Origin: a virus
Reading direction: 5' to 3' (one strand)
DNA: 64,000 nucleotides
Virus record (IMG/VR): IMGVR_UViG_3300032516_000001
Coordinates: 1 to 64,000 of that record
A model generated the notes under the pieces. That model saw nothing but the letters and a program-made list of their open reading frames with translations, was not told where the DNA came from and did no database searches. Shown here one piece after another: positions 1 to 64,000 of the stretch. Numbering within the stretch: position 1 is the stretch's first letter; each line of letters starts with the position of its first letter. Position numbers and translations under genes: made by a program.

Positions 1-142
1 TCTTCCTTAAATTTCTACCTAATCTCTTTTCTAGACAATCGAAGCACAGTAAGACGTGGGGTTTATTGAAACCAGGAGCTATCGGTAACTTGGATTTTAC
101 TTCCCGATAATTAGGAAATGAAACAGATATTCTTTTATGCAT
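1..142 (-). CDS. Partial CDS, CLEKRLGR-motif phage protein
   Basis: An open frame starts at ATG 142 and runs off the left edge, so only the first 47 residues are visible. It contains CFDCLEKRLGRNL near residue 34. From memory, a C-x2-C followed by E-x-RLGR-x-L is a recurrent small-protein motif in phages and may be zinc binding. An in-frame TGA two codons upstream of the ATG supports this start. The function is unknown and the rest of the gene lies outside the window. Confidence 0.6.
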   Translation of the reverse strand, partial: MHKRISVSFPNYREVKSKLPIAPGFNKPHVLLCFDCLEKRLGRNLRK

Positions 143-202
143 AGGTCATTCCAATTCACATACAGTCATCGTCGGTTAACGAAAGAAGAATAGTGGGCAA
201 AG

Positions 203-646
203 TTATGACTGATAATATAGCCTTGCGGCTATTCTTTTACTAACCACCCAACGACAACGTGAACAAATTCGAGTACCCGGAATCAGATTCTCCTTGGTTT
301 CTTTTCCACACTTCGGGCAAGGATATCGAGGAGACACGAATTTACCAGTACCTCTAGAGCTAGTGGTGATCGTGTTGACATATACTGGCCCCTTATGACT
401 CGCATCGTGAACCGCTATTACTAACTCCCGCATCTTCTTGAGAGTACGAGGCATGCGACTATGGATATCGCATAAGTGGATTGGCCAATTGGCTATTTCT
501 TTCTTATTCGATGCCGCATGTCCACATACACAGCATCCATGCATTCTACAGTATTCTCCATTCCCAATAGCATCTGCTGGACATTCGTGGATGACTGTCC
601 TATCAAGTCCGTCTTCCCATGATTTTTCATATTGACATTTACTCAT
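203..646 (-). CDS. Zinc-ribbon protein, unknown function
   Basis: A 147-residue Cys-rich protein. The N-terminal half has CRMHGCCVCG and a later C-x2-H; the C-terminal 45 residues hold a zinc ribbon (CPKCGKETKE, then ICSRCR). The ribbon is nearly the same as the C-terminus of the gene at 50306-50563, so the two share a mobile or duplicated module. The start has AAAGGGA nine bases upstream. The N-terminal Cys pairs recall the small Cys/His family at 24.8-26.8 kb but lack its C-terminal signature. Function unknown. Confidence 0.75.
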   Translation of the reverse strand: MSKCQYEKSWEDGLDRTVIHECPADAIGNGEYCRMHGCCVCGHAASNKKEIANWPIHLCDIHSRMPRTLKKMRELVIAVHDASHKGPVYVNTITTSSRGTGKFVSPRYPCPKCGKETKENLIPGTRICSRCRWVVSKRIAARLYYQS

Positions 647-720
647 TGTCGTCCCTTTAGTTTTTCCAGTAGCTCGTGTTCTTCACAAATGGCATCCCCG
701 ACAGCATCTTTAGCATTCAA
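643..720 (-). CDS. Possible 25-residue ORF or gene remnant
   Basis: A short frame from TTG 720 encodes a charged helical peptide (ELLEKLKGRQ at its end) and stops at a TGA that overlaps the ATG of the zinc-ribbon gene. The residue composition looks coding and the stop/start overlap is like other gene junctions here, but there is no good start or ribosome binding site. It could equally be the tail of a decayed gene. The rest of 647-810 shows nothing else. Confidence 0.25.
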   Translation of the reverse strand: MNAKDAVGDAICEEHELLEKLKGRQ

Positions 721-810
721 CGCTGCGACCCCACTAATTTTTCACTGAATTCAAACCGTCCCATATAACAGTACATTCGAAAATTTGCCGTTTCTGGTGT
801 ATTTATCATC

Positions 811-1380
811 ATGGGACTACATCTTAGGACTCCTAACAGGCCTCATTCAGCTAGAGTATCCAGTGTGGTGATATATGCCCAGGATGGGGGAATATACGAT
901 TTTGGTCGCGGTAAAAATAAATTTCATATTCAGAGTCAAAGGTTTATCATTTTCTCAGTAAGCTGTGAAGGTGTAATGCTGCAATGTGAATTTTCCATTG
1001 AAGAAAGGTGGACAGACTATAAGAGACGACAGAAGGACCTCAGCTGCCGCCCCAGTGCATTCGGGCCTCCTATGGATCACACCATCTGTCTAGCACGAAA
1101 GGAATTTCATCATAATAACGTATTCGGGAATAGCAATGTCAAATATGAGACATGCATGTTAATCAAAGCATTTGATACTGCTTCAAAAGATGTGGCTATG
1201 GATATCTTCCAAATTATATTCCATGAATTGATTCTTAATCCGGAAATCGAGGATTATTTTGAAAATCCGAATCACGAGCCAGGATTCATCGAAACCTGGG
1301 TTCCAGAGTATTTCAAGTCTCGGATTAGGTTAATCATGCAGGAACGGGAGCGAAAGGTCGAGGAAGTTCACAAAGCCTGA
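811..1380 (+). CDS. Hypothetical protein
   Basis: A 189-residue protein with no recognised domain. It is mixed alpha/beta in appearance, has no membrane segment, and its C-terminus is charged (a QERERKVEEVHKA tail). The start ATG is preceded by GTATTTATCATC and no Shine-Dalgarno sequence, in line with the short-leader pattern seen elsewhere in the window. It stands alone, 31 bases ahead of the next gene. Confidence 0.75.
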   Translation: MGLHLRTPNRPHSARVSSVVIYAQDGGIYDFGRGKNKFHIQSQRFIIFSVSCEGVMLQCEFSIEERWTDYKRRQKDLSCRPSAFGPPMDHTICLARKEFHHNNVFGNSNVKYETCMLIKAFDTASKDVAMDIFQIIFHELILNPEIEDYFENPNHEPGFIETWVPEYFKSRIRLIMQERERKVEEVHKA

Positions 1381-1399
1381 AAATTTAGCATATTGTTGT

Positions 1400-1406
1400 G
1401 TACGAT
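1400..1406 (+). promoter_or_regulatory. GTACGAT box, leaderless-type promoter
   Basis: GTACGAT lies five bases before the ATG at 1412 and there is no Shine-Dalgarno sequence. The same box recurs at about a dozen other starts here. If it is a -10 element, transcription would begin at or inside the start codon. Confidence 0.5.
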
Positions 1407-1411
1407 AATTT

Positions 1412-1735
1412 ATGAATTTCCTACTGATTCTCTTCCTGATAGTGCTTCCAACTCTCGATGTTTTTAATCAGGGGCCTGAGAGGCTACAGGCGTCTGTCCA
1501 ACCACAGGTAGCACCTGTCAAGGCACAAATCGATTGCTCTGGACTCTTGTCCCAACGAGAATTTGGGCAGATTGATGGTCATCGGATCATGGTGAATGGC
1601 CAGTATGCCGTAGGTCAGTTTATCGGTAAAAGCTTTGTTCCGGTGTTGTACTTTAACACACTGGATGAGGCGACTTCTTGTGCTCCAGATATGGAAGTAG
1701 CTAAGTGGCATAACGGGACTTGGGTACACCCTTAG
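1412..1735 (+). CDS. Small secreted or membrane-anchored protein
   Basis: A 107-residue protein beginning with a hydrophobic segment (MNFLLILFLIVLPTL, residues 1-15), which reads as a signal peptide or a single N-terminal membrane anchor. The remainder is a small soluble domain with two cysteines (at DCSGLL and TSCAPD) that could form a disulfide outside the membrane. It has its own GTACGAT box. A lysis or envelope role is possible, but nothing identifies the family. Confidence 0.75.
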   Translation: MNFLLILFLIVLPTLDVFNQGPERLQASVQPQVAPVKAQIDCSGLLSQREFGQIDGHRIMVNGQYAVGQFIGKSFVPVLYFNTLDEATSCAPDMEVAKWHNGTWVHP

Positions 1736-1782
1736 TGTCTAAAAGAAACAACAGCACCAAAAGGAGACGTCAGGTTGAATTA

Positions 1783-2235
1783 ATGAAAGTTAAAAATATA
1801 TATAAAATGCTTGGCATAGCTGGACCGATAGGTCCGATGCCGCAGGTATACAATGGTATTGAATGCGTCGTATCACACTTCAAATCATGCCTTCCGAAAT
1901 TCGTTCAGAGAATTTATTTAATAAGCTTACCAACCGTGTCCATCTTTACATGGAAGGAAGTCATTTACGATGACTCGGAATGGCACGACACAAATGCTTT
2001 CCCGATCAAAATCTTTTGTATTATGCACAGAAGACTATCATGTTCATGTAAGAATTTATATATTTTACATATGTGTCTTGATCCTGATGAAGGCATAGCG
2101 ATTGCTATGGGCGGTAGGCGACAGCCTAATACTTGGCAATACAATCCTCATTCATGGTGTGTGCGCATATGCGCTAAAGAAGCCATGAAAAAGAAAATTG
2201 ATGAGTTTTCAGTTTATCATATACACGAAGCCTAG
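1783..2235 (+). CDS. Hypothetical protein
   Basis: The 150-residue product starts at MKVKNIYKML. The frame is open from an ATG at 1720, but that would overlap the previous gene, and AAGGAG lies upstream of 1783. It is rich in Cys, His and Trp (HRRLSCSCK; SWCVRICAKEA) without a clear zinc motif. No family is recognised. Confidence 0.65.
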   Translation: MKVKNIYKMLGIAGPIGPMPQVYNGIECVVSHFKSCLPKFVQRIYLISLPTVSIFTWKEVIYDDSEWHDTNAFPIKIFCIMHRRLSCSCKNLYILHMCLDPDEGIAIAMGGRRQPNTWQYNPHSWCVRICAKEAMKKKIDEFSVYHIHEA

Positions 2236-2251
2236 AATGTAAGTTTTAAAG

Positions 2252-3676
2252 TTGGGTAAAAATTTCAAAGAATTCCCAGACCTGACCGGCGAGAAGTTTG
2301 GTAAATTCACAGTCATATCTTTAGTAAAAGTGGATCCTAATAATGGGCGAATTTGGCTAGTTAGATGCGATTGTGGACAGGAATCATACAAGTCTACTTG
2401 CAAAATTAACACATTAAAGAAAAATAAAACACCAACAGCATGTAATAAATGTCGTGTTAGAGGACGAGATATTACTGGTGAAAAATTTGGCAAATTCACA
2501 GTCATATCTTTGAAAGGCGTTGATGCGAAGAAAGGACGAATTTGGCTAGTTAGATGCGATTGTGGACGGGAATTCCATAAATTTGCGGGACAAATAACCT
2601 CATTAAAGAAACGTACTGCGTTTCCAATGTGCAGGAAGTGTCGTGTTAAACAACGAGATCTAACAGGAACGAAAATCGGTAAATTCACAGTCATCTCTTT
2701 TGACAGGATGGACGAAATCCGAGGTCAAATGTGGCTGATTAGATGTGACTGCGGAAATGAGATATATAAATCTACTGGTGATATTACCGATCTGTCGAAA
2801 CATACCGATCCGGCATGTATTGAATGTGCCAAAATCAGAAGAAAAACGTGGGCGTGTAAAGACATAACGGGACAGAAGTTTGACAAATTAATAGCAATTA
2901 AACCAATTGGCGGTAGCAAATATGGCCAAATGTGGCTAGTTAGATGCGATTGTGGTATTGAGACGCATCGTGTTGTCAGCCAATTGAATGCAGGACGTAA
3001 GGCTGAACGTGGCCAGATGTGTATTGAATGCAGAAATGCAAAATTCGCCGAGAGTAGAGATCGTGGGTCTAGCACTAGTTACAGATTAGATAGAATAAGA
3101 TTAAGAAAGATGGCTGGACCATTAATATTGGAGATGGATCCACTCATAGATCAAAATCTAGGATCGCATGAAGCATTTCGGAATGAGCTAATGTATGATT
3201 TGGAACAGGAAATCTGTCCTCGCCGTGGTTGGCTGGATGAAAGAGAAATTCCCGGGTTGAGTGCAGATTTTGATGACACTATTACAGCTAGCAATTTTCC
3301 GGAATATGTCGATGTAAATATAGAAAGACCGGAAGTACAAATTGAGAACGAATTAGATGAGGATGATGACGAGATGATATACAGAGTTAGGCCAGACGGA
3401 ACTATCGAAACCGACAATGTCGAAGAAGCTTTACGTCTATCTCGTATATTAAGCAATGCTCCTGAGCGGACAAGAGCTACGGAACAAGAAATCATTGATA
3501 CCGTCCAGAGATTCTTTGCAAATCAACAATTCACATCTAAACAGTTGTCCGATAAGTTGGGATTCGATTCGGGTACTGCCGTTAGAGAGGGACTGAGACT
3601 TCTTCACATCAAGAAGTGGATTAAGAAACACAGAAGCAGCGATGGCACATGCTTCGTATGGGAGCTAGTTAAATGA
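2252..3676 (+). CDS. Four CxCG zinc-ribbon repeats plus winged helix
   Basis: A 474-residue DNA-binding type protein with a TTG start. Residues 10-260 carry four tandem copies of a ~60-residue unit: (D/L)-(I/L)-TG-x-K-(F/I)-x-K, then W-L-(V/I)-R-C-D-C-G, then C-x2-C. This unit resembles the zinc ribbon that accompanies AP2 and HNH homing nucleases in phages, but no nuclease motif is seen. The middle is acidic (ENELDEDDDE). The last ~60 residues look like a winged helix (a run of helices ending KKWIKKH). The same ribbon occurs four times in the Vsr-like nuclease gene at 32569. It is likely a sequence-specific DNA binder, either a domesticated homing-nuclease relative or a regulator. Confidence 0.8.
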   Translation: MGKNFKEFPDLTGEKFGKFTVISLVKVDPNNGRIWLVRCDCGQESYKSTCKINTLKKNKTPTACNKCRVRGRDITGEKFGKFTVISLKGVDAKKGRIWLVRCDCGREFHKFAGQITSLKKRTAFPMCRKCRVKQRDLTGTKIGKFTVISFDRMDEIRGQMWLIRCDCGNEIYKSTGDITDLSKHTDPACIECAKIRRKTWACKDITGQKFDKLIAIKPIGGSKYGQMWLVRCDCGIETHRVVSQLNAGRKAERGQMCIECRNAKFAESRDRGSSTSYRLDRIRLRKMAGPLILEMDPLIDQNLGSHEAFRNELMYDLEQEICPRRGWLDEREIPGLSADFDDTITASNFPEYVDVNIERPEVQIENELDEDDDEMIYRVRPDGTIETDNVEEALRLSRILSNAPERTRATEQEIIDTVQRFFANQQFTSKQLSDKLGFDSGTAVREGLRLLHIKKWIKKHRSSDGTCFVWELVK

Positions 3677-4284
3677 AGCGTTCGATATTCGATGAATACC
3701 TAAAGACTGTCGATTTCGAATGTCTGAAAATTGAGTTATCGCGCAGGCAGAAAAATTGCAAAGGAAACACCATTAGAGTAACCCCAAGTAACATGACTAT
3801 GGAGTATACTGACGAAAAGCGTAAGTATACTCAATCCTTTACTCCATCGGTTTGTTTTCTCGTGGATTATTGGGAAAATGGATATCATTTGTTTTTTGGT
3901 TTCCGTGACACTGTGTTGGGGAAGCGATACCTTGGTTCTGACGGAAGAAGTTGTAGAATCACCAAAAAATTCAATGACCAAGTATGTTTCAATGTCGTAA
4001 TGATGGCTCTTTTCATCGCTTTTGATGAATCCGGTGACTCAAAGTTATCCGATATTAAGAAATTTCCTGATTTACGATTAGTTACGGAATTTCTACCAAA
4101 GAAATTTTGGAAGATATTCGATTTAATTAAGAAAGAGTTCCCATTAGCACTGGATCAAAAGATCGCGCAATCACTTTATAGAATCCGCGAAGAATTTAAG
4201 ATCCTTCATAAATATGATGTTGATTTCAAACGAGTAACTCAAACATGGAATGAATCAATGGTTTCGAATGTGATGGACGGATAA
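3673..4284 (+). CDS. Hypothetical protein
   Basis: A 203-residue protein whose ATG overlaps the stop of the zinc-ribbon gene (ATGA), so the two are translationally coupled. It is basic and helical in its C-terminal half, with no membrane segment or recognised motif. Coupling suggests a shared role with the DNA-binding protein upstream, but this is inference only. Confidence 0.75.
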   Translation: MKRSIFDEYLKTVDFECLKIELSRRQKNCKGNTIRVTPSNMTMEYTDEKRKYTQSFTPSVCFLVDYWENGYHLFFGFRDTVLGKRYLGSDGRSCRITKKFNDQVCFNVVMMALFIAFDESGDSKLSDIKKFPDLRLVTEFLPKKFWKIFDLIKKEFPLALDQKIAQSLYRIREEFKILHKYDVDFKRVTQTWNESMVSNVMDG

Positions 4285-4482
4285 CTACGCTCCGTATATA
4301 ACTAGATGGGATACGAGTTTGATAATGTCCATGCGATCCATTTCCATCAGTTTAATAAATCTTCCTGTATCCTTTTGTACATATTTAGCCAAGGCATCAA
4401 TCTGAACCAGTGATAACCTCAAATCTTTATCCCAATGGATCGCCATCGCCATCGCCATCGATAGGTTGTGCGGTTGATCCAT
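4285..4482 (-). CDS. Small hypothetical protein
   Basis: A 65-residue protein convergent with the preceding gene, its stop directly abutting that gene's end. Near the N-terminus MAMAMAI is encoded by a CGCCAT hexamer repeat. The rest is helical and charged. No family is recognised, and start and coding status are plausible rather than proven. Confidence 0.5.
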   Translation of the reverse strand: MDQPHNLSMAMAMAIHWDKDLRLSLVQIDALAKYVQKDTGRFIKLMEMDRMDIIKLVSHLVIYGA

Positions 4483-4504
4483 ATCTCAAGCGGCCAATAA
4501 AATT

Positions 4505-4891
4505 ATGAAGATACTTGTAACAGGAAGCAGGACTTGGACCGATGAACTCATTATTATCCGGGAATTATCAAAATTCCCGCCAGGTACGATAGTGGTCCAC
4601 GGTGCGGCTCGGGGACTCGATTCGTTGGCTGATAAAATCGCTAGATCCTTTGGACTTATTCCACGTTCTTACCCAATAACAACAGAAGATTGGAATAGAC
4701 TAGGTCCGAGGGCAGGCGGGCTTCGAAATTCGGCCATGCTAAAATATGAGAACCCCGACAAAGATGGCGTAGGCATCGATTTATGCTTAGCATTCACAGA
4801 TGATTATTTAGAGAACAGCAGGGGGACCAATGACATGGTTAAAAAAGCTATGCGTGCCGGCATCAAAACTAAGATTGTGGAAACAGTATGA
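4505..4891 (+). CDS. YspA/YpsA-related SLOG-domain protein
   Basis: A 128-residue Rossmann-like protein. It shows the family pattern in order: MKILVTGSRTW at the start, VVHGAARGLDSLAD near residue 35, GPRAGGLRNSAML near 75, and SRGTNDMVKKA near 105. SLOG proteins bind nucleotide-like ligands; many phages and bacteria carry this standalone form (DUF2493-like), usually without a proven substrate. It overlaps the next gene by ATGA. Confidence 0.85.
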   Translation: MKILVTGSRTWTDELIIIRELSKFPPGTIVVHGAARGLDSLADKIARSFGLIPRSYPITTEDWNRLGPRAGGLRNSAMLKYENPDKDGVGIDLCLAFTDDYLENSRGTNDMVKKAMRAGIKTKIVETV

Positions 4892-5178
4892 GAGAAATTA
4901 GGAGCCGATCATGGTCTATGACAGGTAGTATCGAGCACATTGATCATATAAGATGCTGGCATTTTGATGCGGATACGGGTAATGACTGTAAGAACATGTC
5001 ATTGGTGGCATGGTGGACATTTGCCAAACAGGGCGAAGAACATAACGGGTCACACATACTAGGATATTGTGAAAAGCACAAGGATGAGATCCCGAGCCTT
5101 AGAGATTTCGCAGTCGGAGTTACTTGTAAACGTGTTTCAGAAGAAGACTCTGCGTTGTATACTGTCATGGCATCCTAA
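4888..5178 (+). CDS. Cys/His small protein, outlying member of local family
   Basis: A 96-residue protein with C-x6-D-x3-G-x-D-C and YCEKHKDE, ending in RVSEEDSALYTVM. The C-x2-H pair followed ~25 residues later by R-(I/V)-(S/T)-x-E-(D/E)-x2-x-x-x-(V)-M is the signature of four tandem genes at 24847-26818, so this is a fifth, separated copy. It is probably a metal-binding protein; no known family is recognised. It is coupled to the SLOG gene by an ATGA overlap. Confidence 0.75.
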   Translation: MREIRSRSWSMTGSIEHIDHIRCWHFDADTGNDCKNMSLVAWWTFAKQGEEHNGSHILGYCEKHKDEIPSLRDFAVGVTCKRVSEEDSALYTVMAS

Positions 5179-5190
5179 ATCTGAGGTAGT

Positions 5191-5487
5191 ATGACTAAAG
5201 ACAAAGTGCTCGAAGTTTTGAAACTCTATAAAGAGCAACTCCAAACCCATTACAAGCCAATCCGTTTGACAGATCAGAAATGGCGTACCATCAGTCCTTT
5301 TAGTAGCTCCGTTAGTGGAGAATGGTTTGGGGAAGTGCTAGATCATGTTCTATGGATGTGCGATGAAATACCAAAATTCGATGATTTAGAAAAGATCATG
5401 CGTTGGCTCGGTTACATACAAGGTGTTCTACATGTGACTGGGCATTATACCTTAGATGAATTAAGGGAGCAGTGTCGGACTAAATGA
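5191..5487 (+). CDS. Hypothetical protein
   Basis: A 98-residue protein, third in a small operon that starts with the SLOG gene. TGAGG lies seven bases before the ATG. It is predicted helical with several Trp residues (WRTISPF, GEWFGEVLDHVLWM). No family is recognised. Confidence 0.75.
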   Translation: MTKDKVLEVLKLYKEQLQTHYKPIRLTDQKWRTISPFSSSVSGEWFGEVLDHVLWMCDEIPKFDDLEKIMRWLGYIQGVLHVTGHYTLDELREQCRTK

Positions 5488-5663
5488 AGACTGTAACAAA
5501 AGGAGCTAGTAGAGCTAAACGTCTTGTAAAAGGAGGAGATTTAGAATACCTGAAGAAGTCAGCCCATCGAAAGTCACGAAGACAAACTAAGCAACAGGTA
5601 AAAGATGGTAAAGACGAAGAGGTGTTTGAGAAACCTCTCGTGACTGGATGGGATGTAGCATAG
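5484..5663 (+). CDS. Small basic protein, 59 residues
   Basis: The ATG overlaps the preceding stop (ATGA). The product is very basic in its first two thirds (GASRAKRLVKGG, SAHRKSRRQTKQ) and acidic or neutral at the end (DGKDEEVFEKPLVTGWDVA). The composition suggests a nucleic-acid-binding peptide. Operon position and overlap support a real gene. Confidence 0.6.
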   Translation: MKTVTKGASRAKRLVKGGDLEYLKKSAHRKSRRQTKQQVKDGKDEEVFEKPLVTGWDVA

Positions 5664-5665
5664 AG

Positions 5666-6313
5666 CTAAGATTGCGGGAACAGTTTTAGCTGCTTTCCGT
5701 GTTGCTCGATTCTAATACCTTTGATGATTCCTTTGAACAACCAAACAGATAGGCTTTGCCTTGCAGATGCGTTAGTTGCATAATGATGACTGAGTTGCTT
5801 GATAGCGTCATCAAGAGCGATCCCCGGTTTAGATCCGACTAAATACCTAAGAGCATCGCACGTAGACTGAAAAGGAGTCCATCTTTGTCCGAATCTCGAT
5901 CCGGCTTTACAATAGGTCTTATGTTCTGGTCGTAATGAATTAAGAATCTTGGTAGCCTCTGATTTTCTGTGTAATGGAGCATTTTCTTGCTCACGCACAC
6001 TCATCGTTTTCTTGTTTACCAATAATACTCCGAATCCGTAGTCTCGGCATATTCTATACGCGAAATGTCTGGCACTATCATGTGAATATGGGACCGCAAT
6101 ATATATGTAGTTTGCCAATCTTTTCCATCCATAAGCCTGGTGCAGTAAGCTGATGGTTAGTGATGTTTTAACTTCGACGACAGTAACAATTTTACCTAAA
6201 ACAGCGATAATGTCAGCGCATCCTCCGCAGATTTTGACTTCCTGATATACATCATATTTTTGATCTTCAAAATACGCTATGACTGGTTCAGCCAGTTCAA
6301 CTTCACTTGGCAT
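5666..6313 (-). CDS. PD-(D/E)XK-type nuclease-like protein
   Basis: A 215-residue protein whose first 100 residues fit a PD-(D/E)XK fold: a helix, then ADIIAVLGKIVTVVEVKTS (catalytic Asp ~33, E-x-K ~48-50), then a helix with HQAYGWKRLANYIYIAVP. This matches restriction- or resolvase-type nucleases that cut DNA with Mg2+. The C-terminal 90 residues, basic and helical, may bind DNA. It lies convergent to the SLOG operon and divergent from the next gene, behind a GTACGGT box. Its substrate is unknown. Confidence 0.75.
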   Translation of the reverse strand: MPSEVELAEPVIAYFEDQKYDVYQEVKICGGCADIIAVLGKIVTVVEVKTSLTISLLHQAYGWKRLANYIYIAVPYSHDSARHFAYRICRDYGFGVLLVNKKTMSVREQENAPLHRKSEATKILNSLRPEHKTYCKAGSRFGQRWTPFQSTCDALRYLVGSKPGIALDDAIKQLSHHYATNASARQSLSVWLFKGIIKGIRIEQHGKQLKLFPQS

Positions 6314-6318
6314 GTTTC

Positions 6319-6352
6319 ACCGTACGATGAGATAAACGATTAAATGTATGAT
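6319..6352. promoter_or_regulatory. Divergent GTACGGT / GTATGAT boxes
   Basis: On the minus strand GTACGGT (6325-6319) sits five bases before the nuclease ATG; on the plus strand GTATGAT (6346-6352) sits five bases before the ATG at 6358. Neither gene has a Shine-Dalgarno sequence. This is the clearest back-to-back example of the short-leader promoter box. Confidence 0.5.
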
Positions 6353-6357
6353 ATCAT

Positions 6358-6726
6358 ATGCAAACTAAATTTTACTACATAAGAGACAAAAAATTGTTTC
6401 CTATTGCCTGTATCGCGTTCTCTCGAGAAAATCGCGATAGCCTATCAATTAAATACGGATGGTCAGTATATCATCCGAATGATACCTTCGATAAGAAACG
6501 GGCGAGAGCAATTGCTGAAGCCCGTATGAATAAACTACAGTATTCGACACAAGCTGCCGAGCCGAAGGTTAACGCAGTACTTGATGCTATTTTTGCCGAC
6601 TTGTTCAAGATTAACGAACTACAAACAGTATGCGGATCTGACGGGCCTGATCTCCCATATCTTCCATCCCGCATGCTTAAACAATTAAAACGAAATATTG
6701 ACAAGAAACGTGCGGCCGTTGTATAA
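6358..6726 (+). CDS. Conserved phage hypothetical protein
   Basis: A 122-residue protein with GWSVYHPNDTFDKKRARAIA near residue 40. A similar stretch (a Trp/Ser-rich strand, then D-x-F-x-K-K-x-R) is, from memory, common in phage proteins of unknown function. The rest is helical and basic. It is expressed from the divergent box described above. Confidence 0.75.
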   Translation: MQTKFYYIRDKKLFPIACIAFSRENRDSLSIKYGWSVYHPNDTFDKKRARAIAEARMNKLQYSTQAAEPKVNAVLDAIFADLFKINELQTVCGSDGPDLPYLPSRMLKQLKRNIDKKRAAVV

Positions 6727-6733
6727 TATCTTA

Positions 6734-6776
6734 TAGGTGCGATGTTGCACCTAATCCCAGGCTTCGCGCCCGGGAT
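6734..6776 (+). terminator. Two adjacent hairpins, possible terminator
   Basis: TAGGTGC/GCACCTA forms a seven-base stem (6734-6753), followed directly by ATCCC...GGGAT with a GC-rich loop (6754-6776). There is no U-tract, so this may be a processing or stability element rather than an intrinsic terminator. It separates the genes at 6358 and 6801. Confidence 0.45.
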
Positions 6777-6800
6777 AAACTCACTAACGGCGAAGGCCAA

Positions 6801-8006
6801 ATGGTGGGACGAAAAGATCCAGAAGCCACTGTAAGTGGCATGCCACGCGGAACGGCGAACTCTAAGTTGCGCAAGAAGATTCTATTCGAACTTCTTCGCA
6901 AAATTGGAGCAAACAAATGCCGACATTGCGGGTTGGACATCGTACTATCTGAGGACCTAGCCATAGAGCATTTACAGGATTGGAAGGACAATCAAGACCT
7001 GTTTTGGATGCTCAACAATATTGCCTTCAGTCATCTGGATTGTAGTTCAGGTGCAGCACGGCAAGAGGGTAAGTCAATGATAGCTGATATCAGAATCACG
7101 GGCGAGAATGGCGAACAATTTCCGACCTTCTATCATGAAGGCAAGATTTATGTCGCTGCTCGCAAAGACGAACGTTATAGTGTTCACATTCGAAACAAGA
7201 TAAGTGAAAGAATTGAAGTCGTAATCTCGGTTGATGGGCGAGATGCGATTTCTGGAGAAGTCGGGGATGCGACTAGAACTGGATATGCTATTCCCGCATA
7301 CGGAACGGCAGTCATTCGGGGATTCCGGCAGAGTAATGAAAAGGTAGCGGCATTCAGATTTGCCGATAAACCTGAGAGCTACAGCGCTAAGCTCGGCACT
7401 CCACAAAACGTTGGAGTCATCGGGGTAGCCGTCTATCGAGAAAAACAAGAGCCTTGGTACTGGCCAGTTGTTGTATCCCCGCCTTGCGTACAACCGTATC
7501 CATGGCGTTGTCGGCCTGGGGTAACATGGTTTTCAGCCAATGCTGACAAGTGGGAAGGAGCCATGGGCTCCTCTGAAGTCAAGACAAGCGACGTTTTACG
7601 ATCGGTGAGCATGCCGGCCAGTAATGGCGGTGGGGGAACATATTCATGCAATACGATGAGTATGAATGGCCCCGGTGAACCAGTAGGTGCCGCCTCTGCC
7701 TCTGCTGTGGATTCGGACGAACTGTGCTTTAATGAAGAGCGGAGTTATGAGCCGACACAGCAACGCCAAACGCTCGGAACCGAGTATGGCGAGAGCATTC
7801 GTGATAGAGTGTCATCCACCATGTTCATTCGCGCATCTTCGGATCCGGCTGAAGTCTGGCAAGTGTTTTATGATACTATGTCCGCTCTCCGTAAAAAGGG
7901 CATCCCGACTCATAAATGGCGTAGACAGGATAAGCCAGTTACGCCGGATCCATTCCCGGCCAATCCTTATATAGCACCAGGCTACGCTAAGCCACCGCCA
8001 CGCTAG
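6801..8006 (+). CDS. HNH-like domain fused to a beta-rich conserved domain
   Basis: A 401-residue protein. Residues 30-90 look like an HNH nuclease: CRHCG, then IEHL about 20 residues later, then an NN and a final H-x2-C. From ~residue 93 a second domain begins at an internal ATG (7077) with its own GAGGGT: VRI-like strands, SVDGRDAISG, GYAIPAYGT, GFRQSNEKVAAFRF and NVGVIGVAVY. I recall this second pattern from bacterial and phage proteins of unknown function. The C-terminal 170 residues are Gly/Pro-rich. Either this is an HNH fusion, or an HNH ORF has landed in frame ahead of a resident gene that can still start at 7077. Confidence 0.7.
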   Translation: MVGRKDPEATVSGMPRGTANSKLRKKILFELLRKIGANKCRHCGLDIVLSEDLAIEHLQDWKDNQDLFWMLNNIAFSHLDCSSGAARQEGKSMIADIRITGENGEQFPTFYHEGKIYVAARKDERYSVHIRNKISERIEVVISVDGRDAISGEVGDATRTGYAIPAYGTAVIRGFRQSNEKVAAFRFADKPESYSAKLGTPQNVGVIGVAVYREKQEPWYWPVVVSPPCVQPYPWRCRPGVTWFSANADKWEGAMGSSEVKTSDVLRSVSMPASNGGGGTYSCNTMSMNGPGEPVGAASASAVDSDELCFNEERSYEPTQQRQTLGTEYGESIRDRVSSTMFIRASSDPAEVWQVFYDTMSALRKKGIPTHKWRRQDKPVTPDPFPANPYIAPGYAKPPPR

Positions 8007-8019
8007 ATATGAGGTCGTC

Positions 8020-8193
8020 ATGCAATGCTCAATGATTTCAACCAACGGGGCATCGATTTCGTGCTGCACGTGTCCGATGCGATATTGTTGCCCGGCAATG
8101 CGAATGGTAAATCCACCGTATCCGTGGGTAAATCCACCGTATCCGTGGGTATACCCGCCGCAACCGTGGGATCCATATTGGATATCTAGATAG
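8020..8193 (+). CDS. 57-residue Cys-rich, NPPYPW-repeat peptide
   Basis: The ATG has GAGG six bases upstream. The first half is Cys/Met-rich (ISCCTCPMRYCC); the second half repeats NPPYPWV twice and then drifts (YPPQPWDPYW) before TAG. The repeat is also visible as a 21-bp tandem DNA repeat around 8108-8150. The gene follows the HNH-fusion gene by 13 bases and ends ten bases before a perfect palindrome, so it is the last gene of that transcript. Function unknown; Pro/Trp/Tyr-rich repeats suit an adhesive or virion-surface peptide, but that is speculation. Confidence 0.6.
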   Translation: MQCSMISTNGASISCCTCPMRYCCPAMRMVNPPYPWVNPPYPWVYPPQPWDPYWISR

Positions 8194-8202
8194 TGAAACA
8201 AT

Positions 8203-8232
8203 CAATGAGGGCCCCGTACGGGGCCCTCATTG
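8203..8232 (+). terminator. Perfect 30-bp palindrome, transcription terminator
   Basis: The arms read CAATGAGGGCCCCGT and its exact reverse complement with no unpaired loop, followed by TAATTTG. The location, just after the NPPYPW gene and before the next start, fits a terminator, although the U-run is weak. It could also act on both strands. Confidence 0.7.
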
Positions 8233-8243
8233 TAATTTGTGAT

Positions 8244-8480
8244 ATGAAGATAATAAAACTAGGGAGTTGGTTTGTTTCAAATCCTCAAGTTTTGCAAAGA
8301 CCTAATCGTTCAGATATAATATTCTTAAATTTACCAAATACTCCGTCGCCGTTTCCAAAAATCGGGCTTACAGCAACGATACATATTGAAGCCCAAGCTG
8401 GTTATGGGAAGGACTGGCTTATTCAAAATTTTGGATTTGAAGAATCTGATATTGAATTCTGTAAATCCAATATCCATTAA
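8244..8480 (+). CDS. Hypothetical protein
   Basis: A 78-residue protein starting at MKIIKLGSWF; the frame is open further upstream but only through the palindrome. No motif is recognised. Its start has no Shine-Dalgarno sequence. Confidence 0.55.
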   Translation: MKIIKLGSWFVSNPQVLQRPNRSDIIFLNLPNTPSPFPKIGLTATIHIEAQAGYGKDWLIQNFGFEESDIEFCKSNIH

Positions 8481-8559
8481 TGTACGCTAAAACGTGGCTG
8501 AAATAGATAAGAAATTGCGAATTAAAGAAACTCCTTGACGAGGCTAAGGATTTTACTAA

Positions 8560-8874
8560 ATGAAAAAAATGATTTTTGCATTTGAAAGTGGAGATGTGAT
8601 CTCCCATTGGTGTGCGGAAGCCTATTTTCAGCAAAGTCGGCCAAATTTAATGAACGGTATTACCATCAACTTCGTAGGTGGGTCCCTAGGTATTCCTGAT
8701 CAACTCGGGAAAATGGTGGGAATGGCGGTCCACGAATATGGCAACAGTGGTAAGAATATCATGTATCAAGAACTTCAAAGAGTCATTGAACACAGCATAC
8801 AATGTGGGATAAATCGGAATGAAATATTGTGTCTAGTTGATGAGATTATCGTAGCTGGAATAATGACTTCATAG
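8560..8874 (+). CDS. Hypothetical protein
   Basis: A 104-residue protein with no recognised family. Its 3' end overlaps the convergent gene 8846-9061 by 29 bases, an antisense overlap also seen at other convergent pairs here. Confidence 0.65.
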   Translation: MKKMIFAFESGDVISHWCAEAYFQQSRPNLMNGITINFVGGSLGIPDQLGKMVGMAVHEYGNSGKNIMYQELQRVIEHSIQCGINRNEILCLVDEIIVAGIMTS

Positions 8875-9061
8875 ATGGTGGTTTACTTGGTGGAGTTAAT
8901 GGCTCATAGTGATGTTCGATTTGGTCTGAATAAGATAACTGACACGATCCATCGTCAAATTGAATCTCCCACAATATATCATCCTTACATACTCTTTTAA
9001 GTATACCGATCCTTCCGGTTATTCTATTCCTGACTTTTATGTCTTCTTTGATCCAGTTCAT
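8846..9061 (-). CDS. Small SH3-like barrel protein, unknown function
   Basis: A 71-residue protein whose first 45 residues alternate short strands and turns (VRNRITGRIGILKRV, LWEIQFDDGS), resembling a small SH3/KOW-like barrel. The tail is Pro-rich (EPLTPPSKPPS). It overlaps the end of the opposite-strand gene. Confidence 0.6.
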   Translation of the reverse strand: MNWIKEDIKVRNRITGRIGILKRVCKDDILWEIQFDDGSCQLSYSDQIEHHYEPLTPPSKPPSMKSLFQLR

Positions 9062-9080
9062 ATAAGGAAGAGATTTTAGA

Positions 9081-9173
9081 ATGGGATTTATTGGTTATTT
9101 CATATTATACACGTCAATCTTCGTATTGACTATAATTGGGTCATTGTTTCTTATTTATAGATCGCCTGATTAA
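9081..9173 (+). CDS. 30-residue single-pass membrane peptide
   Basis: The ATG is preceded by AAGGAAGAG about ten bases upstream. The product is one hydrophobic helix (IGYFILYTSIFVLTIIGSLF) with a short RSPD cytoplasmic-type tail. Such minute membrane peptides are common in phages. The good ribosome binding site and clean composition support it; function unknown. Confidence 0.5.
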   Translation: MGFIGYFILYTSIFVLTIIGSLFLIYRSPD

Positions 9174-9196
9174 ACCCATTATTGAATGTATTCAAT

Positions 9197-9520
9197 ATGA
9201 AGTTGGACAGGATTGCCAACCGTATTATATCTAAGATAGACATACCAAAGGATACCGTTATTAAATTTGATAAAGGATTGTTTGACGCATCCATCGTTGC
9301 CCTAAAGAATAGAAATTTTAAAGATGGTCTCAGTACCCTAAACGATGGATTGCAAAGTATTATAAATATGATGCATAAATTGAGTAAATACTCCGATAAT
9401 GAGATGAATAAGGCAAGACGCGGAAGAAATATCAGAAAAGACATTGATGAAGCGGCTTTGGCATTAACTAAAGCGTCAGAAATTATTAATCGCATTAAAG
9501 ATAACCTCGGTGAAGTTTGA
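9197..9520 (+). CDS. Helical coiled-coil protein
   Basis: About 107 residues from ATG 9197 (an in-frame TTG lies 15 bases upstream). The sequence is almost all amphipathic helix with a basic patch, NKARRGRNIRKD. No family is recognised. Confidence 0.7.
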   Translation: MKLDRIANRIISKIDIPKDTVIKFDKGLFDASIVALKNRNFKDGLSTLNDGLQSIINMMHKLSKYSDNEMNKARRGRNIRKDIDEAALALTKASEIINRIKDNLGEV

Positions 9521-9543
9521 CAAGTGTAATATCCTTTATACCT

Positions 9544-10041
9544 ATGACGACACTAAACCAAGCACTTAGGCAGATTTCGGCTATCAAGGGGAAGATCAGG
9601 GAGACTGAGGACCGAATGGTCCGTTCCGCAGTCTATGAGGAAGATAAGCCCCCGGCCTACGTATTTGCCACGCTCATGGAGCTGCGTACCAAGCTCGTGG
9701 ATGATCTTGTAAAGCTCAAGACTGCGACGGCGATAGCTGAGTCTCGAGTACAGCTCAAAGACGGTAGGTTCCTGTGTGCAGCGGTTCGTGAACTCGCTGA
9801 AATCAAGGCTAGTATATCGTTCTATGAAACTCTTCCCACCTTGGATCAGGAGAAGGTGACGGAGGAGACATCTGAAACTGCATACGTCAAGGGTGAACTC
9901 ACGACGATTCCTAAGACTATAAAAAGGAACTGTCCTTTTCCGGAAGTGAAAAAGGCTGAGTATGTCGAAAGCCTTAAGGAGCGATTTGCTACCTTGAATG
10001 CCGAGGTGGAAGCACTAAACCACACGACGGCAGTCGACTAA
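9544..10041 (+). CDS. DIP1984-like helical protein
   Basis: A 165-residue, nearly all-helical protein. The order of elements (a heptad-rich helix LNQALRQISAIKGKIRE, a loop with PP, a second helix ending TATAIAESRVQLKDGRFL, then a third helix) resembles the DIP1984 family as I recall it; function unknown. Codon use is clearly richer in G and C than in neighbours, suggesting a different origin. ATG 9544 is preferred over the annotatable TTG at 9517. Confidence 0.65.
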   Translation: MTTLNQALRQISAIKGKIRETEDRMVRSAVYEEDKPPAYVFATLMELRTKLVDDLVKLKTATAIAESRVQLKDGRFLCAAVRELAEIKASISFYETLPTLDQEKVTEETSETAYVKGELTTIPKTIKRNCPFPEVKKAEYVESLKERFATLNAEVEALNHTTAVD

Positions 10042-10342
10042 AACTCTCCGGGTTGTTTCGTCTCTCTTCGGAGGGGCGGCGCGCTCGGCGGGAAGGAACG
10101 GGGTATCGAAGGCATAATACAAGGTTTTCCAATTATAAAATTGGAAATCACCATCGAACTCGATGCTGGTACTGGTTCCGCAGATAGCGTCCAGCTCTCA
10201 GCGGATAGCTTTTCAGCACACAGCCAATAGCTCTCAGCTATCAGTACACAGCACATAGTTAGCCTTCGATTACCCCGTCTCCTTTTTTGATCCCTGCGTT
10301 TTAGAATCCGTAAATTGATTATTATTGTGCGTAATTTGATTC
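10042..10342. repeat. Intergenic stretch with AGCT-TCAGC repeats and hairpin
   Basis: No gene is visible in these 301 bases. It holds a nine-base-stem hairpin (TTTCCAATT/AATTGGAAA, 10126-10147) and, at 10190-10260, a degenerate tandem series built on AGCTCTCAGC, AGCTTTTCAGC, AGCTATCAG and CACAGCACATAG. The series can fold back on itself. It could be a small RNA, an origin-type iteron or a bacterial intergenic repeat carried along. Confidence 0.5.
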
Positions 10343-10591
10343 ATGGCATACAAAAACGGGCAACTAGCACAAGCCAATCAAGAGATTGAGAAGTTGCGCG
10401 AAGAATTGCGCGTACGTGATAAGACCATCAAGTCTCTTGAAGACAACTTTCAAACTGAACGTAAACGCGCATTTCAGGCTTTAACTATTGCTGAGCATTC
10501 GGCCACCGCAATTGCCGCTATGTCAACTACAATTAGTAGGCTTAATCGTTCCCTAGATGAAATTGCCTGCAAAATGGTTCAGATGGCATAG
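10343..10591 (+). CDS. Coiled-coil protein
   Basis: An 82-residue protein whose first 45 residues form a clear coiled coil (NQEIEKLREELRVRDKTIK). It has no cysteines except one near the end and no other motif. It could be an oligomerisation or scaffolding peptide. Confidence 0.7.
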   Translation: MAYKNGQLAQANQEIEKLREELRVRDKTIKSLEDNFQTERKRAFQALTIAEHSATAIAAMSTTISRLNRSLDEIACKMVQMA

Positions 10592-10594
10592 CCA

Positions 10595-10623
10595 TTGACG
10601 AGTGTACGATCCGGTGTTATATT
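10595..10623 (+). promoter_or_regulatory. Sigma70-type promoter TTGACG-N17-TATATT
   Basis: TTGACG (10595-10600) and TATATT (10618-10623) are exactly 17 bases apart, the best host-type promoter seen here. A GTACGAT box lies inside the spacer. Ten bases downstream a five-codon frame (MRPFF, 10633-10650) with GAGG ahead of it may be a leader peptide. It drives the GC-richer genes at 10723-11435. Confidence 0.65.
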
Positions 10624-10722
10624 GAGGTAGATATGAGACCGTTCTTCTAAATATTAAGATCCAGATCGCCTCCGGTCTCCTTCGTTTCCGGTTTCAACCC
10701 CGAACGAATGAAGGAGAAAGTC

Positions 10723-11094
10723 ATGAAAGAGGCGATTCTGAAGCTAAAGAACGAAGTCAAGCGATTCACCGCTGAGGGCCGTGCCCTCGGTGGAAAAATT
10801 CGACAGTCCAAAGGACTGGACCGGTATCACCTATGGAACGAGAAACGTTCCCTGGGAGTTGATGCCAGGTGCACCCTTTTGGCATATGCATGCCTTAGGG
10901 GGCGGCTATACACTCAGATCGAGGCTAAGAACCATGAGGGTAATGAGCCGAGCGCCACATATGTTCACGATATTCTTTCACAGGTTCTGGATGATACAAG
11001 GAAAGCCGAGTGGACACCTGAACGGGTGAGAGCCTGGCTCAAAAGAGAAATGCCTCCTGCTGTTCAGGAAACGGCCTCGGAGGTAGCAGCATGA
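10723..11094 (+). CDS. Hypothetical helical protein
   Basis: A 123-residue protein. ATG 10723 is chosen because GAAGGAG lies nine bases upstream; an in-frame ATG at 10708 overlaps that site. The content is helical and basic, with WTPERVRAWLKREMPP near the end. No family is recognised. It overlaps the Pth2-like gene by ATGA. Confidence 0.75.
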   Translation: MKEAILKLKNEVKRFTAEGRALGGKIRQSKGLDRYHLWNEKRSLGVDARCTLLAYACLRGRLYTQIEAKNHEGNEPSATYVHDILSQVLDDTRKAEWTPERVRAWLKREMPPAVQETASEVAA

Positions 11095-11435
11095 CACACA
11101 TCACCAAGAGGCTCGTAAAAGTATGTATAATCACCAGATCGAATTTGACCGATGCAGATCAGGCTGTACAGGCATGTCACGTAGCGATGCAGTTTATGAT
11201 GGATTATCCAGAATCGGCCAGATCATGGCATGCGCAATCCAATACCCTAGTCTTACTTACGGTCGAAAACGAACAGGGTCTCCAGCGTATTATTGATCGA
11301 GCGTTTGATCTCAATGTTCGAACGGCTGCCTTTCGTGAACCAGACCTTAATAACGCTCTTACGGCCATTGCTCTTGAGCCTAGCGACAAAAATCAACGGA
11401 TTTGTAAGAACCTCCCACTTGCCCTTGGTGGCTGA
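11091..11435 (+). CDS. Peptidyl-tRNA hydrolase Pth2-like protein
   Basis: A 114-residue protein with the Pth2 fold pattern: a first strand KVCIITRSNLT, then QAVQACHVAMQF near residue 25, NTLVLLTVENEQ, and REPDLNNALTAIALEP near 85. Pth2 enzymes release peptides from drop-off peptidyl-tRNA, which would suit a phage carrying a tRNA and a ribosomal stalk protein. The usual Pth2 N-terminal Lys in G-K-x2-A-Q-x-x-H is altered here (DADQAVQACH), so activity is uncertain. Confidence 0.75.
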   Translation: MTHITKRLVKVCIITRSNLTDADQAVQACHVAMQFMMDYPESARSWHAQSNTLVLLTVENEQGLQRIIDRAFDLNVRTAAFREPDLNNALTAIALEPSDKNQRICKNLPLALGG

Positions 11436-11451
11436 AAATTGGAAACGTAAA

Positions 11452-12531
11452 ATGGAAAAGTTAGAAATTTTTATTCCGGAGAATGCTTGCACCGAAGAGA
11501 CCGAATGTTCTTGTCGAGGAGAGCATTTATCCCCGGTCAAAGGATATAAGCTAGTCGTTACACCATTTGCGACTAAGAAAGGATGTTGGGATTATACGCA
11601 AGGGTTGGTATATTCACCAGACGGAAAGTTAATAGCTGAAATCCAACGTAACTATAGTTCATTCCCATTTGCTTTCATTGAAAATCATCCGAATGGAAAC
11701 GTCTACTTAGTCGCAGGCGCCGACTATCAAGGCCAGACAGTGATTGAGCTCAATACCGGGAAACGGCGTGATTATTTACCAGAAGACGCTGCAAAAGGAT
11801 GCGGCTTTTGTTGTGCCGACTATCAATTTGATGTAGCAAGCCAGATATTAGTGGTTGATGGCTGCATTTGGGCGTGTCCTTACGAGTATCGATTCTATGA
11901 TTTTAGCGATCCTATGAACGGATGGCTAGAAATCGTAAGAATCGGATCGGATGGGGAAGAAGGCATGATCGATCAAGATGAGAAATGGCCAACGTTCGAG
12001 CCCGATGGAACGATTAAGTGTTATCAGACAGAATCGCCAGATGAAGTTGGTATTCCGTCTGTCTATCGTGTGATCGCAGCGATTTTAACACTTAGACGAG
12101 ATGGACACAAATTAATTCTAGTAGATGAGTGGGTTTCAGATAAAGAGAAAATAGTACGAGCTGAGAGGGAGGAAGCCCGTAAGAAGCACGAGCAATGGGT
12201 AAAAGATTTCCGCGCTTCCGATCCTCTTTATTTGGCTCACAAAGAATTGTTGAAAGACCCCTTCTGGAAACCGGAGGAAAATGAATGGGGTGGAATTACG
12301 CATGAAGGTTGGTGTCCAGATTTTAAAGGTAAAGAGCAACGCTGGGGTAGAAGAATTCTGGAAAGAAAAGATGAAAACCCGTATACGATTAATCTTGATT
12401 GGGCGGTTGTCTCAGGTCCTATCAAATTGACTATTTATAAGGATGGAAACACCACCGAATATAAATTCTTCGAACATTCGATCGAAGGAATGAATAAAGC
12501 TTTTGCCTATGCTAAATCAATCGCAGAATGA
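11452..12531 (+). CDS. Conserved hypothetical protein
   Basis: A 359-residue protein. The frame is open from inside the Pth2-like gene, but ATG 11452, just after that gene's stop, is the likely start. Beta-rich motifs include LVYSPDGKLIAEIQRN, NGNVYLVAGADYQGQT, GFCCADYQFD and WACPYEYRFYDFSDPM. I recall similar bacterial proteins of unknown function with a propeller-like look. The C-terminal third is helical and charged. Confidence 0.75.
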   Translation: MEKLEIFIPENACTEETECSCRGEHLSPVKGYKLVVTPFATKKGCWDYTQGLVYSPDGKLIAEIQRNYSSFPFAFIENHPNGNVYLVAGADYQGQTVIELNTGKRRDYLPEDAAKGCGFCCADYQFDVASQILVVDGCIWACPYEYRFYDFSDPMNGWLEIVRIGSDGEEGMIDQDEKWPTFEPDGTIKCYQTESPDEVGIPSVYRVIAAILTLRRDGHKLILVDEWVSDKEKIVRAEREEARKKHEQWVKDFRASDPLYLAHKELLKDPFWKPEENEWGGITHEGWCPDFKGKEQRWGRRILERKDENPYTINLDWAVVSGPIKLTIYKDGNTTEYKFFEHSIEGMNKAFAYAKSIAE

Positions 12532-12539
12532 CTCGCGTT

Positions 12540-12546
12540 GTACAGT
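12540..12546 (+). promoter_or_regulatory. GTACAGT box
   Basis: GTACAGT ends ten bases before the ATG at 12557; no Shine-Dalgarno sequence is present. It is another instance of the recurring short-leader box. Confidence 0.4.
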
Positions 12547-12556
12547 CCCGTAACGC

Positions 12557-13186
12557 ATGGGGTTTTCTATATCACCTACTAAGCCTCGTTGGCGACCAAT
12601 AAACCCGAGGGTCAAATTAGCGTATGCATTACGTGAACATTCGATTATCACAAATGAAAACGGCCGTTCCTATATAGATTGCAAACCCGTTCTACTGAGA
12701 CCGTATGGGCATATATATATTGGTCATTTATTAATCGAAGAAATAGTCAAGAATTTCAAACCAATAACAGCGGTAGCCGGAGTTGGGTTTGATGGTTATG
12801 CGATGGCTAGCGCTGTATCATGCATGAGTTTAGCGTCAAATTGCAATGCTATGGATGCGCTGTATGTAAATAGGAAAGATAGAATCATCGAAGGAAATCC
12901 GGACTTAGATGCAAAAGTGATAATATTGGGAGGATCAATTAATGACATACTTATTGATGATATTGAGTTAATTTGTAATTTTGGATATGAAGTTGTTGGT
13001 GTGATAACTGTAATGGGGGATAGTATAATCGAAGCAGAAGGATTACCAGTTCGTTCTTTATTCACTCAAGAATCAATAAACGAAGAAATTCGTGATTGGG
13101 AAGCCGGAATCGATTATCCGGAAAACAAAGTAGAGAAGAAAAATGATCACACTCGAGCAAGCAAAAGTCACAAAAAACGCTCTTAA
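12557..13186 (+). CDS. Orotate-phosphoribosyltransferase-like, degenerate PRPP site
   Basis: A 209-residue protein with the type I PRTase layout: TAVAGVGFDGYAMASAVS (first beta-alpha unit), ALYVNRKDR (flexible-loop Arg/Lys), then a strand, VIILGGSINDILIDDIELI, where PyrE has its acidic D-D PRPP loop, and GYEVVGVITVMGD. In the usual motif two acidic residues precede T-T-G-x-S; here LGGS takes their place, so PRPP binding is doubtful. It may bind a nucleotide as a sensor, or be an inactive relative. The last 44 bases overlap the next gene. Confidence 0.65.
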   Translation: MGFSISPTKPRWRPINPRVKLAYALREHSIITNENGRSYIDCKPVLLRPYGHIYIGHLLIEEIVKNFKPITAVAGVGFDGYAMASAVSCMSLASNCNAMDALYVNRKDRIIEGNPDLDAKVIILGGSINDILIDDIELICNFGYEVVGVITVMGDSIIEAEGLPVRSLFTQESINEEIRDWEAGIDYPENKVEKKNDHTRASKSHKKRS

Positions 13187-13385
13187 GTTGACCTTAGGAA
13201 AACCGAACTGGCTTCGTGGTATCGGAATCAGCGCTGATGATCAAGGGTACTTTGTCAAAGTAAATGTTTCCGCATTAACCCCCGATGTAACGAGTCAAAT
13301 AGAAGCGGCTTTGTCTGAAAACTTGGATAAAGTTCGAGTAAAAATGGAAGCAGTCGGCGACATCGTGGCTCTGGAGAAAAAATGA
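13143..13385 (+). CDS. Small beta-alpha-beta domain protein
   Basis: An 80-residue protein: a helix, GIGISADDQGYFVKVNVSA, a helix, and VRVKMEAVGDIVAL. This G-I-G-I...Y-x-V-K-V-N-V...V-x-V-x-x-V-G layout is one I recall from short domains in bacterial proteins, sometimes near proteases, but no function follows. It overlaps both neighbours. Confidence 0.65.
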   Translation: MITLEQAKVTKNALKLTLGKPNWLRGIGISADDQGYFVKVNVSALTPDVTSQIEAALSENLDKVRVKMEAVGDIVALEKK

Positions 13386-13834
13386 CGTTTAATCGTGAAG
13401 ATTGGAATAGACGCAAAGCTGGGTGGGAAGAAGATACCCTAGCTTATACAGCCGGATTTTTAGATGGCGAAGGATGTTTTTGGGTGGGTAGAGGATGGAA
13501 AATTGGCGTTTCTTGTGCAAATACTGATTTATCTGTAATTAGATGGTTACAAAATAACTTTGGAGGTTCCATTTTCAAACCACGACCACTGCGCAAACCT
13601 AACCATCGACCGGTCTGGACATGGCAAGTAGTTGGACACAGTGCTAGAGAACTTTGTGCTTATGTGACACCCTATTTAAGAGAGAAAGCTCCGCAGGCAT
13701 TGTTATTGGTTTCTCTAAGCCAACTCATGGGGTTGCCTTTAAAGGGACGTTATATTGATCCTGAAGTGATTGAAGAACGAGATCGTCTTACTGAGATTTT
13801 GAAAGGGATGAAACATCGTGTCTCGAGGCCATGA
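13382..13834 (+). CDS. LAGLIDADG homing endonuclease
   Basis: A 150-residue single-motif LAGLIDADG protein: AYTAGFLDGEGCFWV at residues 15-29, then WKIGVSCANTDLSVIRWLQNNFGG and a Trp/His strand typical of the family. Such enzymes dimerise and cut long DNA sites, spreading themselves. It sits free-standing between the 80-residue gene and dCMP deaminase, overlapping both, so it is a neat insertion between two metabolic genes. Confidence 0.85.
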   Translation: MTFNREDWNRRKAGWEEDTLAYTAGFLDGEGCFWVGRGWKIGVSCANTDLSVIRWLQNNFGGSIFKPRPLRKPNHRPVWTWQVVGHSARELCAYVTPYLREKAPQALLLVSLSQLMGLPLKGRYIDPEVIEERDRLTEILKGMKHRVSRP

Positions 13835-14258
13835 ATGGTGGAAAAATTGGTTTTTGGGCATGGCACAATATGTGTCTACGGCCTCAAAAGATCCGTCGAC
13901 GAAGGTAGGCTGCGTAGTAGTCGGTCCAGATCGCGAGGTGCGTTCCACTGGCTATAATGGCTTCCCCAGGGGCATAACTGACACGGACGAAAGATTACAA
14001 GATAGACAAATAAAATATCCGCTTGTGGTACACGCTGAAATGAACGCAGTTCTCCATGCAGCGAGAATAGGTCTTGCACTCAAAGGCTGTACAGCTTATT
14101 CAACATGGCCGCCTTGCACTAGATGTGCTGTGTCTTTGATTCAAGCAGGCATTGTGCGGGTAATATGGCCTCAAGTGACTATCCCAGAAAGATGGGCGGA
14201 GGACTTCAGTACAGCTTGTTCAATTTTACAGGAAGCAAGAATAATAATTCCATCTTGA
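13818..14258 (+). CDS. Deoxycytidylate (dCMP) deaminase
   Basis: A 146-residue zinc enzyme. HAEMNAVLHA (zinc His and proton-shuttle Glu, ~residues 75-79) and PPCTRCAVSLIQAGI (two zinc Cys, ~98-101) are both intact; GYNGFPRGITD near 45 is the typical dCMP-binding turn. It converts dCMP to dUMP and so feeds thymidylate synthesis during phage replication. Start ATG 13818 lies within the end of the LAGLIDADG gene. Confidence 0.92.
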   Translation: MSRGHEWWKNWFLGMAQYVSTASKDPSTKVGCVVVGPDREVRSTGYNGFPRGITDTDERLQDRQIKYPLVVHAEMNAVLHAARIGLALKGCTAYSTWPPCTRCAVSLIQAGIVRVIWPQVTIPERWAEDFSTACSILQEARIIIPS

Positions 14259-14271
14259 TGTAAGCTTTAGC

Positions 14272-14688
14272 ATGGGGATCTACATAAGTAGTGATCTTCT
14301 TCCTGGGGCAGCTCCCGTCTATGATAGAGGGTCAAAATTTCAGCCGGTTTTTAATTGGGATACCGGATGTTGGGTAGATCCAGGAAATGAATATAGGACT
14401 TATGCTCCAAGCATATACAGAGATACTTGGAAAAGTCTAGCAGCAGCCGTAGCTGACGGATATCTCGAGTTGATTAAGAAATATCGTATTGGAGAAATGA
14501 TGATTAGTTATTGTGAAACAAAAACCGGATATCGAGCGGCTTTAACGTTCTTTCCAAAGGGAGGTCAATTAACATTGACTGAGATTCGTAAAATATCCAA
14601 AGAGGATCTCGGCAAAGTTCCCCATTGGTTCCCAGTTCGTAATCTTAATAAGGGTACTGCTTTAGCACTTGTAGTTATGAATTCATGA
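14272..14688 (+). CDS. Hypothetical protein
   Basis: A 138-residue protein without recognised motif, mixed alpha/beta, with no membrane segment. It lies 13 bases after dCMP deaminase. Its end overlaps the convergent small Cys-rich gene by six bases. Confidence 0.7.
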   Translation: MGIYISSDLLPGAAPVYDRGSKFQPVFNWDTGCWVDPGNEYRTYAPSIYRDTWKSLAAAVADGYLELIKKYRIGEMMISYCETKTGYRAALTFFPKGGQLTLTEIRKISKEDLGKVPHWFPVRNLNKGTALALVVMNS

Positions 14689-14868
14689 TTCCATAATTTC
14701 TTTTATACCATATCTCTTGAACCAATATTCATCCTGTAATTTCTCTACCGTCTTCTTCCTTCGATTGGGCGGATCTCTCAATGTATCCTTTATGCATACA
14801 CATAATGGGCCACAACACCAATTAAATTTGCAACGCTTGCAATCATATTTCCAGCGCGGATCGTCCAC
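14683..14868 (-). CDS. Small Cys-rich protein
   Basis: A 61-residue protein with a GTG start. Residues 8-25 carry six cysteines (CKRCKFNWCCGPLCVC), enough for one or two metal sites. The C-terminus is basic. Function unknown. Confidence 0.55.
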   Translation of the reverse strand: MDDPRWKYDCKRCKFNWCCGPLCVCIKDTLRDPPNRRKKTVEKLQDEYWFKRYGIKEIMES

Positions 14869-14872
14869 ATCT

Positions 14873-14891
14873 AATTTTACATTGTAAAATT
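14873..14891. promoter_or_regulatory. Inverted repeat in divergent promoter region
   Basis: AATTTTAC-ATT-GTAAAATT lies between the divergent starts at 14868 (minus) and 14900 (plus). It contains TACAAT on the minus strand and TACATT on the plus strand, so it may combine two -10 boxes or be an operator. Confidence 0.4.
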
Positions 14892-14899
14892 TAATATCT

Positions 14900-15244
14900 A
14901 TGGATACATCACTTGATACAACGATTTTAATGATATGCAGAAATTTATATGCTTTTTCTTCCGAAACCAGAGTTAATTTAATATCGGAAATATTAGATGA
15001 CAGTCAAAGCCCGGATGGTGTTAGGTATATTTGTTCGGTAGTTATAGTAACAGGTTCATCTTTTTCCGATATTCTATGTGAACAGAATACTTTAAGAAAG
15101 ATTGATGGATGGACTGTGCAGACAATGGAATGTATGACTAGTATCATCTCGCCTACTGACGCTAAAAAGTTGATGCTAGATCGACTACTGTTTAAGTGTA
15201 AGAGTGCTTTAGAAGTACCCATAAAAGGAGTGATGGATAGTTAA
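14900..15244 (+). CDS. Hypothetical protein, first of a tandem pair
   Basis: A 114-residue protein. Its C-terminus (TDAKKLMLDRLLFKCKSALE, then VPIKGVM) matches the next gene's (SDAKKKLLDDLLRRCQEALE, then APVTGVM), while the N-terminal halves have diverged. The two genes arose by tandem duplication. No family is recognised. Confidence 0.75.
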   Translation: MDTSLDTTILMICRNLYAFSSETRVNLISEILDDSQSPDGVRYICSVVIVTGSSFSDILCEQNTLRKIDGWTVQTMECMTSIISPTDAKKLMLDRLLFKCKSALEVPIKGVMDS

Positions 15245-15245
15245 C

Positions 15246-15566
15246 ATGGATGATATGTCGATGGATGTGGCAATTCTCAAGATGAGCAATATTCTATTTG
15301 TTCATTCGCCAAACACTGGAATTAGTATTAATTTAACAACAGAAACACGTGATGTTCGAGAACCACAAAGTAATAGTATTCAAGACATAATAAGACAGGT
15401 ATATGTTTGTTCAATAATATTAACGATCCATGGAACAACATCATGTATGATGGCGTATGCATCTAGTTGGGTATTATCCGATGCTAAGAAAAAACTATTA
15501 GATGACCTACTACGAAGATGTCAAGAAGCTTTAGAAGCGCCAGTAACCGGAGTGATGAGTATTTAG
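15246..15566 (+). CDS. Hypothetical protein, second of a tandem pair
   Basis: A 106-residue paralogue of the preceding gene, one base after its stop. Conservation is strongest in the last 30 residues, which form an amphipathic helix followed by a short GVM tail, suggesting that this end does the shared work (for example binding one partner). Confidence 0.75.
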   Translation: MDDMSMDVAILKMSNILFVHSPNTGISINLTTETRDVREPQSNSIQDIIRQVYVCSIILTIHGTTSCMMAYASSWVLSDAKKKLLDDLLRRCQEALEAPVTGVMSI

Positions 15567-15603
15567 TAAATCCTGGTGCTCATGATGTACAGTAATAAGG
15601 CTT

Positions 15604-15679
15604 GTCTCGTTAGCTCAATGGTCCAGAGCAGGAGGCTTTAAACCTCCGTATAGGGGTTCAAGTCCTCTACGAGACGCCA
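15604..15679 (+). tRNA. tRNA with anticodon UUA (ochre suppressor)
   Basis: The gene folds as a complete class I cloverleaf: acceptor GTCTCGT/ACGAGAC, D stem GCTC/GAGC, anticodon stem GGAGG/CCTCC with loop CTTTAAA, four-base variable loop GTAT, T stem AGGGG/CCTCT with loop TTCAAGT, discriminator G and encoded CCA. With a seven-base loop the anticodon is TTA, which pairs with the stop codon UAA and by U34 wobble with UAG. The GUC...GAC-G acceptor end, missing base 47 and A46 resemble bacterial tRNA-Glu (anticodon UUC), one base away; the charging identity is inference. Confidence 0.88.
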
Positions 15680-15715
15680 AGTTATTTTGACTTAACGTAG
15701 TTAGTACTGTTATGC

Positions 15716-16549
15716 ATGATCCATTTGAATAGTTTCGGTCCTGAAGTTGAGACGTGGCAAAATTTCTTAGTGGGTCAGGGGTTGTTCCATGGCCACGTCG
15801 GCGGACTATTCGATAAAGCTACACAAAATGCGACCATTTCATTTCAGAGATTGCAAAATGTTCTTACAGATGGAAAAGTAGGTGATGAAACATATGGTGT
15901 TGCCAAGAGACTAGGGTTTATTACTGAAGCAAATGATGACGATAGCAGAACGGGACCGAATTGGCCACCGAGACCAGAAAGTCTGAGTCCGTTAACCGAC
16001 GATAATGCACGCCAAGCAATATTTGGAAAATTCCAATATGAACCAGCTGGAATTAAGAATGATCCTGAAGCAATAGTTATTACCGATACATGGGAAAGAG
16101 ATAATATTATATCAATCGCAATCCCACAATTGGGGGGTATTAGAGGTTCTGGGAGTGCAAAAATACAATTTCATAAGAAAGCAGTAGATCAACTTCTCGC
16201 GTTATTCAAAGCCTGGGAAGATGCAGATTTAATACCACTAATTTTGAGCTGGGGAGGTTCATATGCCCCAAGGTTTATTCGTGGGTCTAGAGTTAGACTC
16301 AGTAACCACGCTTATGCAAGTGCATTTGATATTAATGTGGCCTGGAATTATATGGGAACACGACCCGCATTGGTCGGATGTCAAGGATCAGTTAGGGAAC
16401 TAGTGCCAATAGCCAATGAACTTGGCTTCTTTTGGGGCGGGCATTATGGTTTCAATAAGACGGGCCAACAAACAGGAGGTAGGCCCGATGGTATGCACTT
16501 CGAAATTGCAAAAATTATAGATGTCAGCGATCCCTATCTATTTAGATGA
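15716..16549 (+). CDS. Endolysin: PG-binding domain plus M15 peptidase
   Basis: A 277-residue lysis enzyme. Residues 1-70 form a peptidoglycan-binding repeat (VETWQNFLVGQGL, DGKVGDETYGVAKRLGF). The C-terminal 130 residues show the VanY/M15 zinc-peptidase pattern: SNHAYASAFDIN (zinc His and Asp), ELGFFWGGHY, and RPDGMHFEI (catalytic Glu region and last zinc His). It would cleave peptide stems of the wall. There is no signal peptide, so a holin is expected. TTGACT and GTACTGT lie just upstream, with the latter five bases before the ATG. Confidence 0.88.
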   Translation: MIHLNSFGPEVETWQNFLVGQGLFHGHVGGLFDKATQNATISFQRLQNVLTDGKVGDETYGVAKRLGFITEANDDDSRTGPNWPPRPESLSPLTDDNARQAIFGKFQYEPAGIKNDPEAIVITDTWERDNIISIAIPQLGGIRGSGSAKIQFHKKAVDQLLALFKAWEDADLIPLILSWGGSYAPRFIRGSRVRLSNHAYASAFDINVAWNYMGTRPALVGCQGSVRELVPIANELGFFWGGHYGFNKTGQQTGGRPDGMHFEIAKIIDVSDPYLFR

Positions 16550-16903
16550 TGACCGCCTTCTTGGGCTTGATCGGGAATGACGGTCGGTCATCGGAATATC
16601 ATAGTGTATAGTTATGCGAGTGAATGGCGTCGGAAACTGAACCTCTGCTTCAATACGTATATCTGTATTAGATTCTTCCATAACTTCCCTGACTATTCTT
16701 TCCTCTTCGGTATCTTCAGCTATTTTGACCGAAGAAACAGAGCATGAATATTGATCGCTAATTTTCTTCAGAGCGTTTTTACATGCGTTAATAATTTTTT
16801 GTTTATCATCATCAGAATTATTGGGTGCATATTTAAGCTGTTCAATTATGTAATTTTTAATTTGATCATGTAATAATTTATTAGTTACAATCTTATCAGT
16901 CAT
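16538..16903 (-). CDS. Hypothetical protein
   Basis: A 121-residue acidic-to-basic protein; the last 12 residues are Ser/Arg-rich (SRSSPRRRSSSK) and are encoded in the overlap with the end of the endolysin gene. GTATGAT (16915-16909) lies five bases before its ATG. No family is recognised. Confidence 0.65.
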   Translation of the reverse strand: MTDKIVTNKLLHDQIKNYIIEQLKYAPNNSDDDKQKIINACKNALKKISDQYSCSVSSVKIAEDTEEERIVREVMEESNTDIRIEAEVQFPTPFTRITIHYDIPMTDRHSRSSPRRRSSSK

Positions 16904-17358
16904 GGTATATCATACATTTCCATATCCGCCATATCTCCATCTTTCTCTAGAGATTCCGACTCTTCTTTATCGCCCTTTCCTTTTTTTTCTTCTTCTTCAT
17001 CTTCATCATCGTCCTTATCCTCTTCTTCTACCTCCTTCTCTATTTCTTCGTCTTCACTCTCTTCTTCGTCTTCTTCTTCCATTGCCCCATCAGATATCAT
17101 CTGCTCTTCCATATCATCAAGGTAATCATAATATTCTGGGGATTCAGATAAATGATCCATAGTTATTTCAAGCGCAAGCATCGGATCATCGGTATGCTCG
17201 AGTTCAACCAATACACCTTTCAATAATGCGAAAAAATCAAAATCGTCAATGCATTTCCCCTCGCCCTTCCCACCAGGAATCTGCTCTTCGAAATCACCTT
17301 TGATTTTTTCGATATCCTGAGAAATATGAACTGCTGATAATATGAGTCGAGGATTCAT
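16900..17358 (-). CDS. Protein with highly acidic C-terminus
   Basis: A 152-residue protein. Residues 1-90 look globular; residues ~95-140 are an almost unbroken Glu/Asp run (EEEDEEESEDEEIEKEVEEE) with a few Lys. Acidic tails of this kind mimic DNA or bind basic proteins. It overlaps the next minus-strand gene by ATGA. On the opposite strand the acidic run makes a spurious leucine-rich frame. Confidence 0.75.
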   Translation of the reverse strand: MNPRLILSAVHISQDIEKIKGDFEEQIPGGKGEGKCIDDFDFFALLKGVLVELEHTDDPMLALEITMDHLSESPEYYDYLDDMEEQMISDGAMEEEDEEESEDEEIEKEVEEEDKDDDEDEEEEKKGKGDKEESESLEKDGDMADMEMYDIP

Positions 17359-17398
17359 AACTAGGTGCCATTACAAAAGATTTATGTCCTATTAAAAT

Positions 17399-18277
17399 AT
17401 GGCACAATCAAATCTAAATCTCAACGGGCAATTCCCTCCTAGAATTGATGGTAGCCCGACTGGCTCTGAGTGGTTAAAATTAATTGGAGTTGACCCGAAT
17501 TCTATTATGAATATGCCTGATAAAATCGGATTTAGTCAGGATAGAGAAGATGCAATATACGAACAAATAGCAAACGGAAACGTTCCTAACTTTATGCGTT
17601 TATTCGTCCCTGTGCAGATATCGGGGGCTGGACTCACAGCTACAATATTTGTAGCCCCTGATTATCTATGTATCGGATCTGATGATGATTTCATACGAGT
17701 CAGGTTGGCACCGAAAACAATTCAAAGAGTAGCCAAATTAACAAATTGTTCGTTGGTTACAAGAAAAATTGTCAATACGATATGGAAGGCATCTACTATT
17801 AAAATTAAGCCGGAGCCAATGACCCCGGAGCAAGGATATCCACGAGATTCATCTATGATGTGGACATGCCGATGGCCTATCATAGACAATAGGATAAAGA
17901 GACAATTCGTTAAGCAGCTGGGAGAACTCGGATTTTTAGTAGCTGGCCATCTTAAGGATGTCGTAATAACTAAAGAATTTGATGTCGTTGATAAGAATGG
18001 TAGTTTTACTCGTAGAGGCAGATACGTAGCAATTTATGGATGGCACGAACTAGATGGCGATCCAATTCAGGATCTTAATTATTACACACACGAGTTTACT
18101 TATAAGGATTATTCTCATGGAGCTAGAATAATAACACAGCATATGGTTTTGAGTACTGGTGAAATTACGACCGTCAAAGATATGCTGACAGACCCTAATC
18201 GCTGTGGTCTTTTAAGTGATGAATCACCACCCATATTCAAACACCCCGATTATCCGGTGCTAGATGAAGCTGCATAA
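17399..18277 (+). CDS. Conserved hypothetical, possible hydrolase
   Basis: A 292-residue protein. Ordered motifs: VPNFMRLFVPV (~60), VAPDYLCIGSDDDFIRV (~88), GHLKDVVIT (~180), RYVAIYGWHELDGDPIQ (~205) and YKDYSHGARI (~235). I recall this series (PDYL-IGSD-D, KDVV, IYGWH, DYSHG-R) from secreted bacterial proteins of unknown activity. The many conserved Asp/His/Tyr residues suggest an enzyme, possibly a hydrolase. It overlaps the next gene by 14 bases. Confidence 0.7.
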   Translation: MAQSNLNLNGQFPPRIDGSPTGSEWLKLIGVDPNSIMNMPDKIGFSQDREDAIYEQIANGNVPNFMRLFVPVQISGAGLTATIFVAPDYLCIGSDDDFIRVRLAPKTIQRVAKLTNCSLVTRKIVNTIWKASTIKIKPEPMTPEQGYPRDSSMMWTCRWPIIDNRIKRQFVKQLGELGFLVAGHLKDVVITKEFDVVDKNGSFTRRGRYVAIYGWHELDGDPIQDLNYYTHEFTYKDYSHGARIITQHMVLSTGEITTVKDMLTDPNRCGLLSDESPPIFKHPDYPVLDEAA

Positions 18278-18515
18278 TTGTATAGCATGTCACGATATAT
18301 TATCTGTGACAAATACTTGGAGACGTTGTGTTTGTGGAAAATCAGCTAGTAGGTATCTGAGAGACACAACCGCTATTTCAATAGCGGGATGCGCGAGAAT
18401 CATAGAAGTTAATGATGATGATTATAAATGCCTGGTTCAAAACTCGAGAGCTAAATTAGATTGCAAATTTACAACTATAGACGGGCTTAGAATCCAACGA
18501 ATGAAACGATTTTAA
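18264..18515 (+). CDS. Small zinc-binding protein
   Basis: An 83-residue protein with CIACHD at the start and RRCVCGKSASRYLRD near residue 20, giving four metal ligands. The C-x2-C ... C-x-CG-x-S-x-x-Y-L pattern is familiar from small phage and bacterial proteins. Function unknown. Confidence 0.7.
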   Translation: MKLHNCIACHDILSVTNTWRRCVCGKSASRYLRDTTAISIAGCARIIEVNDDDYKCLVQNSRAKLDCKFTTIDGLRIQRMKRF

Positions 18516-18540
18516 AGTTTGTATTGGAAGTATTACTGTC

Positions 18541-19086
18541 ATGGAGCCAAACAACCCGCTCAAAAATCCCAAGGACGAGCTACATGACAGTGCAGTCCGA
18601 GTATTTAACAGAGATAGGAAGCCTCTTCCATATAATCATATAACATTTGATTGTAGATACCCAACTTTTTCAAGGGTGCTGGACAATTTATGGATCGGGG
18701 GCGCTCCGCCGCCCCAAGCCAAAGTTGGGGATTTCTTTGATTGTTTAATATTGTGCGCGCATGAATACCAGCCAGATTGTTTTTCAGATATTCAAATTGC
18801 TTTCGCTCCCATGCGAGATGACGGATTGATGATTAGTAAAGAGGATGCTATACAGGCGGTCAAAGCCGCTGGCAAAGCAATTAGATGGACGAATAGTGGA
18901 CTGAAAGTCCTAATCACTTGTTATGCTGGACGGAATAGATCTGGATTGGTAACCGCATTAACTTTGTGTAAAGGCCCGGCAGCAATGTCACCGGTTGAAG
19001 CTGTCGCAAAAATAAAATCGGTTAGAGGACCTGATGCTTTAGCAAATCTAGGATTTGTGAGAATGCTTTTCGATCTGTGTAGATAG
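18541..19086 (+). CDS. Dual-specificity protein phosphatase-like
   Basis: A 181-residue protein with the phosphatase loop TCYAGRNRSGLVTAL near residue 122: nucleophile Cys, five residues, then Arg. An upstream Asp in APMRDDGLM (~100) is placed like the general acid. The usual His before Cys is Thr here, as in some phage and plant-type relatives. It would remove phosphate from Tyr/Ser/Thr or a small molecule; the target is unknown. Confidence 0.78.
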   Translation: MEPNNPLKNPKDELHDSAVRVFNRDRKPLPYNHITFDCRYPTFSRVLDNLWIGGAPPPQAKVGDFFDCLILCAHEYQPDCFSDIQIAFAPMRDDGLMISKEDAIQAVKAAGKAIRWTNSGLKVLITCYAGRNRSGLVTALTLCKGPAAMSPVEAVAKIKSVRGPDALANLGFVRMLFDLCR

Positions 19087-19494
19087 TTCTTGTTGTTTGG
19101 GCAAAACTATTTGATCCAGTGGTATTTTTGGGTCGAATGAGACATGACCCTCATTGGGGTTATCCCAGTCCCATCTCCAATCGCCATTCAAATGATCGTT
19201 TCTATAGCACCATTCGATTAAGAAGAACTGACCAATTTTTCCAATTATTGGATTTTGTTTTATTATATTTAGATGCGATATTAAATGATCTAGCATATTA
19301 TCTGATAACCGTCTCATGAGTTCACGAGGTTCCTCATCCCCGATGGGCATCATCCCCATAACGCAAATTTGCATTAGCGCATCGACTTCAACATCCGGTA
19401 GTGTAGTATCCTTAGGCACCAGCTTAGCTATCATGGCTTTTAATACATTAATTATGGAATTCTGTAGTAACGTAACATTTTGAGCGGTGATCAT
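19048..19494 (-). CDS. Hypothetical protein
   Basis: A 148-residue protein convergent with and overlapping the phosphatase gene by 39 bases. It is helical with a Trp-rich stretch (WRWDWDNP). GTAAAGT lies six bases before its ATG. No family is recognised. Confidence 0.7.
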   Translation of the reverse strand: MITAQNVTLLQNSIINVLKAMIAKLVPKDTTLPDVEVDALMQICVMGMMPIGDEEPRELMRRLSDNMLDHLISHLNIIKQNPIIGKIGQFFLIEWCYRNDHLNGDWRWDWDNPNEGHVSFDPKIPLDQIVLPKQQELSTQIEKHSHKS

Positions 19495-19495
19495 A

Positions 19496-19840
19496 ATGAA
19501 ACTTTACAACAATGAGTATCTGATACTGAAATCATTTGGATATGGAGTGTATTTGGCGGAGTATATGTGCCCCGTCAGGAATAATGAAATATCCAATATT
19601 CAAATGAGAAACACAATACTAGATCTGGTTGGTTTAAATATAAAAGAAATAGTCATAGATTTGAACGTATCGAACCGGGCTTTTATTTTGACTACTGATG
19701 GCTCACCCACTTGTACTTTGGAAAAGAATCAGATGTCATCTATTGAGCTAGCTTACTTAGATGGAATCGCACAAATTTCGAGTCAAGAGTTCATTGATCG
19801 AGTTAAACTCGTTAAAAAAGTATTTTATTCAACCGAATAA
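19496..19840 (+). CDS. Hypothetical protein
   Basis: A 114-residue protein; a GTG at 19487 in the same frame is an alternative start. Its ATG lies two bases from the divergent gene's start. No motif is recognised. Confidence 0.65.
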   Translation: MKLYNNEYLILKSFGYGVYLAEYMCPVRNNEISNIQMRNTILDLVGLNIKEIVIDLNVSNRAFILTTDGSPTCTLEKNQMSSIELAYLDGIAQISSQEFIDRVKLVKKVFYSTE

Positions 19841-19844
19841 ACTA

Positions 19845-20000
19845 TTGTTCGTAAATCAATCATCAATAAAGACAAGAGCTTTGAGAGAAGCCAACAAGGC
19901 CTTTAGGGTATATGAAGAAAATGAAATCAATAACATAATCAAAGATGCAATCATCATTGTAACTGTAATTCTAATGTTTAGTGTGTGTATAATACTATAG
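19845..20000 (+). CDS. Small tail-anchored membrane protein
   Basis: About 51 residues from TTG 19845, four bases after the previous stop. The charged N-terminus is followed by one hydrophobic helix at the very end (AIIIVTVILMFSVCIIL). The frame is open upstream inside the previous gene, so the start is uncertain. Confidence 0.45.
   Translation: MFVNQSSIKTRALREANKAFRVYEENEINNIIKDAIIIVTVILMFSVCIIL
19987..19993 (+). promoter_or_regulatory. GTATAAT box, leaderless-type promoter
   Basis: A consensus GTATAAT ends seven bases before the ATG at 20001, which is exactly where transcription would start. No ribosome binding site is present. Confidence 0.6.
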
Positions 20001-20282
20001 ATGCCCAAGAACAAAGGCAAAGAATTAGTATATTTAGGCCCTGAAATTGGTAATTCTCGAGTCATATTCAAGCCAACTGAAGAACAGCTTGAAATTGGCA
20101 TTGTCTGTAAAATTGAAGACGGCAGAGATATTTCTAGCTATGATTTAATCAGTCTCGAGCCGTGTAAAAAGGGGCCAGGATATTATATGCGATATTTGTA
20201 TAAAGGCCCGGCTAAAGGCCCGGCTAAAATATCAACTGAAGCCTACAGATCCGGTTGGGACCGCACTTTCAGTCTAAATTAG
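20001..20282 (+). CDS. Hypothetical protein
   Basis: A 93-residue protein whose ATG directly follows the preceding TAG. It contains the short repeat GPAKGPAK, encoded by a 12-base tandem repeat near 20207-20230. No family is recognised. Confidence 0.7.
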   Translation: MPKNKGKELVYLGPEIGNSRVIFKPTEEQLEIGIVCKIEDGRDISSYDLISLEPCKKGPGYYMRYLYKGPAKGPAKISTEAYRSGWDRTFSLN

Positions 20283-20327
20283 ATACTCTTAATTGTAATT
20301 TTAAACGTTAAACTGAGGCCCAAAAAA

Positions 20328-20915
20328 ATGCAACAAAGCAAAATCATAAACAAACGTGCAGATCTACTTCTAAACAACGTCAGGCAGTTAGTCCAAAACG
20401 GAATCAGGGCTAACCTAGATCTCTGCCGGATGCTGCATGAGTCATTCGTTACTGTCACTCCGAAGGGCTCGAATTGGCAATTTGCATGGGAATACTGGGG
20501 GTACAAATCTTGGTTTGATTTCGTTGAAATTGAAATGGGCATGCATGAGTTGACGGCCAACACTTGCAAGAAAGTCTGGCAAGTGTTCGGTGTTGAACTC
20601 AATGGAGCATGGAGCATACACGACGCGCTTCCCATCACCAAGATGAAGATCTTGGCAGCGTCGGACAAATTGAGTAAACAGAATGTCGCCTCCTGGTTAA
20701 AGAAAGCCAAGAAGATGACATGTTGCGATCTTCAACACGAGATTTACGGGGAAAGCTCGTACCGTACGTTCTCCGTAACATTAGCAAATCCCGAATACAG
20801 GATGCTGAATAGGCTGATTGAGGCTGCACGGAAAGAGCACGGCGAAGAGAAGACCAAAGGCGAATTGCTCATCGAGCTTCTGCGCCCGCTTTACGCCTTA
20901 AGGAAGGCGAGTTAA
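20328..20915 (+). CDS. Hypothetical helical, possibly DNA-binding protein
   Basis: A 195-residue protein, mostly helical, with GC-richer codons than its upstream neighbours. Two regions look like helix-turn-helix candidates (HELTANTCKKVWQVFG and SKQNVASWLKKAKK). It lies just upstream of RuvB. The family is not recognised. Confidence 0.75.
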   Translation: MQQSKIINKRADLLLNNVRQLVQNGIRANLDLCRMLHESFVTVTPKGSNWQFAWEYWGYKSWFDFVEIEMGMHELTANTCKKVWQVFGVELNGAWSIHDALPITKMKILAASDKLSKQNVASWLKKAKKMTCCDLQHEIYGESSYRTFSVTLANPEYRMLNRLIEAARKEHGEEKTKGELLIELLRPLYALRKAS

Positions 20916-21090
20916 GCAGCCTTCAGTATTCCGCCAATTCGGCGTTGCTCATCGCTGCTGAATAATTGGCGGTGAGGGTTATGACTATAAAACGAATCTA
21001 TATAATCTAAGAATGGTTCAGCCATGGCCAATGCGATTGGACAGACCTGTTCATAATTATTTACTGCAATCCCGGATTCCAACTTCCTGC
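20912..21090 (-). pseudogene. Possible minus-strand gene remnant
   Basis: The minus strand reads an uninterrupted, coding-looking segment (RRKLESGIAVNNYEQVCPIA, then DYIDSFYSHNPHRQLFSS) that ends at a stop overlapping the end of the 20328 gene. No convincing start exists; upstream the frame runs antisense through RuvB. It may be the tail of a gene cut off by acquisition of ruvB. The start coordinate is approximate. Confidence 0.35.
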
Positions 21091-21116
21091 GTGCATGATA
21101 ACCCGGAAATTCGCAT

Positions 21117-22100
21117 ATGGTCGTTGTATTAGATGATATGGAGCACAGCGAACTCAATGTCGTCAGCGAGCAATCGGATCGTGCTTTGCGACCTGTTACA
21201 TTTGACGATTTCATCGGCCAACCGAATACGGTAGCTAATCTTCGAGTATTTGTCAGTGGTGCCAAAGAGCGTGGCGAACCATTAGACCACTTGCTCTTAG
21301 CTTGCGCTCCGGGACTCGGCAAAACTACCTTGGCCAATATCCTGGCTAACGAGATGGGTGCTCGACTGGTTGTAGTGAACACGCCTTCAATCAAGACTAA
21401 GGGCGAGCTGGCGAGCCTACTCGTCAGTCTCAAGAAGGGTGACATCCTCTTCCTAGATGAGATTCACAGTCTGCACCCGAAGATCGAAGAGGTGCTTTAT
21501 CCGGCTATGGAGGACTACCGGCTTGTAATCATGGCCGGGAATAACGCATTAAACATTCATCTCGAGCCCTTCACGCTCATCGGTGCAACCACTCGAGAGG
21601 GGATGCTCCAGCGACCGCTGCGTGATAGATTTGGCGAAATCATCCGGATGCAGCTTTACAGCGAAGACGAGCTGACTATCATTGTGAAGAATAGTGCAGC
21701 CAAGTTACACCTAGTGTGTAGTGATGATGCTGCTATGGAACTGGCACGCCGGGCTCGTGGTACCCCCCGAATTGCTAATCGGCTGCTGCGAAGGGTCCGT
21801 GACTTCGCCCAGTATCAGGGCACCAATGTGATCACGGCAGATATCGTAAACACGACCTGTGATCACTTGGGTGTAGATTCCCTGGGGTTGGATGAAACCT
21901 CCCAGCGATACCTGAAAATCCTGCTCGAAAAGGGCGCGGCAGTTGGATTTAATGTGATGGTGTCATTGCTCGGTGAATCCAAGGATACTGTCGAGGATGT
22001 GATTGAGCCTCATCTGATGAGGCTTGATCTCATCGAGCGCACCAGCAAGGGCCGCGTTGCAACGGTCAAGGCCCGTCGTCACCTCTATCCGGAGCACTAG
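21117..22100 (+). CDS. ruvB: RuvB-like Holliday junction branch-migration ATPase
   Basis: A 327-residue near-complete RuvB: LRPVTFDDFIGQ at the start, Walker A APGLGKTT (~65), Walker B ILFLDEIHSL (~115), sensor 1 LIGATTREGML, arginine finger region PLRDRFGE, sensor 2 GTPRIANRLLRRVRD, and the C-terminal winged helix. RuvB motors drive branch migration with RuvA. No full RuvA is in the window, but a RuvA-domain-III-like module ends the gene at 37445 and a RuvC-like resolvase is at 30478. Codon use is GC-rich. RuvB is rare in phages. Confidence 0.92.
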   Translation: MVVVLDDMEHSELNVVSEQSDRALRPVTFDDFIGQPNTVANLRVFVSGAKERGEPLDHLLLACAPGLGKTTLANILANEMGARLVVVNTPSIKTKGELASLLVSLKKGDILFLDEIHSLHPKIEEVLYPAMEDYRLVIMAGNNALNIHLEPFTLIGATTREGMLQRPLRDRFGEIIRMQLYSEDELTIIVKNSAAKLHLVCSDDAAMELARRARGTPRIANRLLRRVRDFAQYQGTNVITADIVNTTCDHLGVDSLGLDETSQRYLKILLEKGAAVGFNVMVSLLGESKDTVEDVIEPHLMRLDLIERTSKGRVATVKARRHLYPEH

Positions 22101-22101
22101 A

Positions 22102-22308
22102 ATGGAGAATGTAACCCTAGAATTCAAATTCACAGCACCAGTGGGTCTAAATGAAAATGATAATAAACACTGTAATAATTTATGCCCGCAGATGACAATA
22201 GATTGTACCTGCGATCTATTCAGAATGGAATTGAAATGGGATAGACGACGAAAATATGATGGGTATCTGCGATGTAATAAATGTTTGGCTGGAAAATTTC
22301 CGAGGTAA
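22102..22308 (+). CDS. Small Cys-rich protein
   Basis: A 68-residue protein directly after ruvB. Cysteines at NNLCPQ, DCTCDLF and LRCNKCL form a likely zinc site. Codon use returns to AT-rich. Function unknown. Confidence 0.65.
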   Translation: MENVTLEFKFTAPVGLNENDNKHCNNLCPQMTIDCTCDLFRMELKWDRRRKYDGYLRCNKCLAGKFPR

Positions 22309-22387
22309 ACGACTAAAGATCAAGTTTCAAGGCAAGTAACAAAACAAGAAGTAAATCGACCGTTACCAAGAAAGAAGGATCACTAAA

Positions 22388-22462
22388 ATGGAAAAACTAA
22401 CAAAAGACATGATCGAGAGAATTACAAAATTTCTTATTAGCATCCCGCCATATCATCCATAA
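22388..22462 (+). CDS. Possible 24-residue ORF
   Basis: An AAGAAGGAT ribosome site precedes this short frame (start MEKLTKDMIERI), which stops 41 bases before the bL12-like gene. It may be a leader peptide or chance. The rest of the 22309-22503 gap shows no hairpin or promoter I can call. Confidence 0.3.
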   Translation: MEKLTKDMIERITKFLISIPPYHP

Positions 22463-22503
22463 CAATACTCAATGTAAGATTTCATGCTGTATAGGAGTCC
22501 GTC

Positions 22504-22884
22504 ATGTCCGAAATAACCCGCGAACAAGCTATCGAGTATCTTTCCGGTCTTCCGCCCGTGCAAACGGCCGAACTCAGAGAAGAATTGGAAAATAAATGGG
22601 GCGTCAAAGCTGCCCCGTCTACCACTACCATCGTCAATCCAGAAGTACCTGTGATTGTCGAGGTCGAGGAAAAATCTGAATTCAATGTGATTCTTAAGGA
22701 CATTGGCGCAAATAAGATTCAAGTGATTAAGGTGGTGCGTGAAATCACTGGGCTCGGTCTCAAAGAGTCCAAAGAATTAGTTGAATCTGTCCCAAAGCCG
22801 ATTAAGGAAGCTATCTCTAAAGAGGAAGCGGAAGATATCAAGAAGAGACTAGAAGGAGCCGGGGCAACTGTCGATCTTGAGTAA
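22504..22884 (+). CDS. rplL: Ribosomal stalk protein bL12 (L7/L12), full length
   Basis: A 126-residue protein with both bL12 domains: residues 1-36 match the N-terminal dimerisation domain ([15 protein letters not shown]), 37-55 a short hinge, and 56-126 the C-terminal factor-binding domain ([52 protein letters not shown]). The cellular protein is ~120 residues. bL12 recruits elongation and initiation factors to the ribosome; a phage copy could exchange with the host's and retune translation. The gene has its own leader and a nearby AGGAG, and its codons are GC-richer. Confidence 0.95.
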
Positions 22885-22919
22885 CCGTAAATTCCGATAT
22901 CCAGCAAGTAAAAACCGAG

Positions 22920-24332
22920 ATGAGCACTTCCTATAAATACGTCACTCAGCGCCTAGGCGATAATCACTATATCTTGTCGGCGCGAGATGACATGAAAGTT
23001 GATGTTCACGCATATTTGTCTGATGAACTCTTTGCGAAGTCAGAAGACGAAATGTGGAATCAGGCGGCCAATGGCGCTTCCTATGAAGGCGTCACTGGTG
23101 CTTATCTGATGCCCGATTGTCATTCTGGCTTCGGCGTTCCCATAGGTTCTGTCATTGTAACTGAAAATACGCTAATTCAAGCCAGCGTCGGTTTCGATAT
23201 CAGCTGCGGCATCTTGCACATGCGCGTTACTGGATTGTCGGCTTCTGGAGTAAGAGGTCGATATAATCGAGAGCGCTGGATTCATGAAGTTGAGAAGCGC
23301 GTGGCTCTTGGCGTCGGTTCGCACCGCCCTGAACTCATGCCAGAGTTCACAAAGGACAAGCTCGAAGAGATTTTGCGTTTCGGTGGTAAGCCGATCGGAG
23401 TCGATCCGAATGTTTGTGAACGGTTATTTATTCCGGTGTCAGAAGATGCAAATCTGAAGAGAATTCCGGAGGCTTACGACAGGGCTCTACCTCAGCTTGG
23501 GAGCCTCGGTGGCGGCAACCACTTCTGTGAATTGCAAGTCGATAAGGATGATGGCTCTGTATGGGTCATGATTCATTGCGGTAGCCGTGGTTATGGATAC
23601 CAAACTGCGGAACATTACTTCTACGAAGGAGCGAATGCACGCGGAATTGTTAGTAATCGTCGGGGTCTGTCATGGCTTCGTGAAGATGAGGATCTCGGGA
23701 AGGAGTACTGGGATCATCACAATAGCGCTGCTAATTACGCCATAGCCAATCGACACATCATAGCCAATAGTGTACGCGAAGCTTTGCAAGAGGTATTCAA
23801 TGCTGACGGTGAAGTTTACTACGAAATCAGTCACAATCTCGTTCAAAAAGAGACCTTGGTTATGCCTGATGGTACGACTAAGGCCGGGTACGTTCACCGT
23901 AAAGGCGCAACCCGCGCCATGCCGGCAAATCACCCGGATTTAGTTGGATCAGCGTGGAGTAAAATTGGAAATCCATGTCTTATTCCGGGGTCCATGTTCG
24001 AGGGAGCAGCAATTTTGATGCCTAACGCTGGGGCTCACCAGACCGCTTGCTCTGTAAATCATGGATCAGGGCGAGTTATGGCTCGTGGAGCGGCCAAGCG
24101 TAAGCTCGAGCACAAGCAAGAACGAATTGACAAGGAAATGCACGATATTTCCCGTCAATTCAATGGCGTCACGATTGAGGGCATCGTAACGAATGCTAAG
24201 CACATTCCTCTCGATGAATGCAATGCAGTATACAAAGATCTTGATACGGTTGTTAAGGTGCTGCAAGATTCCGATATTGCAACTAGGAATCGTAGGTTGT
24301 ACCCTGTGGCTGTAATCAAGGGAACTGATTAA
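22920..24332 (+). CDS. rtcB: RtcB-type RNA ligase
   Basis: A 470-residue complete RtcB. Metal and catalytic motifs are in order: DCHSGFG (~65), VGFDISCG (~93), LGGGNHFCE (~200), IHCGSRG (~220), SHNLV (~305), HRKGATRA (~330), and SVNHGSGRVMAR (~380, containing the guanylylated His). RtcB joins 2',3'-cyclic phosphate ends to 5'-OH ends using GTP and Mn2+, and so can repair tRNAs cut by host anticodon nucleases. It follows the bL12 gene by 35 bases and overlaps the next gene by TAATG. Confidence 0.95.
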   Translation: MSTSYKYVTQRLGDNHYILSARDDMKVDVHAYLSDELFAKSEDEMWNQAANGASYEGVTGAYLMPDCHSGFGVPIGSVIVTENTLIQASVGFDISCGILHMRVTGLSASGVRGRYNRERWIHEVEKRVALGVGSHRPELMPEFTKDKLEEILRFGGKPIGVDPNVCERLFIPVSEDANLKRIPEAYDRALPQLGSLGGGNHFCELQVDKDDGSVWVMIHCGSRGYGYQTAEHYFYEGANARGIVSNRRGLSWLREDEDLGKEYWDHHNSAANYAIANRHIIANSVREALQEVFNADGEVYYEISHNLVQKETLVMPDGTTKAGYVHRKGATRAMPANHPDLVGSAWSKIGNPCLIPGSMFEGAAILMPNAGAHQTACSVNHGSGRVMARGAAKRKLEHKQERIDKEMHDISRQFNGVTIEGIVTNAKHIPLDECNAVYKDLDTVVKVLQDSDIATRNRRLYPVAVIKGTD

Positions 24333-24850
24333 TGTGGTCTAAATTCGATACTATAATGTCTTACACGGCAGTTGTTCTATTTGGTGTTTGGATCGTTGTG
24401 GCTTTTCCACGTAGCGAAGTTCGCCAAATGCTCCAGAAGCAATACACAGCCGTTCAGGCTGAGAAGCCTGCCCAGGCAGCCCCTGTTGCACCCCGAATCA
24501 CCGCCCCGATTCCGACCTCAACAGAAGTTCCTATTCCGCCAGATGCTCCGAAATACGTTGAGGGAGGCGGTGTTCTCCAATTAGCTGTCGGCCCTACTCG
24601 CAAAGGCTTGAAGGATTGTAAGAGCACGCTCTGGTATATTCTCGATTATTACAAAGGGCAAGATTGGGCTCCTCACATTGCGACCGTCAAATGGTTTGGT
24701 GACCAATGGACCATCGTATTGAATTGGGTCCACCCGGAATCTGCTGAGAATATGTGTGCTTGGTTGGAGCGTCTTGGCTGGGGAAGCGGTGACTATCGAT
24801 GTCACCGAATGTGCGTCTATCGATCGGATTGGTTTGCTTCGAAGCCATGA
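24332..24850 (+). CDS. Membrane-anchored Pro-rich protein
   Basis: A 172-residue protein: one membrane helix (residues 10-25, YTAVVLFGVWIVVAFP), a Pro/Ala-rich spacer (40-72), and an external domain with four cysteines (CKSTLW, ENMCAW, DYRCHRMC) that likely forms disulfides. The layout fits an envelope-exposed protein, perhaps in lysis or superinfection exclusion. The family is not recognised. Confidence 0.7.
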   Translation: MWSKFDTIMSYTAVVLFGVWIVVAFPRSEVRQMLQKQYTAVQAEKPAQAAPVAPRITAPIPTSTEVPIPPDAPKYVEGGGVLQLAVGPTRKGLKDCKSTLWYILDYYKGQDWAPHIATVKWFGDQWTIVLNWVHPESAENMCAWLERLGWGSGDYRCHRMCVYRSDWFASKP

Positions 24851-25167
24851 AACCATCAGAAATCGCTGATGCATTACGAAAAATTGCTACCGGATCCAAA
24901 GTCTTTGAAACTATACTCGCGGATGCAAAATTAGATTCGCCATTATGCATAGCATGCCCATCGCCAACTCCTGCTACTAAATTTTATACTATGACAGAGC
25001 GTGCTGGATTCTATGGAGAGTATTTAGCTGATTTTGTATTGATGTTATGTGATGAGCATGATTATGTTGTCATAGCAACTAAAAAATTGCGGGCAGCGGG
25101 TGGTGAAGATCCAATACGAAGTGTAACGCTAGAAGAACTAAAAGTGATGAAGGTGATGAATGAATAA
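24847..25167 (+). CDS. Cys/His small protein family, copy 1
   Basis: A 106-residue protein from ATG 24847 (ATGA overlap). It shows CIACPSP, CDEHDYVVI, and the C-terminal SVTLEELKVMKVMNE. With copies at 25160, 26184, 26525 and 4888 it forms a local paralogous family: a Cys pair, a C-x2-H on a strand, and a terminal (R)-x-(I/V)-(T/S)-x-E-(E/D)-L-x-x-(M/L)-x-x-M helix. It is probably zinc binding; function unknown. The N-terminus (MKPSEIADALRKIA) resembles that of the gene at 43614. Confidence 0.75.
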   Translation: MKPSEIADALRKIATGSKVFETILADAKLDSPLCIACPSPTPATKFYTMTERAGFYGEYLADFVLMLCDEHDYVVIATKKLRAAGGEDPIRSVTLEELKVMKVMNE

Positions 25168-25462
25168 GATAATTAAATTCAAAGATAAGACAGTTAGAAT
25201 TCATGGAGCCATTGGACTTGAAGGTTATGAATGGGTGTCAAAATTCGATTTATGCTCTCCATGTTTTTGTACGAGATTGACATCGGAGACTAAAAGTGGG
25301 CTTTGTGAACACCCGGCGATTTACTTCTTTATTGATTCTATGAATCATGTTCTGGCCCGGTGTAAAAGACATAAACCACCGAGCGGAACAGATTTACGCA
25401 ATGAACCGTATCGTAGAATTACTAGACAGGAATTAGAAGTCTTACGGGTAATGAGCGAATGA
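25160..25462 (+). CDS. Cys/His small protein family, copy 2
   Basis: A 100-residue protein with CSPCFC, a further Cys-His pair (LCEHPA), ARCKRHKPP, and the terminal RRITRQELEVLRVMSE. It overlaps both neighbours by 4-8 bases, so the cluster is translated as one unit. Confidence 0.75.
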   Translation: MNKIIKFKDKTVRIHGAIGLEGYEWVSKFDLCSPCFCTRLTSETKSGLCEHPAIYFFIDSMNHVLARCKRHKPPSGTDLRNEPYRRITRQELEVLRVMSE

Positions 25463-26187
25463 AAATCGCAGTAATGTCAGATTTGCATTTCGAATTCCAT
25501 AAAGATTGGGGTTTTAGCTTCATATCTTCGCTAGATTCGACCAATGTTGATGTTTTAGTTTTGGCCGGTGATATTGGAGCTTCTCCGGTTATGGACACAG
25601 CCCTTGATGAATTATGCAAAAAGTATCCACAGGTAATTTTTGTCCCTGGCAATCATGACCATTGGTCGTATTCACCGAAAGAAGTCGAAAAACAAATCCG
25701 GCAAATATGCAAGCGTAACTCAAATCTTCATTGGATTGAACAATCTACTGTCACCATAGATGATATCAGATTTATTGGAGCAACACTTTGGTTCCCGCAA
25801 CCATCTCCATTAATGAATAAATTCTCATACCCTGATTTTCAAAGAATTCAAGGATTCGAGCCATGGGTCTATGGACAAAATACTGCATCCATCAAGTTTT
25901 TGGACAAAGAACTACAATGTGAAGATGTCTTCGTTTCACATTTCTATCCATTTAGGAAATCGGTTCATCCGATGTACGAGGGAGAACCGATAAATTGTTT
26001 CTTCTATGCGGGGCACGAGGTGGAATCCGTTTTGAGAGATAAACGTCCACGTTTAGTTATTCACGGACACACGCATAGCTCTTTTGACTACAAATTAGAC
26101 GGTATGCGAGTTGTATGTAATCCATTCGGTTATGTTAGACAGGGAGAAAACCACGAATTCATTGAGCGTAAAATCATAACAATATGA
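25459..26187 (+). CDS. Metallophosphoesterase
   Basis: A 242-residue calcineurin-like phosphoesterase with all metal motifs: MSDLHFEFH (~6), VLAGDIGAS (~36), VPGNHDHWS (~63), VSHFYPF (~158) and IHGHTHSSFD (~200). It cleaves phosphomono- or diesters with two metal ions; the substrate (nucleotide, RNA end or protein) is unknown. It splits the Cys/His family cluster into two pairs and overlaps both sides by ATGA, so it may act with them. Confidence 0.9.
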   Translation: MKIAVMSDLHFEFHKDWGFSFISSLDSTNVDVLVLAGDIGASPVMDTALDELCKKYPQVIFVPGNHDHWSYSPKEVEKQIRQICKRNSNLHWIEQSTVTIDDIRFIGATLWFPQPSPLMNKFSYPDFQRIQGFEPWVYGQNTASIKFLDKELQCEDVFVSHFYPFRKSVHPMYEGEPINCFFYAGHEVESVLRDKRPRLVIHGHTHSSFDYKLDGMRVVCNPFGYVRQGENHEFIERKIITI

Positions 26188-26528
26188 ATTCAAAAGAAAT
26201 AGATGTATTAGCGGCTGCCGTCACTAAAACTTTTCAGGAAGTGACTGATGCCATAAATTCGATAATGAAGAGTATTTCGGTAATGACTGCGCCTATGACA
26301 CAGTTAGTACAAATGTTTGATGGGAGGATTCCGCTCGTAAGAATTGCTGATCCGGAAGTTTTGCTCTGTACACATTCAACATGCGGGAAGTCGGCGGAAT
26401 TCTTCTTTGTTGAATATGATGTGTTTATTCTTCCCCGATGTTACGAGCATCGAAAGGATGGTTATAATGCCATAGCTCGTCGCATAACCATCGATGAATT
26501 GAAAGTCATGCAGGTTATGGCAGCATGA
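26184..26528 (+). CDS. Cys/His small protein family, copy 3
   Basis: A 114-residue protein with a 45-residue helical N-terminus, then LLCTHSTCGK, PRCYEHRKD, and the terminal RRITIDELKVMQVM. The coupling to the phosphoesterase gene by ATGA suggests co-expression. Confidence 0.75.
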   Translation: MNSKEIDVLAAAVTKTFQEVTDAINSIMKSISVMTAPMTQLVQMFDGRIPLVRIADPEVLLCTHSTCGKSAEFFFVEYDVFILPRCYEHRKDGYNAIARRITIDELKVMQVMAA

Positions 26529-26818
26529 AATCTTGGCATAGAGGTCTGGGATTTAGAGGGATCGTTCACCTTGACGATCTCGATATAAAACAAGCATATT
26601 GCACAATTCATTGTGAGCGTGGAGGCAGGAGTGGTTGCTGCGGGGACCCGGTTAGTCATTTCTACGTTGCATATGCAGATGTGGCGCTCGATTCTAAAGG
26701 ATCTGTAGTAATGCCTAGGTGTGAACATCATAATGGGATTTATGATGACAATTGGACTGAAATTTCTCGTGAGGATTTAGAGACTCTGAAAATGATGGAA
26801 GAAATTATGAACGAATGA
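26525..26818 (+). CDS. Cys/His small protein family, copy 4
   Basis: A 97-residue protein with CTIHCERGGRSGCCGDP, MPRCEHHNG, and the terminal TEISREDLETLKMMEE. It ends the cluster; the following gene has its own promoter box. Confidence 0.75.
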   Translation: MKSWHRGLGFRGIVHLDDLDIKQAYCTIHCERGGRSGCCGDPVSHFYVAYADVALDSKGSVVMPRCEHHNGIYDDNWTEISREDLETLKMMEEIMNE

Positions 26819-26827
26819 CCTCTCAAT

Positions 26828-26834
26828 GTATAGT
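26828..26834 (+). promoter_or_regulatory. GTATAGT box
   Basis: GTATAGT ends eleven bases before the ATG at 26846, with no Shine-Dalgarno sequence between. This box argues against the in-frame TTG at 26834, which overlaps it. Confidence 0.5.
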
Positions 26835-26845
26835 TGCCTGTCATT

Positions 26846-27703
26846 ATGCCATTTAGTAAAGAAAAGTTGGATGAGATATTAGACGAAATCGCTAAATATC
26901 AAGTTGACCTAGTCGAGGATCCCACCCTTCCTGAGCATGGCGTTAAGTATTTACAAAGGATTGTTGCTCAATGTCGCAATTATCTGAATAGGACGCAGTT
27001 CTATATTCAATCTGTTGGTAAGGATGAAAAGATACTACGGGTCGATGTCCAACATAAAGAAATGGACATGGATCTGAAATTGAACGGATTATTGGCTGAG
27101 AATCCGATGGTGAGAAAACAGCCATCGATCTCCGATAGACGGGCACTGGCCGCTACGATGCTCAAAGAAGATAACGATGAATTAACTAATTTAAAATTAA
27201 AATTACTGGATGTCCAGGAAACTCTGAAATTGATTAAGATGAAATATGGGGACTTGCAACGAACGAATAATGATATAAAGATGCAGCGCCAATTAGTAAA
27301 AGATGATAAGGAAGGTTGGTTTGGAGAAGGTGGTGGGTACACACCGCCGACGGCTAATGGTGCGGTTCCGGGCGGATTACCGCCCCCAGTGGTAGACCAA
27401 CCTGTAAATCCCACTGACATTTTAGATCCTAGTAGACGTCCGGAAGACTTACCGGAACCACGGGATGCAGTTCACGCTGGGCAAATAGCATCTTTCTTTA
27501 ATTCTCCGCTCAGATCCCATTCGGAATTGCCCAAAAAATATAACGGACTCTTCTGTCCCGAATGTAACGAGCCTCAATTCTACACTCTATCAGGGGTAGT
27601 GTGTAGTAAAGGGCACGGCGGATTCGAGGGTGTACAACGAAAGGAAGACCCACCTGTACCGGCGGCCAGTACTGTCTCATACGAAGATCTACTAAAACTC
27701 TAG
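26846..27703 (+). CDS. Coiled-coil protein with C-terminal zinc ribbon
   Basis: A 285-residue protein. Residues 1-155 are helical with a coiled coil around TNLKLKLLDVQETLKLIKMK; 160-190 are Gly/Pro-rich; ~225-260 hold a ribbon (CPECNEPQ, then VCSKGHGG). It ends in VSYEDLLKL, close to NYDELLRV at the end of the SSB-like protein (29491), a possible shared partner-binding tail. A recombination-mediator role (UvsY-like) is a guess from context beside recombination genes. Confidence 0.7.
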   Translation: MPFSKEKLDEILDEIAKYQVDLVEDPTLPEHGVKYLQRIVAQCRNYLNRTQFYIQSVGKDEKILRVDVQHKEMDMDLKLNGLLAENPMVRKQPSISDRRALAATMLKEDNDELTNLKLKLLDVQETLKLIKMKYGDLQRTNNDIKMQRQLVKDDKEGWFGEGGGYTPPTANGAVPGGLPPPVVDQPVNPTDILDPSRRPEDLPEPRDAVHAGQIASFFNSPLRSHSELPKKYNGLFCPECNEPQFYTLSGVVCSKGHGGFEGVQRKEDPPVPAASTVSYEDLLKL

Positions 27704-27726
27704 AACCTTTATAGAACATACCTAGT

Positions 27727-28599
27727 GTGGAACAAAAGCATTGGACGATCTATTGTCACATTCACATTGAATCAAGACGTCGCTACATCGGATTAACATC
27801 CCGTTCAGTGGAACGACGCTGGAGTCAGCATGTGACTCAAGCTAGGTTTTCCAAAAATGGACGATGGCATTTTCCAAATGCCATCCGGAAATACGGAAAA
27901 GATGCGTTTACTCATGAAATATTGGAGATTTGTTACACATTAGAAAAAGCTAATGCTGCTGAAGAGAAGTGGATTGAATTTTATGATACAAGGAATATCG
28001 AGAGAGGATTCAATTTAGCTAAAGGTGGTGAACATATACCGCATCCAATCCGGAAAAACCCCTGGGATGATCCGGAGTATCGAGCCAAAATGGTTGAAGT
28101 GATCAAGACAAGATGGCAGGATCCTGAATATCGTGCAGCTAACTTGGCCATTAGTAGAACTAGACTGGCAAAAGCGACTGAAATCGCGTCATTAAATAAA
28201 GTGCAAAGCAGATCAGAAGTGAGACAGCGATTATCTGAGATTATGAAGCATACAGCCAACACTCCCGAAGGCCGTGCTCAGCGTAAAGCATCGGCCCATC
28301 CTGGTAAAACCTTAAGTCCTGAACATCGCGCCAAAATATCGGCGAATAACGCTATGAAACGTCCAGAAGTTCAGGCAAAAGTGGGCGCCATGTGGCACGA
28401 TGCCGTGAAAAAAGAACGAATCAGGGCTAAAATATCGACTGGTGTCAAAGCTGCATGGAACGACCCTGTAAAAAGTAGACGGATGATGGATGGGATTGCA
28501 GTTGCATGGGCCAAATCACATCCACTAGAGTATGATCAGGATCAAAATCCCAAGTGTAATTTGTTCGAGTTCAAAGCAACGCAAACCGTAAAACCGTAA
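27727..28599 (+). CDS. GIY-YIG homing endonuclease
   Basis: A 290-residue protein with a GTG start. Residues 5-95 are the GIY-YIG domain: TIYCHIHIESRRRYIGLTS (the IYC...YIG pair), catalytic-type Arg in ERRWSQH, HFPNAIRKYGKDAF, and EEKWIEFY with the metal-binding Glu. After it come NUMOD3-like DNA-binding repeats (NPWDDPEYRAKM, RWQDPEYRAAN, LSPEHRAKIS). TTTATAGAAC lies upstream of the GTG, as for the three sister genes. At DNA level it is very close to the gene at 29515; together they flank the SSB-like gene. Confidence 0.9.
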   Translation: MEQKHWTIYCHIHIESRRRYIGLTSRSVERRWSQHVTQARFSKNGRWHFPNAIRKYGKDAFTHEILEICYTLEKANAAEEKWIEFYDTRNIERGFNLAKGGEHIPHPIRKNPWDDPEYRAKMVEVIKTRWQDPEYRAANLAISRTRLAKATEIASLNKVQSRSEVRQRLSEIMKHTANTPEGRAQRKASAHPGKTLSPEHRAKISANNAMKRPEVQAKVGAMWHDAVKKERIRAKISTGVKAAWNDPVKSRRMMDGIAVAWAKSHPLEYDQDQNPKCNLFEFKATQTVKP

Positions 28600-28618
28600 A
28601 TGCAAGGATTAAAGTCAA

Positions 28619-29491
28619 ATGAACACCAACATCGCTGAGTTTAGTTTCGACGAAAGCAAAATCGTCAAAACCAACGAAATCGAAATTTTCAAGCAAGATA
28701 AGGGCAAAAAAGATCGAGTATCGGTGGTCGTATTCAAGAAATTCCATGACATGGTCTTGACCAACAAGGCCCAAGAAGCTGGTCGGCCTCTCACCGATCA
28801 GGAAAAAGCTGAAATCATCGCCAAGGTCGATGCAAAGCTAGCTGAACAGCTCAAGAAGAAGCCAGAAGAACTAACCGAAGTCGATAGACTTGATATCAAG
28901 CGTCCCAAATTCTCTGTTGCATACGTGCATTACCGTGATGGTTTAGGATCCGTGCGCTGTCTCAGCACGTATGAAAATGGCCAATTAAGCAAACCCGAAG
29001 TCTGTTGCAAAGAAATGGGTGATGCAACTCAGACTGTTGGAACAATTATTTTGATTTATCCAGTTGACGAACATTTGCAAGCGGACATGGATTTACTCAA
29101 GCAGCATAAATATACAAGCATCCGCATGTGGAGGATGACAGCGAAGAAATTCAAGCAGACCGAGAGCACTTACGTCGGTGCCCGAGCTGAAGGCGTCCAT
29201 GTTCTCGATCTCAAGGTCTCCCTTGAGGGTGATCCGAAATTCCAGAATCAGAAAATTGAAAGTGGGAGTACGGCAGTTTGGGCTCGAGAGGGCGTAGACC
29301 CCGAGATTCGACAGTGGGCCCTGGAGCAGGGGCTCAGAAACTTCAAGCACATCTCGAAGAATCTTGGATATGAAATGGCGCGAGAAAAGCTTATCGAACG
29401 GCTCAATGCGACACCGGCTCAGGTGTCCGCAGAAGCTTCCGCGGAAACTCCACAGCTTAGCACAAATTACGACGAGCTACTTCGCGTATAG
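28619..29491 (+). CDS. Candidate ssDNA-binding protein
   Basis: A 290-residue protein without a textbook OB signature, but with a layout I associate with phage ssDNA-binding proteins: aromatic and basic strands (DRVSVVVFKKFHDMV; KFSVAYVHYRDGLGSVRCL), a C-C pair, IRMWRMTAKKFKQTE, and a C-terminal tail separated by an Ala/Ser-rich linker ending NYDELLRV. The position among RuvC-like, RecA and SbcC-like genes supports this. AAGGA precedes the start. GC-rich codons. An alternative is a RecA-associated mediator. Confidence 0.5.
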   Translation: MNTNIAEFSFDESKIVKTNEIEIFKQDKGKKDRVSVVVFKKFHDMVLTNKAQEAGRPLTDQEKAEIIAKVDAKLAEQLKKKPEELTEVDRLDIKRPKFSVAYVHYRDGLGSVRCLSTYENGQLSKPEVCCKEMGDATQTVGTIILIYPVDEHLQADMDLLKQHKYTSIRMWRMTAKKFKQTESTYVGARAEGVHVLDLKVSLEGDPKFQNQKIESGSTAVWAREGVDPEIRQWALEQGLRNFKHISKNLGYEMAREKLIERLNATPAQVSAEASAETPQLSTNYDELLRV

Positions 29492-29514
29492 CGGCTTCAT
29501 AGGACCGATTCAGT

Positions 29515-30465
29515 GTGAATAAATACTGGACGATCTATTGTCATACGCACATTGAATCGGGACGTCGTTACATAGGTTTGACTGCACAGACGTGGCAGAA
29601 GCGCTGGAAAAACCACGTCTGTGCAGCTAATTCCGCTAGGGGTGGGCGTTGGCATTTTCCTAACGCCATTCGTAAATATGGAAAAGATGCATTTAGTCAT
29701 GAAATACTAGAAGTTTGTACAATATTGGAAAAAGCAAACGCAGCTGAAATCAAGTGGATTGAATTTTATAAGACTCGGGATCCTCAATTTGGATTTAACT
29801 TAGCAAAAGGTGGGGATCACATACCGTCCGAAATTCGGAAGAATCCTTGGAATGATCCTGAATTTCGAGCTAGAGCCTGTTTAGCGGCCAAAGCTAAGTG
29901 GCAGGATCCTAAATATCGTGCAGCTAACTTGGCCATTAGTAGAGCTAGGCTAGCAAAAGCGACTAAGATTGCGTCGTTGAATAAGGTACAAAGTAGACCG
30001 GAGGTAAAACAGCAATTATCCGAGATTATGAAACGTGTGGCTGCCACGCCAGAAGGCCACGCTCAACGAATCGCAGCGGCGCACCCTGGCAAAATTTTAA
30101 CTGCTGAACATCGCGCAAAAATATCAGCTAATGATGCTTCAAAAAGACCAGAAGTAGCAGCAAAGATATCTATCAGTAGTAAAGCGGCGTGGTCTGATTC
30201 TGAAAAACGCAAGCGTATGACGTTAGCATAGGTTGGTAAGAAACTAAGTCCTGAAACTATAGCCAAAATGATTGCTGCAAATACCGGACGTAAATTATCT
30301 GATGAAGCAAAACTTAAGATTTCCGAGGCGTTGACAGGGAGACCGAGACAAACGCATTGTCAAAGAGGGCATGCCATGGAAGGAAATAACATTCTCATTA
30401 CAGGTAATAGACACAGGTGTAGAATGTGCAGGAACATGAGACAAAGACATAGACGAATTAAATAA
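29515..30465 (+). pseudogene. GIY-YIG homing endonuclease interrupted by amber codon
   Basis: The first 238 residues (GTG start) match the 27727 gene closely: TIYCHTHIESGRRYIGLTA, HFPNAIRKYGKDAF, and NUMOD3-like repeats. A single TAG at 30229-30231 stops it, but the same frame continues for 77 residues (GKKLSPETIAKMIAANTGRK, then a CQRGHAMEG...CRMCRNM zinc finger) that match the intact C-terminus of the sister gene at 44038. So the amber removes only the DNA-binding finger. It is either a fresh null mutation or a codon read by the UUA-anticodon tRNA. Confidence 0.85.
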
Positions 30466-30477
30466 TATTAGTTTAAT

Positions 30478-31182
30478 ATGATATCAATTGGTTTCGATCC
30501 GAGTTTACGCTCTTATGGTTGGGCTGTCATAAATACTGACGCTATACGTCCATCAGATAAATTGATAGCGTCGGGTCATGAAGGTACACTGGCATCTATT
30601 GTTCCTGTTGTTCGGTTTATCCATTTTCGCACTTTGGTTGCGTCATTACTCAAACGATTCAATGTAGATGTAGTAGGAATTGAGAGCCCGGCATATGGCG
30701 GCGGGGCTTTTTCAGAACGACATTATGGCCTCATGCTCTATTCACTTGAAGCCATATTCGAAGCACGGAAAGACTGCGTGTTATTTGATCCAGCGACATT
30801 AAAATTTCTTGTTGGGAAAGGATCAGCCACAAAGACAGATGTGCAACGCTATGTTCAACTCGATACTATGAATACCAAAGTCATTAATAATGATGAAGCT
30901 GATAGCTATTGTATTGCGAAGTTTGCCTCTAGATTTGTGGATACTAAAATTGGTAGAATTCGACCAGAAGATTTAACCGCTAGTGAACGACGTGTCTTCG
31001 TGGAACGCACGAGGAAGATTAAGACAACCAGCGGAGAAAAGATAACAAAACGCATCGCTCACATATTTCGAGAAAACAATAGATATTTCGAATTCAGTCG
31101 GGTTCCAATAGGTAACATAGACCTGCCCGAAAAAGCCAAGATCAATGCTGAGCTACTCAGCTGGTTAGAGTCCACTGATTGA
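30478..31182 (+). CDS. RuvC-like Holliday junction resolvase
   Basis: A 234-residue RNase H-fold nuclease: SIGFDPSLRSYGWAV (first catalytic Asp, residue 7), VVGIESPAYGGG (Glu ~70), and NNDEADSYCIAKFA (Asp/Glu pair ~139-142). RuvC-type enzymes cut four-way junctions. The protein is longer than cellular RuvC (~170 residues), with a basic C-terminal extension of ~65. It could work with the phage RuvB or simply trim replication intermediates before packaging. Confidence 0.82.
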   Translation: MISIGFDPSLRSYGWAVINTDAIRPSDKLIASGHEGTLASIVPVVRFIHFRTLVASLLKRFNVDVVGIESPAYGGGAFSERHYGLMLYSLEAIFEARKDCVLFDPATLKFLVGKGSATKTDVQRYVQLDTMNTKVINNDEADSYCIAKFASRFVDTKIGRIRPEDLTASERRVFVERTRKIKTTSGEKITKRIAHIFRENNRYFEFSRVPIGNIDLPEKAKINAELLSWLESTD

Positions 31183-31205
31183 GTGTACTATTGAACGGGT
31201 GAACA

Positions 31206-32504
31206 ATGGCAAGTGAAACTGGGTATCATCCAAAACTCCAGAGATTCCGTTCTTCCATTGATGGTCGGAGTAATATACGAGACGTCTTCGTCACTCCTTC
31301 TTTGCATCAAGAGTGCATTAATACTGGTAGCACCGTATTAAATATGCTCATTGGCGGGTCGCGTTTGCCATCGGGCGAATTTGTTTGCCCTGGGTGGCCG
31401 CGAGGAAAAATTATTGAAATATTCGGCCGAGAAAGTTCTGGTAAATCCACTATCGCGCTTACGGCAATGGGTCAAGCTCTATTTAATGGCGGAGCAGAAG
31501 ATGGCTGTGGATTATATGTAGATCTAGAGTGCGCGGTTCAGGATTTTTACTCTATCAAATTAGGAACCGATTTCAGGTCACCTGAAACTGGTGGACATGG
31601 AAGAGCGGTGCGTGCTCAACCTCATACATTTGAAGAGACCGAAACCCTGGTGATGACAGCAGCATTGAATGGAGTCGATCTCGTAGTTATCGATTCTGTG
31701 GCTGGATTGATATCTGGGCGTGAGATTAAACGCGACTTATCAGATGCCGAGCAGAAGCAAGCTGTAGCGGAAGTCCCGAGGTTGATGTCGAATTGGATGC
31801 CCAAATTACAGAGTGTGATATCGCGAACTAAAAGCACGGTTATATTTCTGAATCAAACTCGAGATAAAATTGGGGCCAAGGGTTATACTGAGGAAACTCT
31901 CAAAAGCACAACTGGGGGTAATGCGCTAAAGTTTTGGGCTGCTATTCGCATAATATTGAAACCTAGATCTTCAACTAAGGCTAAGATTTTCAATCCGATA
32001 ACTCGTCAGCAGGAAGACGTTCAGATTGCAACTGAAATCGAGTGCAAGATCATCAAGAATAAGATTGATGCTAAGCAGGGTCACTCAGGGCTGATTACTG
32101 TTAGGTATGGAGTTGGAATCGACGAACTCCGTACTATGCTGAATGTGGGAGAAGCATACAAAGTCATTAAGAAGACCGGCAGTTGGTATGTATTCGAATC
32201 TCCAAATACAGGAGGGGTAATCAAAGCGGCTGGCATGGAAAAATTCAGACTAATGCTTCAAAAAGATGAAGCAATGCTAGCCGACTTCTTATCTATTTGC
32301 ACCGATCATGTTGTTCAGGGATATCGATTGATTGATGAAGATACTCTATCAAATTTAGCTGAACATGCTGTAACTAAACATGAAAAAGACGATGAAGATG
32401 AGGAGGATAGTAGTTCACCTGAAGAAAGAGATGCGACTCAAGAGGAAATAGAGGAGGCTGGTGTAGCGGTTTCAACCCCGAACATTGACGCGTCGGACGT
32501 GTGA
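31206..32504 (+). CDS. recA: RecA-like recombinase
   Basis: A 432-residue RecA homologue: Walker A FGRESSGKST (~75), GLYVDLEC (~103), Walker B-type LVVIDSVAGL (~160), and loop 2 TTGGNALKFWA (~238) following LNQTRDKIG. It would form filaments on ssDNA and drive strand exchange. The C-terminal 45 residues are strongly acidic (DDEDEEDSSSPEERD), as in cellular RecA, where the tail tunes DNA binding. The ORF is uninterrupted, but a Vsr-like nuclease gene lies directly behind it. Confidence 0.93.
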   Translation: MASETGYHPKLQRFRSSIDGRSNIRDVFVTPSLHQECINTGSTVLNMLIGGSRLPSGEFVCPGWPRGKIIEIFGRESSGKSTIALTAMGQALFNGGAEDGCGLYVDLECAVQDFYSIKLGTDFRSPETGGHGRAVRAQPHTFEETETLVMTAALNGVDLVVIDSVAGLISGREIKRDLSDAEQKQAVAEVPRLMSNWMPKLQSVISRTKSTVIFLNQTRDKIGAKGYTEETLKSTTGGNALKFWAAIRIILKPRSSTKAKIFNPITRQQEDVQIATEIECKIIKNKIDAKQGHSGLITVRYGVGIDELRTMLNVGEAYKVIKKTGSWYVFESPNTGGVIKAAGMEKFRLMLQKDEAMLADFLSICTDHVVQGYRLIDEDTLSNLAEHAVTKHEKDDEDEEDSSSPEERDATQEEIEEAGVAVSTPNIDASDV

Positions 32505-32568
32505 ACCATCAATTGGTTTCATAATCATAACTGGGGTAATTAATATAACTTTTATACACCATTTTAAT

Positions 32569-34338
32569 ATGGTATCATTCGGCGAAAAATTTTGGGGACT
32601 TCAACTAATTTCAAAAGTTGAAGTTACAAATGGGTCACATCAAAAACTAGTATGGGTTTGTAATTGTGGAAGGGAAACAAATATAGAAGTAAAAAGGGTA
32701 ACACATGGAGGTGCTAAATCGTGTGGAAGATGTAATGAAATATCAAAAGAGGAGATGACTGGACGTAAATTTGGGCATTTACAAATGAAGAATCCAGAAG
32801 CAATACTTCCTGGATCAGGGAAAAATATAACATGGATTTGTGATTGCGGTAGAGAAACAGAAACTAAAATATGTTTAGTAATTAACGGTAATACTAAATC
32901 GTGTGGAAGATGTAATGAAATATCAAAAGAGGAGATGACTGGACGTAAGTTCGGCAAACTTCAAATAAAAGTTCCTGAAACGATAAAACCAGGTTCCCAT
33001 ACAAGAACAACTTGGATCTGTGATTGTGGTAGAGAAACAATTGTTGAAATAAAACTGGTAACATCCGGAAATACTAAATCATGTGGTAGGTGTAACGAAG
33101 TATCAAAAGAGGAGATGTCTAAAAGGAAATTTGGACATCTCAGAATGAAAGATCCAGACACAGTTCTTCTTGGGTCAAATAAAAAGAAAATTTGGATTTG
33201 TGATTGTGGGCAAGAAATAAAAAGAGGAATTTTTAGTGTTACTTCTGGTAACACTAAATCATGTGGTTTTTGTTATTCCAAGGCCTTTTCATGGTGGGAT
33301 GAAAATAGAGAAATTATAAGATCCCTAAGGTGCCCAATCGATCCGGCCAATGTGCCAGATGGTTTTATTGTTCTCCAAACTATTAAGAATACGAAATCGA
33401 GATTTCTGTCTATATGCCCAGCATGTGGTGACAAACATTCATCAAAATGGGGGGATATAAGACAAGGTAGAGGTATTACGTGCGGATGTACTTATAATGG
33501 GTCTTCTCTAAATTCCGGAATAGTATCCTTTATTCGTTCCTTTGGGTTATCTGTAGTTACAGAATATAAGGTTGATGGGTTAAAGTATGATGTTTTTGTT
33601 CCGGATAAAAATTTATTGATAGAGATGAATGGTTTAAAATGGCACTCTGCTGATGGAGCAAAACAAAGAGATACTCAAAAATTTAAGAATGCGATCGAAT
33701 CTGGATATCAATTCATGATGATATTTGAAGATGAATGGAAAACAGGACGAATTAAAAATACGATAGTGAAATCCATTGGGGTAGATTGTTCAATTTCGAC
33801 TCGCCCCTCGAAATGTCTTTTAAAACAGATAAACACTATTGAAGCGAATCGATTTTACGATAAATTTCATTACATAGGTAAATGTAATCCGACTAATAAT
33901 TATGGGGCATTTTTCAATGATAAGTTAATTGCATGTATATCATTTGGAAGACCAACAAGACAAAATTCAAAATTTGAATATGAATTGCTTAGAATGGCAT
34001 CCGACCCAATTTGTAGAATACACGGAATCTGGACAAAGTTATTATCAGTATTCATAAAAGATAAATCTCCATTTTCCATAGTTTCTTTCTCGGATAATCG
34101 CCTATTTTCAGGTGATGTTTATACAAAAATGGGTTTTATTTTAAATGGTCTGGTAAAACCAGATTACTATTGGACTAACGGGTATAAAAGATTTCATAAA
34201 TCAACCATGAGGAAAAAAGAGAGCGAAAAGAACACCGGTATGACGGAAACAGAAATTAGAAAGTTACAAGGATACGATAAGATATGGGATTTAGGAAAAA
34301 AACGGTGGGCGTATGGCTCTTTCTCCGATCAAAATTAG
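32569..34338 (+). CDS. Vsr-like homing endonuclease with zinc ribbons and GNAT-like tail
   Basis: About 589 residues from ATG 32569. Residues 1-235 are four zinc-ribbon repeats (W-(V/I)-C-(N/D)-CG ... SCGRCNE, then EEMTGRKFG). Around 310-410 is a Vsr/EDxHD-type nuclease core: YKVDGLKYDVFVPDKNLLIE, MNGLKWHSADG, then a helix and FMMIFEDEW. The last ~170 residues (YGAFFNDKLIACISFG; PDYYWTNGYKRFHKS) match the C-terminal domain of the 55014 gene and look GNAT/Mom-like. It is adjacent to recA, a classic site for such nucleases. Confidence 0.82.
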   Translation: MVSFGEKFWGLQLISKVEVTNGSHQKLVWVCNCGRETNIEVKRVTHGGAKSCGRCNEISKEEMTGRKFGHLQMKNPEAILPGSGKNITWICDCGRETETKICLVINGNTKSCGRCNEISKEEMTGRKFGKLQIKVPETIKPGSHTRTTWICDCGRETIVEIKLVTSGNTKSCGRCNEVSKEEMSKRKFGHLRMKDPDTVLLGSNKKKIWICDCGQEIKRGIFSVTSGNTKSCGFCYSKAFSWWDENREIIRSLRCPIDPANVPDGFIVLQTIKNTKSRFLSICPACGDKHSSKWGDIRQGRGITCGCTYNGSSLNSGIVSFIRSFGLSVVTEYKVDGLKYDVFVPDKNLLIEMNGLKWHSADGAKQRDTQKFKNAIESGYQFMMIFEDEWKTGRIKNTIVKSIGVDCSISTRPSKCLLKQINTIEANRFYDKFHYIGKCNPTNNYGAFFNDKLIACISFGRPTRQNSKFEYELLRMASDPICRIHGIWTKLLSVFIKDKSPFSIVSFSDNRLFSGDVYTKMGFILNGLVKPDYYWTNGYKRFHKSTMRKKESEKNTGMTETEIRKLQGYDKIWDLGKKRWAYGSFSDQN

Positions 34339-35491
34339 GATTTCCAGTTTCCAATCAATTGACGAAGTGGAGTTTGATATCTATGGTTTTACTTGTATTA
34401 CTGGAATTACAAACATAGGCAAATCGAGTATCATCAGAGCCATATCTGGAGCACTAACGAATGTTCCTGTAGGTGCCCTAGTTAGAAAAGGAGCAAAATA
34501 CTGTTCAGTAACGATAGATACTAAGGATTGGGGTATCACATGGGAAAAGGGAGAACGTGGCGTAAATAGATACCACATCAGAGGGAAGGATGCTCCTCTT
34601 GACAAAGTCGGCGGCGGTCAGATTGAAGAAATATCAAATTACGGATTTAACTCCATAAAGGTTGGATCGGACCAAGTATACCCGTGGCTAGCGTCCCAAT
34701 TCAAACCACTGTTCTTATTAGACCAATCCGGTCCAGCAATTACTGATTTTATTTCTGAAGTATCCCATCTACAAGTTCTCCAAAATGCGATATCAATCAA
34801 CATCAAGAGTCGCAAAAAATCATTGGATGAGGCCAAAGTCAGGACTGAAAATGTTCAAAAATTGCAAATAAAAGAACAATCACTGGCTAAATGTGATGTC
34901 ATAATCCAGATCCGGAATGAATTAGAAGAACAGGCAGCATCTATCAAAAAATATGAAGAAAGGATATCAACTGGTGAACAAATCGATGATGCATTACATC
35001 AAACGAATACTAGATTGAACCGGATTGAAGGCATCGAAAGACTTGAAATTCCAAACTCCGTATCCACAGAAGAATATTCAACCATCATCAACATGTATAA
35101 TCATTGGCTCGCCCTTGAACAAGCGGCTCGCCGAGTTATTACGCTACGTGAAGTATCATCGGTGTCCATACCATCAGACACCTCAAGCGAGGAAATCGAA
35201 TCGTTGATTGCTATTGAAATACTGGCAATTCGTATTCATGAACTCAATAGGTTGGTTTCGATATTATCCAAGCACATATCAATCCCCAGGTTCAGGGAGA
35301 CCTTTCCTGAGGTTTTGAAGATGGAAAGCATACTCACCCGTCTGAATACTATCAAGGCCGAGGAAAAGGCCTTCTCGAGCCAGCTCGGGGTTATTTCTGA
35401 TGAGTTGTCTGAAGTGGAAGACGAAATATCGCAAATTCCGCTCTGCCCGTCCTGTTCAAGACCGGCAGTTCCATCCCACACTCACGCATAA
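34313..35491 (+). CDS. N-terminal half of an SbcC/Rad50-like ATPase
   Basis: A 392-residue protein: ISSFQSIDEVEFDIYGFTCI at the N-terminus, Walker A GITNIGKSSIIRAI (~35), Q-loop region, then ~200 residues of coiled coil ending in IPLCPSCSRP, a zinc-hook C-x2-C. Full SbcC/Rad50 proteins return through a second coiled coil to Walker B; here the chain stops nine residues after the hook and no second half follows. Either it is a naturally short hook protein, or the other half is elsewhere or lost. The start overlaps the nuclease gene by 26 bases. Confidence 0.78.
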   Translation: MALSPIKIRISSFQSIDEVEFDIYGFTCITGITNIGKSSIIRAISGALTNVPVGALVRKGAKYCSVTIDTKDWGITWEKGERGVNRYHIRGKDAPLDKVGGGQIEEISNYGFNSIKVGSDQVYPWLASQFKPLFLLDQSGPAITDFISEVSHLQVLQNAISINIKSRKKSLDEAKVRTENVQKLQIKEQSLAKCDVIIQIRNELEEQAASIKKYEERISTGEQIDDALHQTNTRLNRIEGIERLEIPNSVSTEEYSTIINMYNHWLALEQAARRVITLREVSSVSIPSDTSSEEIESLIAIEILAIRIHELNRLVSILSKHISIPRFRETFPEVLKMESILTRLNTIKAEEKAFSSQLGVISDELSEVEDEISQIPLCPSCSRPAVPSHTHA

Positions 35492-35495
35492 TATC

Positions 35496-35978
35496 CTACT
35501 TATCGTCAGCTTTTTCGGCTGGTTCTTCAACCGGTTTCTCTTCAGCTGGTTCTTTAGGCTCTGTGTCCTTTTTGGGTTCAACTGGGCTCGCGCTTGCGCT
35601 CGCGCTCAACTCATCCTCGCTGCCACCCATGAATTTCTTGGCCAACTTGTAAACAAACCCAGACGCCCAACCAACTATAGCGCCATAGAATATTCCACCC
35701 AATCTCGTCGGAGCAAATTCGGGCCAGAAGGTTTTTTCTGCAAAAGCCCCGATCATGGCGCCAAGAACGATAGGAAAGACGTAGAGAATGATGTCATTCC
35801 ACCATTCAGCAAATTTATTTGCATAGACTGCTTTGTCCGTAGTTTTGATTCGCTTTTTCAGACTTGGAAAAATCTTTTCGACAATTAACCTAAGAACATA
35901 GACGAATACGCCAATGCTCAATGCAAAGAAAACGGTCTTCAGATTCCATAACTGCTGGAGTACTTGATCAATATTCAT
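35496..35978 (-). CDS. Membrane protein, holin-like topology
   Basis: A 160-residue protein with hydrophobic segments at ~15-33 (TVFFALSIGVFVYVLRLIV), ~65-82 (ILYVFPIVLGAMIGAFA) and ~92-112 (LGGIFYGAIVGWASGFVY). The last 45 residues are Pro/Glu/Lys-rich. AGAGGAAAC precedes the start. Two or three helices with a charged tail suit a holin for the M15 endolysin, but the genes are 20 kb apart and the tail is acidic rather than basic, so this is only a candidate. Confidence 0.7.
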   Translation of the reverse strand: MNIDQVLQQLWNLKTVFFALSIGVFVYVLRLIVEKIFPSLKKRIKTTDKAVYANKFAEWWNDIILYVFPIVLGAMIGAFAEKTFWPEFAPTRLGGIFYGAIVGWASGFVYKLAKKFMGGSEDELSASASASPVEPKKDTEPKEPAEEKPVEEPAEKADDK

Positions 35979-35996
35979 CTTGTTTCCTCTACTGAA

Positions 35997-36590
35997 TTAA
36001 GAGTTTAGTTTTTGGAATTTCCTCCTGATGAGGGCAGACACCATAGTGGATTCCTTATTTATTTCTTCTCGAACTTCTCGTATCATATTATTATACCAGG
36101 TTTCAATCGATTTTCGGAAAGGCCAACACCAAAAATAAGATGACGATGTGAACTGTCTTATGATATGCTCTTTGTATTCATTATTCACATATTTATCGCC
36201 CAATAATTCAAGTGCGGCTTTTGTCCCTTCTCTATATCCGGCCTTTTCGAATTTCATTCTGAAATATGCTAATCCAATCGGGAAAAATACAAATAGGTAT
36301 AAAAATATATAAAGAGGGAAAGTATATTTTTTGAACTGTCTTATGTGAACAACTTCGTGTCTAATAGTTATGATTCTTGAGTTATCTGATTTAGTTTCCC
36401 ACGAATCCGGAACACATATCTTCGATCCTATTGTCGTAGTATAATTATCCATGAACTCTTTTATTTGTCCGAAGCTGATGATTTTAAGTATGACGTCAAT
36501 AACCTTCATCAGCCAACTATCACGTTTCCTTATGACAGCGAAAGATGGAATCTCTTCTCGGACCTTTTCGATGTATTCATCGTAATTCAT
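35997..36590 (-). CDS. Membrane-associated HEXXH metalloprotease-like protein
   Basis: 197 residues from ATG 36590. IRHEVVHIRQ gives an HEXXH zinc site (His78, Glu79, His82), directly followed by a hydrophobic stretch (FPLYIFLYLFVFFPIGLAYF, ~91-110) and then E-K-A-GY, where a third ligand Glu would be expected. A second weak hydrophobic segment is near 30-40. This resembles small membrane-facing metallopeptidases of unknown target. An upstream in-frame ATG at 36608 is an alternative start. Confidence 0.65.
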   Translation of the reverse strand: MNYDEYIEKVREEIPSFAVIRKRDSWLMKVIDVILKIISFGQIKEFMDNYTTTIGSKICVPDSWETKSDNSRIITIRHEVVHIRQFKKYTFPLYIFLYLFVFFPIGLAYFRMKFEKAGYREGTKAALELLGDKYVNNEYKEHIIRQFTSSSYFWCWPFRKSIETWYNNMIREVREEINKESTMVSALIRRKFQKLNS

Positions 36591-36621
36591 ATAATAATGC
36601 AGCATTAATATTGTAATCAAT

Positions 36622-36936
36622 ATGCAACCGATTGATTGGAATTTGGTACCTGACGATGGGACGATGATTCTATTGACTATTCCTGACTTATTAGATGATA
36701 TTTCATTACAAATGGCAGATTTCAAAGATGACTATGCACTGGTTTTTAAGAAGACAGGCAGCTATTTGGGACTAACTTTATCTCGGGGGGTCAGACTGGG
36801 CAAAGGGCCGGCTAGAATGATTAATGGAATCTGGTATATAGACGAAGATCCGTATTTGCAGAAAGTATATACCGACATAGACCTCGATCCAGAACTCGTT
36901 GATCTAAAGCTAATTAAATTAAATGAAATGAAATGA
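36622..36936 (+). CDS. Hypothetical acidic protein
   Basis: A 104-residue protein, divergent from the HEXXH gene. It is acidic at both ends, with a central GLTLSRGVRLGKGP. No family is recognised. Confidence 0.65.
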   Translation: MQPIDWNLVPDDGTMILLTIPDLLDDISLQMADFKDDYALVFKKTGSYLGLTLSRGVRLGKGPARMINGIWYIDEDPYLQKVYTDIDLDPELVDLKLIKLNEMK

Positions 36937-37009
36937 AGTTATGATGTCTTAATATATCAAGAGTTTAATTAAAAAGCGTGATGTTAAACTACACGAGGTG
37001 AACTCTGTC

Positions 37010-37030
37010 ATGAATGACATCGGAGGGTGA
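37010..37030 (+). promoter_or_regulatory. Six-codon upstream ORF ahead of speD-like gene
   Basis: ATG at 37010 opens the hexapeptide MNDIGG and stops with TGA one base before the speD-like ATG. GAGGTGA lies nine bases upstream, and the codons for Gly-Gly form the GGAGGGTGA ribosome site of the next gene. Translation of this mini-ORF would therefore affect initiation on the enzyme gene. Confidence 0.45.
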
Positions 37031-37031
37031 A

Positions 37032-37415
37032 ATGGCTGATATTGATGGACTCCACTTATTAGTTGATGGACAAGTTGAAGATACTTCAGTCTTTGCCCAA
37101 GACAATATAGACCAGTTACTAAGACGTTTAGTCATCGACTTAGATATGGAGTTACTTCTTGAACCTCAGTTTAAAGAAGTGGCATTGAATCCGGCAGAAC
37201 TTGAGAAGGATGGGTTCTCCGATGATGGTGGCCTTTCAGCATTTTGCATGATTTCAACTAGCCACATATCAATTCATGTATGGCCATTACGAGCTGTATT
37301 TATGGCCGATATTTTTAGCTGCAAGAAGTTCGATGCTCCAAAGGCTCAAAGAACCGTCATAGAGTTCCTGCACCCAACTAGCCTAAAAATTCAGTCTATA
37401 TCTCGTTCCCCGTAA
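37032..37415 (+). CDS. speD: S-adenosylmethionine decarboxylase (SpeD)-like protein
   Basis: A 127-residue protein the size of a bacterial SpeD monomer. GGLSAFCMISTSHISIHVWP (66-85) aligns with the self-cleavage region and ADIFSC (92-97) supplies the catalytic Cys. Ser77, which becomes the pyruvoyl group, is present, and so is His82, but the Glu normally before the Ser is Thr76. SpeD makes decarboxylated AdoMet for spermidine synthesis. With the altered cleavage site, activity cannot be assumed. Start 37032 is chosen for its GGAGGGTGA site. Confidence 0.8.
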   Translation: MADIDGLHLLVDGQVEDTSVFAQDNIDQLLRRLVIDLDMELLLEPQFKEVALNPAELEKDGFSDDGGLSAFCMISTSHISIHVWPLRAVFMADIFSCKKFDAPKAQRTVIEFLHPTSLKIQSISRSP

Positions 37416-37444
37416 ATCTATCCATTGTTCACGTATTCCGGGGT

Positions 37445-38155
37445 ATGAGAACCCCGGAACCAACGGAATCGATCCTACAACCGAGTCACCCGTCGTACGG
37501 ATGTACTCAGGCTTGGTTCGTATTCGGTGTCTTGAACCCGGCAGGGGATATCACCAGGGTCTTGATCGTCGAAGCCAAGAACATCTGGGCTGTTCAAACG
37601 CTGGAGCGAGTGTCCAACAAGGATAACAGGGTCAATGACCACTGCGAACTCATGACCGTCGGTAGGCAGTGCGCCAGCCTTGGCACTCGCTCAGATAGAG
37701 CAGTCGAAGTGTCATATGTCGACTTCCTCATCGATATCGTCGAACCTCACCGGCTTGTCGAAGATCATTACATCGCAACGACATTCGATCGGTCCCTGAC
37801 TGATGCCGATCGAGCATATGCAGCTAAAAAACTGGAAGCATTGGAGAAGCAATCCCGGGTACCGGAGCAGGTACCGGAGCAATCTATCCCTGACCTGACC
37901 GAGGCTGAGTTGGAAGCGCTCTACGATGAAGATGCCAAGCAGCAGGCCGAGCAGTCAGCCGCACCGGTAATGAATAAGTTCCTCAGTGATCATTATTCGA
38001 TTCAGACGTCGTCTACTCATCATAGAGTGACTGCGGCTCTGCTCGACTTGGGCTTCAAGAAGCAGCAAATCGGCCAAGTCATGGGTGAAATTGATGCTAG
38101 CGGAACAGTAGAGAATACAGTCAAATTGGCACTACAGCAACTCAACGTGAGGTAG
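37445..38155 (+). CDS. Protein with C-terminal RuvA-domain-III-like module
   Basis: A 236-residue protein. The N-terminal ~115 residues are an unrecognised alpha/beta domain (GCTQAWFVFGVLNPAGDI, RVLIVEAKNIWAVQTL). A charged linker (~120-180) with VPEQVPEQ follows. The last ~42 residues (TAALLDLGFKKQQIGQVM, then TVENTVKLALQQL) match, helix by helix, RuvA domain III, a UBA-like bundle that docks on RuvB (LGYKPQEASRMV and ETLIREALRA in E. coli, from memory). With RuvB at 21117 this could be a RuvB adaptor. A generic UBA-like domain is the alternative. Confidence 0.7.
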   Translation: MRTPEPTESILQPSHPSYGCTQAWFVFGVLNPAGDITRVLIVEAKNIWAVQTLERVSNKDNRVNDHCELMTVGRQCASLGTRSDRAVEVSYVDFLIDIVEPHRLVEDHYIATTFDRSLTDADRAYAAKKLEALEKQSRVPEQVPEQSIPDLTEAELEALYDEDAKQQAEQSAAPVMNKFLSDHYSIQTSSTHHRVTAALLDLGFKKQQIGQVMGEIDASGTVENTVKLALQQLNVR

Positions 38156-38157
38156 AT

Positions 38158-38502
38158 ATGGTTTGGGTATGCTCAGCATGTGGACTCGAGAATTCCATCG
38201 ACACGTTCCGGTGTAAGGAATGTGGAATGGAATACGGAAAGCATCAAAATAGTAGAATTAGCATCAAACTCCAATCCATGCGCAAGGTTGGCCAACAAGA
38301 AATCCACTATGGCATGCCAGAAGTTCATTACGATATGCCAGAGCCAATTGATATTTCCAAAATCAATTGGGACCGTCCAGTCGAACCGGCTATTGGACAG
38401 GTATCCCCAATTAAAATGACTTTATTTCCGCTTCCGATCAAAATTGCATCATTGGTTGCCTTTGCGTGTATGATTTTTAGTATCTTATTGATGCTAGTGT
38501 AG
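38158..38502 (+). CDS. Zinc-ribbon, tail-anchored membrane protein
   Basis: A 114-residue protein: a RanBP2-type ribbon at the N-terminus (WVCSACGLENS, RCKECGMEYG), a linker with HYGMPEVHYDMPEP, and a single C-terminal membrane helix (IASLVAFACMIFSILLMLV). The ribbon would face the cytoplasm. Function unknown. Confidence 0.75.
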   Translation: MVWVCSACGLENSIDTFRCKECGMEYGKHQNSRISIKLQSMRKVGQQEIHYGMPEVHYDMPEPIDISKINWDRPVEPAIGQVSPIKMTLFPLPIKIASLVAFACMIFSILLMLV

Positions 38503-38503
38503 T

Positions 38504-38992
38504 ATGACGACCGTAATCATAGGATATGGCCCTCTTTCGGAGGTACACCCGTATATTCCAGAATTTATAATTCTGCAAACCGACGATAATATCATTAAAC
38601 TTGGACAAGATCAACAGAGAGTCAATTTAACTCCGAAGACCCTGGATGACTTGATAGCAAGCAAACAAGTGAAGTTATTTGACGGAAGTGCAGAATATTA
38701 CTCAGATCAATGGATAGCTATTGAATGCGATGCACCAATTATACTGGCTAGATTCCCACTAGCTGAGAATCAAAAATGGGCAGTCGGGCGGGCTTCTAAG
38801 TTAATTGAAGAATCTTTTGCATTTAGCCACAAGGAGCCACTAAAAGCCATATCAGTCCTACAGATTGCCGCTGGACTGTGTAAGATAGAATTGTCTAAAT
38901 TAGTTCAAGCTTTAGAAGCTAAACGTAAGGATCCCTCGGAAAAATTAGAAACCATCTTGCTAAGAATCAAATCAGAACTATCGAAGAACTAG
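38504..38992 (+). CDS. Hypothetical protein
   Basis: A 162-residue protein starting one base after the previous stop. Its first half is beta-rich, its second half helical (SVLQIAAGLCKIELSKLVQAL). No family is recognised. It is the last intact AT-rich gene before the GC-rich cassette. Confidence 0.7.
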   Translation: MTTVIIGYGPLSEVHPYIPEFIILQTDDNIIKLGQDQQRVNLTPKTLDDLIASKQVKLFDGSAEYYSDQWIAIECDAPIILARFPLAENQKWAVGRASKLIEESFAFSHKEPLKAISVLQIAAGLCKIELSKLVQALEAKRKDPSEKLETILLRIKSELSKN

Positions 38993-39000
38993 AGGGTGAA

Positions 39001-39060
39001 ATGAAGGTTCACGAACTCGTATCTCAATTGTCAAAATTTGATTCTTCGGTGAAGCGGTGA
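39001..39060 (+). pseudogene. Truncated MKVxELVxxLxxFD gene, left edge of cassette
   Basis: A frame starts MKVHELVSQLSKFDSSVKR and ends at TGA after 19 residues. The opening M-K-V-x-E-L-(I/V)-x-x-L-x-x-(F)-D is, from memory, the start of a common 60-100 residue phage protein, so this looks like a 5' fragment cut off where GC content jumps. GAGGGTGA precedes the ATG. Confidence 0.5.
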
Positions 39061-39158
39061 GTACCATATGTGTGTGCGCAGCAGGGCACGCTTTCGACGG
39101 CGAGAAAGGTGGTTGCCCGATGTGTGTTGATAGCAAGACGGAGCCGCGGGAGGGATAG
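39057..39158 (+). CDS. 33-residue Cys-rich peptide in cassette
   Basis: The GTG start overlaps the previous stop. The product has CVCAAGHAFDGEKGGCPMC, a plausible four-Cys/one-His zinc site, and ends four bases before the next ATG. It looks like a compact phage zinc peptide. Confidence 0.5.
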   Translation: MSTICVCAAGHAFDGEKGGCPMCVDSKTEPREG

Positions 39159-39161
39159 GCG

Positions 39162-39422
39162 ATGGACGACAAGGGACGTATTCACCAGTTGACTGAGGAA
39201 GAACACGCCGCGCTGATAGCCAAAATCGAGGCCGGCTCCAAGCCGCGCATGGTTCCAGTGCCGAGCGAATCGGTGGGCAAGATCATGGCGCAGAGTCGGC
39301 ACGAACTCCAGGCACTACACGGACCCGTGACATGCCCGGAGTGCGCTCGAATCGGTTTCGACTCCTGTATGCCGATGGGTCGTGGGTGTCTATGCCCAGA
39401 GTGCGAAGAGGAGCAGCCATGA
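39162..39422 (+). CDS. Hypothetical protein with C-terminal zinc ribbon
   Basis: An 86-residue protein. The N-terminal half is helical; the end has CPECARIGFDSC and CLCPECEEEQP. It overlaps the following gene by ATGA. It belongs to the GC-rich cassette. Confidence 0.65.
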   Translation: MDDKGRIHQLTEEEHAALIAKIEAGSKPRMVPVPSESVGKIMAQSRHELQALHGPVTCPECARIGFDSCMPMGRGCLCPECEEEQP

Positions 39423-39745
39423 GCGAGCAGAACGGAAGGACGAGTGCAGACCCACGAGAGGTAGCCGCCCTGCGCGCCGAGGTCGAGCGGCTGCGCATGA
39501 AGGCCGGGCGACTACAGGCCCGCGTCTCCGTGTTCATGCAGGCGATGGGCTGGCTCGCCCGCAACGGGCACCAGGTACGAGCCCAGCGCTGGATTGCGCG
39601 CGCCGACGAGTCTGCGGCTGACGTGCGGCCCGAGGACTTCGTTGTGGCGAAGCCATGTGCCCTCGCCACGCCCAAGGCGCCGGCCGAACTCGTCCGCCAG
39701 TCGCCGCCCGCTGCGGTGCGCGATGAGAAAGGCGGTGCGCGATGA
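39419..39745 (+). CDS. Hypothetical Ala/Arg-rich protein
   Basis: A 108-residue protein with an N-terminal coiled coil (EVAALRAEVERLRMKAGRLQ) and a tail ending VRQSPPAAVRDEKGGAR; the RQSPPA stretch recurs at the end of the 39945 gene. Gene order and overlaps are those of a compact high-GC phage segment. Confidence 0.65.
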   Translation: MSEQNGRTSADPREVAALRAEVERLRMKAGRLQARVSVFMQAMGWLARNGHQVRAQRWIARADESAADVRPEDFVVAKPCALATPKAPAELVRQSPPAAVRDEKGGAR

Positions 39746-39948
39746 CGCCGCCGAGCAACGAAGTCTGGCTATTCCCGACACGACCCGGTGAGCAAGAGGA
39801 CAGGATGGGGCGCAAGGGGTGGACAGCCCTTTGGGTGTCGTATGGAAAGCCGCGCGCACAGTGCAGTTTCACGCAACTGGCCAAACTGCAATCGCAGACC
39901 GGGTGGTCCGGTAAGAAGGTGATCGTGCTCGACAAGGACCCAACATGA
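39742..39948 (+). CDS. Hypothetical small protein
   Basis: A 68-residue protein overlapping both neighbours by ATGA. It has several Trp residues (GRKGWTALWVSYG). No family is recognised. Confidence 0.6.
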   Translation: MTPPSNEVWLFPTRPGEQEDRMGRKGWTALWVSYGKPRAQCSFTQLAKLQSQTGWSGKKVIVLDKDPT

Positions 39949-40232
39949 AGACGACGGCGAAGACGCAGCGCATCGATGCCGCAATCAGAAGGCTATGCAG
40001 ACGTGACGCGCGGCTCACCAAGCTGGAGCCAGAGTTGGAGCGCGCCTTCCTCGTACGCGAGGAGCTGGCCAGCCTACACAAGGCCGCCGCTTTGGTGCTG
40101 CTGAGGTATCGAAAGGAACGAAACCTAGCTACGGCCATGGCTGCGCTGGACGAAGCGGACGAGGCAGCAGGCGCCACGCTCGCCCGCCAGTCGCCGCCCG
40201 CTGTGCCGACCACGAAAGGAGCCGCAAAGTGA
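39945..40232 (+). CDS. Hypothetical Ala/Arg/Leu-rich helical protein
   Basis: A 95-residue helical, basic protein; the tail LARQSPPAVPTTKGAAK repeats the tail of the 39419 gene at protein and DNA level, implying duplication or recombination within the cassette. Confidence 0.6.
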   Translation: MKTTAKTQRIDAAIRRLCRRDARLTKLEPELERAFLVREELASLHKAAALVLLRYRKERNLATAMAALDEADEAAGATLARQSPPAVPTTKGAAK

Positions 40233-40309
40233 AAGTCTACGTAGCGAGCAGTTGGAGTACTATATTGAACATATACAGTATAAAGGCAATGAACGCTACT
40301 ATTCGATGA
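40229..40309 (+). pseudogene. Truncated MKVYVASSW gene, right edge of cassette
   Basis: A GTG start overlapping the previous stop opens MKVYVASSWS, from memory the exact start of a phage nucleoside-deoxyribosyltransferase-like family (M-K-(I/V)-Y-V-A-S-S-W-R-N). After about codon 9 composition flips to AT-rich and the frame ends at 40309 with unrelated residues. The cassette boundary therefore lies near 40252. Confidence 0.55.
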
Positions 40310-40464
40310 TAACGCTTCTTGGTGTCTCCGGCCTCTAGTAACACAGCCGCTACACATATCAACTGTGCAATCCAATAAATAACCGACTCGTATTTGAAGT
40401 TATTCTTAATATGGGTAATGGCGATTAACGTTGACATCCATACCAAAACGATCAAGTCCTTCAT
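40237..40464 (-). CDS. Small membrane protein, 3' end altered by cassette
   Basis: A 75-residue protein (ATG 40464) with two or three hydrophobic segments (DLIVLVWMSTLIAI; VIYWIAQLICVAAVLL; IVAFIAFILYMFNIVLQLL). Its last codons and stop lie inside the GC-rich edge, so its natural C-terminus may have been replaced. Confidence 0.6.
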   Translation of the reverse strand: MKDLIVLVWMSTLIAITHIKNNFKYESVIYWIAQLICVAAVLLEAGDTKKRYHRIVAFIAFILYMFNIVLQLLAT

Positions 40465-40469
40465 ATTTA

Positions 40470-40889
40470 TCAATTCTTTGTCATATCAGAATCTGGCTCA
40501 ACATTTTTCTCAATAGAGCCAGTATTTGGGATACCAAAAAGGGTGATGAATGCCTCCTTATTCTCGCCACTCAGGACACTAAGAAACTTCTGGGCAAGTT
40601 CCGGATTTGAACGAATTTGGCGAGCATATCTACCAATCCGCGGATTGTTGTTGAACACAATACGACATCTCTTACATGCGCCGTAAATCAGGTCATGATG
40701 AACTTCACTACAAAGTGAGCATTTCCCAGTATATACGGTCCCCATAGATTCCTCCGGAGGAGGAGGATTCTTGGCAAAAGACTTCTTATATTCTTGAAAT
40801 AACTCCTTGGTTGCCGCCCTGCATTTTTCACATTCACCATCGGTCAGAGGACCTGTTACCCCACATTTGCATTCACCGTGTGTCGTCAT
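40470..40889 (-). CDS. Protein with two zinc ribbons
   Basis: A 139-residue protein: CKCGVTGPLTDGECEKC at residues 8-24 and CSLCSEVHHDLIYGACKRC at ~57-75, a Pro-rich link between, and a helical C-terminus. It is probably nucleic-acid or protein binding. It is expressed from the GTATAAT box five bases upstream. Confidence 0.75.
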   Translation of the reverse strand: MTTHGECKCGVTGPLTDGECEKCRAATKELFQEYKKSFAKNPPPPEESMGTVYTGKCSLCSEVHHDLIYGACKRCRIVFNNNPRIGRYARQIRSNPELAQKFLSVLSGENKEAFITLFGIPNTGSIEKNVEPDSDMTKN

Positions 40890-40894
40890 AATAT

Positions 40895-40901
40895 ATTATA
40901 C
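40895..40901 (-). promoter_or_regulatory. GTATAAT box, leaderless-type promoter
   Basis: On the minus strand GTATAAT is followed by ATATT and then the ATG at 40889. With only five bases between box and start codon, a normal ribosome site cannot fit. Confidence 0.6.
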
Positions 40902-40924
40902 GTGCTTATATTTTTAATTTACGC

Positions 40925-41182
40925 TTGAAGCGCGTTATGGTAGAGTTATCCCCACTCATGAATGGTGCATCAAAATCCGAGTCCGAAATTAAACTATTCT
41001 ATAGTATAGAATACTATGATGAAGAAGGACCAAATATTAAACATGCGTTTATGACAGAATCTGAAATGATGCAGTTATTGGATAAATTTGTGCAAAATGG
41101 AGTGAAAGCCAAAATTTATAGATTATCTACATTACCCTCTGATGTACAATCGGAGAGTGAAAAAGTCAAAGAAATCAGTTGA
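40925..41182 (+). CDS. Hypothetical protein
   Basis: An 85-residue protein by the TTG start at 40925, or 81 from ATG 40937. Acidic, mixed alpha/beta. Its end overlaps the convergent LAGLIDADG gene by eight bases. Confidence 0.55.
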   Translation: MKRVMVELSPLMNGASKSESEIKLFYSIEYYDEEGPNIKHAFMTESEMMQLLDKFVQNGVKAKIYRLSTLPSDVQSESEKVKEIS

Positions 41183-42074
41183 AACGATTACTAGAGAAAT
41201 TGCTGATTGGCGTCGATTTATTAATACGTCGTCTAGTAATATCCGCAGACTTAGCGCCGTCCAATTTACCTTCACGACGCCATCTAGTTATTCGTTTCCT
41301 GTTATTGATTAAATCTAACTCCATTCTGCTTAATGATCGAAATTTTTTCATCTTATGACTAACGCAATTATCACAATACTTTGCATATCTTTGACTTGCG
41401 AATCGATCAGATAGTGGCCCACCACACTTTTTACACAATGGTGGAACCCAAGGGTCAGCCGGCGCTTTATACTCGAAGCATGGAACCATTAATGGCCTGA
41501 TCATGTCGAGAAATCTTGCTGCATTTTTATGTTGTAAAACTAATATAGGCTGACCACGCCAGTGATTGATAAAGTTATGAATACCTATATCATCAAATTT
41601 GTCCGACAATAATTGTACATCTTTTTCAGTAAACCCATTCGTGTGTAATTTAACTTCTAGTCTTCCACGTGGGGTTGAAACATTACCATCACCCATATGC
41701 CAGTTAGCAAGTATAACTGGATCCGATAAATTTATATTCTCCGGTACAATCTTCTTTCCGTTAGGATACCATCTTTGTCTTTCTGACACAAATTCGATAT
41801 ATGAATAGGTCCATATTTTCACTTCATTCCTTTGATCATAAATTTTCATGTTGTTGCCAACATGTTCATCATCGAATAATTTCTTTAGCGAGTATATCCA
41901 ATCCGTATGGCCTACGCATTGTCCCAAAGAAAATGAAGCAGAGTGCATAGATTGCTGGATGTAAGATCCATCGCCAAGTAGACACCCATCCAATGCCGCC
42001 AGAAGTTTCGGACTGAGGGACACTGTCTTTAAACTCTTTCGTGGCCCATCGATATACCACCCAGGAGGCTTCAT
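41175..42074 (-). CDS. LAGLIDADG homing endonuclease, two-motif
   Basis: A 299-residue protein with two LAGLIDADG motifs: LLAALDGCLLGDGSYIQ (~25) and VILANWHMGDGNVS (~120). A zinc finger follows (CKKCGG ... YCDNC, ~212-235) and then a basic helical tail. Its ATG region abuts the start of the divergent HD-domain gene, so it may have inserted into that promoter region. Confidence 0.88.
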   Translation of the reverse strand: MKPPGWYIDGPRKSLKTVSLSPKLLAALDGCLLGDGSYIQQSMHSASFSLGQCVGHTDWIYSLKKLFDDEHVGNNMKIYDQRNEVKIWTYSYIEFVSERQRWYPNGKKIVPENINLSDPVILANWHMGDGNVSTPRGRLEVKLHTNGFTEKDVQLLSDKFDDIGIHNFINHWRGQPILVLQHKNAARFLDMIRPLMVPCFEYKAPADPWVPPLCKKCGGPLSDRFASQRYAKYCDNCVSHKMKKFRSLSRMELDLINNRKRITRWRREGKLDGAKSADITRRRINKSTPISNFSSNRFN

Positions 42075-42767
42075 ATGGAAAAATTTTCAAAAAAATTCGA
42101 AAATATTATACAGGTTGCTAGCGGGGATGTGAGACGACTAGACAGTGTTGTCAGATTTAGTAGCATACCCATTGTAGTACAAGAATTAGTAAGTACACAT
42201 CAATATTGGGTGTGTTTATACTCTGCTTTAATTCATCATGAAGTACGACCGAACGATACACATCTTGTCGGTCAACTTCTGACGTCTGCTATGACACATG
42301 ATCTGATCGAAGGTTGGACTGGCGACTTAGTTCGTCCGTTTAAATACTCTTCTGAGAATCTAAGATCAACAATAGAGGAAGCTGAGAAAAACATCTTTAA
42401 AACTATCCCAAAATTACTAAGGGAGTTGATGACTCCGGATCCGAAGATTTCTAAATTAGATCACGCATATATCAAAGTTGTAATTAAATCCGCCGACTTC
42501 TTAAGTTTATTCCAATATATGCGCCGTGAGGCTATGCGGGGTAATTTAGAAATTGAACCATTTTATAATAGAATGATTAATGATATTAAAAACATGATAG
42601 CTATTGAACCGGTTTCAAATTTCGACGCACCTTGTTTTTACCGTCATCTCTATAAAGCTAGCATCTCCGTGTATCAGCTATGCTTTGATAAAGCATACGA
42701 ATCACGTACTGGTTTTGCTTTTACAAAGAAAAAAGGCCCCAGTGTAGGATGGTGTAAAATCCCGTGA
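42075..42767 (+). CDS. HD-domain phosphohydrolase (YfbR-like)
   Basis: A 230-residue protein: RFSSIPIVVQELVSTHQYWV (first metal His, ~42), then AMTHDLIEGWTGDLVRP (HD pair, ~75) and KSADFLSLFQYMRREAMRGN (last Asp, ~145). This is the order in YfbR-type 5'-deoxynucleotidases, which dephosphorylate dNMPs. AGGAGG lies eight bases before the ATG, one of the strongest ribosome sites in the window. It fits with the dCMP deaminase and MazG-like protein in nucleotide-pool control. Confidence 0.8.
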   Translation: MEKFSKKFENIIQVASGDVRRLDSVVRFSSIPIVVQELVSTHQYWVCLYSALIHHEVRPNDTHLVGQLLTSAMTHDLIEGWTGDLVRPFKYSSENLRSTIEEAEKNIFKTIPKLLRELMTPDPKISKLDHAYIKVVIKSADFLSLFQYMRREAMRGNLEIEPFYNRMINDIKNMIAIEPVSNFDAPCFYRHLYKASISVYQLCFDKAYESRTGFAFTKKKGPSVGWCKIP

Positions 42768-42777
42768 GTGAAATTTT

Positions 42778-43308
42778 ATGAGCGAAACAAAATCCGAGAT
42801 CCGAGCCCGTATTAATGAACTTGAAACTATAGCTGTCCCACTAAGCAGACTATTGGGCGATAATACCGCAGTAAATGCTTTGATCACTACGATTGATGCT
42901 CGTATTACCAAATTAAAGAAAGACGAATCTGAAGCTCAAGAAGATTTATTCCTGTCAGTGATGAAATCACATGAAGTCATATGTGCTGTAAAGCAGATGG
43001 ATGAAAAGGCTGCCTACGGGCAGGATCCATATCTTTATTACGGGGCAGGCATTGCCGCCGAGGCCGGAGAATTGCTCAATAAAATAATCAAGACTATTAG
43101 AAAATTACCTGCTATTACACCAGATGAATATCATGATGAAATGAAGAGGGCCGTCATCTCAGAACTTCCCGATGTAATAGTTTATAGTGCTGTATTGGCA
43201 CAAGTCTCAGATGTAGATATAACCAAAGAAGTGAATGATAAAGTCAAGGTAGTGATCCAAAGAGCTTTAAGCGGACACTACGGCCCGCCATTACTTAAGA
43301 AAGAATAA
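42778..43308 (+). CDS. MazG-like nucleotide pyrophosphohydrolase
   Basis: A 176-residue all-helical protein. The second half has the MazG core: YGAGIAAEAGELLNKIIK (E-x2-E-type metal site, ~95-112) and VISELPDVIVYSAVLAQ (E-x3-D, ~140). MazG-like enzymes hydrolyse (d)NTPs or alarmones to monophosphates. The N-terminal 60 residues form an extra helical region. It lies ten bases after the HD gene. Confidence 0.82.
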   Translation: MSETKSEIRARINELETIAVPLSRLLGDNTAVNALITTIDARITKLKKDESEAQEDLFLSVMKSHEVICAVKQMDEKAAYGQDPYLYYGAGIAAEAGELLNKIIKTIRKLPAITPDEYHDEMKRAVISELPDVIVYSAVLAQVSDVDITKEVNDKVKVVIQRALSGHYGPPLLKKE

Positions 43309-43614
43309 TTAAACACCATAATCCATCCGCTTACCTCGATATTTTCTTTGTAATTTCATTTTGCAGTTATCGCAGACCGAGCCTTCTGGTCCGAAACCGC
43401 TCAATTCTCTAATTGGCGTCTCCTGACCACATTTATCACATGGTTTGGTTTCAGGTCCCGATTCTTCTTCTGGCTCTTCTGAAACAGCAACTTCTTCTAA
43501 CATTATAGCAATTCGTTTCAAATCTTGTAATACTAAGTCCTGCCTGGGACTCTTGGAATTTTCCAGAGCAGTAGCGATCTGGCGTAATTCATATGTAATT
43601 TGTTCAGGTTTCAT
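43309..43614 (-). CDS. Hypothetical protein with C-terminal zinc ribbon
   Basis: A 101-residue protein (ATG 43614) with a helical N-terminus (MKPEQITYELRQIATAL, like that of the gene at 24847), an acidic link (SEEPEEESGPE), and a ribbon (CDKCGQETP, VCDNCKMKLQRK). Its stop abuts the MazG-like gene. Confidence 0.7.
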   Translation of the reverse strand: MKPEQITYELRQIATALENSKSPRQDLVLQDLKRIAIMLEEVAVSEEPEEESGPETKPCDKCGQETPIRELSGFGPEGSVCDNCKMKLQRKYRGKRMDYGV

Positions 43615-43640
43615 ACTTAAAGTCAAATACCAAAAATTTA

Positions 43641-44093
43641 TTAATTACCTTGAAAATTTAAAGCTTTGTATATATCTTCTGCCTTAGCTTGATCTGGATC
43701 AACAGTAACAACTTCATCTCCTGGATAAGCAAAAATTGCATAGTTATCCCACCATATTTTTCCAATATCTTTGTTTGGATCTATAGGGATGACTTTTGAT
43801 GTGTCTTCGATCTCCCATCCATCATCCATAGCGGCATCGAAGTCAAAGTCGTCCGGTACTTCAACGACAAGAGAGAAATCTTCGTCCGTGTCGTATCCTA
43901 AAACATATGGCGCAAGTTTGTCGTACATATTATATACTTGATCTAACATATCTTGAACAAACCCGGGGTCTGACCAGTTATCGTGTGGATGATAAGTATC
44001 GGTAAAGAAACCAAAGAATTTATGCCCAGGACTGGGTTTAATTTTCCTGGGATGATTCAGCAATAAAGCTATCTTCAATAAATTTGGTTTCAT
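43641..44093 (-). CDS. Hypothetical acidic protein, 5' end overlapped by nuclease gene
   Basis: The conserved-looking part begins near 44030 (SPGHKFFGFFTDTYHPHDNW) and is acidic and Trp-rich. The frame is open back into the 3' end of the GIY-YIG gene; ATG 44093 or TTG 44063 could serve. Probably the nuclease gene inserted at or near this gene's start, so the native start may be lost. Family unknown. Confidence 0.6.
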   Translation of the reverse strand: MKPNLLKIALLLNHPRKIKPSPGHKFFGFFTDTYHPHDNWSDPGFVQDMLDQVYNMYDKLAPYVLGYDTDEDFSLVVEVPDDFDFDAAMDDGWEIEDTSKVIPIDPNKDIGKIWWDNYAIFAYPGDEVVTVDPDQAKAEDIYKALNFQGN

Positions 44094-45102
44094 ATTTACC
44101 AACATTCTTTTGTTGCGTACGATATTGTTTTCTACGCAAACTGTGACAAGTTCTACAAATTCTTGTGCCATTAACAGTATACGCATTTTCTAATAGATGT
44201 CCCCTTTTGCAATATACCTGCTTCGGCCTGTTTTTGAGCGCCATTGCAACTTTGGCTATATGTTCTGGACTGTGTCTTTTACCTCTATGCGCATCGCCTA
44301 TTTTAGCCCGATGTTCTGGACTAAATTTTATGCCTTTTCTGGATGCTGCCGATTTAGCAATAGAATCCGCGTTTCTGGGTTTGCCTTTTTGAGATAGAGA
44401 TAATTTTTTTCTAGTTTCAGGGCTTGCCGATTTTCCTTTTCCTGCAACCGAAAGTTTAGCACAGTGATCCGGTTTCAAAGGAATGCCCTTAAGGACGGCG
44501 GAAGCGTGCTCACGAAATCCCGGTTTATCCCACTTGGCTTTTGCTGCTAAACAACACTTAGTCCTGTATTCAGAATTTTGCCATTCGGTCTTGGAAATAG
44601 CACTGCGTTTTTCCTTCGACTCCATGGTATTCATAGCTGCTCTTAAACACGCTCTAGCCTCGGGGGTTTGACCCGCATCAATAAATCTTTGTAAATTATT
44701 GGCTCGATATTCAGGATCTTGCCACTTAGCTTTGGCTGCTAAACATGCTTTTTCTCGATATTCAGGACGATTCCAAGGGTTTGTATTTTGGTGCGGTGTG
44801 TGCTCGCCACCTTTTGCTAAGTTAAATCCAAATTGTGGGTTTCTCGTGTTATGAAATTTAATCCATTTCTCTTCAGCTAAATTTGCTGATTCTAATGTAT
44901 CGCACACTTCTAAAATTTCATGAGAAAATGCGTCCCTACCATACTTACGGATGGCATTTGGGAAGTGCCAACGTCCGTTTTTTGAATACTTAGCCGCATA
45001 GACATGATCATTCCATCGTTGCATCATAGTCCGTTTAGTTAGACCGATGTAACGACGTCCAGATTCTGTATGAATATGACAATAGATCGTCCAATGATTC
45101 AC
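44038..45102 (-). CDS. GIY-YIG homing endonuclease with C-terminal zinc finger
   Basis: A 354-residue protein with a GTG start: TIYCHIHTESGRRYIGLTK, HFPNAIRKYGRDAF and EEKWIKFHNT form the GIY-YIG domain (residues 4-95), followed by ~10 NUMOD3-like repeats (WQDPEYRANN, FSPEHRAKIG, HSPEHIAKVA) and a zinc finger (CKRGHLLEN ... CRTC). TACGAT lies nine bases before the GTG. This intact copy shows what the amber-interrupted gene at 29515 should look like. Confidence 0.9.
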   Translation of the reverse strand: MNHWTIYCHIHTESGRRYIGLTKRTMMQRWNDHVYAAKYSKNGRWHFPNAIRKYGRDAFSHEILEVCDTLESANLAEEKWIKFHNTRNPQFGFNLAKGGEHTPHQNTNPWNRPEYREKACLAAKAKWQDPEYRANNLQRFIDAGQTPEARACLRAAMNTMESKEKRSAISKTEWQNSEYRTKCCLAAKAKWDKPGFREHASAVLKGIPLKPDHCAKLSVAGKGKSASPETRKKLSLSQKGKPRNADSIAKSAASRKGIKFSPEHRAKIGDAHRGKRHSPEHIAKVAMALKNRPKQVYCKRGHLLENAYTVNGTRICRTCHSLRRKQYRTQQKNVGKYETKFIEDSFIAESSQEN

Positions 45103-45125
45103 ATTAGAACAATCGTATAAAAGCG

Positions 45126-45542
45126 CTAACGAGTTCGACCCGGAGTCCCATCAAAATTTCCATGAAGAACGTAATACATGGGCAACGAATTGGCCTCGAG
45201 TCTCTTCATCACTCGAGCTGAATCATCCCAATCGGATTCCACTACGGGAGTGGTATTCGCCAAAGCAATAAGATTTGGATCATCAGTTATTCTCAATAGA
45301 TCTTTCTTAGCTTGTGATGTTCTAGTCAATACAGCATAAACCTGGCCATATGTCATAAGATCAAGTTTGCATTTACCCGGGTATCCAGGAGCTGCTATCT
45401 CCCAGAACATATTGTTATTAGAATGATCTCCAGTACATTTTGTACAACAGTTGTGATCCGGATTTACCGGAGCATCCATACAGATTTCAGGTATCTGACA
45501 GGGATTGCATTGACAGGGATTACAATTGCATGTACAGGCCAT
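45126..45542 (-). CDS. Cys-rich N-terminus protein, unknown function
   Basis: A 138-residue protein opening with ACTCNCNPCQCNPCQIPEIC, a metallothionein-like Cys repeat, followed by HNCCTKC. The remaining 95 residues look globular (YVLHGNFDGTPGRTR at the end). It could be a metal-binding structural or redox protein. It follows the J-domain gene by two bases. Confidence 0.7.
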   Translation of the reverse strand: MACTCNCNPCQCNPCQIPEICMDAPVNPDHNCCTKCTGDHSNNNMFWEIAAPGYPGKCKLDLMTYGQVYAVLTRTSQAKKDLLRITDDPNLIALANTTPVVESDWDDSARVMKRLEANSLPMYYVLHGNFDGTPGRTR

Positions 45543-45544
45543 GG

Positions 45545-45880
45545 TTATTTACCAACAACAATAACAGTCTTAGAAGACTGTTCGTTCTCCAATTGAATTT
45601 GAGCCACCTTGGCCTTAAACCGTTCCGTATGATATTCAATAGATTTAATTGCTAATTGAACATTCTTAAATTTTTGCTCTGCGTCATGATTACTAGGATT
45701 AACATCAGGATGGTATTTAGCGGATAATTTCTTGGCTATTTTACGGGCTCGAATTAATATTTTATCTGCAACTTTAACCCGTTCATCAAGTGACGGGTAA
45801 TTCATGATAATACGCATTATTTGTCTGGCATCTCTTCCTAGGACCTCCCATGCCTGACCTATAGTATATATATCAGACAT
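45545..45880 (-). CDS. J-domain protein
   Basis: A 111-residue protein whose middle carries a J domain: a basic helix II (ARKIAKKLSAKY), the HPD tripeptide in YHPDVNPSN (~58), and helix III (AEQKFKNVQLAIKSI). J domains stimulate DnaK ATPase. The N-terminal helix I is divergent. It may deliver the host Hsp70 to a phage protein. A TATAGT box lies seven bases before the ATG. Confidence 0.8.
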   Translation of the reverse strand: MSDIYTIGQAWEVLGRDARQIMRIIMNYPSLDERVKVADKILIRARKIAKKLSAKYHPDVNPSNHDAEQKFKNVQLAIKSIEYHTERFKAKVAQIQLENEQSSKTVIVVGK

Positions 45881-45887
45881 ACCCTAT

Positions 45888-45893
45888 ACTATA
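45888..45893 (-). promoter_or_regulatory. TATAGT box, leaderless-type promoter
   Basis: TATAGT on the minus strand ends seven bases before the ATG at 45880; there is no Shine-Dalgarno sequence. Confidence 0.5.
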
Positions 45894-45936
45894 TTTAGCC
45901 AACATTTCATACACAATTGTTTAGTATATGGCAGAA

Positions 45937-46107
45937 TCAAAACCCGAGTCCCTTTAGGGATGTCAGATTATTTCTTTTGCCAAATCTCACTTGCCGTTCC
46001 ATGATATACTTCTCAAGCTCCATAACGGTCTCTAGCGGTTTTCCGTATTTCTTTTCATATTCTGATTTTATTTCTCGTATTTTATTGAGCAATTCATCAT
46101 AGCTCAT
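45937..46107 (-). CDS. 56-residue helical protein
   Basis: ATG 46107 has AGAAGG about nine bases upstream. The product (MSYDELLNKIREIKSEYEKK at the start) is a long charged helix with a short basic tail ending LKGLGF. It is a well-formed gene filling the gap between the J-domain gene and the divergent gene at 46144. Function unknown. Confidence 0.65.
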   Translation of the reverse strand: MSYDELLNKIREIKSEYEKKYGKPLETVMELEKYIMERQVRFGKRNNLTSLKGLGF

Positions 46108-46128
46108 CAATTGTTACCTTCTGTTACT

Positions 46129-46135
46129 GTACGGT
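46129..46135 (+). promoter_or_regulatory. GTACGGT box
   Basis: GTACGGT ends eight bases before the ATG at 46144. Because GTAC is self-complementary, the minus strand reads GTACAGT at the same place, so the box may also serve the divergent 56-residue gene. Confidence 0.5.
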
Positions 46136-46143
46136 GGATCATC

Positions 46144-46365
46144 ATGGTGTATCGAACTCAGGCTGCACGGATTACTGTCAGATCTAACTGGAATGAATTA
46201 TGGAAAAGATTACGTGACATATATTACGTAGCTGAAAAACCGCGGCATGCCGCGGTTCTTGAAAACTTCAAGAATAATAAGGAAAGTATATGTAGAAGAA
46301 TGGGGATAATATCTGACGCTGATATTGTCAGGGTAGTCGCCAAATTAAGACCCAAGGAAGGTTAA
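46144..46365 (+). CDS. Hypothetical basic protein
   Basis: A 73-residue protein starting MVYRTQAARI; the frame opens at a TTG at 46111, but the promoter box lies between, so 46144 is preferred. It is basic and helical. No family is recognised. Confidence 0.65.
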   Translation: MVYRTQAARITVRSNWNELWKRLRDIYYVAEKPRHAAVLENFKNNKESICRRMGIISDADIVRVVAKLRPKEG

Positions 46366-46404
46366 AATTTTAAATGTAAAATTTAATACAATCGGAGAAA
46401 CGAT

Positions 46405-47007
46405 ATGACTACGGAAACTAAACTCACCACAAAACAAGCAACCATAAAAATCGGCAAACTTCTAAAGGGAATTGACAATTCAACAGCTCAAATTCAAAAG
46501 CATCAATCTGTCATCGAAGGCTCAGTCCCTGAATTGCAGAAATTGGTAGGTGGTCTAGCCAACCAGATTAGTCAAACGCCGGCTAAGCCGGTCAAGGCTC
46601 CCGCCAAGGCGGTCGAGGCAAAAACTACAATGAAGGCGCCAGCCAAGGCAAAGGCGCCAGCCAAGGCAAAGGCGCCAGCCAAGGCAAAGGCGCCAGCCAA
46701 GGTCAAGCCCAAGGTCAAGTCTCCCGTTGCTGGAAGACCATCTCTTAAACAGGCAGTCCAATCCGTCATGATACCAGCCACCGGACCTATGACAGCGGCT
46801 GATATTTGGAAGACAACCGTTGGCCAGTATGGATATTGGTCCCGTCAATCATTATACAATGCTCTCAAAGACGAAAAACTCTTCGTCCGTACTGATGATG
46901 ACAAATTCCTACTGACTGTAGCTGGGAAGAAGCTAAAGACCGATGACAAGGCTGATGCTTTCGTGGCAGGAGTGGCCGCGGATCCAGCCACTGCCAAAAT
47001 GATCTGA
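46405..47007 (+). CDS. Histone H1-like protein with KAPAKA repeats and winged helix
   Basis: A 200-residue protein in three parts: a helical N-terminus (1-52), a Lys/Ala/Pro linker (53-108) of KAPAKA units (an 18-base DNA repeat at ~46630-46700), and a winged-helix-like C-terminus (RPSLKQAVQSVM, ADIWKTTVGQYGYWSRQSLY). This is the plan of histone H1 and bacterial H1-like proteins that compact DNA. GGAGAAACG precedes the ATG and AATACAAT lies twelve bases upstream. A nucleoid-like or packaging role is likely. Confidence 0.75.
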   Translation: MTTETKLTTKQATIKIGKLLKGIDNSTAQIQKHQSVIEGSVPELQKLVGGLANQISQTPAKPVKAPAKAVEAKTTMKAPAKAKAPAKAKAPAKAKAPAKVKPKVKSPVAGRPSLKQAVQSVMIPATGPMTAADIWKTTVGQYGYWSRQSLYNALKDEKLFVRTDDDKFLLTVAGKKLKTDDKADAFVAGVAADPATAKMI

Positions 47008-47013
47008 CCAGCG

Positions 47014-47056
47014 TACGCATGAGCCCGGAAGTCGCTTAACCCCGGGCTCATGCGTA
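47014..47056 (+). terminator. 15-bp-stem hairpin terminator
   Basis: TACGCATGAGCCCGG pairs perfectly with its complement at 47042-47056 around a 13-base loop, seven bases after the H1-like gene's stop. Only TTGTG follows, so the U-run is poor, as at the palindrome at 8203. Confidence 0.7.
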
Positions 47057-47068
47057 TTGTGAATATGG

Positions 47069-47677
47069 ATGTCAATTCAACTTAAACTGCCCCAAATATT
47101 GGAGCCTGTTAAATTATCTTTGATGGATATTGCTGTCCAATCATCGATGCGGCAGATCAAATCCAAGACCAAGATATCGTGTAAACCGGCTTGCGCTGGA
47201 TGCTGTAGTAGATATACACAAATATCATTAGCAGAAAGCATTATCATATATGATCATTTGCGTAAAAAGAAAGAATGGCCTGAAGTACAAAAGAAATCAA
47301 AAGAACAATTAGACATAATCAAGGCTGTTGAACCATTATCGTGGTTCAAATTGAATATTAAGTGCCCAATTTTGAATTTGGACACTAAATTATGTAGGGC
47401 GTATAGAGTCAGACCTGCTATCTGTTCGACTCATTTCGTAACTTCTGATTCAAAATTATGCGATCCGTGGTCCCACGGATCTGGAAGATTTGAAACATGT
47501 GATATGAATGACTTATACTTCAAATTCAAATCTAGATTGGAGAATGCGGTTGATGGATTTGGGGTATTTGGAATGTATTTCCCAGTCCCATCGGCTCTAT
47601 TACTCGCAGAAAAAATCTCAGTCCAATCCGGATTGGACTTATTACAGGTAATTTCTATGATCAGGGCCGAATTATAA
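47069..47677 (+). CDS. YkgJ-type cysteine-cluster protein
   Basis: A 202-residue protein with the YkgJ cluster: CKPACAGCCSRY (~38), CPILNLDTKLCRAYRVRPAIC (~99-119, broken here by spacing typical of the family) and a later Cys. Such proteins are thought to bind zinc or an Fe-S cluster; their role is unsettled (some act on methionine-containing or flagellar substrates). Complete relative to family length. Confidence 0.8.
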   Translation: MSIQLKLPQILEPVKLSLMDIAVQSSMRQIKSKTKISCKPACAGCCSRYTQISLAESIIIYDHLRKKKEWPEVQKKSKEQLDIIKAVEPLSWFKLNIKCPILNLDTKLCRAYRVRPAICSTHFVTSDSKLCDPWSHGSGRFETCDMNDLYFKFKSRLENAVDGFGVFGMYFPVPSALLLAEKISVQSGLDLLQVISMIRAEL

Positions 47678-47745
47678 ACTGTCAATCTAGTGACTTGTAT
47701 CTGAAATATGAGTTTCCTCAGATTCCGATACGATGGGCTGGTTTT

Positions 47746-47994
47746 ATGAACAACGAATGTGAATATTGCAACAAGCCTGGAGAACTCAGAGTCTCCAAAG
47801 GTGAAGGCGGAATTGATAGGGATGTATATGTATGCAATTCCTGTTGGAAGTTATTGAAAGATCCAAGGACGGCTCTTCCCTTACTTAGAGGCCATCTGAC
47901 ATTGAGTCAACGCGGAATAGCGAACCCTGAACAAAATGAAAAATCATTAAATAAATTCATGGGAATCATATCTACCTGGAAACCTCAAAATTAA
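47746..47994 (+). CDS. Small zinc-binding protein
   Basis: An 82-residue protein from MNNECEYCNKPG; the frame also opens at TTG 47695. CEYC and YVCNSCWKLL make a four-Cys site. The C-terminal half is helical. It overlaps the end of the sigma-like gene by four bases. Confidence 0.65.
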   Translation: MNNECEYCNKPGELRVSKGEGGIDRDVYVCNSCWKLLKDPRTALPLLRGHLTLSQRGIANPEQNEKSLNKFMGIISTWKPQN

Positions 47995-48629
47995 CTTATC
48001 GCAGGGGCATAATCGATCATTTGACTACGCATGTCTCTAATAACCTTTGTGGTAATCTTTCGTCCACCCCAACTCATAGCTTCGCGAATTACATCTGGTG
48101 GAGCACCACTTCTAGTTGCTCTGATGTACCGTGCAATATCCCACATTCCGATATTTCTGAAATGTCCCTCGATATCCTCTAGATGAGCATGAAAATCATC
48201 TCTATCTTCCTCAATATCAACAGTATCTAATAGAGTTCGATCATCGTCTTGCCCCACGGGAGCATCTATTGATTCTTTTTCCTTTTCAAATCTCTTTTTC
48301 TTATGCACTAAATTGATACACACATTATTGGCAACCATAAATACATAGTGCCCAAAACTGGATTTCTTAGGATTATGGGCAGATCTTGTGTAATTTTTAT
48401 GTAATATTGCTACAAATACCTCTTGCAATAATTCATTCATCGATATTTCAGGAACTTTAAAGTGTTTGTATACTATCTTAATAATATCTTTACGTTTAGC
48501 TTCAACATCAATTCCTAATGATGTACCATCTTCAGCACACCTCGGCCATTGTAATTTTTCACCAGGATCTATAATGGGCTCATTTAAAATTTTAACCTTT
48601 TTGATACCTTTAAATCTTCGGATGTTCAT
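47991..48629 (-). CDS. Sigma-70-family-like factor
   Basis: A 212-residue protein. Residues ~60-125 resemble sigma region 2: MNELLQEVFVAILHKNY (2.1-2.2, core binding) and SFGHYVFMVANNVCINLVHKKKR (2.3-2.4, melting and -10 recognition). A charged link follows, then helices (DIARYIRATRSGAPP, RKITTKVIRDMRSQM) that could be region 4. ECF-like size. It may direct RNA polymerase to the GTAYRRT boxes in this genome. A non-sigma helical protein is the alternative. Confidence 0.7.
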   Translation of the reverse strand: MNIRRFKGIKKVKILNEPIIDPGEKLQWPRCAEDGTSLGIDVEAKRKDIIKIVYKHFKVPEISMNELLQEVFVAILHKNYTRSAHNPKKSSFGHYVFMVANNVCINLVHKKKRFEKEKESIDAPVGQDDDRTLLDTVDIEEDRDDFHAHLEDIEGHFRNIGMWDIARYIRATRSGAPPDVIREAMSWGGRKITTKVIRDMRSQMIDYAPAIS

Positions 48630-48728
48630 GCTTGCCCCTGCACTACATGTAGCCCCAAAGCCATGGTAAAGTCAACCGGAAACTTAATTTTACCACAATT
48701 TCAGATTCAATGCAAGGAGAAAGTAAGC

Positions 48729-48920
48729 GTGAACGGTTTGAATGACCATTGTGATAGGGTGTTAGCGGTTATTAAACAGGGGATTTACAGACAGTCCCAA
48801 ATAATCAAAAAAACCTGTTTGGGTCCAGATCAGGTATCGGCAGCATTGCGTATGCTTAGAAAGAGTAAAATTATTGAAAAGATTGATGGGGAACATAGGC
48901 CATTACAGCATGAACTCTAA
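48729..48920 (+). CDS. Small winged-helix-type protein
   Basis: 63 residues from GTG 48729, which has AAGGAG nine bases upstream; the frame also opens at ATG 48663. DRVLAVIKQGIYRQSQIIKK, then SAALRMLRKSKIIEKIDG, reads as helix-turn-helix plus wing. Probably a regulator or DNA-binding peptide. It overlaps the next gene by eleven bases. Confidence 0.6.
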   Translation: MNGLNDHCDRVLAVIKQGIYRQSQIIKKTCLGPDQVSAALRMLRKSKIIEKIDGEHRPLQHEL

Positions 48921-49500
48921 AACTGATTTTTTGAAAGAATGTATATCTGACGTTAGTAGCAAACTACACAGAATGGTTCCTATTGATGATTTCAATAGAA
49001 CATTCTGTGTAGTTTGCGTAAATCGAGATTGTGCACGTAGCAAATCCAACAATTTGAAATTTGAATCTCGAGTTAATAACTGGGAGGATTTATATTTCAA
49101 TAAAGTGAAACGAGCGGATAATCAAGATCCTCAATTCGAAAGCATAAGAATTAAGAGATTCGTATCTCCAGAGGATAGAAGTACATACATAATTAAAGAA
49201 CCGGAACTGGAGCCAAAACCTGAACCTAAAACGAATCCAGATCCGGAACCAGTATTGGAGCCAGTAATACAAGCTCCTGAGAAGGAACTTCAACCCATGG
49301 ATGCACCAGAATTGAACGTACCTAAACCTAAAGAGTCAATACCTGATCCAATTCCACAAGCTGTTGATCAAGTGACAAACACCCCATTCGTTCAAGGAAC
49401 GATGCTCCCTGGTTCGAAGCAGGCAACCGTACTCGAATCAAGTCAAGTATTCGTATTCGATGATGACAATGAAGAGCAAGCAAAACCCGGAGTGGGGTGA
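48910..49500 (+). CDS. Conserved phage protein with Pro/Glu-rich tail
   Basis: A 196-residue protein. The N-terminal ~95 residues hold FCVVCVNRDCARSKS, then SRVNNWEDLYFNKVKRAD and IRIKRFVSPED, a pattern I recall as widespread in phages with unknown role (C-x2-C-x3-C, then R-V-x-x-W-x-x-x-x-F). The rest is Pro/Glu-rich low complexity (EPELEPKPEPKTNPDPEP), like the linker at the end of the DNA polymerase. Confidence 0.7.
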   Translation: MNSKTDFLKECISDVSSKLHRMVPIDDFNRTFCVVCVNRDCARSKSNNLKFESRVNNWEDLYFNKVKRADNQDPQFESIRIKRFVSPEDRSTYIIKEPELEPKPEPKTNPDPEPVLEPVIQAPEKELQPMDAPELNVPKPKESIPDPIPQAVDQVTNTPFVQGTMLPGSKQATVLESSQVFVFDDDNEEQAKPGVG

Positions 49501-50296
49501 TAATTTAGCAATCGTTCTTGCGAAAGGTGGGGAACTAGCTGAACAAGCTGAAAAGAAGTTACTAGCGGAGTATCTAATACTAATTCGAACACAACTAGAA
49601 ACTAGCGTTAAATTACAAAAAGCGGTAACTGATTCTGATCCGGCGACTGAGGCTAGAGGAAAAGTAACTCAATATTTATCGAAGCATATTAGACCTGGGA
49701 CGATAGAAGTCTTTCGTAAAGCTGTAGAACAGATTCTCTCGGAGCTAGACCAACTTCGGACTAAAAAGCCTAGCTTGTATCTAGTGAATCAAGCTACTGG
49801 CGAACTGGTGATGCCTATAAATAAGGATCTCATTTTTACACCACCGGATTATATTGGAGCAGACGGGCAGCTGCATAAATCAAATCCCATTGTTCACCCA
49901 GGGGTGACATCTTCTCTGGCATTAGCTATTCACAAGCAAGCCAAAACGAATAAAGCGATCGCGAAATCTAAGAAGAACAAAGCTACTGAACAAGCGTATG
50001 CACATATATCCGACCCAAATAAAATAATTGAATTGACTAAAGAAAAACTTCAAACTGCTGGTATTGAAATAGACAACGACTTAGATTCTGACAGTCAAAT
50101 AATTGAATTTGGACGAGAACAATCGGATGGAATATTTCAATCGTCCAATCTTCACTTTCACAGAATTCAGGTATTTTCTTCAACTCTGGCTCATAAAATA
50201 GTAAAGCTAAATCCTAGAAAATGTGCATTTGGTAAACTAGAGATGAAACATAATTCAAAACAGCAGTGGTATACTGTTGAGGTGCGACTAATGTAA
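49469..50296 (+). CDS. Hypothetical protein
   Basis: About 275 residues from MKSKQNPEWG; it overlaps the previous gene by ~32 bases, so a later start is possible. The first half is helical, the middle basic (KTNKAIAKSKKNKATEQ), the last 60 residues beta-rich. Family unknown. Confidence 0.65.
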   Translation: MKSKQNPEWGDNLAIVLAKGGELAEQAEKKLLAEYLILIRTQLETSVKLQKAVTDSDPATEARGKVTQYLSKHIRPGTIEVFRKAVEQILSELDQLRTKKPSLYLVNQATGELVMPINKDLIFTPPDYIGADGQLHKSNPIVHPGVTSSLALAIHKQAKTNKAIAKSKKNKATEQAYAHISDPNKIIELTKEKLQTAGIEIDNDLDSDSQIIEFGREQSDGIFQSSNLHFHRIQVFSSTLAHKIVKLNPRKCAFGKLEMKHNSKQQWYTVEVRLM

Positions 50297-50305
50297 ATTG
50301 CCTAT

Positions 50306-50563
50306 ATGTTTATCATAAGATATATTAAAACATGCATTTTAAGAATTAGGAACTCTATTGAAGATATTCTCAATGGAGGACAAGCATTTGGTGATGAATA
50401 TGACGATCTTATTGACCTCGATGATGGTGATATCGATGGTGAACCGACGCCTCCTAGGTATCCATGTCCAAAATGTGGTAAGGAAACCAAAGAGCACCAA
50501 ATTTCAGGTACTCGAATTTGTTCATGTTGTCGTCAAATATCTGTTCATGTTGTCGTCAAATAG
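50306..50563 (+). CDS. Zinc-ribbon protein, C-terminus shifted by 23-bp duplication
   Basis: An 85-residue protein: a basic hydrophobic start (MFIIRYIKTCILRIRN), an acidic middle (EYDDLIDLDDGDIDGE), and the ribbon CPKCGKETKEHQ...ICSCCRQ shared with the gene at 203-646. A 21-base direct repeat (50519-50539 and 50542-50562, 23-base period) duplicates the end and shifts the frame, so the protein now ends VHVVVK rather than IVSGD, the reading without the duplication. Confidence 0.65.
   Translation: MFIIRYIKTCILRIRNSIEDILNGGQAFGDEYDDLIDLDDGDIDGEPTPPRYPCPKCGKETKEHQISGTRICSCCRQISVHVVVK
50519..50562 (+). repeat. 21-bp direct repeat, 23-bp period
   Basis: Two copies of TGTTCATGTTGTCGTCAAATA, separated by two bases, lie at the end of the zinc-ribbon gene. 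The period is not a multiple of three, so the copy changes the reading frame. Confidence 0.85.
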
Positions 50564-50565
50564 TT

Positions 50566-51078
50566 TCAGGAGATTAAATTAAGAATTCTGGCCAATACTG
50601 CAGCTAATGCATATCTGAATTCAGGGACTCCTGGTAATTCGCTGTCATTCAATCCTAATAGAATTTTTGCCATATCATCGATTTTACTTCTAAATTGAAA
50701 TACCACATACGTTCCTAATGGTAACATTGCAGTTAAATCTGTCGGAAGATTAGTTGCTTTCGATATTTCAAAGAATAAATTAAGAATCTCTTGTAGTTTT
50801 TCCTTGATTTGAGTATTTGCTTCATTTGGTAGTCTTGGATATTGATCTACCAAAGCAGTATTGAATCTATCAGGCGCAAGAGTTGGCATCCAAATCGCAA
50901 TCGGATTTTTTACAGAATAATCATTTACTATTCCAATACCGGATATTGTGGGAAGTATTGTCTGCATTATGTAGCATGGAATGCATATTTTCAATGCTAC
51001 TTCTCGTTCTTCCTTATCATAGTTAACTATTGATATTCCACCAAATTCAAATAGCGGAAAATTATCTTGGGGATCCAT
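50566..51078 (-). CDS. Hypothetical protein
   Basis: A 170-residue protein. Beta-rich first half, then a helix around the sequence ANTQIKEKLQEILNLFFEI and a hydrophobic C-terminus (RYALAAVLARILNLI). Its GTACGAT box is eight bases ahead of the ATG. Family unknown. Confidence 0.7.
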   Translation of the reverse strand: MDPQDNFPLFEFGGISIVNYDKEEREVALKICIPCYIMQTILPTISGIGIVNDYSVKNPIAIWMPTLAPDRFNTALVDQYPRLPNEANTQIKEKLQEILNLFFEISKATNLPTDLTAMLPLGTYVVFQFRSKIDDMAKILLGLNDSELPGVPEFRYALAAVLARILNLIS

Positions 51079-51084
51079 ACTCTA

Positions 51085-52161
51085 TTATCGTACACCCATA
51101 GCTTGCAGCATGTTTTGCCGAAATTCTGGATCCGCCCAGCGAGCCTTCATAGCTTCTGATATCTTCATCTTGGTTTCCGGATCATGTTTTTTCATTTTTG
51201 CCCAATAAGCTTTCGAAGCTTTCAGTATTTTGGCCCTAATTTCTGGGCTATGCGGTTTCGCTTTCATTTTATTGACGGTGGCGATTTTGTCTCGATAACT
51301 TGGGTCGGACATTCTCTTTTCCAAAGAATTCATAATCTTCTGCCGAAATTCTGGATTTGTCCAACGAATTTTCATGGCTTCCGATATCTTCATCTTAGTT
51401 TCCGGATCATGTGGTTTTGCTTTAATTTTATTAGAAGCCGCTATTCTCTCCCTGACATCAGGACTATTTAGTTTTTTCTTAATTAAATCTGAAGTTTTTT
51501 GTCGAAATTCAGGATCAGACCACGATTTCTTTAAGGCTTCCGATACCTTTGCAATATGCTCTGGAGAATGCATCTTCCCTTTCCTGGCTTTGGACATTCT
51601 TGCGCAAAATTCTGGGGTTCGTATTTTTCCTTTGTTTCCATTGGATATTTTTTCTTTGACCTCTGATCTAGCATTGACTTGTTTAGAGATCATGGACATC
51701 TTAGCTACAAATTGCGGATCGCTCCACATCTCTTGACTAGCCTTGGACCTTCGAGCCTGAACTAAGGGATCTTTGAGCGATGCATTGACCGAAGCTGTAA
51801 CTCTAGCTCTAAAATCTGGGTTATTCCACGGATTCTTCCTAATCGGATGCGGTTTATGTTCACCTCCCCTTGCCAAATTAAACCCAAATTGCGGATCTCT
51901 AGTTTTATAAAATTCAATCCATTTTTCTTCGGCTAAATTGGCCGCTTCTAATGTGTTACATACTTCCAAAACTCCATGTGAAAATGCATCTCTACCGTAT
52001 TTACGGATGGCGTTAGGAAAATGCCAGCGACCTCCTTTAGTTGATTTGGCAGCACATATATGGTTCCGCCATCTCTTCTCCATAGTCTGAGAAGTCATCC
52101 CAATATAACGGCGCCCAGAATCAATATGTGTATGATAATAGATCGTCCAGTGTTTATTCAC
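51085..52161 (-). CDS. GIY-YIG homing endonuclease
   Basis: A 358-residue protein with a GTG start: TIYYHTHIDSGRRYIGMTS, HFPNAIRKYGRDAF and EEKWIEFYKT (GIY-YIG domain), then about ten NUMOD3-like units (NPWNNPDFRARV, HSPEHIAKVS, RWADPEFRQNM). Two longer blocks (HDPETKMKISEAM...RW) are near-duplicates. It lacks the C-terminal zinc finger of the 44038 copy. TTTATAGGAC lies ten bases upstream, as for the 29515 copy. It sits just before the DNA polymerase gene. Confidence 0.9.
   Translation of the reverse strand: MNKHWTIYYHTHIDSGRRYIGMTSQTMEKRWRNHICAAKSTKGGRWHFPNAIRKYGRDAFSHGVLEVCNTLEAANLAEEKWIEFYKTRDPQFGFNLARGGEHKPHPIRKNPWNNPDFRARVTASVNASLKDPLVQARRSKASQEMWSDPQFVAKMSMISKQVNARSEVKEKISNGNKGKIRTPEFCARMSKARKGKMHSPEHIAKVSEALKKSWSDPEFRQKTSDLIKKKLNSPDVRERIAASNKIKAKPHDPETKMKISEAMKIRWTNPEFRQKIMNSLEKRMSDPSYRDKIATVNKMKAKPHSPEIRAKILKASKAYWAKMKKHDPETKMKISEAMKARWADPEFRQNMLQAMGVR
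51087..51093 (-). promoter_or_regulatory. GTACGAT box
   Basis: Identical to the box at 1400. On the minus strand it ends eight bases before the ATG at 51078; it overlaps the last codon and stop of the GIY-YIG gene upstream. Confidence 0.5.
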
Positions 52162-52184
52162 ACTGGAAACGTCCTATAAAAGTT

Positions 52185-54992
52185 TCAAAGCCCCAGTAGA
52201 TCTACCAATACTCTAAAACGATCAGGGTCCACCATCACTCCTTCAGATTCTGATAAAATAATCTTACCATCATGCCCCAGAATCCTTAAAGCATGAGATC
52301 CTTCAGCTAGAATACAGATAGCATACAATTTCTTCATCGAATTTTCGGTCAAAACGGTTCTGATAGTCCATCTTAATACAGAACCACCACCGTTTCCATT
52401 GCCGGGAACGGGCTTTACTTCTTGAGCTTGAACCGCGGATTCAGTCGGTATCTTTTCTTCCGATTTTGGTTCAGATTCCGATACAGGTTCAGGTTTCGGG
52501 GCTAATTCTATAGGTCCGATATCGATATCCAAATCACCATTAACTGGAAGTATGGCCTCCGTTGATTCTAACTCGACATTGGTGTCTAATTTAGACTCGG
52601 GATCAAGTTCAGATTGAGGCTCCGGTTCAGGTGTCGGTGTAACCTCTGTCTGAGGATTTGATGACTTAGGTCCCCCATCAATCTTTCGCCATATATATGC
52701 CTGCAAGAAATCGGGAATTTTCTGGTACACTCTTCCATTATCAAAATATTGGTTGCCTTTCAGCTTACCAGCATAATTTCCTTTTTCGTCTAGGTCTTTA
52801 GGTCTGGGAACAGCTCCGTCGACCATATGGAAGAAATCAAACCTAGCACGCCAGTGAACATCAACTCCGGGCTCTGTATCGAGCGGCACCACCCATTGAC
52901 GCCCATGAGCTTTATGCATCGCCCCTGGGAGAACCATCCACTCATGGAGTTTCGGAACGATTTCCATCAAGAATTGGGGTCTAATTTCATAGACAACTTC
53001 ATCGTGTACCGTTAGCACGTAGCGAACTCTGTCCTCCCATTTATTCAATCGTATTTGTTTATCCACATAACACATTGCTAATTTCAAGACATCTGCTGAT
53101 GTGGATTGAATAGTGTAATTGATAGCACAACGTTCAGCCTTTGCCCTAACGGCTTTAATCGGTGAATCAATCGTCGGAATCGGGATTCTACGACCAAATG
53201 CCGTATAAATGCACTTATGTTTCTTGGTAAATTGCTTTTGATAATCAACATATCCCATCAAAACTGGGACATCATTTCGCAAGTTATTCATGTGACGTTG
53301 AGCATCCTCGATTGAACACCCAACATTGCGCATTATGGCGCCAGCTCCACCACCATATATGAATGCGAAATTGCAGCGCTTGCCGCGATTTCGTTCATCT
53401 TTACTAATATTTTTCTTCCCGAATAGTGTACGCGATGTGATTGCGTGTACGTCTCCATCACCATGTAAGAAGGATTCCGTCCAAACCGGATCCCCGGACA
53501 TATTAGTTACTACACGTAATTCCTCACCAGCATAATCAATTTTGACTAGGATATACCCAGGTCTAGCCGATATGCAACTCCGTATCTGCTTAAATAATTC
53601 TGGTTTATCATCATCAGAATCGCGAGGGATCCCTTGAAAATTGACTCCTGAAAATCCATCTTTTATATCACCAGCAGTAGCCGAAAGACGAGTTGTGTCA
53701 GTACCGAGCTGATTGAAATTCGGTCTAACATCGCCATATATATCATGTGATTTGAGGAATTTCTCGATGAATGATCCTCCCATCTTTTCATAATGACGGT
53801 ATTCGAGGAGAAATTCGAATATGCTAGCAGTCTTGGATCTATGCGTTATCTTAGTCTTCTCTCCATAGTCTCTATGGAGAGTTTTGACCATTTCGTCTTT
53901 TAAGGAGTACTGCTTCGGTTTTCCGTCTTCACCGATTTCAACTTCATGCGGCTCATCGTCGCCATCTGAATCATCATTATTGTGGCTATAATAATCCCCA
54001 CCAGGGTTTAGCATTTCTTTGGTGGGTTTTAATTTCATACCTTCCGGATCTGTATGGAAGGCTTTCGATAGTTGTGTTACAGAACCAACATTCAATGTCA
54101 ACCACTTACCGGTATTACCAGTTCTTGATTCAATAAATCGCCGGATCAAATCGCCGGTCTCTTGCATGGCCTCCTTACATTCAGCATGAAGTTGATTGAC
54201 TCTATCAACATCTATATGAACGCGATTACGCTCCATTTTCCGGAGCACATTACAGAAGGCTCTTTCCAAATCATAGATTGTTGGATCGAATCCTTGTAAT
54301 TTATCTTTCAGAGTATGATATAATTTATAAGTAAAAATGCCATCAGAACAGCCGTACTCGAGGCCTTCCTTAGGATGCAATAATGCAAAGTTGTATCTCT
54401 GCTTTGCTCGTTTTAATTGTTCTTTTTTCTCTGCTGTAAACAACTCATCAAGTTCCACCATGTCGATACCATAGTGAATCTTGGTGAGAGGCTTCAATCC
54501 CGCCGGGGATGTCTTAATTGGGTTAATGATTTTAGCTAAGAAATATGTATCTTCATATTGATCTATCTTCCAATATTCTTTACCGGTGACTGGATATAAG
54601 AATTCACAATCGAATTTTGAGTTATGGAAGATGGCTCTTGCATTACTATTTATTAATTTGGCTAATAGCTCCCAAGCTTCATCCCATGGTAAATTCCCAG
54701 AATCTTCCGGCTCATGAGAGAGTGGAACATAATACCCATGCTGTCCATCAAATGAAATGCATACGCCGACTATTCTATCTATGGTTCTAATTCCAAATTT
54801 GGTTTTCTTTCCATCTTCAAAATGGCTATCTGAATAAATTCTATTGTCGACACCAGTGGTTTCTGTATCGATCGAGTACAACCCTCTTTTTATACAGGTA
54901 TCTACGAGTTGACCAAGTTGATCGAGAGTCTGTACTAAATGGAAGCTATAATATTGAAACCAGTCGCGCTGTATAGTTATTCTATCATCCAT
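52185..54992 (-). CDS. Family A DNA polymerase with proofreading and C-terminal extension
   Basis: About 935 residues from MDDRITIQRD. Exonuclease motifs: YSIDTETTG (~38), FHNSKFDCEFL (~125), YGCSDGIFTYKLY (~215). Polymerase motifs: A, KIDYAGEELRVV; B, KRCNFAFIYGGG; C, VLTVHDEVVYE. So both activities look intact. After ~750 a Pro/Glu-rich linker of ~90 residues leads to a separate C-terminal ~70-residue domain (SVLRWTIRTVLTENSMKKLY, ending VLVDLLGL), not part of standard PolA. It is the replicative polymerase. GTACAAT lies 21 bases before the ATG. Confidence 0.93.
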   Translation of the reverse strand: MDDRITIQRDWFQYYSFHLVQTLDQLGQLVDTCIKRGLYSIDTETTGVDNRIYSDSHFEDGKKTKFGIRTIDRIVGVCISFDGQHGYYVPLSHEPEDSGNLPWDEAWELLAKLINSNARAIFHNSKFDCEFLYPVTGKEYWKIDQYEDTYFLAKIINPIKTSPAGLKPLTKIHYGIDMVELDELFTAEKKEQLKRAKQRYNFALLHPKEGLEYGCSDGIFTYKLYHTLKDKLQGFDPTIYDLERAFCNVLRKMERNRVHIDVDRVNQLHAECKEAMQETGDLIRRFIESRTGNTGKWLTLNVGSVTQLSKAFHTDPEGMKLKPTKEMLNPGGDYYSHNNDDSDGDDEPHEVEIGEDGKPKQYSLKDEMVKTLHRDYGEKTKITHRSKTASIFEFLLEYRHYEKMGGSFIEKFLKSHDIYGDVRPNFNQLGTDTTRLSATAGDIKDGFSGVNFQGIPRDSDDDKPELFKQIRSCISARPGYILVKIDYAGEELRVVTNMSGDPVWTESFLHGDGDVHAITSRTLFGKKNISKDERNRGKRCNFAFIYGGGAGAIMRNVGCSIEDAQRHMNNLRNDVPVLMGYVDYQKQFTKKHKCIYTAFGRRIPIPTIDSPIKAVRAKAERCAINYTIQSTSADVLKLAMCYVDKQIRLNKWEDRVRYVLTVHDEVVYEIRPQFLMEIVPKLHEWMVLPGAMHKAHGRQWVVPLDTEPGVDVHWRARFDFFHMVDGAVPRPKDLDEKGNYAGKLKGNQYFDNGRVYQKIPDFLQAYIWRKIDGGPKSSNPQTEVTPTPEPEPQSELDPESKLDTNVELESTEAILPVNGDLDIDIGPIELAPKPEPVSESEPKSEEKIPTESAVQAQEVKPVPGNGNGGGSVLRWTIRTVLTENSMKKLYAICILAEGSHALRILGHDGKIILSESEGVMVDPDRFRVLVDLLGL

Positions 54993-55013
54993 TTGTTGAA
55001 GGAGCACTAGAAA

Positions 55014-56528
55014 TTGTACACTCAGCAAAATCCGAAAATTGTTGTTAAATGCACAGAATGTTTAAAAGAGTTACAAATATCAAAAATTGCCTTGGCTAGA
55101 GCATTAAAGAAAAGAGGTAAATATGTATGTTTACAATGCGTTATGTCATCAAATGAGGTTAGACATAAAATAAAGTTATTTAATAAAAATATGAGTAAAG
55201 AAACTAGAAATAAAATTCGTGAATCTTTAAAAAAGAAATATGCTGATGCTAGTGATGCTGAAATTGAAGTAATAAGACAAAAGTCACTTCAGATTTGGGA
55301 AGATTCGGAATTCACACGTAAACAGAAGTCAATGAGGGATAGCTCAGAATTTCGTTCTAAATTAAGTGAATCTGTTAAATTAGCATTCTCCAAATGCGAT
55401 TGGCCTGCGAGACAACCAGTCGTAGCTAAAAAGCTATGGCAAGATAAAGATTATAGGCGTAAACAGTTATTGTTTAAAGCATCTGATTCATATAGAGAGA
55501 AACAAAGTCGTATAACAAAAGCAAAATGGGGCACAGTCGAGTATAGAAAATCTCAGTCAAAAGGATTATCGGAAGCTTTTAAAAAAGGAGTTGATTCATA
55601 TATTGAGCGTGCTGTTCATAATATCTTGACTGATATGAATATGTCGTACATTCGGCATCATGTTATTGGCTGGTATGAATTTGATGTTTACATACCAGAC
55701 CATAAATTATTGATCGAATGCCAGGGAGAATATTGGCACTCGCTAGACAAACATAAAGCAAACGATATTAGAAAATATAATTATGTCAATGATTATTTCC
55801 CGGATCATAAAATTCTTTATCTATATGAGAGAGATTTTCTAAATCCACAAATCGTAAAACAAAAACTCATAAGTTCTTTAGTAGACAATTCTAATCGATT
55901 AATTGAATTGTCCCAGACATGTTTTCAACTTAATAATATTGTGACAAAAGTTCTGGCTACCAAACTAAAACAGAAGCATTCACATTATTCAGAACCAGAA
56001 GAATTCATGCAAGCATACCATTATGCTGGATACGGGAGAACTGCTAAGAAACTATACGGAGCATACTTGGATGAGAAGTTAATTGCGGTATGCAAATTTG
56101 CAGGCGTTATCAGGAAAGAGGTTGCAACTTCGATGAATTTTGAACCAAATCAAGTGTTAGAACTTGATCGTTTCTGCATCCACCCGCAGTACCATAAGAA
56201 AAATTTTGGTTCTTGGTTCATATCACGTTGTTCAAAATTATTATTAAATGAATGTACGAAAATCGACTGTCTGGTGTCTTTTGCTGATACTACATTTGGC
56301 CACCATGGAACAATATACTCAGCCGCTGGGTGGAAAATGATCCACACAGTTAAACCGGATTACCATTATGTAAGTGAGGATGGATTCGTATTACATAAGA
56401 AGACTTTATATAATCATGCCCGGAGAATGGGAAAGACAGAATCAAAATATGCAAATGAATTTAGATACACGAAAATATTCGGAAAAGAAAAGATAAAATT
56501 CGCATTATATCGAAGATGTATAGTCTAA
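55014..56528 (+). CDS. Vsr-like homing endonuclease with GNAT-like C-terminus
   Basis: A 504-residue protein with a TTG start. Residues 10-45 are a zinc finger (CTECLKEL ... CLQC); 60-190 are NUMOD3-like repeats (SEFRSKLSESVK, KDYRRKQLL); ~205-285 the Vsr-type nuclease (HVIGWYEFDVYIPDHKLLIE, CQGEYWHSLDKH, then ILYLYERDF); the last ~190 a GNAT/Mom-like domain (YGAYLDEKLIAVCKF; ELDRFCIHPQYHKKNFGSWF) shared with the 32569 gene. It is divergent from and abutting the DNA polymerase gene. Confidence 0.82.
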   Translation: MYTQQNPKIVVKCTECLKELQISKIALARALKKRGKYVCLQCVMSSNEVRHKIKLFNKNMSKETRNKIRESLKKKYADASDAEIEVIRQKSLQIWEDSEFTRKQKSMRDSSEFRSKLSESVKLAFSKCDWPARQPVVAKKLWQDKDYRRKQLLFKASDSYREKQSRITKAKWGTVEYRKSQSKGLSEAFKKGVDSYIERAVHNILTDMNMSYIRHHVIGWYEFDVYIPDHKLLIECQGEYWHSLDKHKANDIRKYNYVNDYFPDHKILYLYERDFLNPQIVKQKLISSLVDNSNRLIELSQTCFQLNNIVTKVLATKLKQKHSHYSEPEEFMQAYHYAGYGRTAKKLYGAYLDEKLIAVCKFAGVIRKEVATSMNFEPNQVLELDRFCIHPQYHKKNFGSWFISRCSKLLLNECTKIDCLVSFADTTFGHHGTIYSAAGWKMIHTVKPDYHYVSEDGFVLHKKTLYNHARRMGKTESKYANEFRYTKIFGKEKIKFALYRRCIV

Positions 56529-56535
56529 GTAGATC

Positions 56536-57600
56536 ATGACTGATTATTATTCAGTTCTTGGTGTCTCACGGGATGCTAGCGATGCAGATATCAAAAAAGC
56601 ATATAGAAAAATGGCCTTAGAATTGCATCCAGACAGGAATAAGAATAGCGAAGCTACTGAACAATTCAAGAAAGTCACAGAAGCATACAAAATATTGTCA
56701 GATACTAAGAGTAGACAAAAATACGATACACTACGTGACCCTCAATTTTTCGATCCATTTAACAATATTAACGATGTTTTATCGAGTTTCTTTAGAAAAC
56801 GAGATGATGACCTCTTCAGAAGACGGACTGCTAACTTTCATATTTATGATCAGCCGTTAGAAGTAAATGGAACGGATGTTGAATTAGCAATAGAGATTAG
56901 TCTAAAAGAAGCAGCATTCGGATGTCAGAAAACAATAGATTCAGTACCGGATACTCGAACTGTTTGTCCAGCATGTAGTGGGTCTAGATGCAAGTCAGGG
57001 TCACGGAGGATTATTTGTGCAGTTTGTGCTGGAAGAGGAAAAATACTCAATGAATTACGAAATGGCCCAAGAATTATTAAATGCACTAATTGTAAAGGGC
57101 ACGGTGATAGACCGATATCCCCTTGTCCTGTATGCAAAGGAACTGGAGAAGGAATTCAAAACAAAAGTGTTACTGTAAAAATCCCGTCTGGTGTAGACAC
57201 AGGCACAAGACTTAGATTGGTAAGAATGGGAGCCCCAGGAATTAACAGACCTCCAGGAGATCTTTATGTTGAAATTAAGGTGCTAGATGACCCAAGATTT
57301 CAGCGAATCGGCCTGAATCTGGCCACTTCTCATGCTGTTTCTTTGTACAAAGCTTTGAAAGGCGGAGAAGATCAAATCATATCATTAGATGATACGACTA
57401 GACTATTCAGTATCCCGAAACCCATGGAACCTGGTGTTTCGATGGTTACTGTCCATGGAGCCGGGATAAAGGATGTAATAAATAATAGAGTCGGTAATTT
57501 GCTTATTTTATTGCAGGTAAAATTGCCAAAAGTTATGTCAGCTCGAGCATTAAAACTCCTCGAAGAATTGGAAATTGAGAAATCCATCAGCACTCAATAA
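56536..57600 (+). CDS. dnaJ: DnaJ co-chaperone, full length
   Basis: A 354-residue type I DnaJ: J domain ([23 protein letters not shown] at ~32), a short Phe/Arg linker instead of the Gly/Phe region, four CxxCxGxG-type zinc repeats between ~148 and ~212 ([31 protein letters not shown]), and the two C-terminal substrate domains ([15 protein letters not shown]). It would partner the host DnaK; no DnaK or GrpE is in the window. Phage DnaJ proteins of full length are unusual. Confidence 0.93.
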
Positions 57601-58048
57601 TTAATACATACTGTCCGGCACGCCAAGCCTGGACAATGTGGTTTGCCAAATCCCTTGCTACTGTCAAATCGTCATTCGAAAGCTTTTCCTCAATACCGTA
57701 TTCCCAACAAACCGGAAATTTAGATTTCCTCGAAATATTGCTTGTTATGCATTCTTTGGTGCTAGACATTGGACAGTTATCTATTAATGAACATAGTCTA
57801 TCGAGTTTAATCAAAGCGCCGATCGGAGCAGTTCGTAATAAATTCTCTAGTTTTTTAGAATAATGTTTTTTGGCCTCTTCCACGGATACTCTTGTTACAT
57901 ATGAACAATGCTCTAGAATTGGTGATAATGCTGACCCCACCGCGATATCCTTAAGTATGGTTTCACGTTCTGGGTCTAATTCTAGAATTTCAATTGCCTC
58001 ATCAGTATTCAACTGCAGACAATATCGGATTGGTTCTATTAGTCGCAT
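57587..58048 (-). CDS. Hypothetical protein coupled to primase gene
   Basis: About 153 residues from [12 protein letters not shown], whose ATG overlaps the end of the CHC2 gene. Helical, with cysteines at CSYV, CSLIDNC and VCWEYG. No family is recognised. The position suggests a primosome partner or the lost part of a primase. Confidence 0.65.
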
Positions 58049-58644
58049 ATGACATCGGTAATTGGGTTGTCCATCATGTTCCGTAATTTGATAAGAACAT
58101 CGATCATCGGTGGAGTTGAAATATGGCCATTGTGATCGAAGTCCCATTTTACTGTATCTAGAACGCGACAAAATCTTATAAAATCAATCAATGCAACTTT
58201 ATCGCGCAACCGCATAAGCTTCTTCTCGAGCAACTCGAGAACACGTGAGACGTCTTTCCAAGCTTCAGATTCATAATGAGAGCTTTTCTCAACAGGCTCT
58301 CTGATCGCATCTTCGGGCATGCGCGGAGTCTTAATATGGAATCTTCTTTCTAACTGGGTAAGAGCCTCGTTGAACTTAATGTTTTTGAATTTAGCATATA
58401 ATCCAACTGCACTCTCATGTACTTTGCATGTAAAACAGTGGAAATGCTCTTTCCCGGTAGTTCCATAATATCTGGCCGAGGGACGCCGATCAGCACCATG
58501 GAACGGGCATGCGACTTGCTGGTTAGTTCCTCTCTCCGGAATCTCAACCCCATGTTCGGTTAGAACATCATAGGCTCCGTACACTTTCTCAATAGCAGCT
58601 ACTCTACGCTGCATCCATTCCTGGAGTGCTGGGCTAATGGTCAT
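58039..58644 (-). CDS. CHC2 primase zinc-domain protein
   Basis: About 201 residues. Residues 35-75 are the DnaG-type zinc ribbon: VACPFHGADRRPSARYY (C-x2-H) and HFHCFTCKVHESAV (C-x2-C). The rest is helical; there is no TOPRIM catalytic domain, so this is the template-recognition part only. A separate catalytic primase would be needed, or the protein binds DNA in a regulatory role. GTACAAT lies eleven bases before the ATG at 58644. Confidence 0.82.
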   Translation of the reverse strand: MTISPALQEWMQRRVAAIEKVYGAYDVLTEHGVEIPERGTNQQVACPFHGADRRPSARYYGTTGKEHFHCFTCKVHESAVGLYAKFKNIKFNEALTQLERRFHIKTPRMPEDAIREPVEKSSHYESEAWKDVSRVLELLEKKLMRLRDKVALIDFIRFCRVLDTVKWDFDHNGHISTPPMIDVLIKLRNMMDNPITDVICD

Positions 58645-58655
58645 TATCAATTTCA

Positions 58656-58662
58656 ATTGTAC
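58656..58662 (-). promoter_or_regulatory. GTACAAT box
   Basis: The minus-strand GTACAAT ends eleven bases before the CHC2 gene's ATG. On the plus strand the same bases lie just ahead of the divergent gene at 58674. Confidence 0.5.
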
Positions 58663-58673
58663 ATTTACTATAT

Positions 58674-58928
58674 ATGTTCAAAACATTATCGCAGGAAGAA
58701 CAACATGATTATTTATCAATAAGTGTTAGAATCGGACATCTAAGAGGCTTGGCTAGGAAATGCGGAATAAATCCTGATGATGTTATATATACTAAGAAAG
58801 TGAATGGGATTGTACGTGTTTTCCCAGGTAGATTATTACTGGAAAAATCTCTCCCGAAAATTCCAGAGAATTTAGCAACTCTTCGTGCAAAGTTATTCAA
58901 TTTGCTTGTTGATAGGATGGGGCAGTGA
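58674..58928 (+). CDS. Hypothetical protein
   Basis: An 84-residue basic protein, divergent from the CHC2 gene. TACTAT lies two bases before the ATG. Helical; no family recognised. It overlaps the next gene by ATGA. Confidence 0.65.
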   Translation: MFKTLSQEEQHDYLSISVRIGHLRGLARKCGINPDDVIYTKKVNGIVRVFPGRLLLEKSLPKIPENLATLRAKLFNLLVDRMGQ

Positions 58929-59191
58929 TGTTTCAGATTTTCCAAAGAATTATACGGAAAATTCTACGAAAAGATCATAAATGGAAGCGTACATTTAAAA
59001 CCATTAGATATAAAACTAGCGGAGTGTCCTATAGAGAAGAGCAAAGAATCATGGTTTGTAAGCGTTGTGGAGAATGGAAATATGCCTATGATGATCCTCA
59101 TGTGTATGAGGATAAGATGCAGAAAGATTATATTAGAGACTGTGATAAAGCGCTGGCTAATAGAATAATTAATGATGTGATGAAATCATAA
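58925..59191 (+). CDS. Small basic protein with Cys pair
   Basis: An 88-residue protein: a very basic N-terminus (RIIRKILRKDHKWKRTFK), one C-x2-C (VCKRCGEW), and later a single Cys (YIRDCDKAL). It could be a half zinc ribbon that dimerises. Function unknown. Confidence 0.65.
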   Translation: MMFQIFQRIIRKILRKDHKWKRTFKTIRYKTSGVSYREEQRIMVCKRCGEWKYAYDDPHVYEDKMQKDYIRDCDKALANRIINDVMKS

Positions 59192-59461
59192 AGTTGGTTC
59201 TTCTAATTGTTTTATGCGTATTATTTCAGATTCAAGCTGTACCAACTTCTGATGTAATTCAATGTGTTCTGCTTGTAATATGTCAAGTGCTTGGTTTTGT
59301 GCCGCTTTCCAAGTATTATGAACATCAGATTCTCTTATCCATGCACTACCATCTAAGCGCACTCGACCATCTTTATGCCAAGTATCAATATGTCTAGATA
59401 TGCCGATACAATGATCTCTGTTAAAAACCACAATGAAAACGGGTTTTCGCATATTGCGCAT
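59186..59461 (-). CDS. Hypothetical coiled-coil protein
   Basis: A 91-residue protein: a small alpha/beta start (MRKPVFIVVFNRDHCIGI; ATG 59446 region is an alternative start) and a C-terminal coiled coil (HIELHQKLVQLESEIIRIK). Family unknown. Confidence 0.65.
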   Translation of the reverse strand: MRNMRKPVFIVVFNRDHCIGISRHIDTWHKDGRVRLDGSAWIRESDVHNTWKAAQNQALDILQAEHIELHQKLVQLESEIIRIKQLEEPTL

Positions 59462-59462
59462 A

Positions 59463-59789
59463 TTATGCCTCCATCACCAATATCATCACAATGTGATCAG
59501 GGACCAGATCATGGAAATATTTACTAGTAGTTGCTATTTTATTTCTTTCAGATGGCGATAAGTTTCTAGCCGCTCTAATTGCATCTCGATAGCCATTAGC
59601 ATCAATATTTTCAGAAAGACAAATCCTCATCGCTTTTCGCATAAGTTCAGTAACATCAACTTTTTCTTCTTCTTTTCGTTCTTTCTTATCAAGCACATTT
59701 ATTTCTTTTGCACATCCAACCTCTTTGATATCGGATACAGCACATAAATGACAACAAGCAATTTCCAGAGCCGTTTCACCTGTGCTCAT
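59463..59789 (-). CDS. Hypothetical protein, intact paralogue of 60166-60563
   Basis: A 108-residue protein with two parts: ETALEIACCHLC near the start and ELMRKAMRICLSENIDANGY ... TSKYFHDLVPDH at the end, joined by a Lys/Glu-rich link. Both parts recur in the gene at 60166-60563, where they are in different frames. Function unknown. Confidence 0.7.
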   Translation of the reverse strand: MSTGETALEIACCHLCAVSDIKEVGCAKEINVLDKKERKEEEKVDVTELMRKAMRICLSENIDANGYRDAIRAARNLSPSERNKIATTSKYFHDLVPDHIVMILVMEA

Positions 59790-59977
59790 GAATCGATGCC
59801 TTCAACCCACCAATAATGATTACATTTTGTACATGTGTATTTATAATCTTCATAGCCACCGCATTTTGATTCCCATTTCTTCACACGGACTTCGCCTCCG
59901 CACTTCGGGCAAGACCGTTCTGATTTTTCATCCTCTGCAAATACTCCAGCGCTCTCAGGCATTGGTGCTATATGCAT
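59786..59977 (-). CDS. Small zinc-ribbon protein
   Basis: A 63-residue protein: CPKCGGEVRVKKWESKCGG then YTCTKCNHYWWV, a compact ribbon of the TFIIS/RPB9-like type. It overlaps the next minus-strand gene by ATGA. Confidence 0.7.
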   Translation of the reverse strand: MHIAPMPESAGVFAEDEKSERSCPKCGGEVRVKKWESKCGGYEDYKYTCTKCNHYWWVEGIDS

Positions 59978-59983
59978 ACATCC

Positions 59984-60166
59984 TCACAGGTCATGGATCT
60001 CTTTACAGATTTTTTGATTTTCTTCATCCTGAACTTCTAACCGATTTAATTTTATGAAATGTCGTCGTACGATGAATCTACCAAAATAATCTGCTGTTAT
60101 CGACGTTGTAAACAAAAATACGGACAGAATGATAACCACGCAAAGCATACTTTGACCATCAAGCAT
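59984..60166 (-). CDS. Small membrane protein
   Basis: A 60-residue protein with one N-terminal membrane helix (MLCVVIILSVFLFTTSI) and a charged, helical C-terminal half (RLEVQDEENQKICKEIH). The layout resembles inner-membrane spanins, but the size is small and no partner is evident. TAATG overlap with the preceding gene. Confidence 0.6.
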   Translation of the reverse strand: MLDGQSMLCVVIILSVFLFTTSITADYFGRFIVRRHFIKLNRLEVQDEENQKICKEIHDL

Positions 60167-60563
60167 TATTCATCCATCACGAGTTTTACTACCACATTCC
60201 GTAACCCTTCAGAAACCATTTCATTGAAATATTTGCTTTTCATTGCAATATCACAAAGTTTGTCTAGGTTAAATGTCCTTCCGTCATCTATGGCGTGTCT
60301 ATATGTTTGTAGATCAATTTTATCTCTTACACAAATCGTAGTGGCTTTACGCACAGCGTCGATATAATTAGAATTAACTTCATTAAGTCCTGTTGATACA
60401 TTAATACCATAGACCTTCCCCAATCATATAGTGCCTTATCAACGACAGGAAATTTCTTGGCTAATTTATCTTCAATGGTATGAATCAACTGGCAGCATGC
60501 CAAGCCCAAAGTTTCTTCAGAATATACCGGAATATGTCTCGTTCTGATTCCTCTATTGGACAT
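60166..60563 (-). pseudogene. Frameshifted paralogue of the 59463 gene
   Basis: Reading from ATG 60563, the N-terminal part (SEETLGLACCQLIHTIEDK) matches the start of the 59463 gene; in that frame the match ends near 60430. In another frame, from about 60423, the C-terminal part (DAVRKATTICVRDKIDLQTY ... KSKYFNEMVSEG) matches that gene's second half. The switch lies near TTGGGGAAGG. It is a frameshift mutation, sequencing error, programmed shift or a two-gene split using TTG 60423. Confidence 0.6.
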
Positions 60564-62037
60564 ATAGATCCTCAATGTTAAGTTGGTTGCAAGCAGCAAG
60601 AATTTGATCGTTATTCATATCAAGAAGACCGGATTCGATAGCGCGCATACGCCTAGTCTTCCACAGTATCTTCCCAACCATTCTCTCGAATATTGGATTA
60701 TCTCGATTTTTCAAGTTGCCGAAGTAGAATTTCCCATCTCGACGCAGATCATCGTTCAAATACGTATAAGAAATGACATCAGCGCTCTTTTCAATTTCAT
60801 TAGCATAACTGATTGCCGCGAAATCATAACGACCATCATTCTTATCAGCACGCAATTTGCCTTGTCTATTGATCTGGAATAAAGCAAGAACTGGAACAGC
60901 GCGGCCTCGTCCAAAATTTAGCGCCAACATTCGGCCTTCGCGAACTACAGAGTTCAATGACACTACATAATCACGGATCGATCCTGACGGTTTAACTAAT
61001 CCGAGATGATCTATGATGATACCATCGCATCCGTATTTATTGTGGAACATCTCCGCCTTACGACGAATATCATTAATAGTGACTTCTTTATCGGGACGCC
61101 AGATATAGAGTCTGCCTTTGGTGTTTTCTTGAAAGTCCCGAGCTACAATAACAAGTCGTTCTCTATCTCTTGGAGATAACTCACCGTCTCTTATTTGTCT
61201 ATAGTCTAATCCAATATACCCATCTTCCCCATGCCACTTAGTTACAAATTTTCCATGGGACGAATGAACAGCATAAAACTGTTTCCGTAATTGTGAATAT
61301 GGCATTTCTAATATAGCATAGAAGATATTTTTGCCATAGACCACTACATTATTATATGCGTAGTTTATTGATGCGCTAGTTTTTAACTCCCCTGCAAACC
61401 CGCAATGTACCCAATATTCGCCAATTCTATGCCCACGACAAGCGACATCTACTGGTTCAAGTCCAAATAAATTGCGATTCGCATACTTGTTGGTCTTAGA
61501 TATAACGTCATATTCACTAATGACTTCGTCAGCATCATCAGATACTACGCCTTCAAGACGCTCTCCGCCTTCGATCCTAGTGAAATCACTAAGTTTAGTA
61601 TAGAGATAGTTTACGGCGTCATTTACGCCACGTAGTGTTTTTTTACCATCTACAGGTTTATCTAAATTCCTACCGTGTTCAGCAATGGCTGTGGCATCTC
61701 TACAAAGTAAAATTACGCCTTTTACCTGTTGTTTGTCCAGTTCAGCTCGTAATATGGCTAGGTAGTTTGTCCGAATATAATATTGGGAGTTTTTGATTTC
61801 TTCTAGCCTAGTGACCGTCTCAATATCATCCGAATTCTCAAAATATTCCTTGACCAAGGCAAAGTCTGGCGGGCTACTCATTTGCCCGTAGAATTTCACC
61901 AAATATTGGTAGATCTTACTATCTTCTTCGGATGGAAATTCTAGGTTATATTCTTGTAATTTAATCCAGTTATTATATGCATCCTCAGTCTCAGGTTGAC
62001 CGCCTACAGTAATAACTGATCTTAATATTCTTTCCAT
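60553..62037 (-). CDS. DnaB-like replicative helicase with unusual Walker A
   Basis: A 494-residue RecA-fold helicase. After a ~150-residue N-terminal part comes GEYWVHCGFAGELKTSASI (~215), where the P-loop should be: GFAGELKTS keeps the Gly residues and K-T but not the classic G-K-T/S. Then FYAILEMPYSQLRKQ (Walker A-adjacent H1a-type), GCDGIIIDHLGLV (Walker B, ~345) and VLALFQINRQGK (H3-type). It would unwind DNA at the fork with the polymerase. It overlaps the loader-like gene by one base. Confidence 0.82.
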   Translation of the reverse strand: MERILRSVITVGGQPETEDAYNNWIKLQEYNLEFPSEEDSKIYQYLVKFYGQMSSPPDFALVKEYFENSDDIETVTRLEEIKNSQYYIRTNYLAILRAELDKQQVKGVILLCRDATAIAEHGRNLDKPVDGKKTLRGVNDAVNYLYTKLSDFTRIEGGERLEGVVSDDADEVISEYDVISKTNKYANRNLFGLEPVDVACRGHRIGEYWVHCGFAGELKTSASINYAYNNVVVYGKNIFYAILEMPYSQLRKQFYAVHSSHGKFVTKWHGEDGYIGLDYRQIRDGELSPRDRERLVIVARDFQENTKGRLYIWRPDKEVTINDIRRKAEMFHNKYGCDGIIIDHLGLVKPSGSIRDYVVSLNSVVREGRMLALNFGRGRAVPVLALFQINRQGKLRADKNDGRYDFAAISYANEIEKSADVISYTYLNDDLRRDGKFYFGNLKNRDNPIFERMVGKILWKTRRMRAIESGLLDMNNDQILAACNQLNIEDLYVQ

Positions 62038-62924
62038 TAATCCCTATTCCCAAACCTCTTGGGTTTATTTACCCCGCTACCATACATTGCCAATGGATCC
62101 ACACTTGCGTCAGAATCGGGTACGGACCGAATTTTCTTGGTGGGTTTTTCTTTGGTCTCCTTTGGGTTATCCTGGGCTTCACCCACTATAGCTTGATAGT
62201 CAGCCAGGTCGGGTCTAAAGCCCCCGGGAGCGGGTGCGGAAATCCCAGAAGAAATAGAGACTGCCATGATGTTTTGCGAATGCCCTTTCTCATCCACAAA
62301 ATCATTGACTATAGTCCTAGGTAGAATTCGCGGGATACTCGTCTTCTGGAATGCCGTATTTAATAACTCAGAAATCGATTCTGACCAGGCGTGACTGCCA
62401 TTTACGAATGGTTTATCGATATTCGATATGACCCATGTCGGCTTATCTCTGTCCAATCTATAGGATAGAGCTTCCTCTAGGGCTCCCGGGGCTGCCTTAT
62501 TCTTATAATGCATTTCATTAAGTCTAACTGCCATGAGATCCGGCAGGTCCATCAAGTCTTGGAGACTATTATATACTTCAAGGTTTTCGTCATCATTCGA
62601 CGATATGCCTCGAGCCGACCTCGAGGCCGCCCCCACATAAACATCTCTGATTTCTCGATCACTAGTTATTTTTATAAATTTATTCGGATATTTCAACATC
62701 ATTATTTTGATGATAGCTTTGATATCATTCCAAGAGGATATTACATAGAGTGATCTATCAATTAACTTGATGACTGGAAGTTGTAAATGAGGAAAGGTTA
62801 CCCGTGCCTTCCTTATGTATGGCGGCATCTCGGCCGCTCTTCTGCGAATATAGGCGCAGATACACTCATACAACTTACCGTCTTGTTCGATAATGCCCGA
62901 ATCCCCACATTTTTCGCAGGGCAT
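62037..62924 (-). CDS. Helicase-loader-like protein without P-loop
   Basis: A 295-residue protein. It opens with a zinc finger (CEKCGDSGIIEQDGKLYECIC) like DnaC/DnaI-type loaders, then an AAA-like core: LMAVRLNEMHYKNKAAPGAL at the Walker B position and TWVISNIDKP like sensor 1. No Walker A is visible. The position directly before the DnaB-like gene supports a loader; if so it works without its own ATP hydrolysis. The C-terminal 60 residues are disordered. Confidence 0.6.
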   Translation of the reverse strand: MPCEKCGDSGIIEQDGKLYECICAYIRRRAAEMPPYIRKARVTFPHLQLPVIKLIDRSLYVISSWNDIKAIIKIMMLKYPNKFIKITSDREIRDVYVGAASRSARGISSNDDENLEVYNSLQDLMDLPDLMAVRLNEMHYKNKAAPGALEEALSYRLDRDKPTWVISNIDKPFVNGSHAWSESISELLNTAFQKTSIPRILPRTIVNDFVDEKGHSQNIMAVSISSGISAPAPGGFRPDLADYQAIVGEAQDNPKETKEKPTKKIRSVPDSDASVDPLAMYGSGVNKPKRFGNRD

Positions 62925-63238
62925 CAGCCCTTAGCCCTTCTGAAAAAATCCTCTTTCGGGCCCTCAAGCCCACAGGATAAGCATTTGGTCGCAAGCGAGT
63001 CTCTGCCTATACCTGCTTCATTATAATATATTACAGCTTTGTCTAAGAACACTACGTTGGTTCTACGACATCTAGGATCAGGACAAAACGGGCCAATGGA
63101 TGCCTCTTTATATTCTTCATACATCTCGCCACAAGTTCGACACGGATGTTTTTGCGGTTCTATTCCTGCGGCAACAGGGCAATCGCTTTCCCCGTATTTA
63201 CAACCATGGATTATGCAACAATGAGTAGCGTGTGACAT
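62924..63238 (-). CDS. Protein with several zinc motifs
   Basis: A 104-residue protein with eleven cysteines: CCIIHGCKYGESDC, CRTCGEMYEEY, FCPDPRCRR and CLSCGLEGP. At least two zinc ribbons are likely. It overlaps the loader-like gene by one base and belongs to the replication operon. Function unknown. Confidence 0.7.
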   Translation of the reverse strand: MSHATHCCIIHGCKYGESDCPVAAGIEPQKHPCRTCGEMYEEYKEASIGPFCPDPRCRRTNVVFLDKAVIYYNEAGIGRDSLATKCLSCGLEGPKEDFFRRAKG

Positions 63239-63255
63239 ACCATCAAAAAATACAT

Positions 63256-64000
63256 CTAAATGGAACTGAGATCGATATCAATTAATTGGGCTGGAGGCAC
63301 TTCATGCTTTGCGGTTGAAATCTTCGGCTTATTCTTGGCGCTGTGTATTTTTCTTGCTGGCGTTGCTTTGTCCGAATGCTCTTCTCGTATAGATTTGAAA
63401 ATATCCATAGTATCAGAAACTTCAAGGCCGCCATGAAGTGTATCTCCGGCAACCTTGTCTATTAACTTTTTCTTGGATTTTAGTGTCTTCAGTACATGAT
63501 GATCTATAGTCTTCTTTCCATTTCTTCTGATCGCCATAAGATGCGTCACCATGACCATGAGGTGGTGCGATCCGATGCGGATCATGCGCCCAGTTGTTTG
63601 CGCGTAGTCTCCAAAGCTCCACGGCATGTCTACAAAAATTAAATGTTCAGCTGATTGCAGATTGATGGATTCGCTTCCTGCCGTCGTAATGAGTATAATA
63701 TTAGTGCCAGAATTCGGATCTTGGAAGATATTCTTCGCTATTTCTCTATCCTTTGCTTTATTCTCCTTACCCGTTATCCTGACACACTTAATATTATTCT
63801 TAATCAATTCTTTCTCGATAAGTGATACCATCTTCTCGAATCTAGAGAAAACGATCGTCTTGGTATCACAGAGTTCATTCTGAAACAAATCTAGCAGAGT
63901 ATTGAGTTTGGATGATTCTCCCTCAAACGGAACGCCATTCTCATCTGCGATGAGCTGTGGGGCGTTTGCCGCTTGCTGAACCATGACCATGGAAGATAAA
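63256..64000 (-). CDS. SNF2-family helicase, partial (C-terminal lobe)
   Basis: The frame runs in from beyond the right edge. Visible residues form the second RecA lobe: TKTIVFSRFEKMVSLIEKEL (motif IV region), VRITGKENKAKDRE, IILITTAGSESINLQSAEHL (motif V) and QTTGRMIRIGS (motif VI with its Arg finger). SNF2-type proteins move or unwind duplex DNA or displace proteins. After ~160 residues comes a charged tail (TPARKIHSAKNKPKIS). ATG 63990 is not the real start, since the frame stays open upstream. Confidence 0.88.
   Translation of the reverse strand, partial: LSSMVMVQQAANAPQLIADENGVPFEGESSKLNTLLDLFQNELCDTKTIVFSRFEKMVSLIEKELIKNNIKCVRITGKENKAKDREIAKNIFQDPNSGTNIILITTAGSESINLQSAEHLIFVDMPWSFGDYAQTTGRMIRIGSHHLMVMVTHLMAIRRNGKKTIDHHVLKTLKSKKKLIDKVAGDTLHGGLEVSDTMDIFKSIREEHSDKATPARKIHSAKNKPKISTAKHEVPPAQLIDIDLSSI

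What the first reader, a model, noticed from the sequence alone, without database searches (positions are those of the whole stretch)
15604..15679. Phage tRNA with anticodon UUA, an ochre suppressor
The cloverleaf is complete and a seven-base loop CTTTAAA fixes the anticodon as TTA, which reads UAA and by wobble UAG. The window uses TAA as an ordinary terminator (bL12, RtcB, DnaJ and MazG-like genes end in TAA at family-typical lengths), so this is not simple code replacement in these genes. Partial readthrough late in infection, or in genes outside the window, is possible. Acceptor end, G73 and missing base 47 resemble tRNA-Glu.
Basis: partly seen in the sequence, partly recalled or inferred. 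Interest (0 to 1): 0.85.

Follow-up and report, generated by a model that had tools for sequence, protein, structure and literature searches.

The report
Phage stop-codon tRNA paired with PTH2
This large phage carries a transfer RNA that would read 'stop' codons as an amino acid, and comparison with many other phages shows that such tRNAs nearly always sit beside one particular tRNA-recycling gene, which in most phages cannot be translated in full unless that tRNA is present.

Summary
Bases 15604-15679 encode a complete tRNA with anticodon UUA, the only tRNA in the 241.6 kb record, which is probably a fragment. The record uses the standard code and all three stops.

The new point is what the tRNA travels with. 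The window carries, 4.2 kb upstream on the same strand (11091-11435), a divergent peptidyl-tRNA hydrolase of the PTH2 fold. In 74 non-redundant loci of this subfamily, 65 have a nonsense-suppressor tRNA within 6 kb (CUA, UUA or UCA; median distance 345 nt; nearest tRNA in 61). In 55 of the 74 the PTH2 frame begins ATG, up to a few codons, then an in-frame stop; where a suppressor is present it matches that stop (TAG/CUA 48, TAA/UUA 1; TAA/UUA in one further locus). Other genes in the same loci show a TAG leader in 2.7%. Canonical phage PTH2 genes lack such neighbours.

So this is an ochre member of a suppressor-tRNA/PTH2 module in which PTH2 translation is usually gated by the linked tRNA. In this phage, as in most UUA members, PTH2 is ungated. 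Charging, suppression and the enzyme's role are inferred. I found no description of the module in the open papers searched.

The parts
15604..15679 (+). tRNA gene, anticodon UUA (nonsense suppressor of UAA, and of UAG by wobble), CCA encoded, G73
   Evidence: ARAGORN, Rfam RF00005 64 bits, hand-read cloverleaf
11091..11435 (+). divergent PTH2-family peptidyl-tRNA hydrolase gene (family B), 114 aa, no in-frame stop; its ATG overlaps the TGA of the upstream gene (ATGA)
   Evidence: Pfam PTH2 31.6 bits, cut-off 23; AlphaFold2 pLDDT 94.5, pTM 0.87; Foldseek best hits are archaeal/human Pth2 structures, 3erj TM 0.81; profile hit to Pth2 2zv3 E 4e-10
10708..11094 (+). unidentified 128-aa ORF immediately upstream of pth2, overlapping its start by ATGA, so pth2 is probably translated by coupling
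   Evidence: ORF list

Best explanation
The tRNA is a working ochre (UAA, and by wobble UAG) suppressor and is the tRNA half of a conserved phage two-gene module. The other half is a divergent PTH2-type peptidyl-tRNA hydrolase (window 11091-11435). SHOWN by sequence comparison: the pairing, its strand and closeness, and, in most members, a stop codon at codon 2-5 of the PTH2 gene (or inside it) that the linked tRNA reads. INFERRED: (1) in gated members, full-length PTH2 is made only when the suppressor is transcribed, processed and charged, so the enzyme is produced in step with suppressor activity; (2) the enzyme is wanted because suppressing natural stops sends ribosomes past gene ends, producing stalled complexes and dropped-off peptidyl-tRNA, including on the suppressor itself, which PTH2 hydrolyses, with phage tmRNA (present in G000 and near the module in several relatives) as the companion rescue system; (3) in G000 and most UUA members PTH2 is not gated, so here the two are coupled only by function and neighbourhood. 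What the phage gains from suppression (host termination disturbed, timing, or use at particular genes) is not resolved.
For: tRNA. Standard code. Pairing seen first in relatives found by DNA polymerase: G002 has PTH2 with its UUA tRNA 0.29 kb downstream, far from its tRNA array; G003 has PTH2 with an in-frame TGA and a UCA tRNA 3.3 kb downstream; G011 has PTH2 with an in-frame TGA and two UCA tRNAs, then tmRNA. A search for PTH2 alone, not conditioned on tRNAs or stops, gave most of 74 non-redundant loci: 65 with a suppressor within 6 kb, nearest tRNA in 61, median 345 nt, 52 of 65 within 1 kb. ATG-x-stop leader in 55 of 74 (54 TAG); the same TAG architecture in 18 of 656 other ORFs of those loci; 53 of the 55 have no alternative start before the first beta strand. 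Stop matches anticodon: TAG/CUA 48, TAA/UUA 2 (G010, G006), TGA/UCA 2 (G003, G011); no leader contradicts. These phages are not TAG-recoded. Control: 11 canonical PTH2 loci, one suppressor neighbour, and that tRNA lies 90 bp from the same phage's own family-B gene. Myrna carries both kinds; only the family-B copy has the CUA neighbour. Fold.
Against: In G000 itself the partners are 4.2 kb apart and PTH2 has no internal stop, so nothing in the window directly shows suppression. Only 2 of 9 UUA-linked PTH2 genes carry a TAA. XacN1 has two CUA tRNAs and no family-B PTH2 near them. Six TAG-leader loci show no suppressor in the stretch held; LR756504 has none within 12 kb. Family B lacks parts of the canonical PTH2 active-site motifs (GKxAAQ, D-AGRTQ), so catalysis is not assured. 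No expression, charging or readthrough data exist. Tandem stops are not enriched after TAA/TAG genes in G000, which strong suppression might be expected to favour.
Confidence: 0.62

Rival explanations
1. The tRNA is for partial recoding: some genes of this phage (outside the window or late) contain in-frame UAA/UAG that must be read through, as in code-15 phages.
For: One GIY-YIG endonuclease (29515-30465) is split by TAG at 30229 where G001 has CAG. Relatives are 377-427 kb, so part of the genome may be missing and unseen genes could be recoded.
Against: Aligning all proteins of G001, G002 and G003 to G000 (about 49,000 aligned residues with G003 alone) found no other convincing in-frame TAA/TAG; code 11 fits throughout. 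A 10,754-genome jumbo-phage survey found no TAA-recoded genome (PMC13037316), and Lak phages carry a universal UUA suppressor with no TAA recoding (PMC8346664).
Confidence: 0.12
2. The suppressor mainly acts on the host: it disturbs host termination or defence proteins during infection, and the PTH2 neighbour protects the phage from the side effects.
For: Suppressor tRNA kept over deep divergence without recoding; the same idea has been proposed for zeta crAss phages with unused suppressors (PMC12386605). The PTH2 pairing fits an antidote role.
Against: No host data; it does not by itself explain why PTH2 is hidden behind the matching stop. It overlaps with the best explanation rather than excluding it.
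Confidence: 0.15
3. The tRNA is a chance anticodon mutant or relic of a phage tRNA array and does nothing.
For: Relatives carry 34-42 tRNAs; tRNA bodies turn over quickly; G000 shows no target gene.
Against: The cloverleaf is intact with encoded CCA; suppressors recur beside family-B PTH2 in very different phages, apart from the arrays.
Confidence: 0.07
4. Decoy or replacement for a tRNA attacked by a host anticodon nuclease, rather than a decoder.
For: General precedent for phage tRNAs evading tRNA-targeting defences (own knowledge, not tested here); Lys-like CTTTNAA loop.
Against: Does not predict the match between anticodon and the stop in the linked gene.
Confidence: 0.04

Closest known systems
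Suppressor tRNAs of TAG- or TGA-recoded phages (Lak, crAss-like; code 15 and code 4)
   Same: Phage-encoded nonsense-decoding tRNA in a host with the standard code.
   Different: Here the phage genome keeps the standard code; the conserved partner is one PTH2 gene. Lak phages carry a CUA tRNA for recoding and also a universal UUA tRNA left unexplained (51/51, PMC8346664), which in Lak-B4 lies about 0.6 kb from a family-B PTH2.
'Unused' suppressor tRNAs of zeta crAss-like phages (PMC12386605) and of XacN1 and Atu_ph07 (PMC5852040, PMC6102473)
   Same: Suppressor present without visible recoding; authors found no target gene.
   Different: In the present group a linked target or partner is found. 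XacN1 itself does not show it near its CUA tRNAs.
Canonical phage PTH2 (family A; jumbo-phage PTH2 discussed in PMC7824862)
   Same: PTH2 fold; Pfam PF01981.
   Different: Family B scores far lower on PF01981 (at most 38 against 107-116 bits), has R-x-DL-x-PGYQ and EPD-x-x-N-x-x-TA-x-A motifs, and is the one tied to suppressors.
Autoregulated bacterial prfB (RF2), with an early in-frame stop as sensor (own knowledge)
   Same: An early in-frame stop in a translation-factor gene makes its expression depend on how that stop is decoded.
   Different: RF2 uses frameshifting and senses release factor; here the stop would be read by a linked tRNA.

Membership tests
Nonsense-suppressor tRNA | Complete cloverleaf with a stop-reading anticodon in a 7-base loop | tested here: met
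Nonsense-suppressor tRNA | Aminoacylated and active in suppression | not testable with these tools
   needs an experiment
Stop-recoded phage (TAA and/or TAG as sense) | In-frame TAA/TAG in many conserved genes; higher coding density under the altered code | tested here: not met
   one TAG in a homing endonuclease only
PTH2 family (PF01981) | Profile match above gathering score and PTH2 fold | tested here: met
   31.6 bits against 23; pLDDT 94.5; Foldseek 3erj TM 0.81, top hits Pth2 enzymes
PTH2 family (PF01981) | Canonical catalytic motifs and hydrolase activity | tested here: inconclusive
   GKxAAQ and AGRTQ motifs not conserved in family B alignments; activity not testable
Suppressor tRNA-PTH2 module (described here) | Nonsense-suppressor tRNA and family-B PTH2 within about 6 kb on the same strand | tested here: met
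   window 11091-11435 and 15604-15679, 4.2 kb apart, both +; 65 of 74 loci elsewhere
Suppressor tRNA-PTH2 module (described here) | In-frame stop in PTH2 matching the linked anticodon | tested here: not met
   G000 PTH2 frame is uninterrupted, as in most UUA members; met in 48 CUA, 2 UUA and 2 UCA members elsewhere

The most novel reading that the evidence does not exclude
Phages carry a self-referential translation switch: a PTH2-like enzyme locked behind a stop codon that only the neighbouring phage suppressor tRNA opens, so that an enzyme acting on peptidyl- (or suppressor-) tRNA is made in proportion to suppressor activity. It would be a general answer to why many standard-code phages, and Lak phages with their UUA tRNA, keep suppressor tRNAs. 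The window's UUA tRNA and PTH2 are an ungated branch of it.
Probability: 0.5. Interest if true: 0.9.

Novelty: new variant of a known kind. Interest (0 to 1): 0.8.

Why it matters
Suppressor tRNAs in phages that do not recode their genes have been reported repeatedly without a target. A conserved partner gene whose own reading frame contains the matching stop turns that puzzle into a directly testable circuit, and links phage suppressors to peptidyl-tRNA recycling and ribosome rescue. It also implies that family-B PTH2 genes may be annotated from the wrong start in gated phages.

Tried and rejected
BLAST of the tRNA against phage and plasmid records found nothing. Endolysin (15716-16549) as the conserved neighbour: no relatives near other suppressors, only one homologue in G002, about 230 kb from its suppressor. 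Genome-wide recoding under TAG, TAA or TGA reading: rejected. XacN1 predicted to carry family-B PTH2 beside its CUA tRNAs (ORF088 and a 2.5 kb unannotated gap): wrong. Alignment A3 was too divergent to search with; A2 found only one new record. A genome-contig scan gave three weak MAG hits, not followed. Mycobacteriophage leaders (ATG-TAG-GTG in I3, a similar TAG-GTG in Myrna and ScoobyDoobyDoo) are ambiguous because a GTG start follows the TAG, so the argument does not rest on them (I3 is counted among the 55 leaders but not among the 53 without an alternative start). Assigning the amino acid by tRNA similarity: abandoned, since bodies and discriminators vary across the module.

Full report
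CHECK. The window holds exactly one tRNA, 15604-15679 on +, called tRNA-Stop(tta) by ARAGORN and scored 64 bits by Rfam RF00005. The 7-base loop CTTTAAA inside a perfect GGAGG/CCTCC stem fixes the anticodon as UUA. The window is bases 1-64000 of a 241,648-base linear virus record. That record has no other tRNA but one tmRNA at 82453-82791 (-), tag ANDNAVRVAA. All three stop codons are used as terminators, and no altered code improves coding density.

RELATIVES. DNA polymerase A of the window (52185-55028) finds a 36 kb fragment 99% identical at the protein level (G001) and larger relatives: G002, 376,674 bases, 61%; G003, 426,960 bases, 58%; G011, 393,220 bases. These three have 34-42 Rfam tRNA matches each, so G000 is probably incomplete and 'its only tRNA' may reflect the missing part. 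All three also carry a nonsense suppressor apart from the main array: G002 UUA (336141-336231, long variable arm), G003 UCA (80541-80615), G011 two UCA (65695, 66310). Smaller relatives G013 and G015 have UUA tRNAs too.

THE PARTNER GENE. A search for broken genes in the relatives gave one striking case: the PTH2 (peptidyl-tRNA hydrolase) gene of G003 reads ...IIVRTDL-TGA-MGKIIAQS... in an otherwise intact frame, 3.3 kb from its UCA tRNA. A PTH2 search then showed an in-frame TGA in G011 PTH2 beside its two UCA tRNAs, and PTH2 beside UUA tRNAs in G002 and in two other contigs that had been found only through a UUA-tRNA DNA pattern (G004, G010). In G010 the gene starts ATG-AAG-TAA-GTA-AAA. In the window PTH2 is at 11091-11435, 4.2 kb upstream of the tRNA on the same strand, starting at an ATGA overlap with the preceding ORF and without an in-frame stop.

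NAMED PHAGES. Huge-phage records LR756500 and LR756501 have PTH2 starting ATG-AAG-TAG and ATG-TCG-TAG with CUA tRNAs 0.8 and 2.1 kb downstream; LR756504 starts ATG-ACA-TAG with no tRNA within 12 kb. In these 24 kb stretches, apart from short or overlapping ORFs, stretches near gene ends and a few small ORFs, PTH2 is essentially the only gene with in-frame TAG. Mycobacteriophages I3 and ScoobyDoobyDoo have an annotated tRNA-Pyl(cta) directly downstream of 'peptidyl tRNA hydrolase', and Myrna the same by ARAGORN. Lak-B4 has a UUA tRNA 0.6 kb upstream of its divergent PTH2; the Lak authors report a UUA suppressor in 51 of 51 genomes with no sign of TAA recoding (PMC8346664).

STATISTICS. Family-B PTH2 loci were collected from IMG/VR by protein alone (alignment A4: 139 confirmed, best 80 kept). 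With the named loci and after removing copies over 95% identical, 74 remain. A suppressor tRNA lies within the held flank (up to 6 kb) in 65 and is the nearest tRNA in 61; the median distance is 345 nt, and 52 of 65 lie within 1 kb. In 55 of 74 the frame has ATG, at most a few codons, then a stop shortly before the first beta strand; 53 of these have no alternative start codon in between. The stop is TAG in 54 and TAA in one. In 656 other ORFs of the same loci an ATG-x-TAG leader occurs in 18 (2.7%), and with no start codon within the next 10 codons in 7. Binomial p-values from that comparison are extremely small but ignore relatedness. The leader stop agrees with the linked anticodon in every case where both are known: TAG/CUA 48; TAA/UUA in G010 and G006 (the G006 copy also has a frameshift); and, inside the gene, TGA/UCA in G003 and G011. 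Reading TAG through the TAG-leader loci raises coding density by a median of 0.04, unlike recoded Lak (0.57 to 0.88). Canonical (family-A) PTH2 served as control: of 11 loci only LR745208 has a suppressor within 6 kb, and that UUA tRNA is 90 bp downstream of the same phage's own family-B gene.

WHAT THE PROTEIN IS. The window protein reaches Pfam PTH2 at 31.6 bits (cut-off 23). AlphaFold2 with 46 relatives gives pLDDT 94.5 and pTM 0.87; the best structural matches are Pth2 enzymes (3erj TM 0.81, 2zv3, 1wn2, 1q7s, 1xty), and the family profile finds the same ones (2zv3 E 4e-10). Invariant residues across 47 members: R16, Q27, H30, E83, P84, D85, T91. Parts of the canonical active-site motifs are missing, so the exact substrate is open.

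HOW IT MOST LIKELY WORKS. Shown: pairing, stop/anticodon match, standard code. Inferred: the suppressor lets ribosomes pass the early stop, so full-length PTH2 appears only with active suppressor. Since suppression creates run-on ribosomes and peptidyl-tRNA drop-off, a peptidyl-tRNA hydrolase made in step with the suppressor would act as its clean-up enzyme; a phage tmRNA is present in G000 and lies near the module in G011 and some others. The amino acid inserted does not seem to matter: suppressor bodies vary in acceptor stem, discriminator (A, G, T, C) and variable arm, and the suppressed codon lies in a variable leader. G000 lacks the stop in PTH2, as do G002, G004, L223, L243, Lak-B4 and LR745208, all UUA; two UUA members (G010, G006) have it. 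So for the window only the pairing is supported, not the gate.

LIMITS. 4.2 kb is a loose pairing; the relatives' tighter spacing carries the argument. XacN1 is a counterexample with unlinked CUA tRNAs. The paper library covers open-licence papers only; nine searches there found no description of this pairing, but subscription papers and preprints were not searchable. The window PTH2 was found in the course of this work and was not mentioned in the finding.

Noticed in passing
G000 82453-82791 (-) (locus L002:18453-18791): Phage tmRNA with tag ANDNAVRVAA; tmRNA genes also lie near the PTH2/suppressor module in G011 (67020) and within a few kb of it in L227, L261 and L287.
   Followed up: partly
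29515-30465, TAG at 30229: GIY-YIG endonuclease interrupted by TAG where the 99.3% identical phage G001 has CAG; either a recent nonsense mutation in a selfish gene or a first suppressed codon.
   Followed up: partly
G002 109608-109683, 130588-131579; G003 109783-113049: Several tRNAs with leucine anticodons have short class-I variable arms (75-77 nt), unlike normal tRNA-Leu; possible misassignment or unusual charging.
   Followed up: no
10708-14688: Most plus-strand ORFs around pth2 end in TGA, the stop that the UUA tRNA cannot read, against about 36% genome-wide; counted after the fact.
   Followed up: no
XacN1 (AP018399) 36047-36205 and 36560-39053: Two CUA suppressor tRNAs followed by a small ORF and a 2.5 kb stretch without annotated genes; no PTH2 there, target still unknown.
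   Followed up: partly
LR745208 7225-7705 (locus L322): Huge-phage record with family-B PTH2 followed 90 bp later by a UUA tRNA, and a canonical PTH2 about 1 kb upstream: both PTH2 kinds side by side.
   Followed up: partly
15716-16549: Endolysin-like gene (PG_binding_1 plus Peptidase_M15_4) starts about 37 bases after the tRNA; homologue in G002 is not next to its suppressor.
   Followed up: yes
14900-15244 and 15246-15566: Two adjacent ORFs of similar length with similar C-terminal ends (EVPIKGVMDS and EAPVTGVMSI) just upstream of the tRNA; they look like a tandem duplication of an unknown protein.
   Followed up: no
G000 199684-211566 (-): A 3,960-residue ORF rich in collagen-like Gly-x-y repeats, also present in G003.
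   Followed up: no
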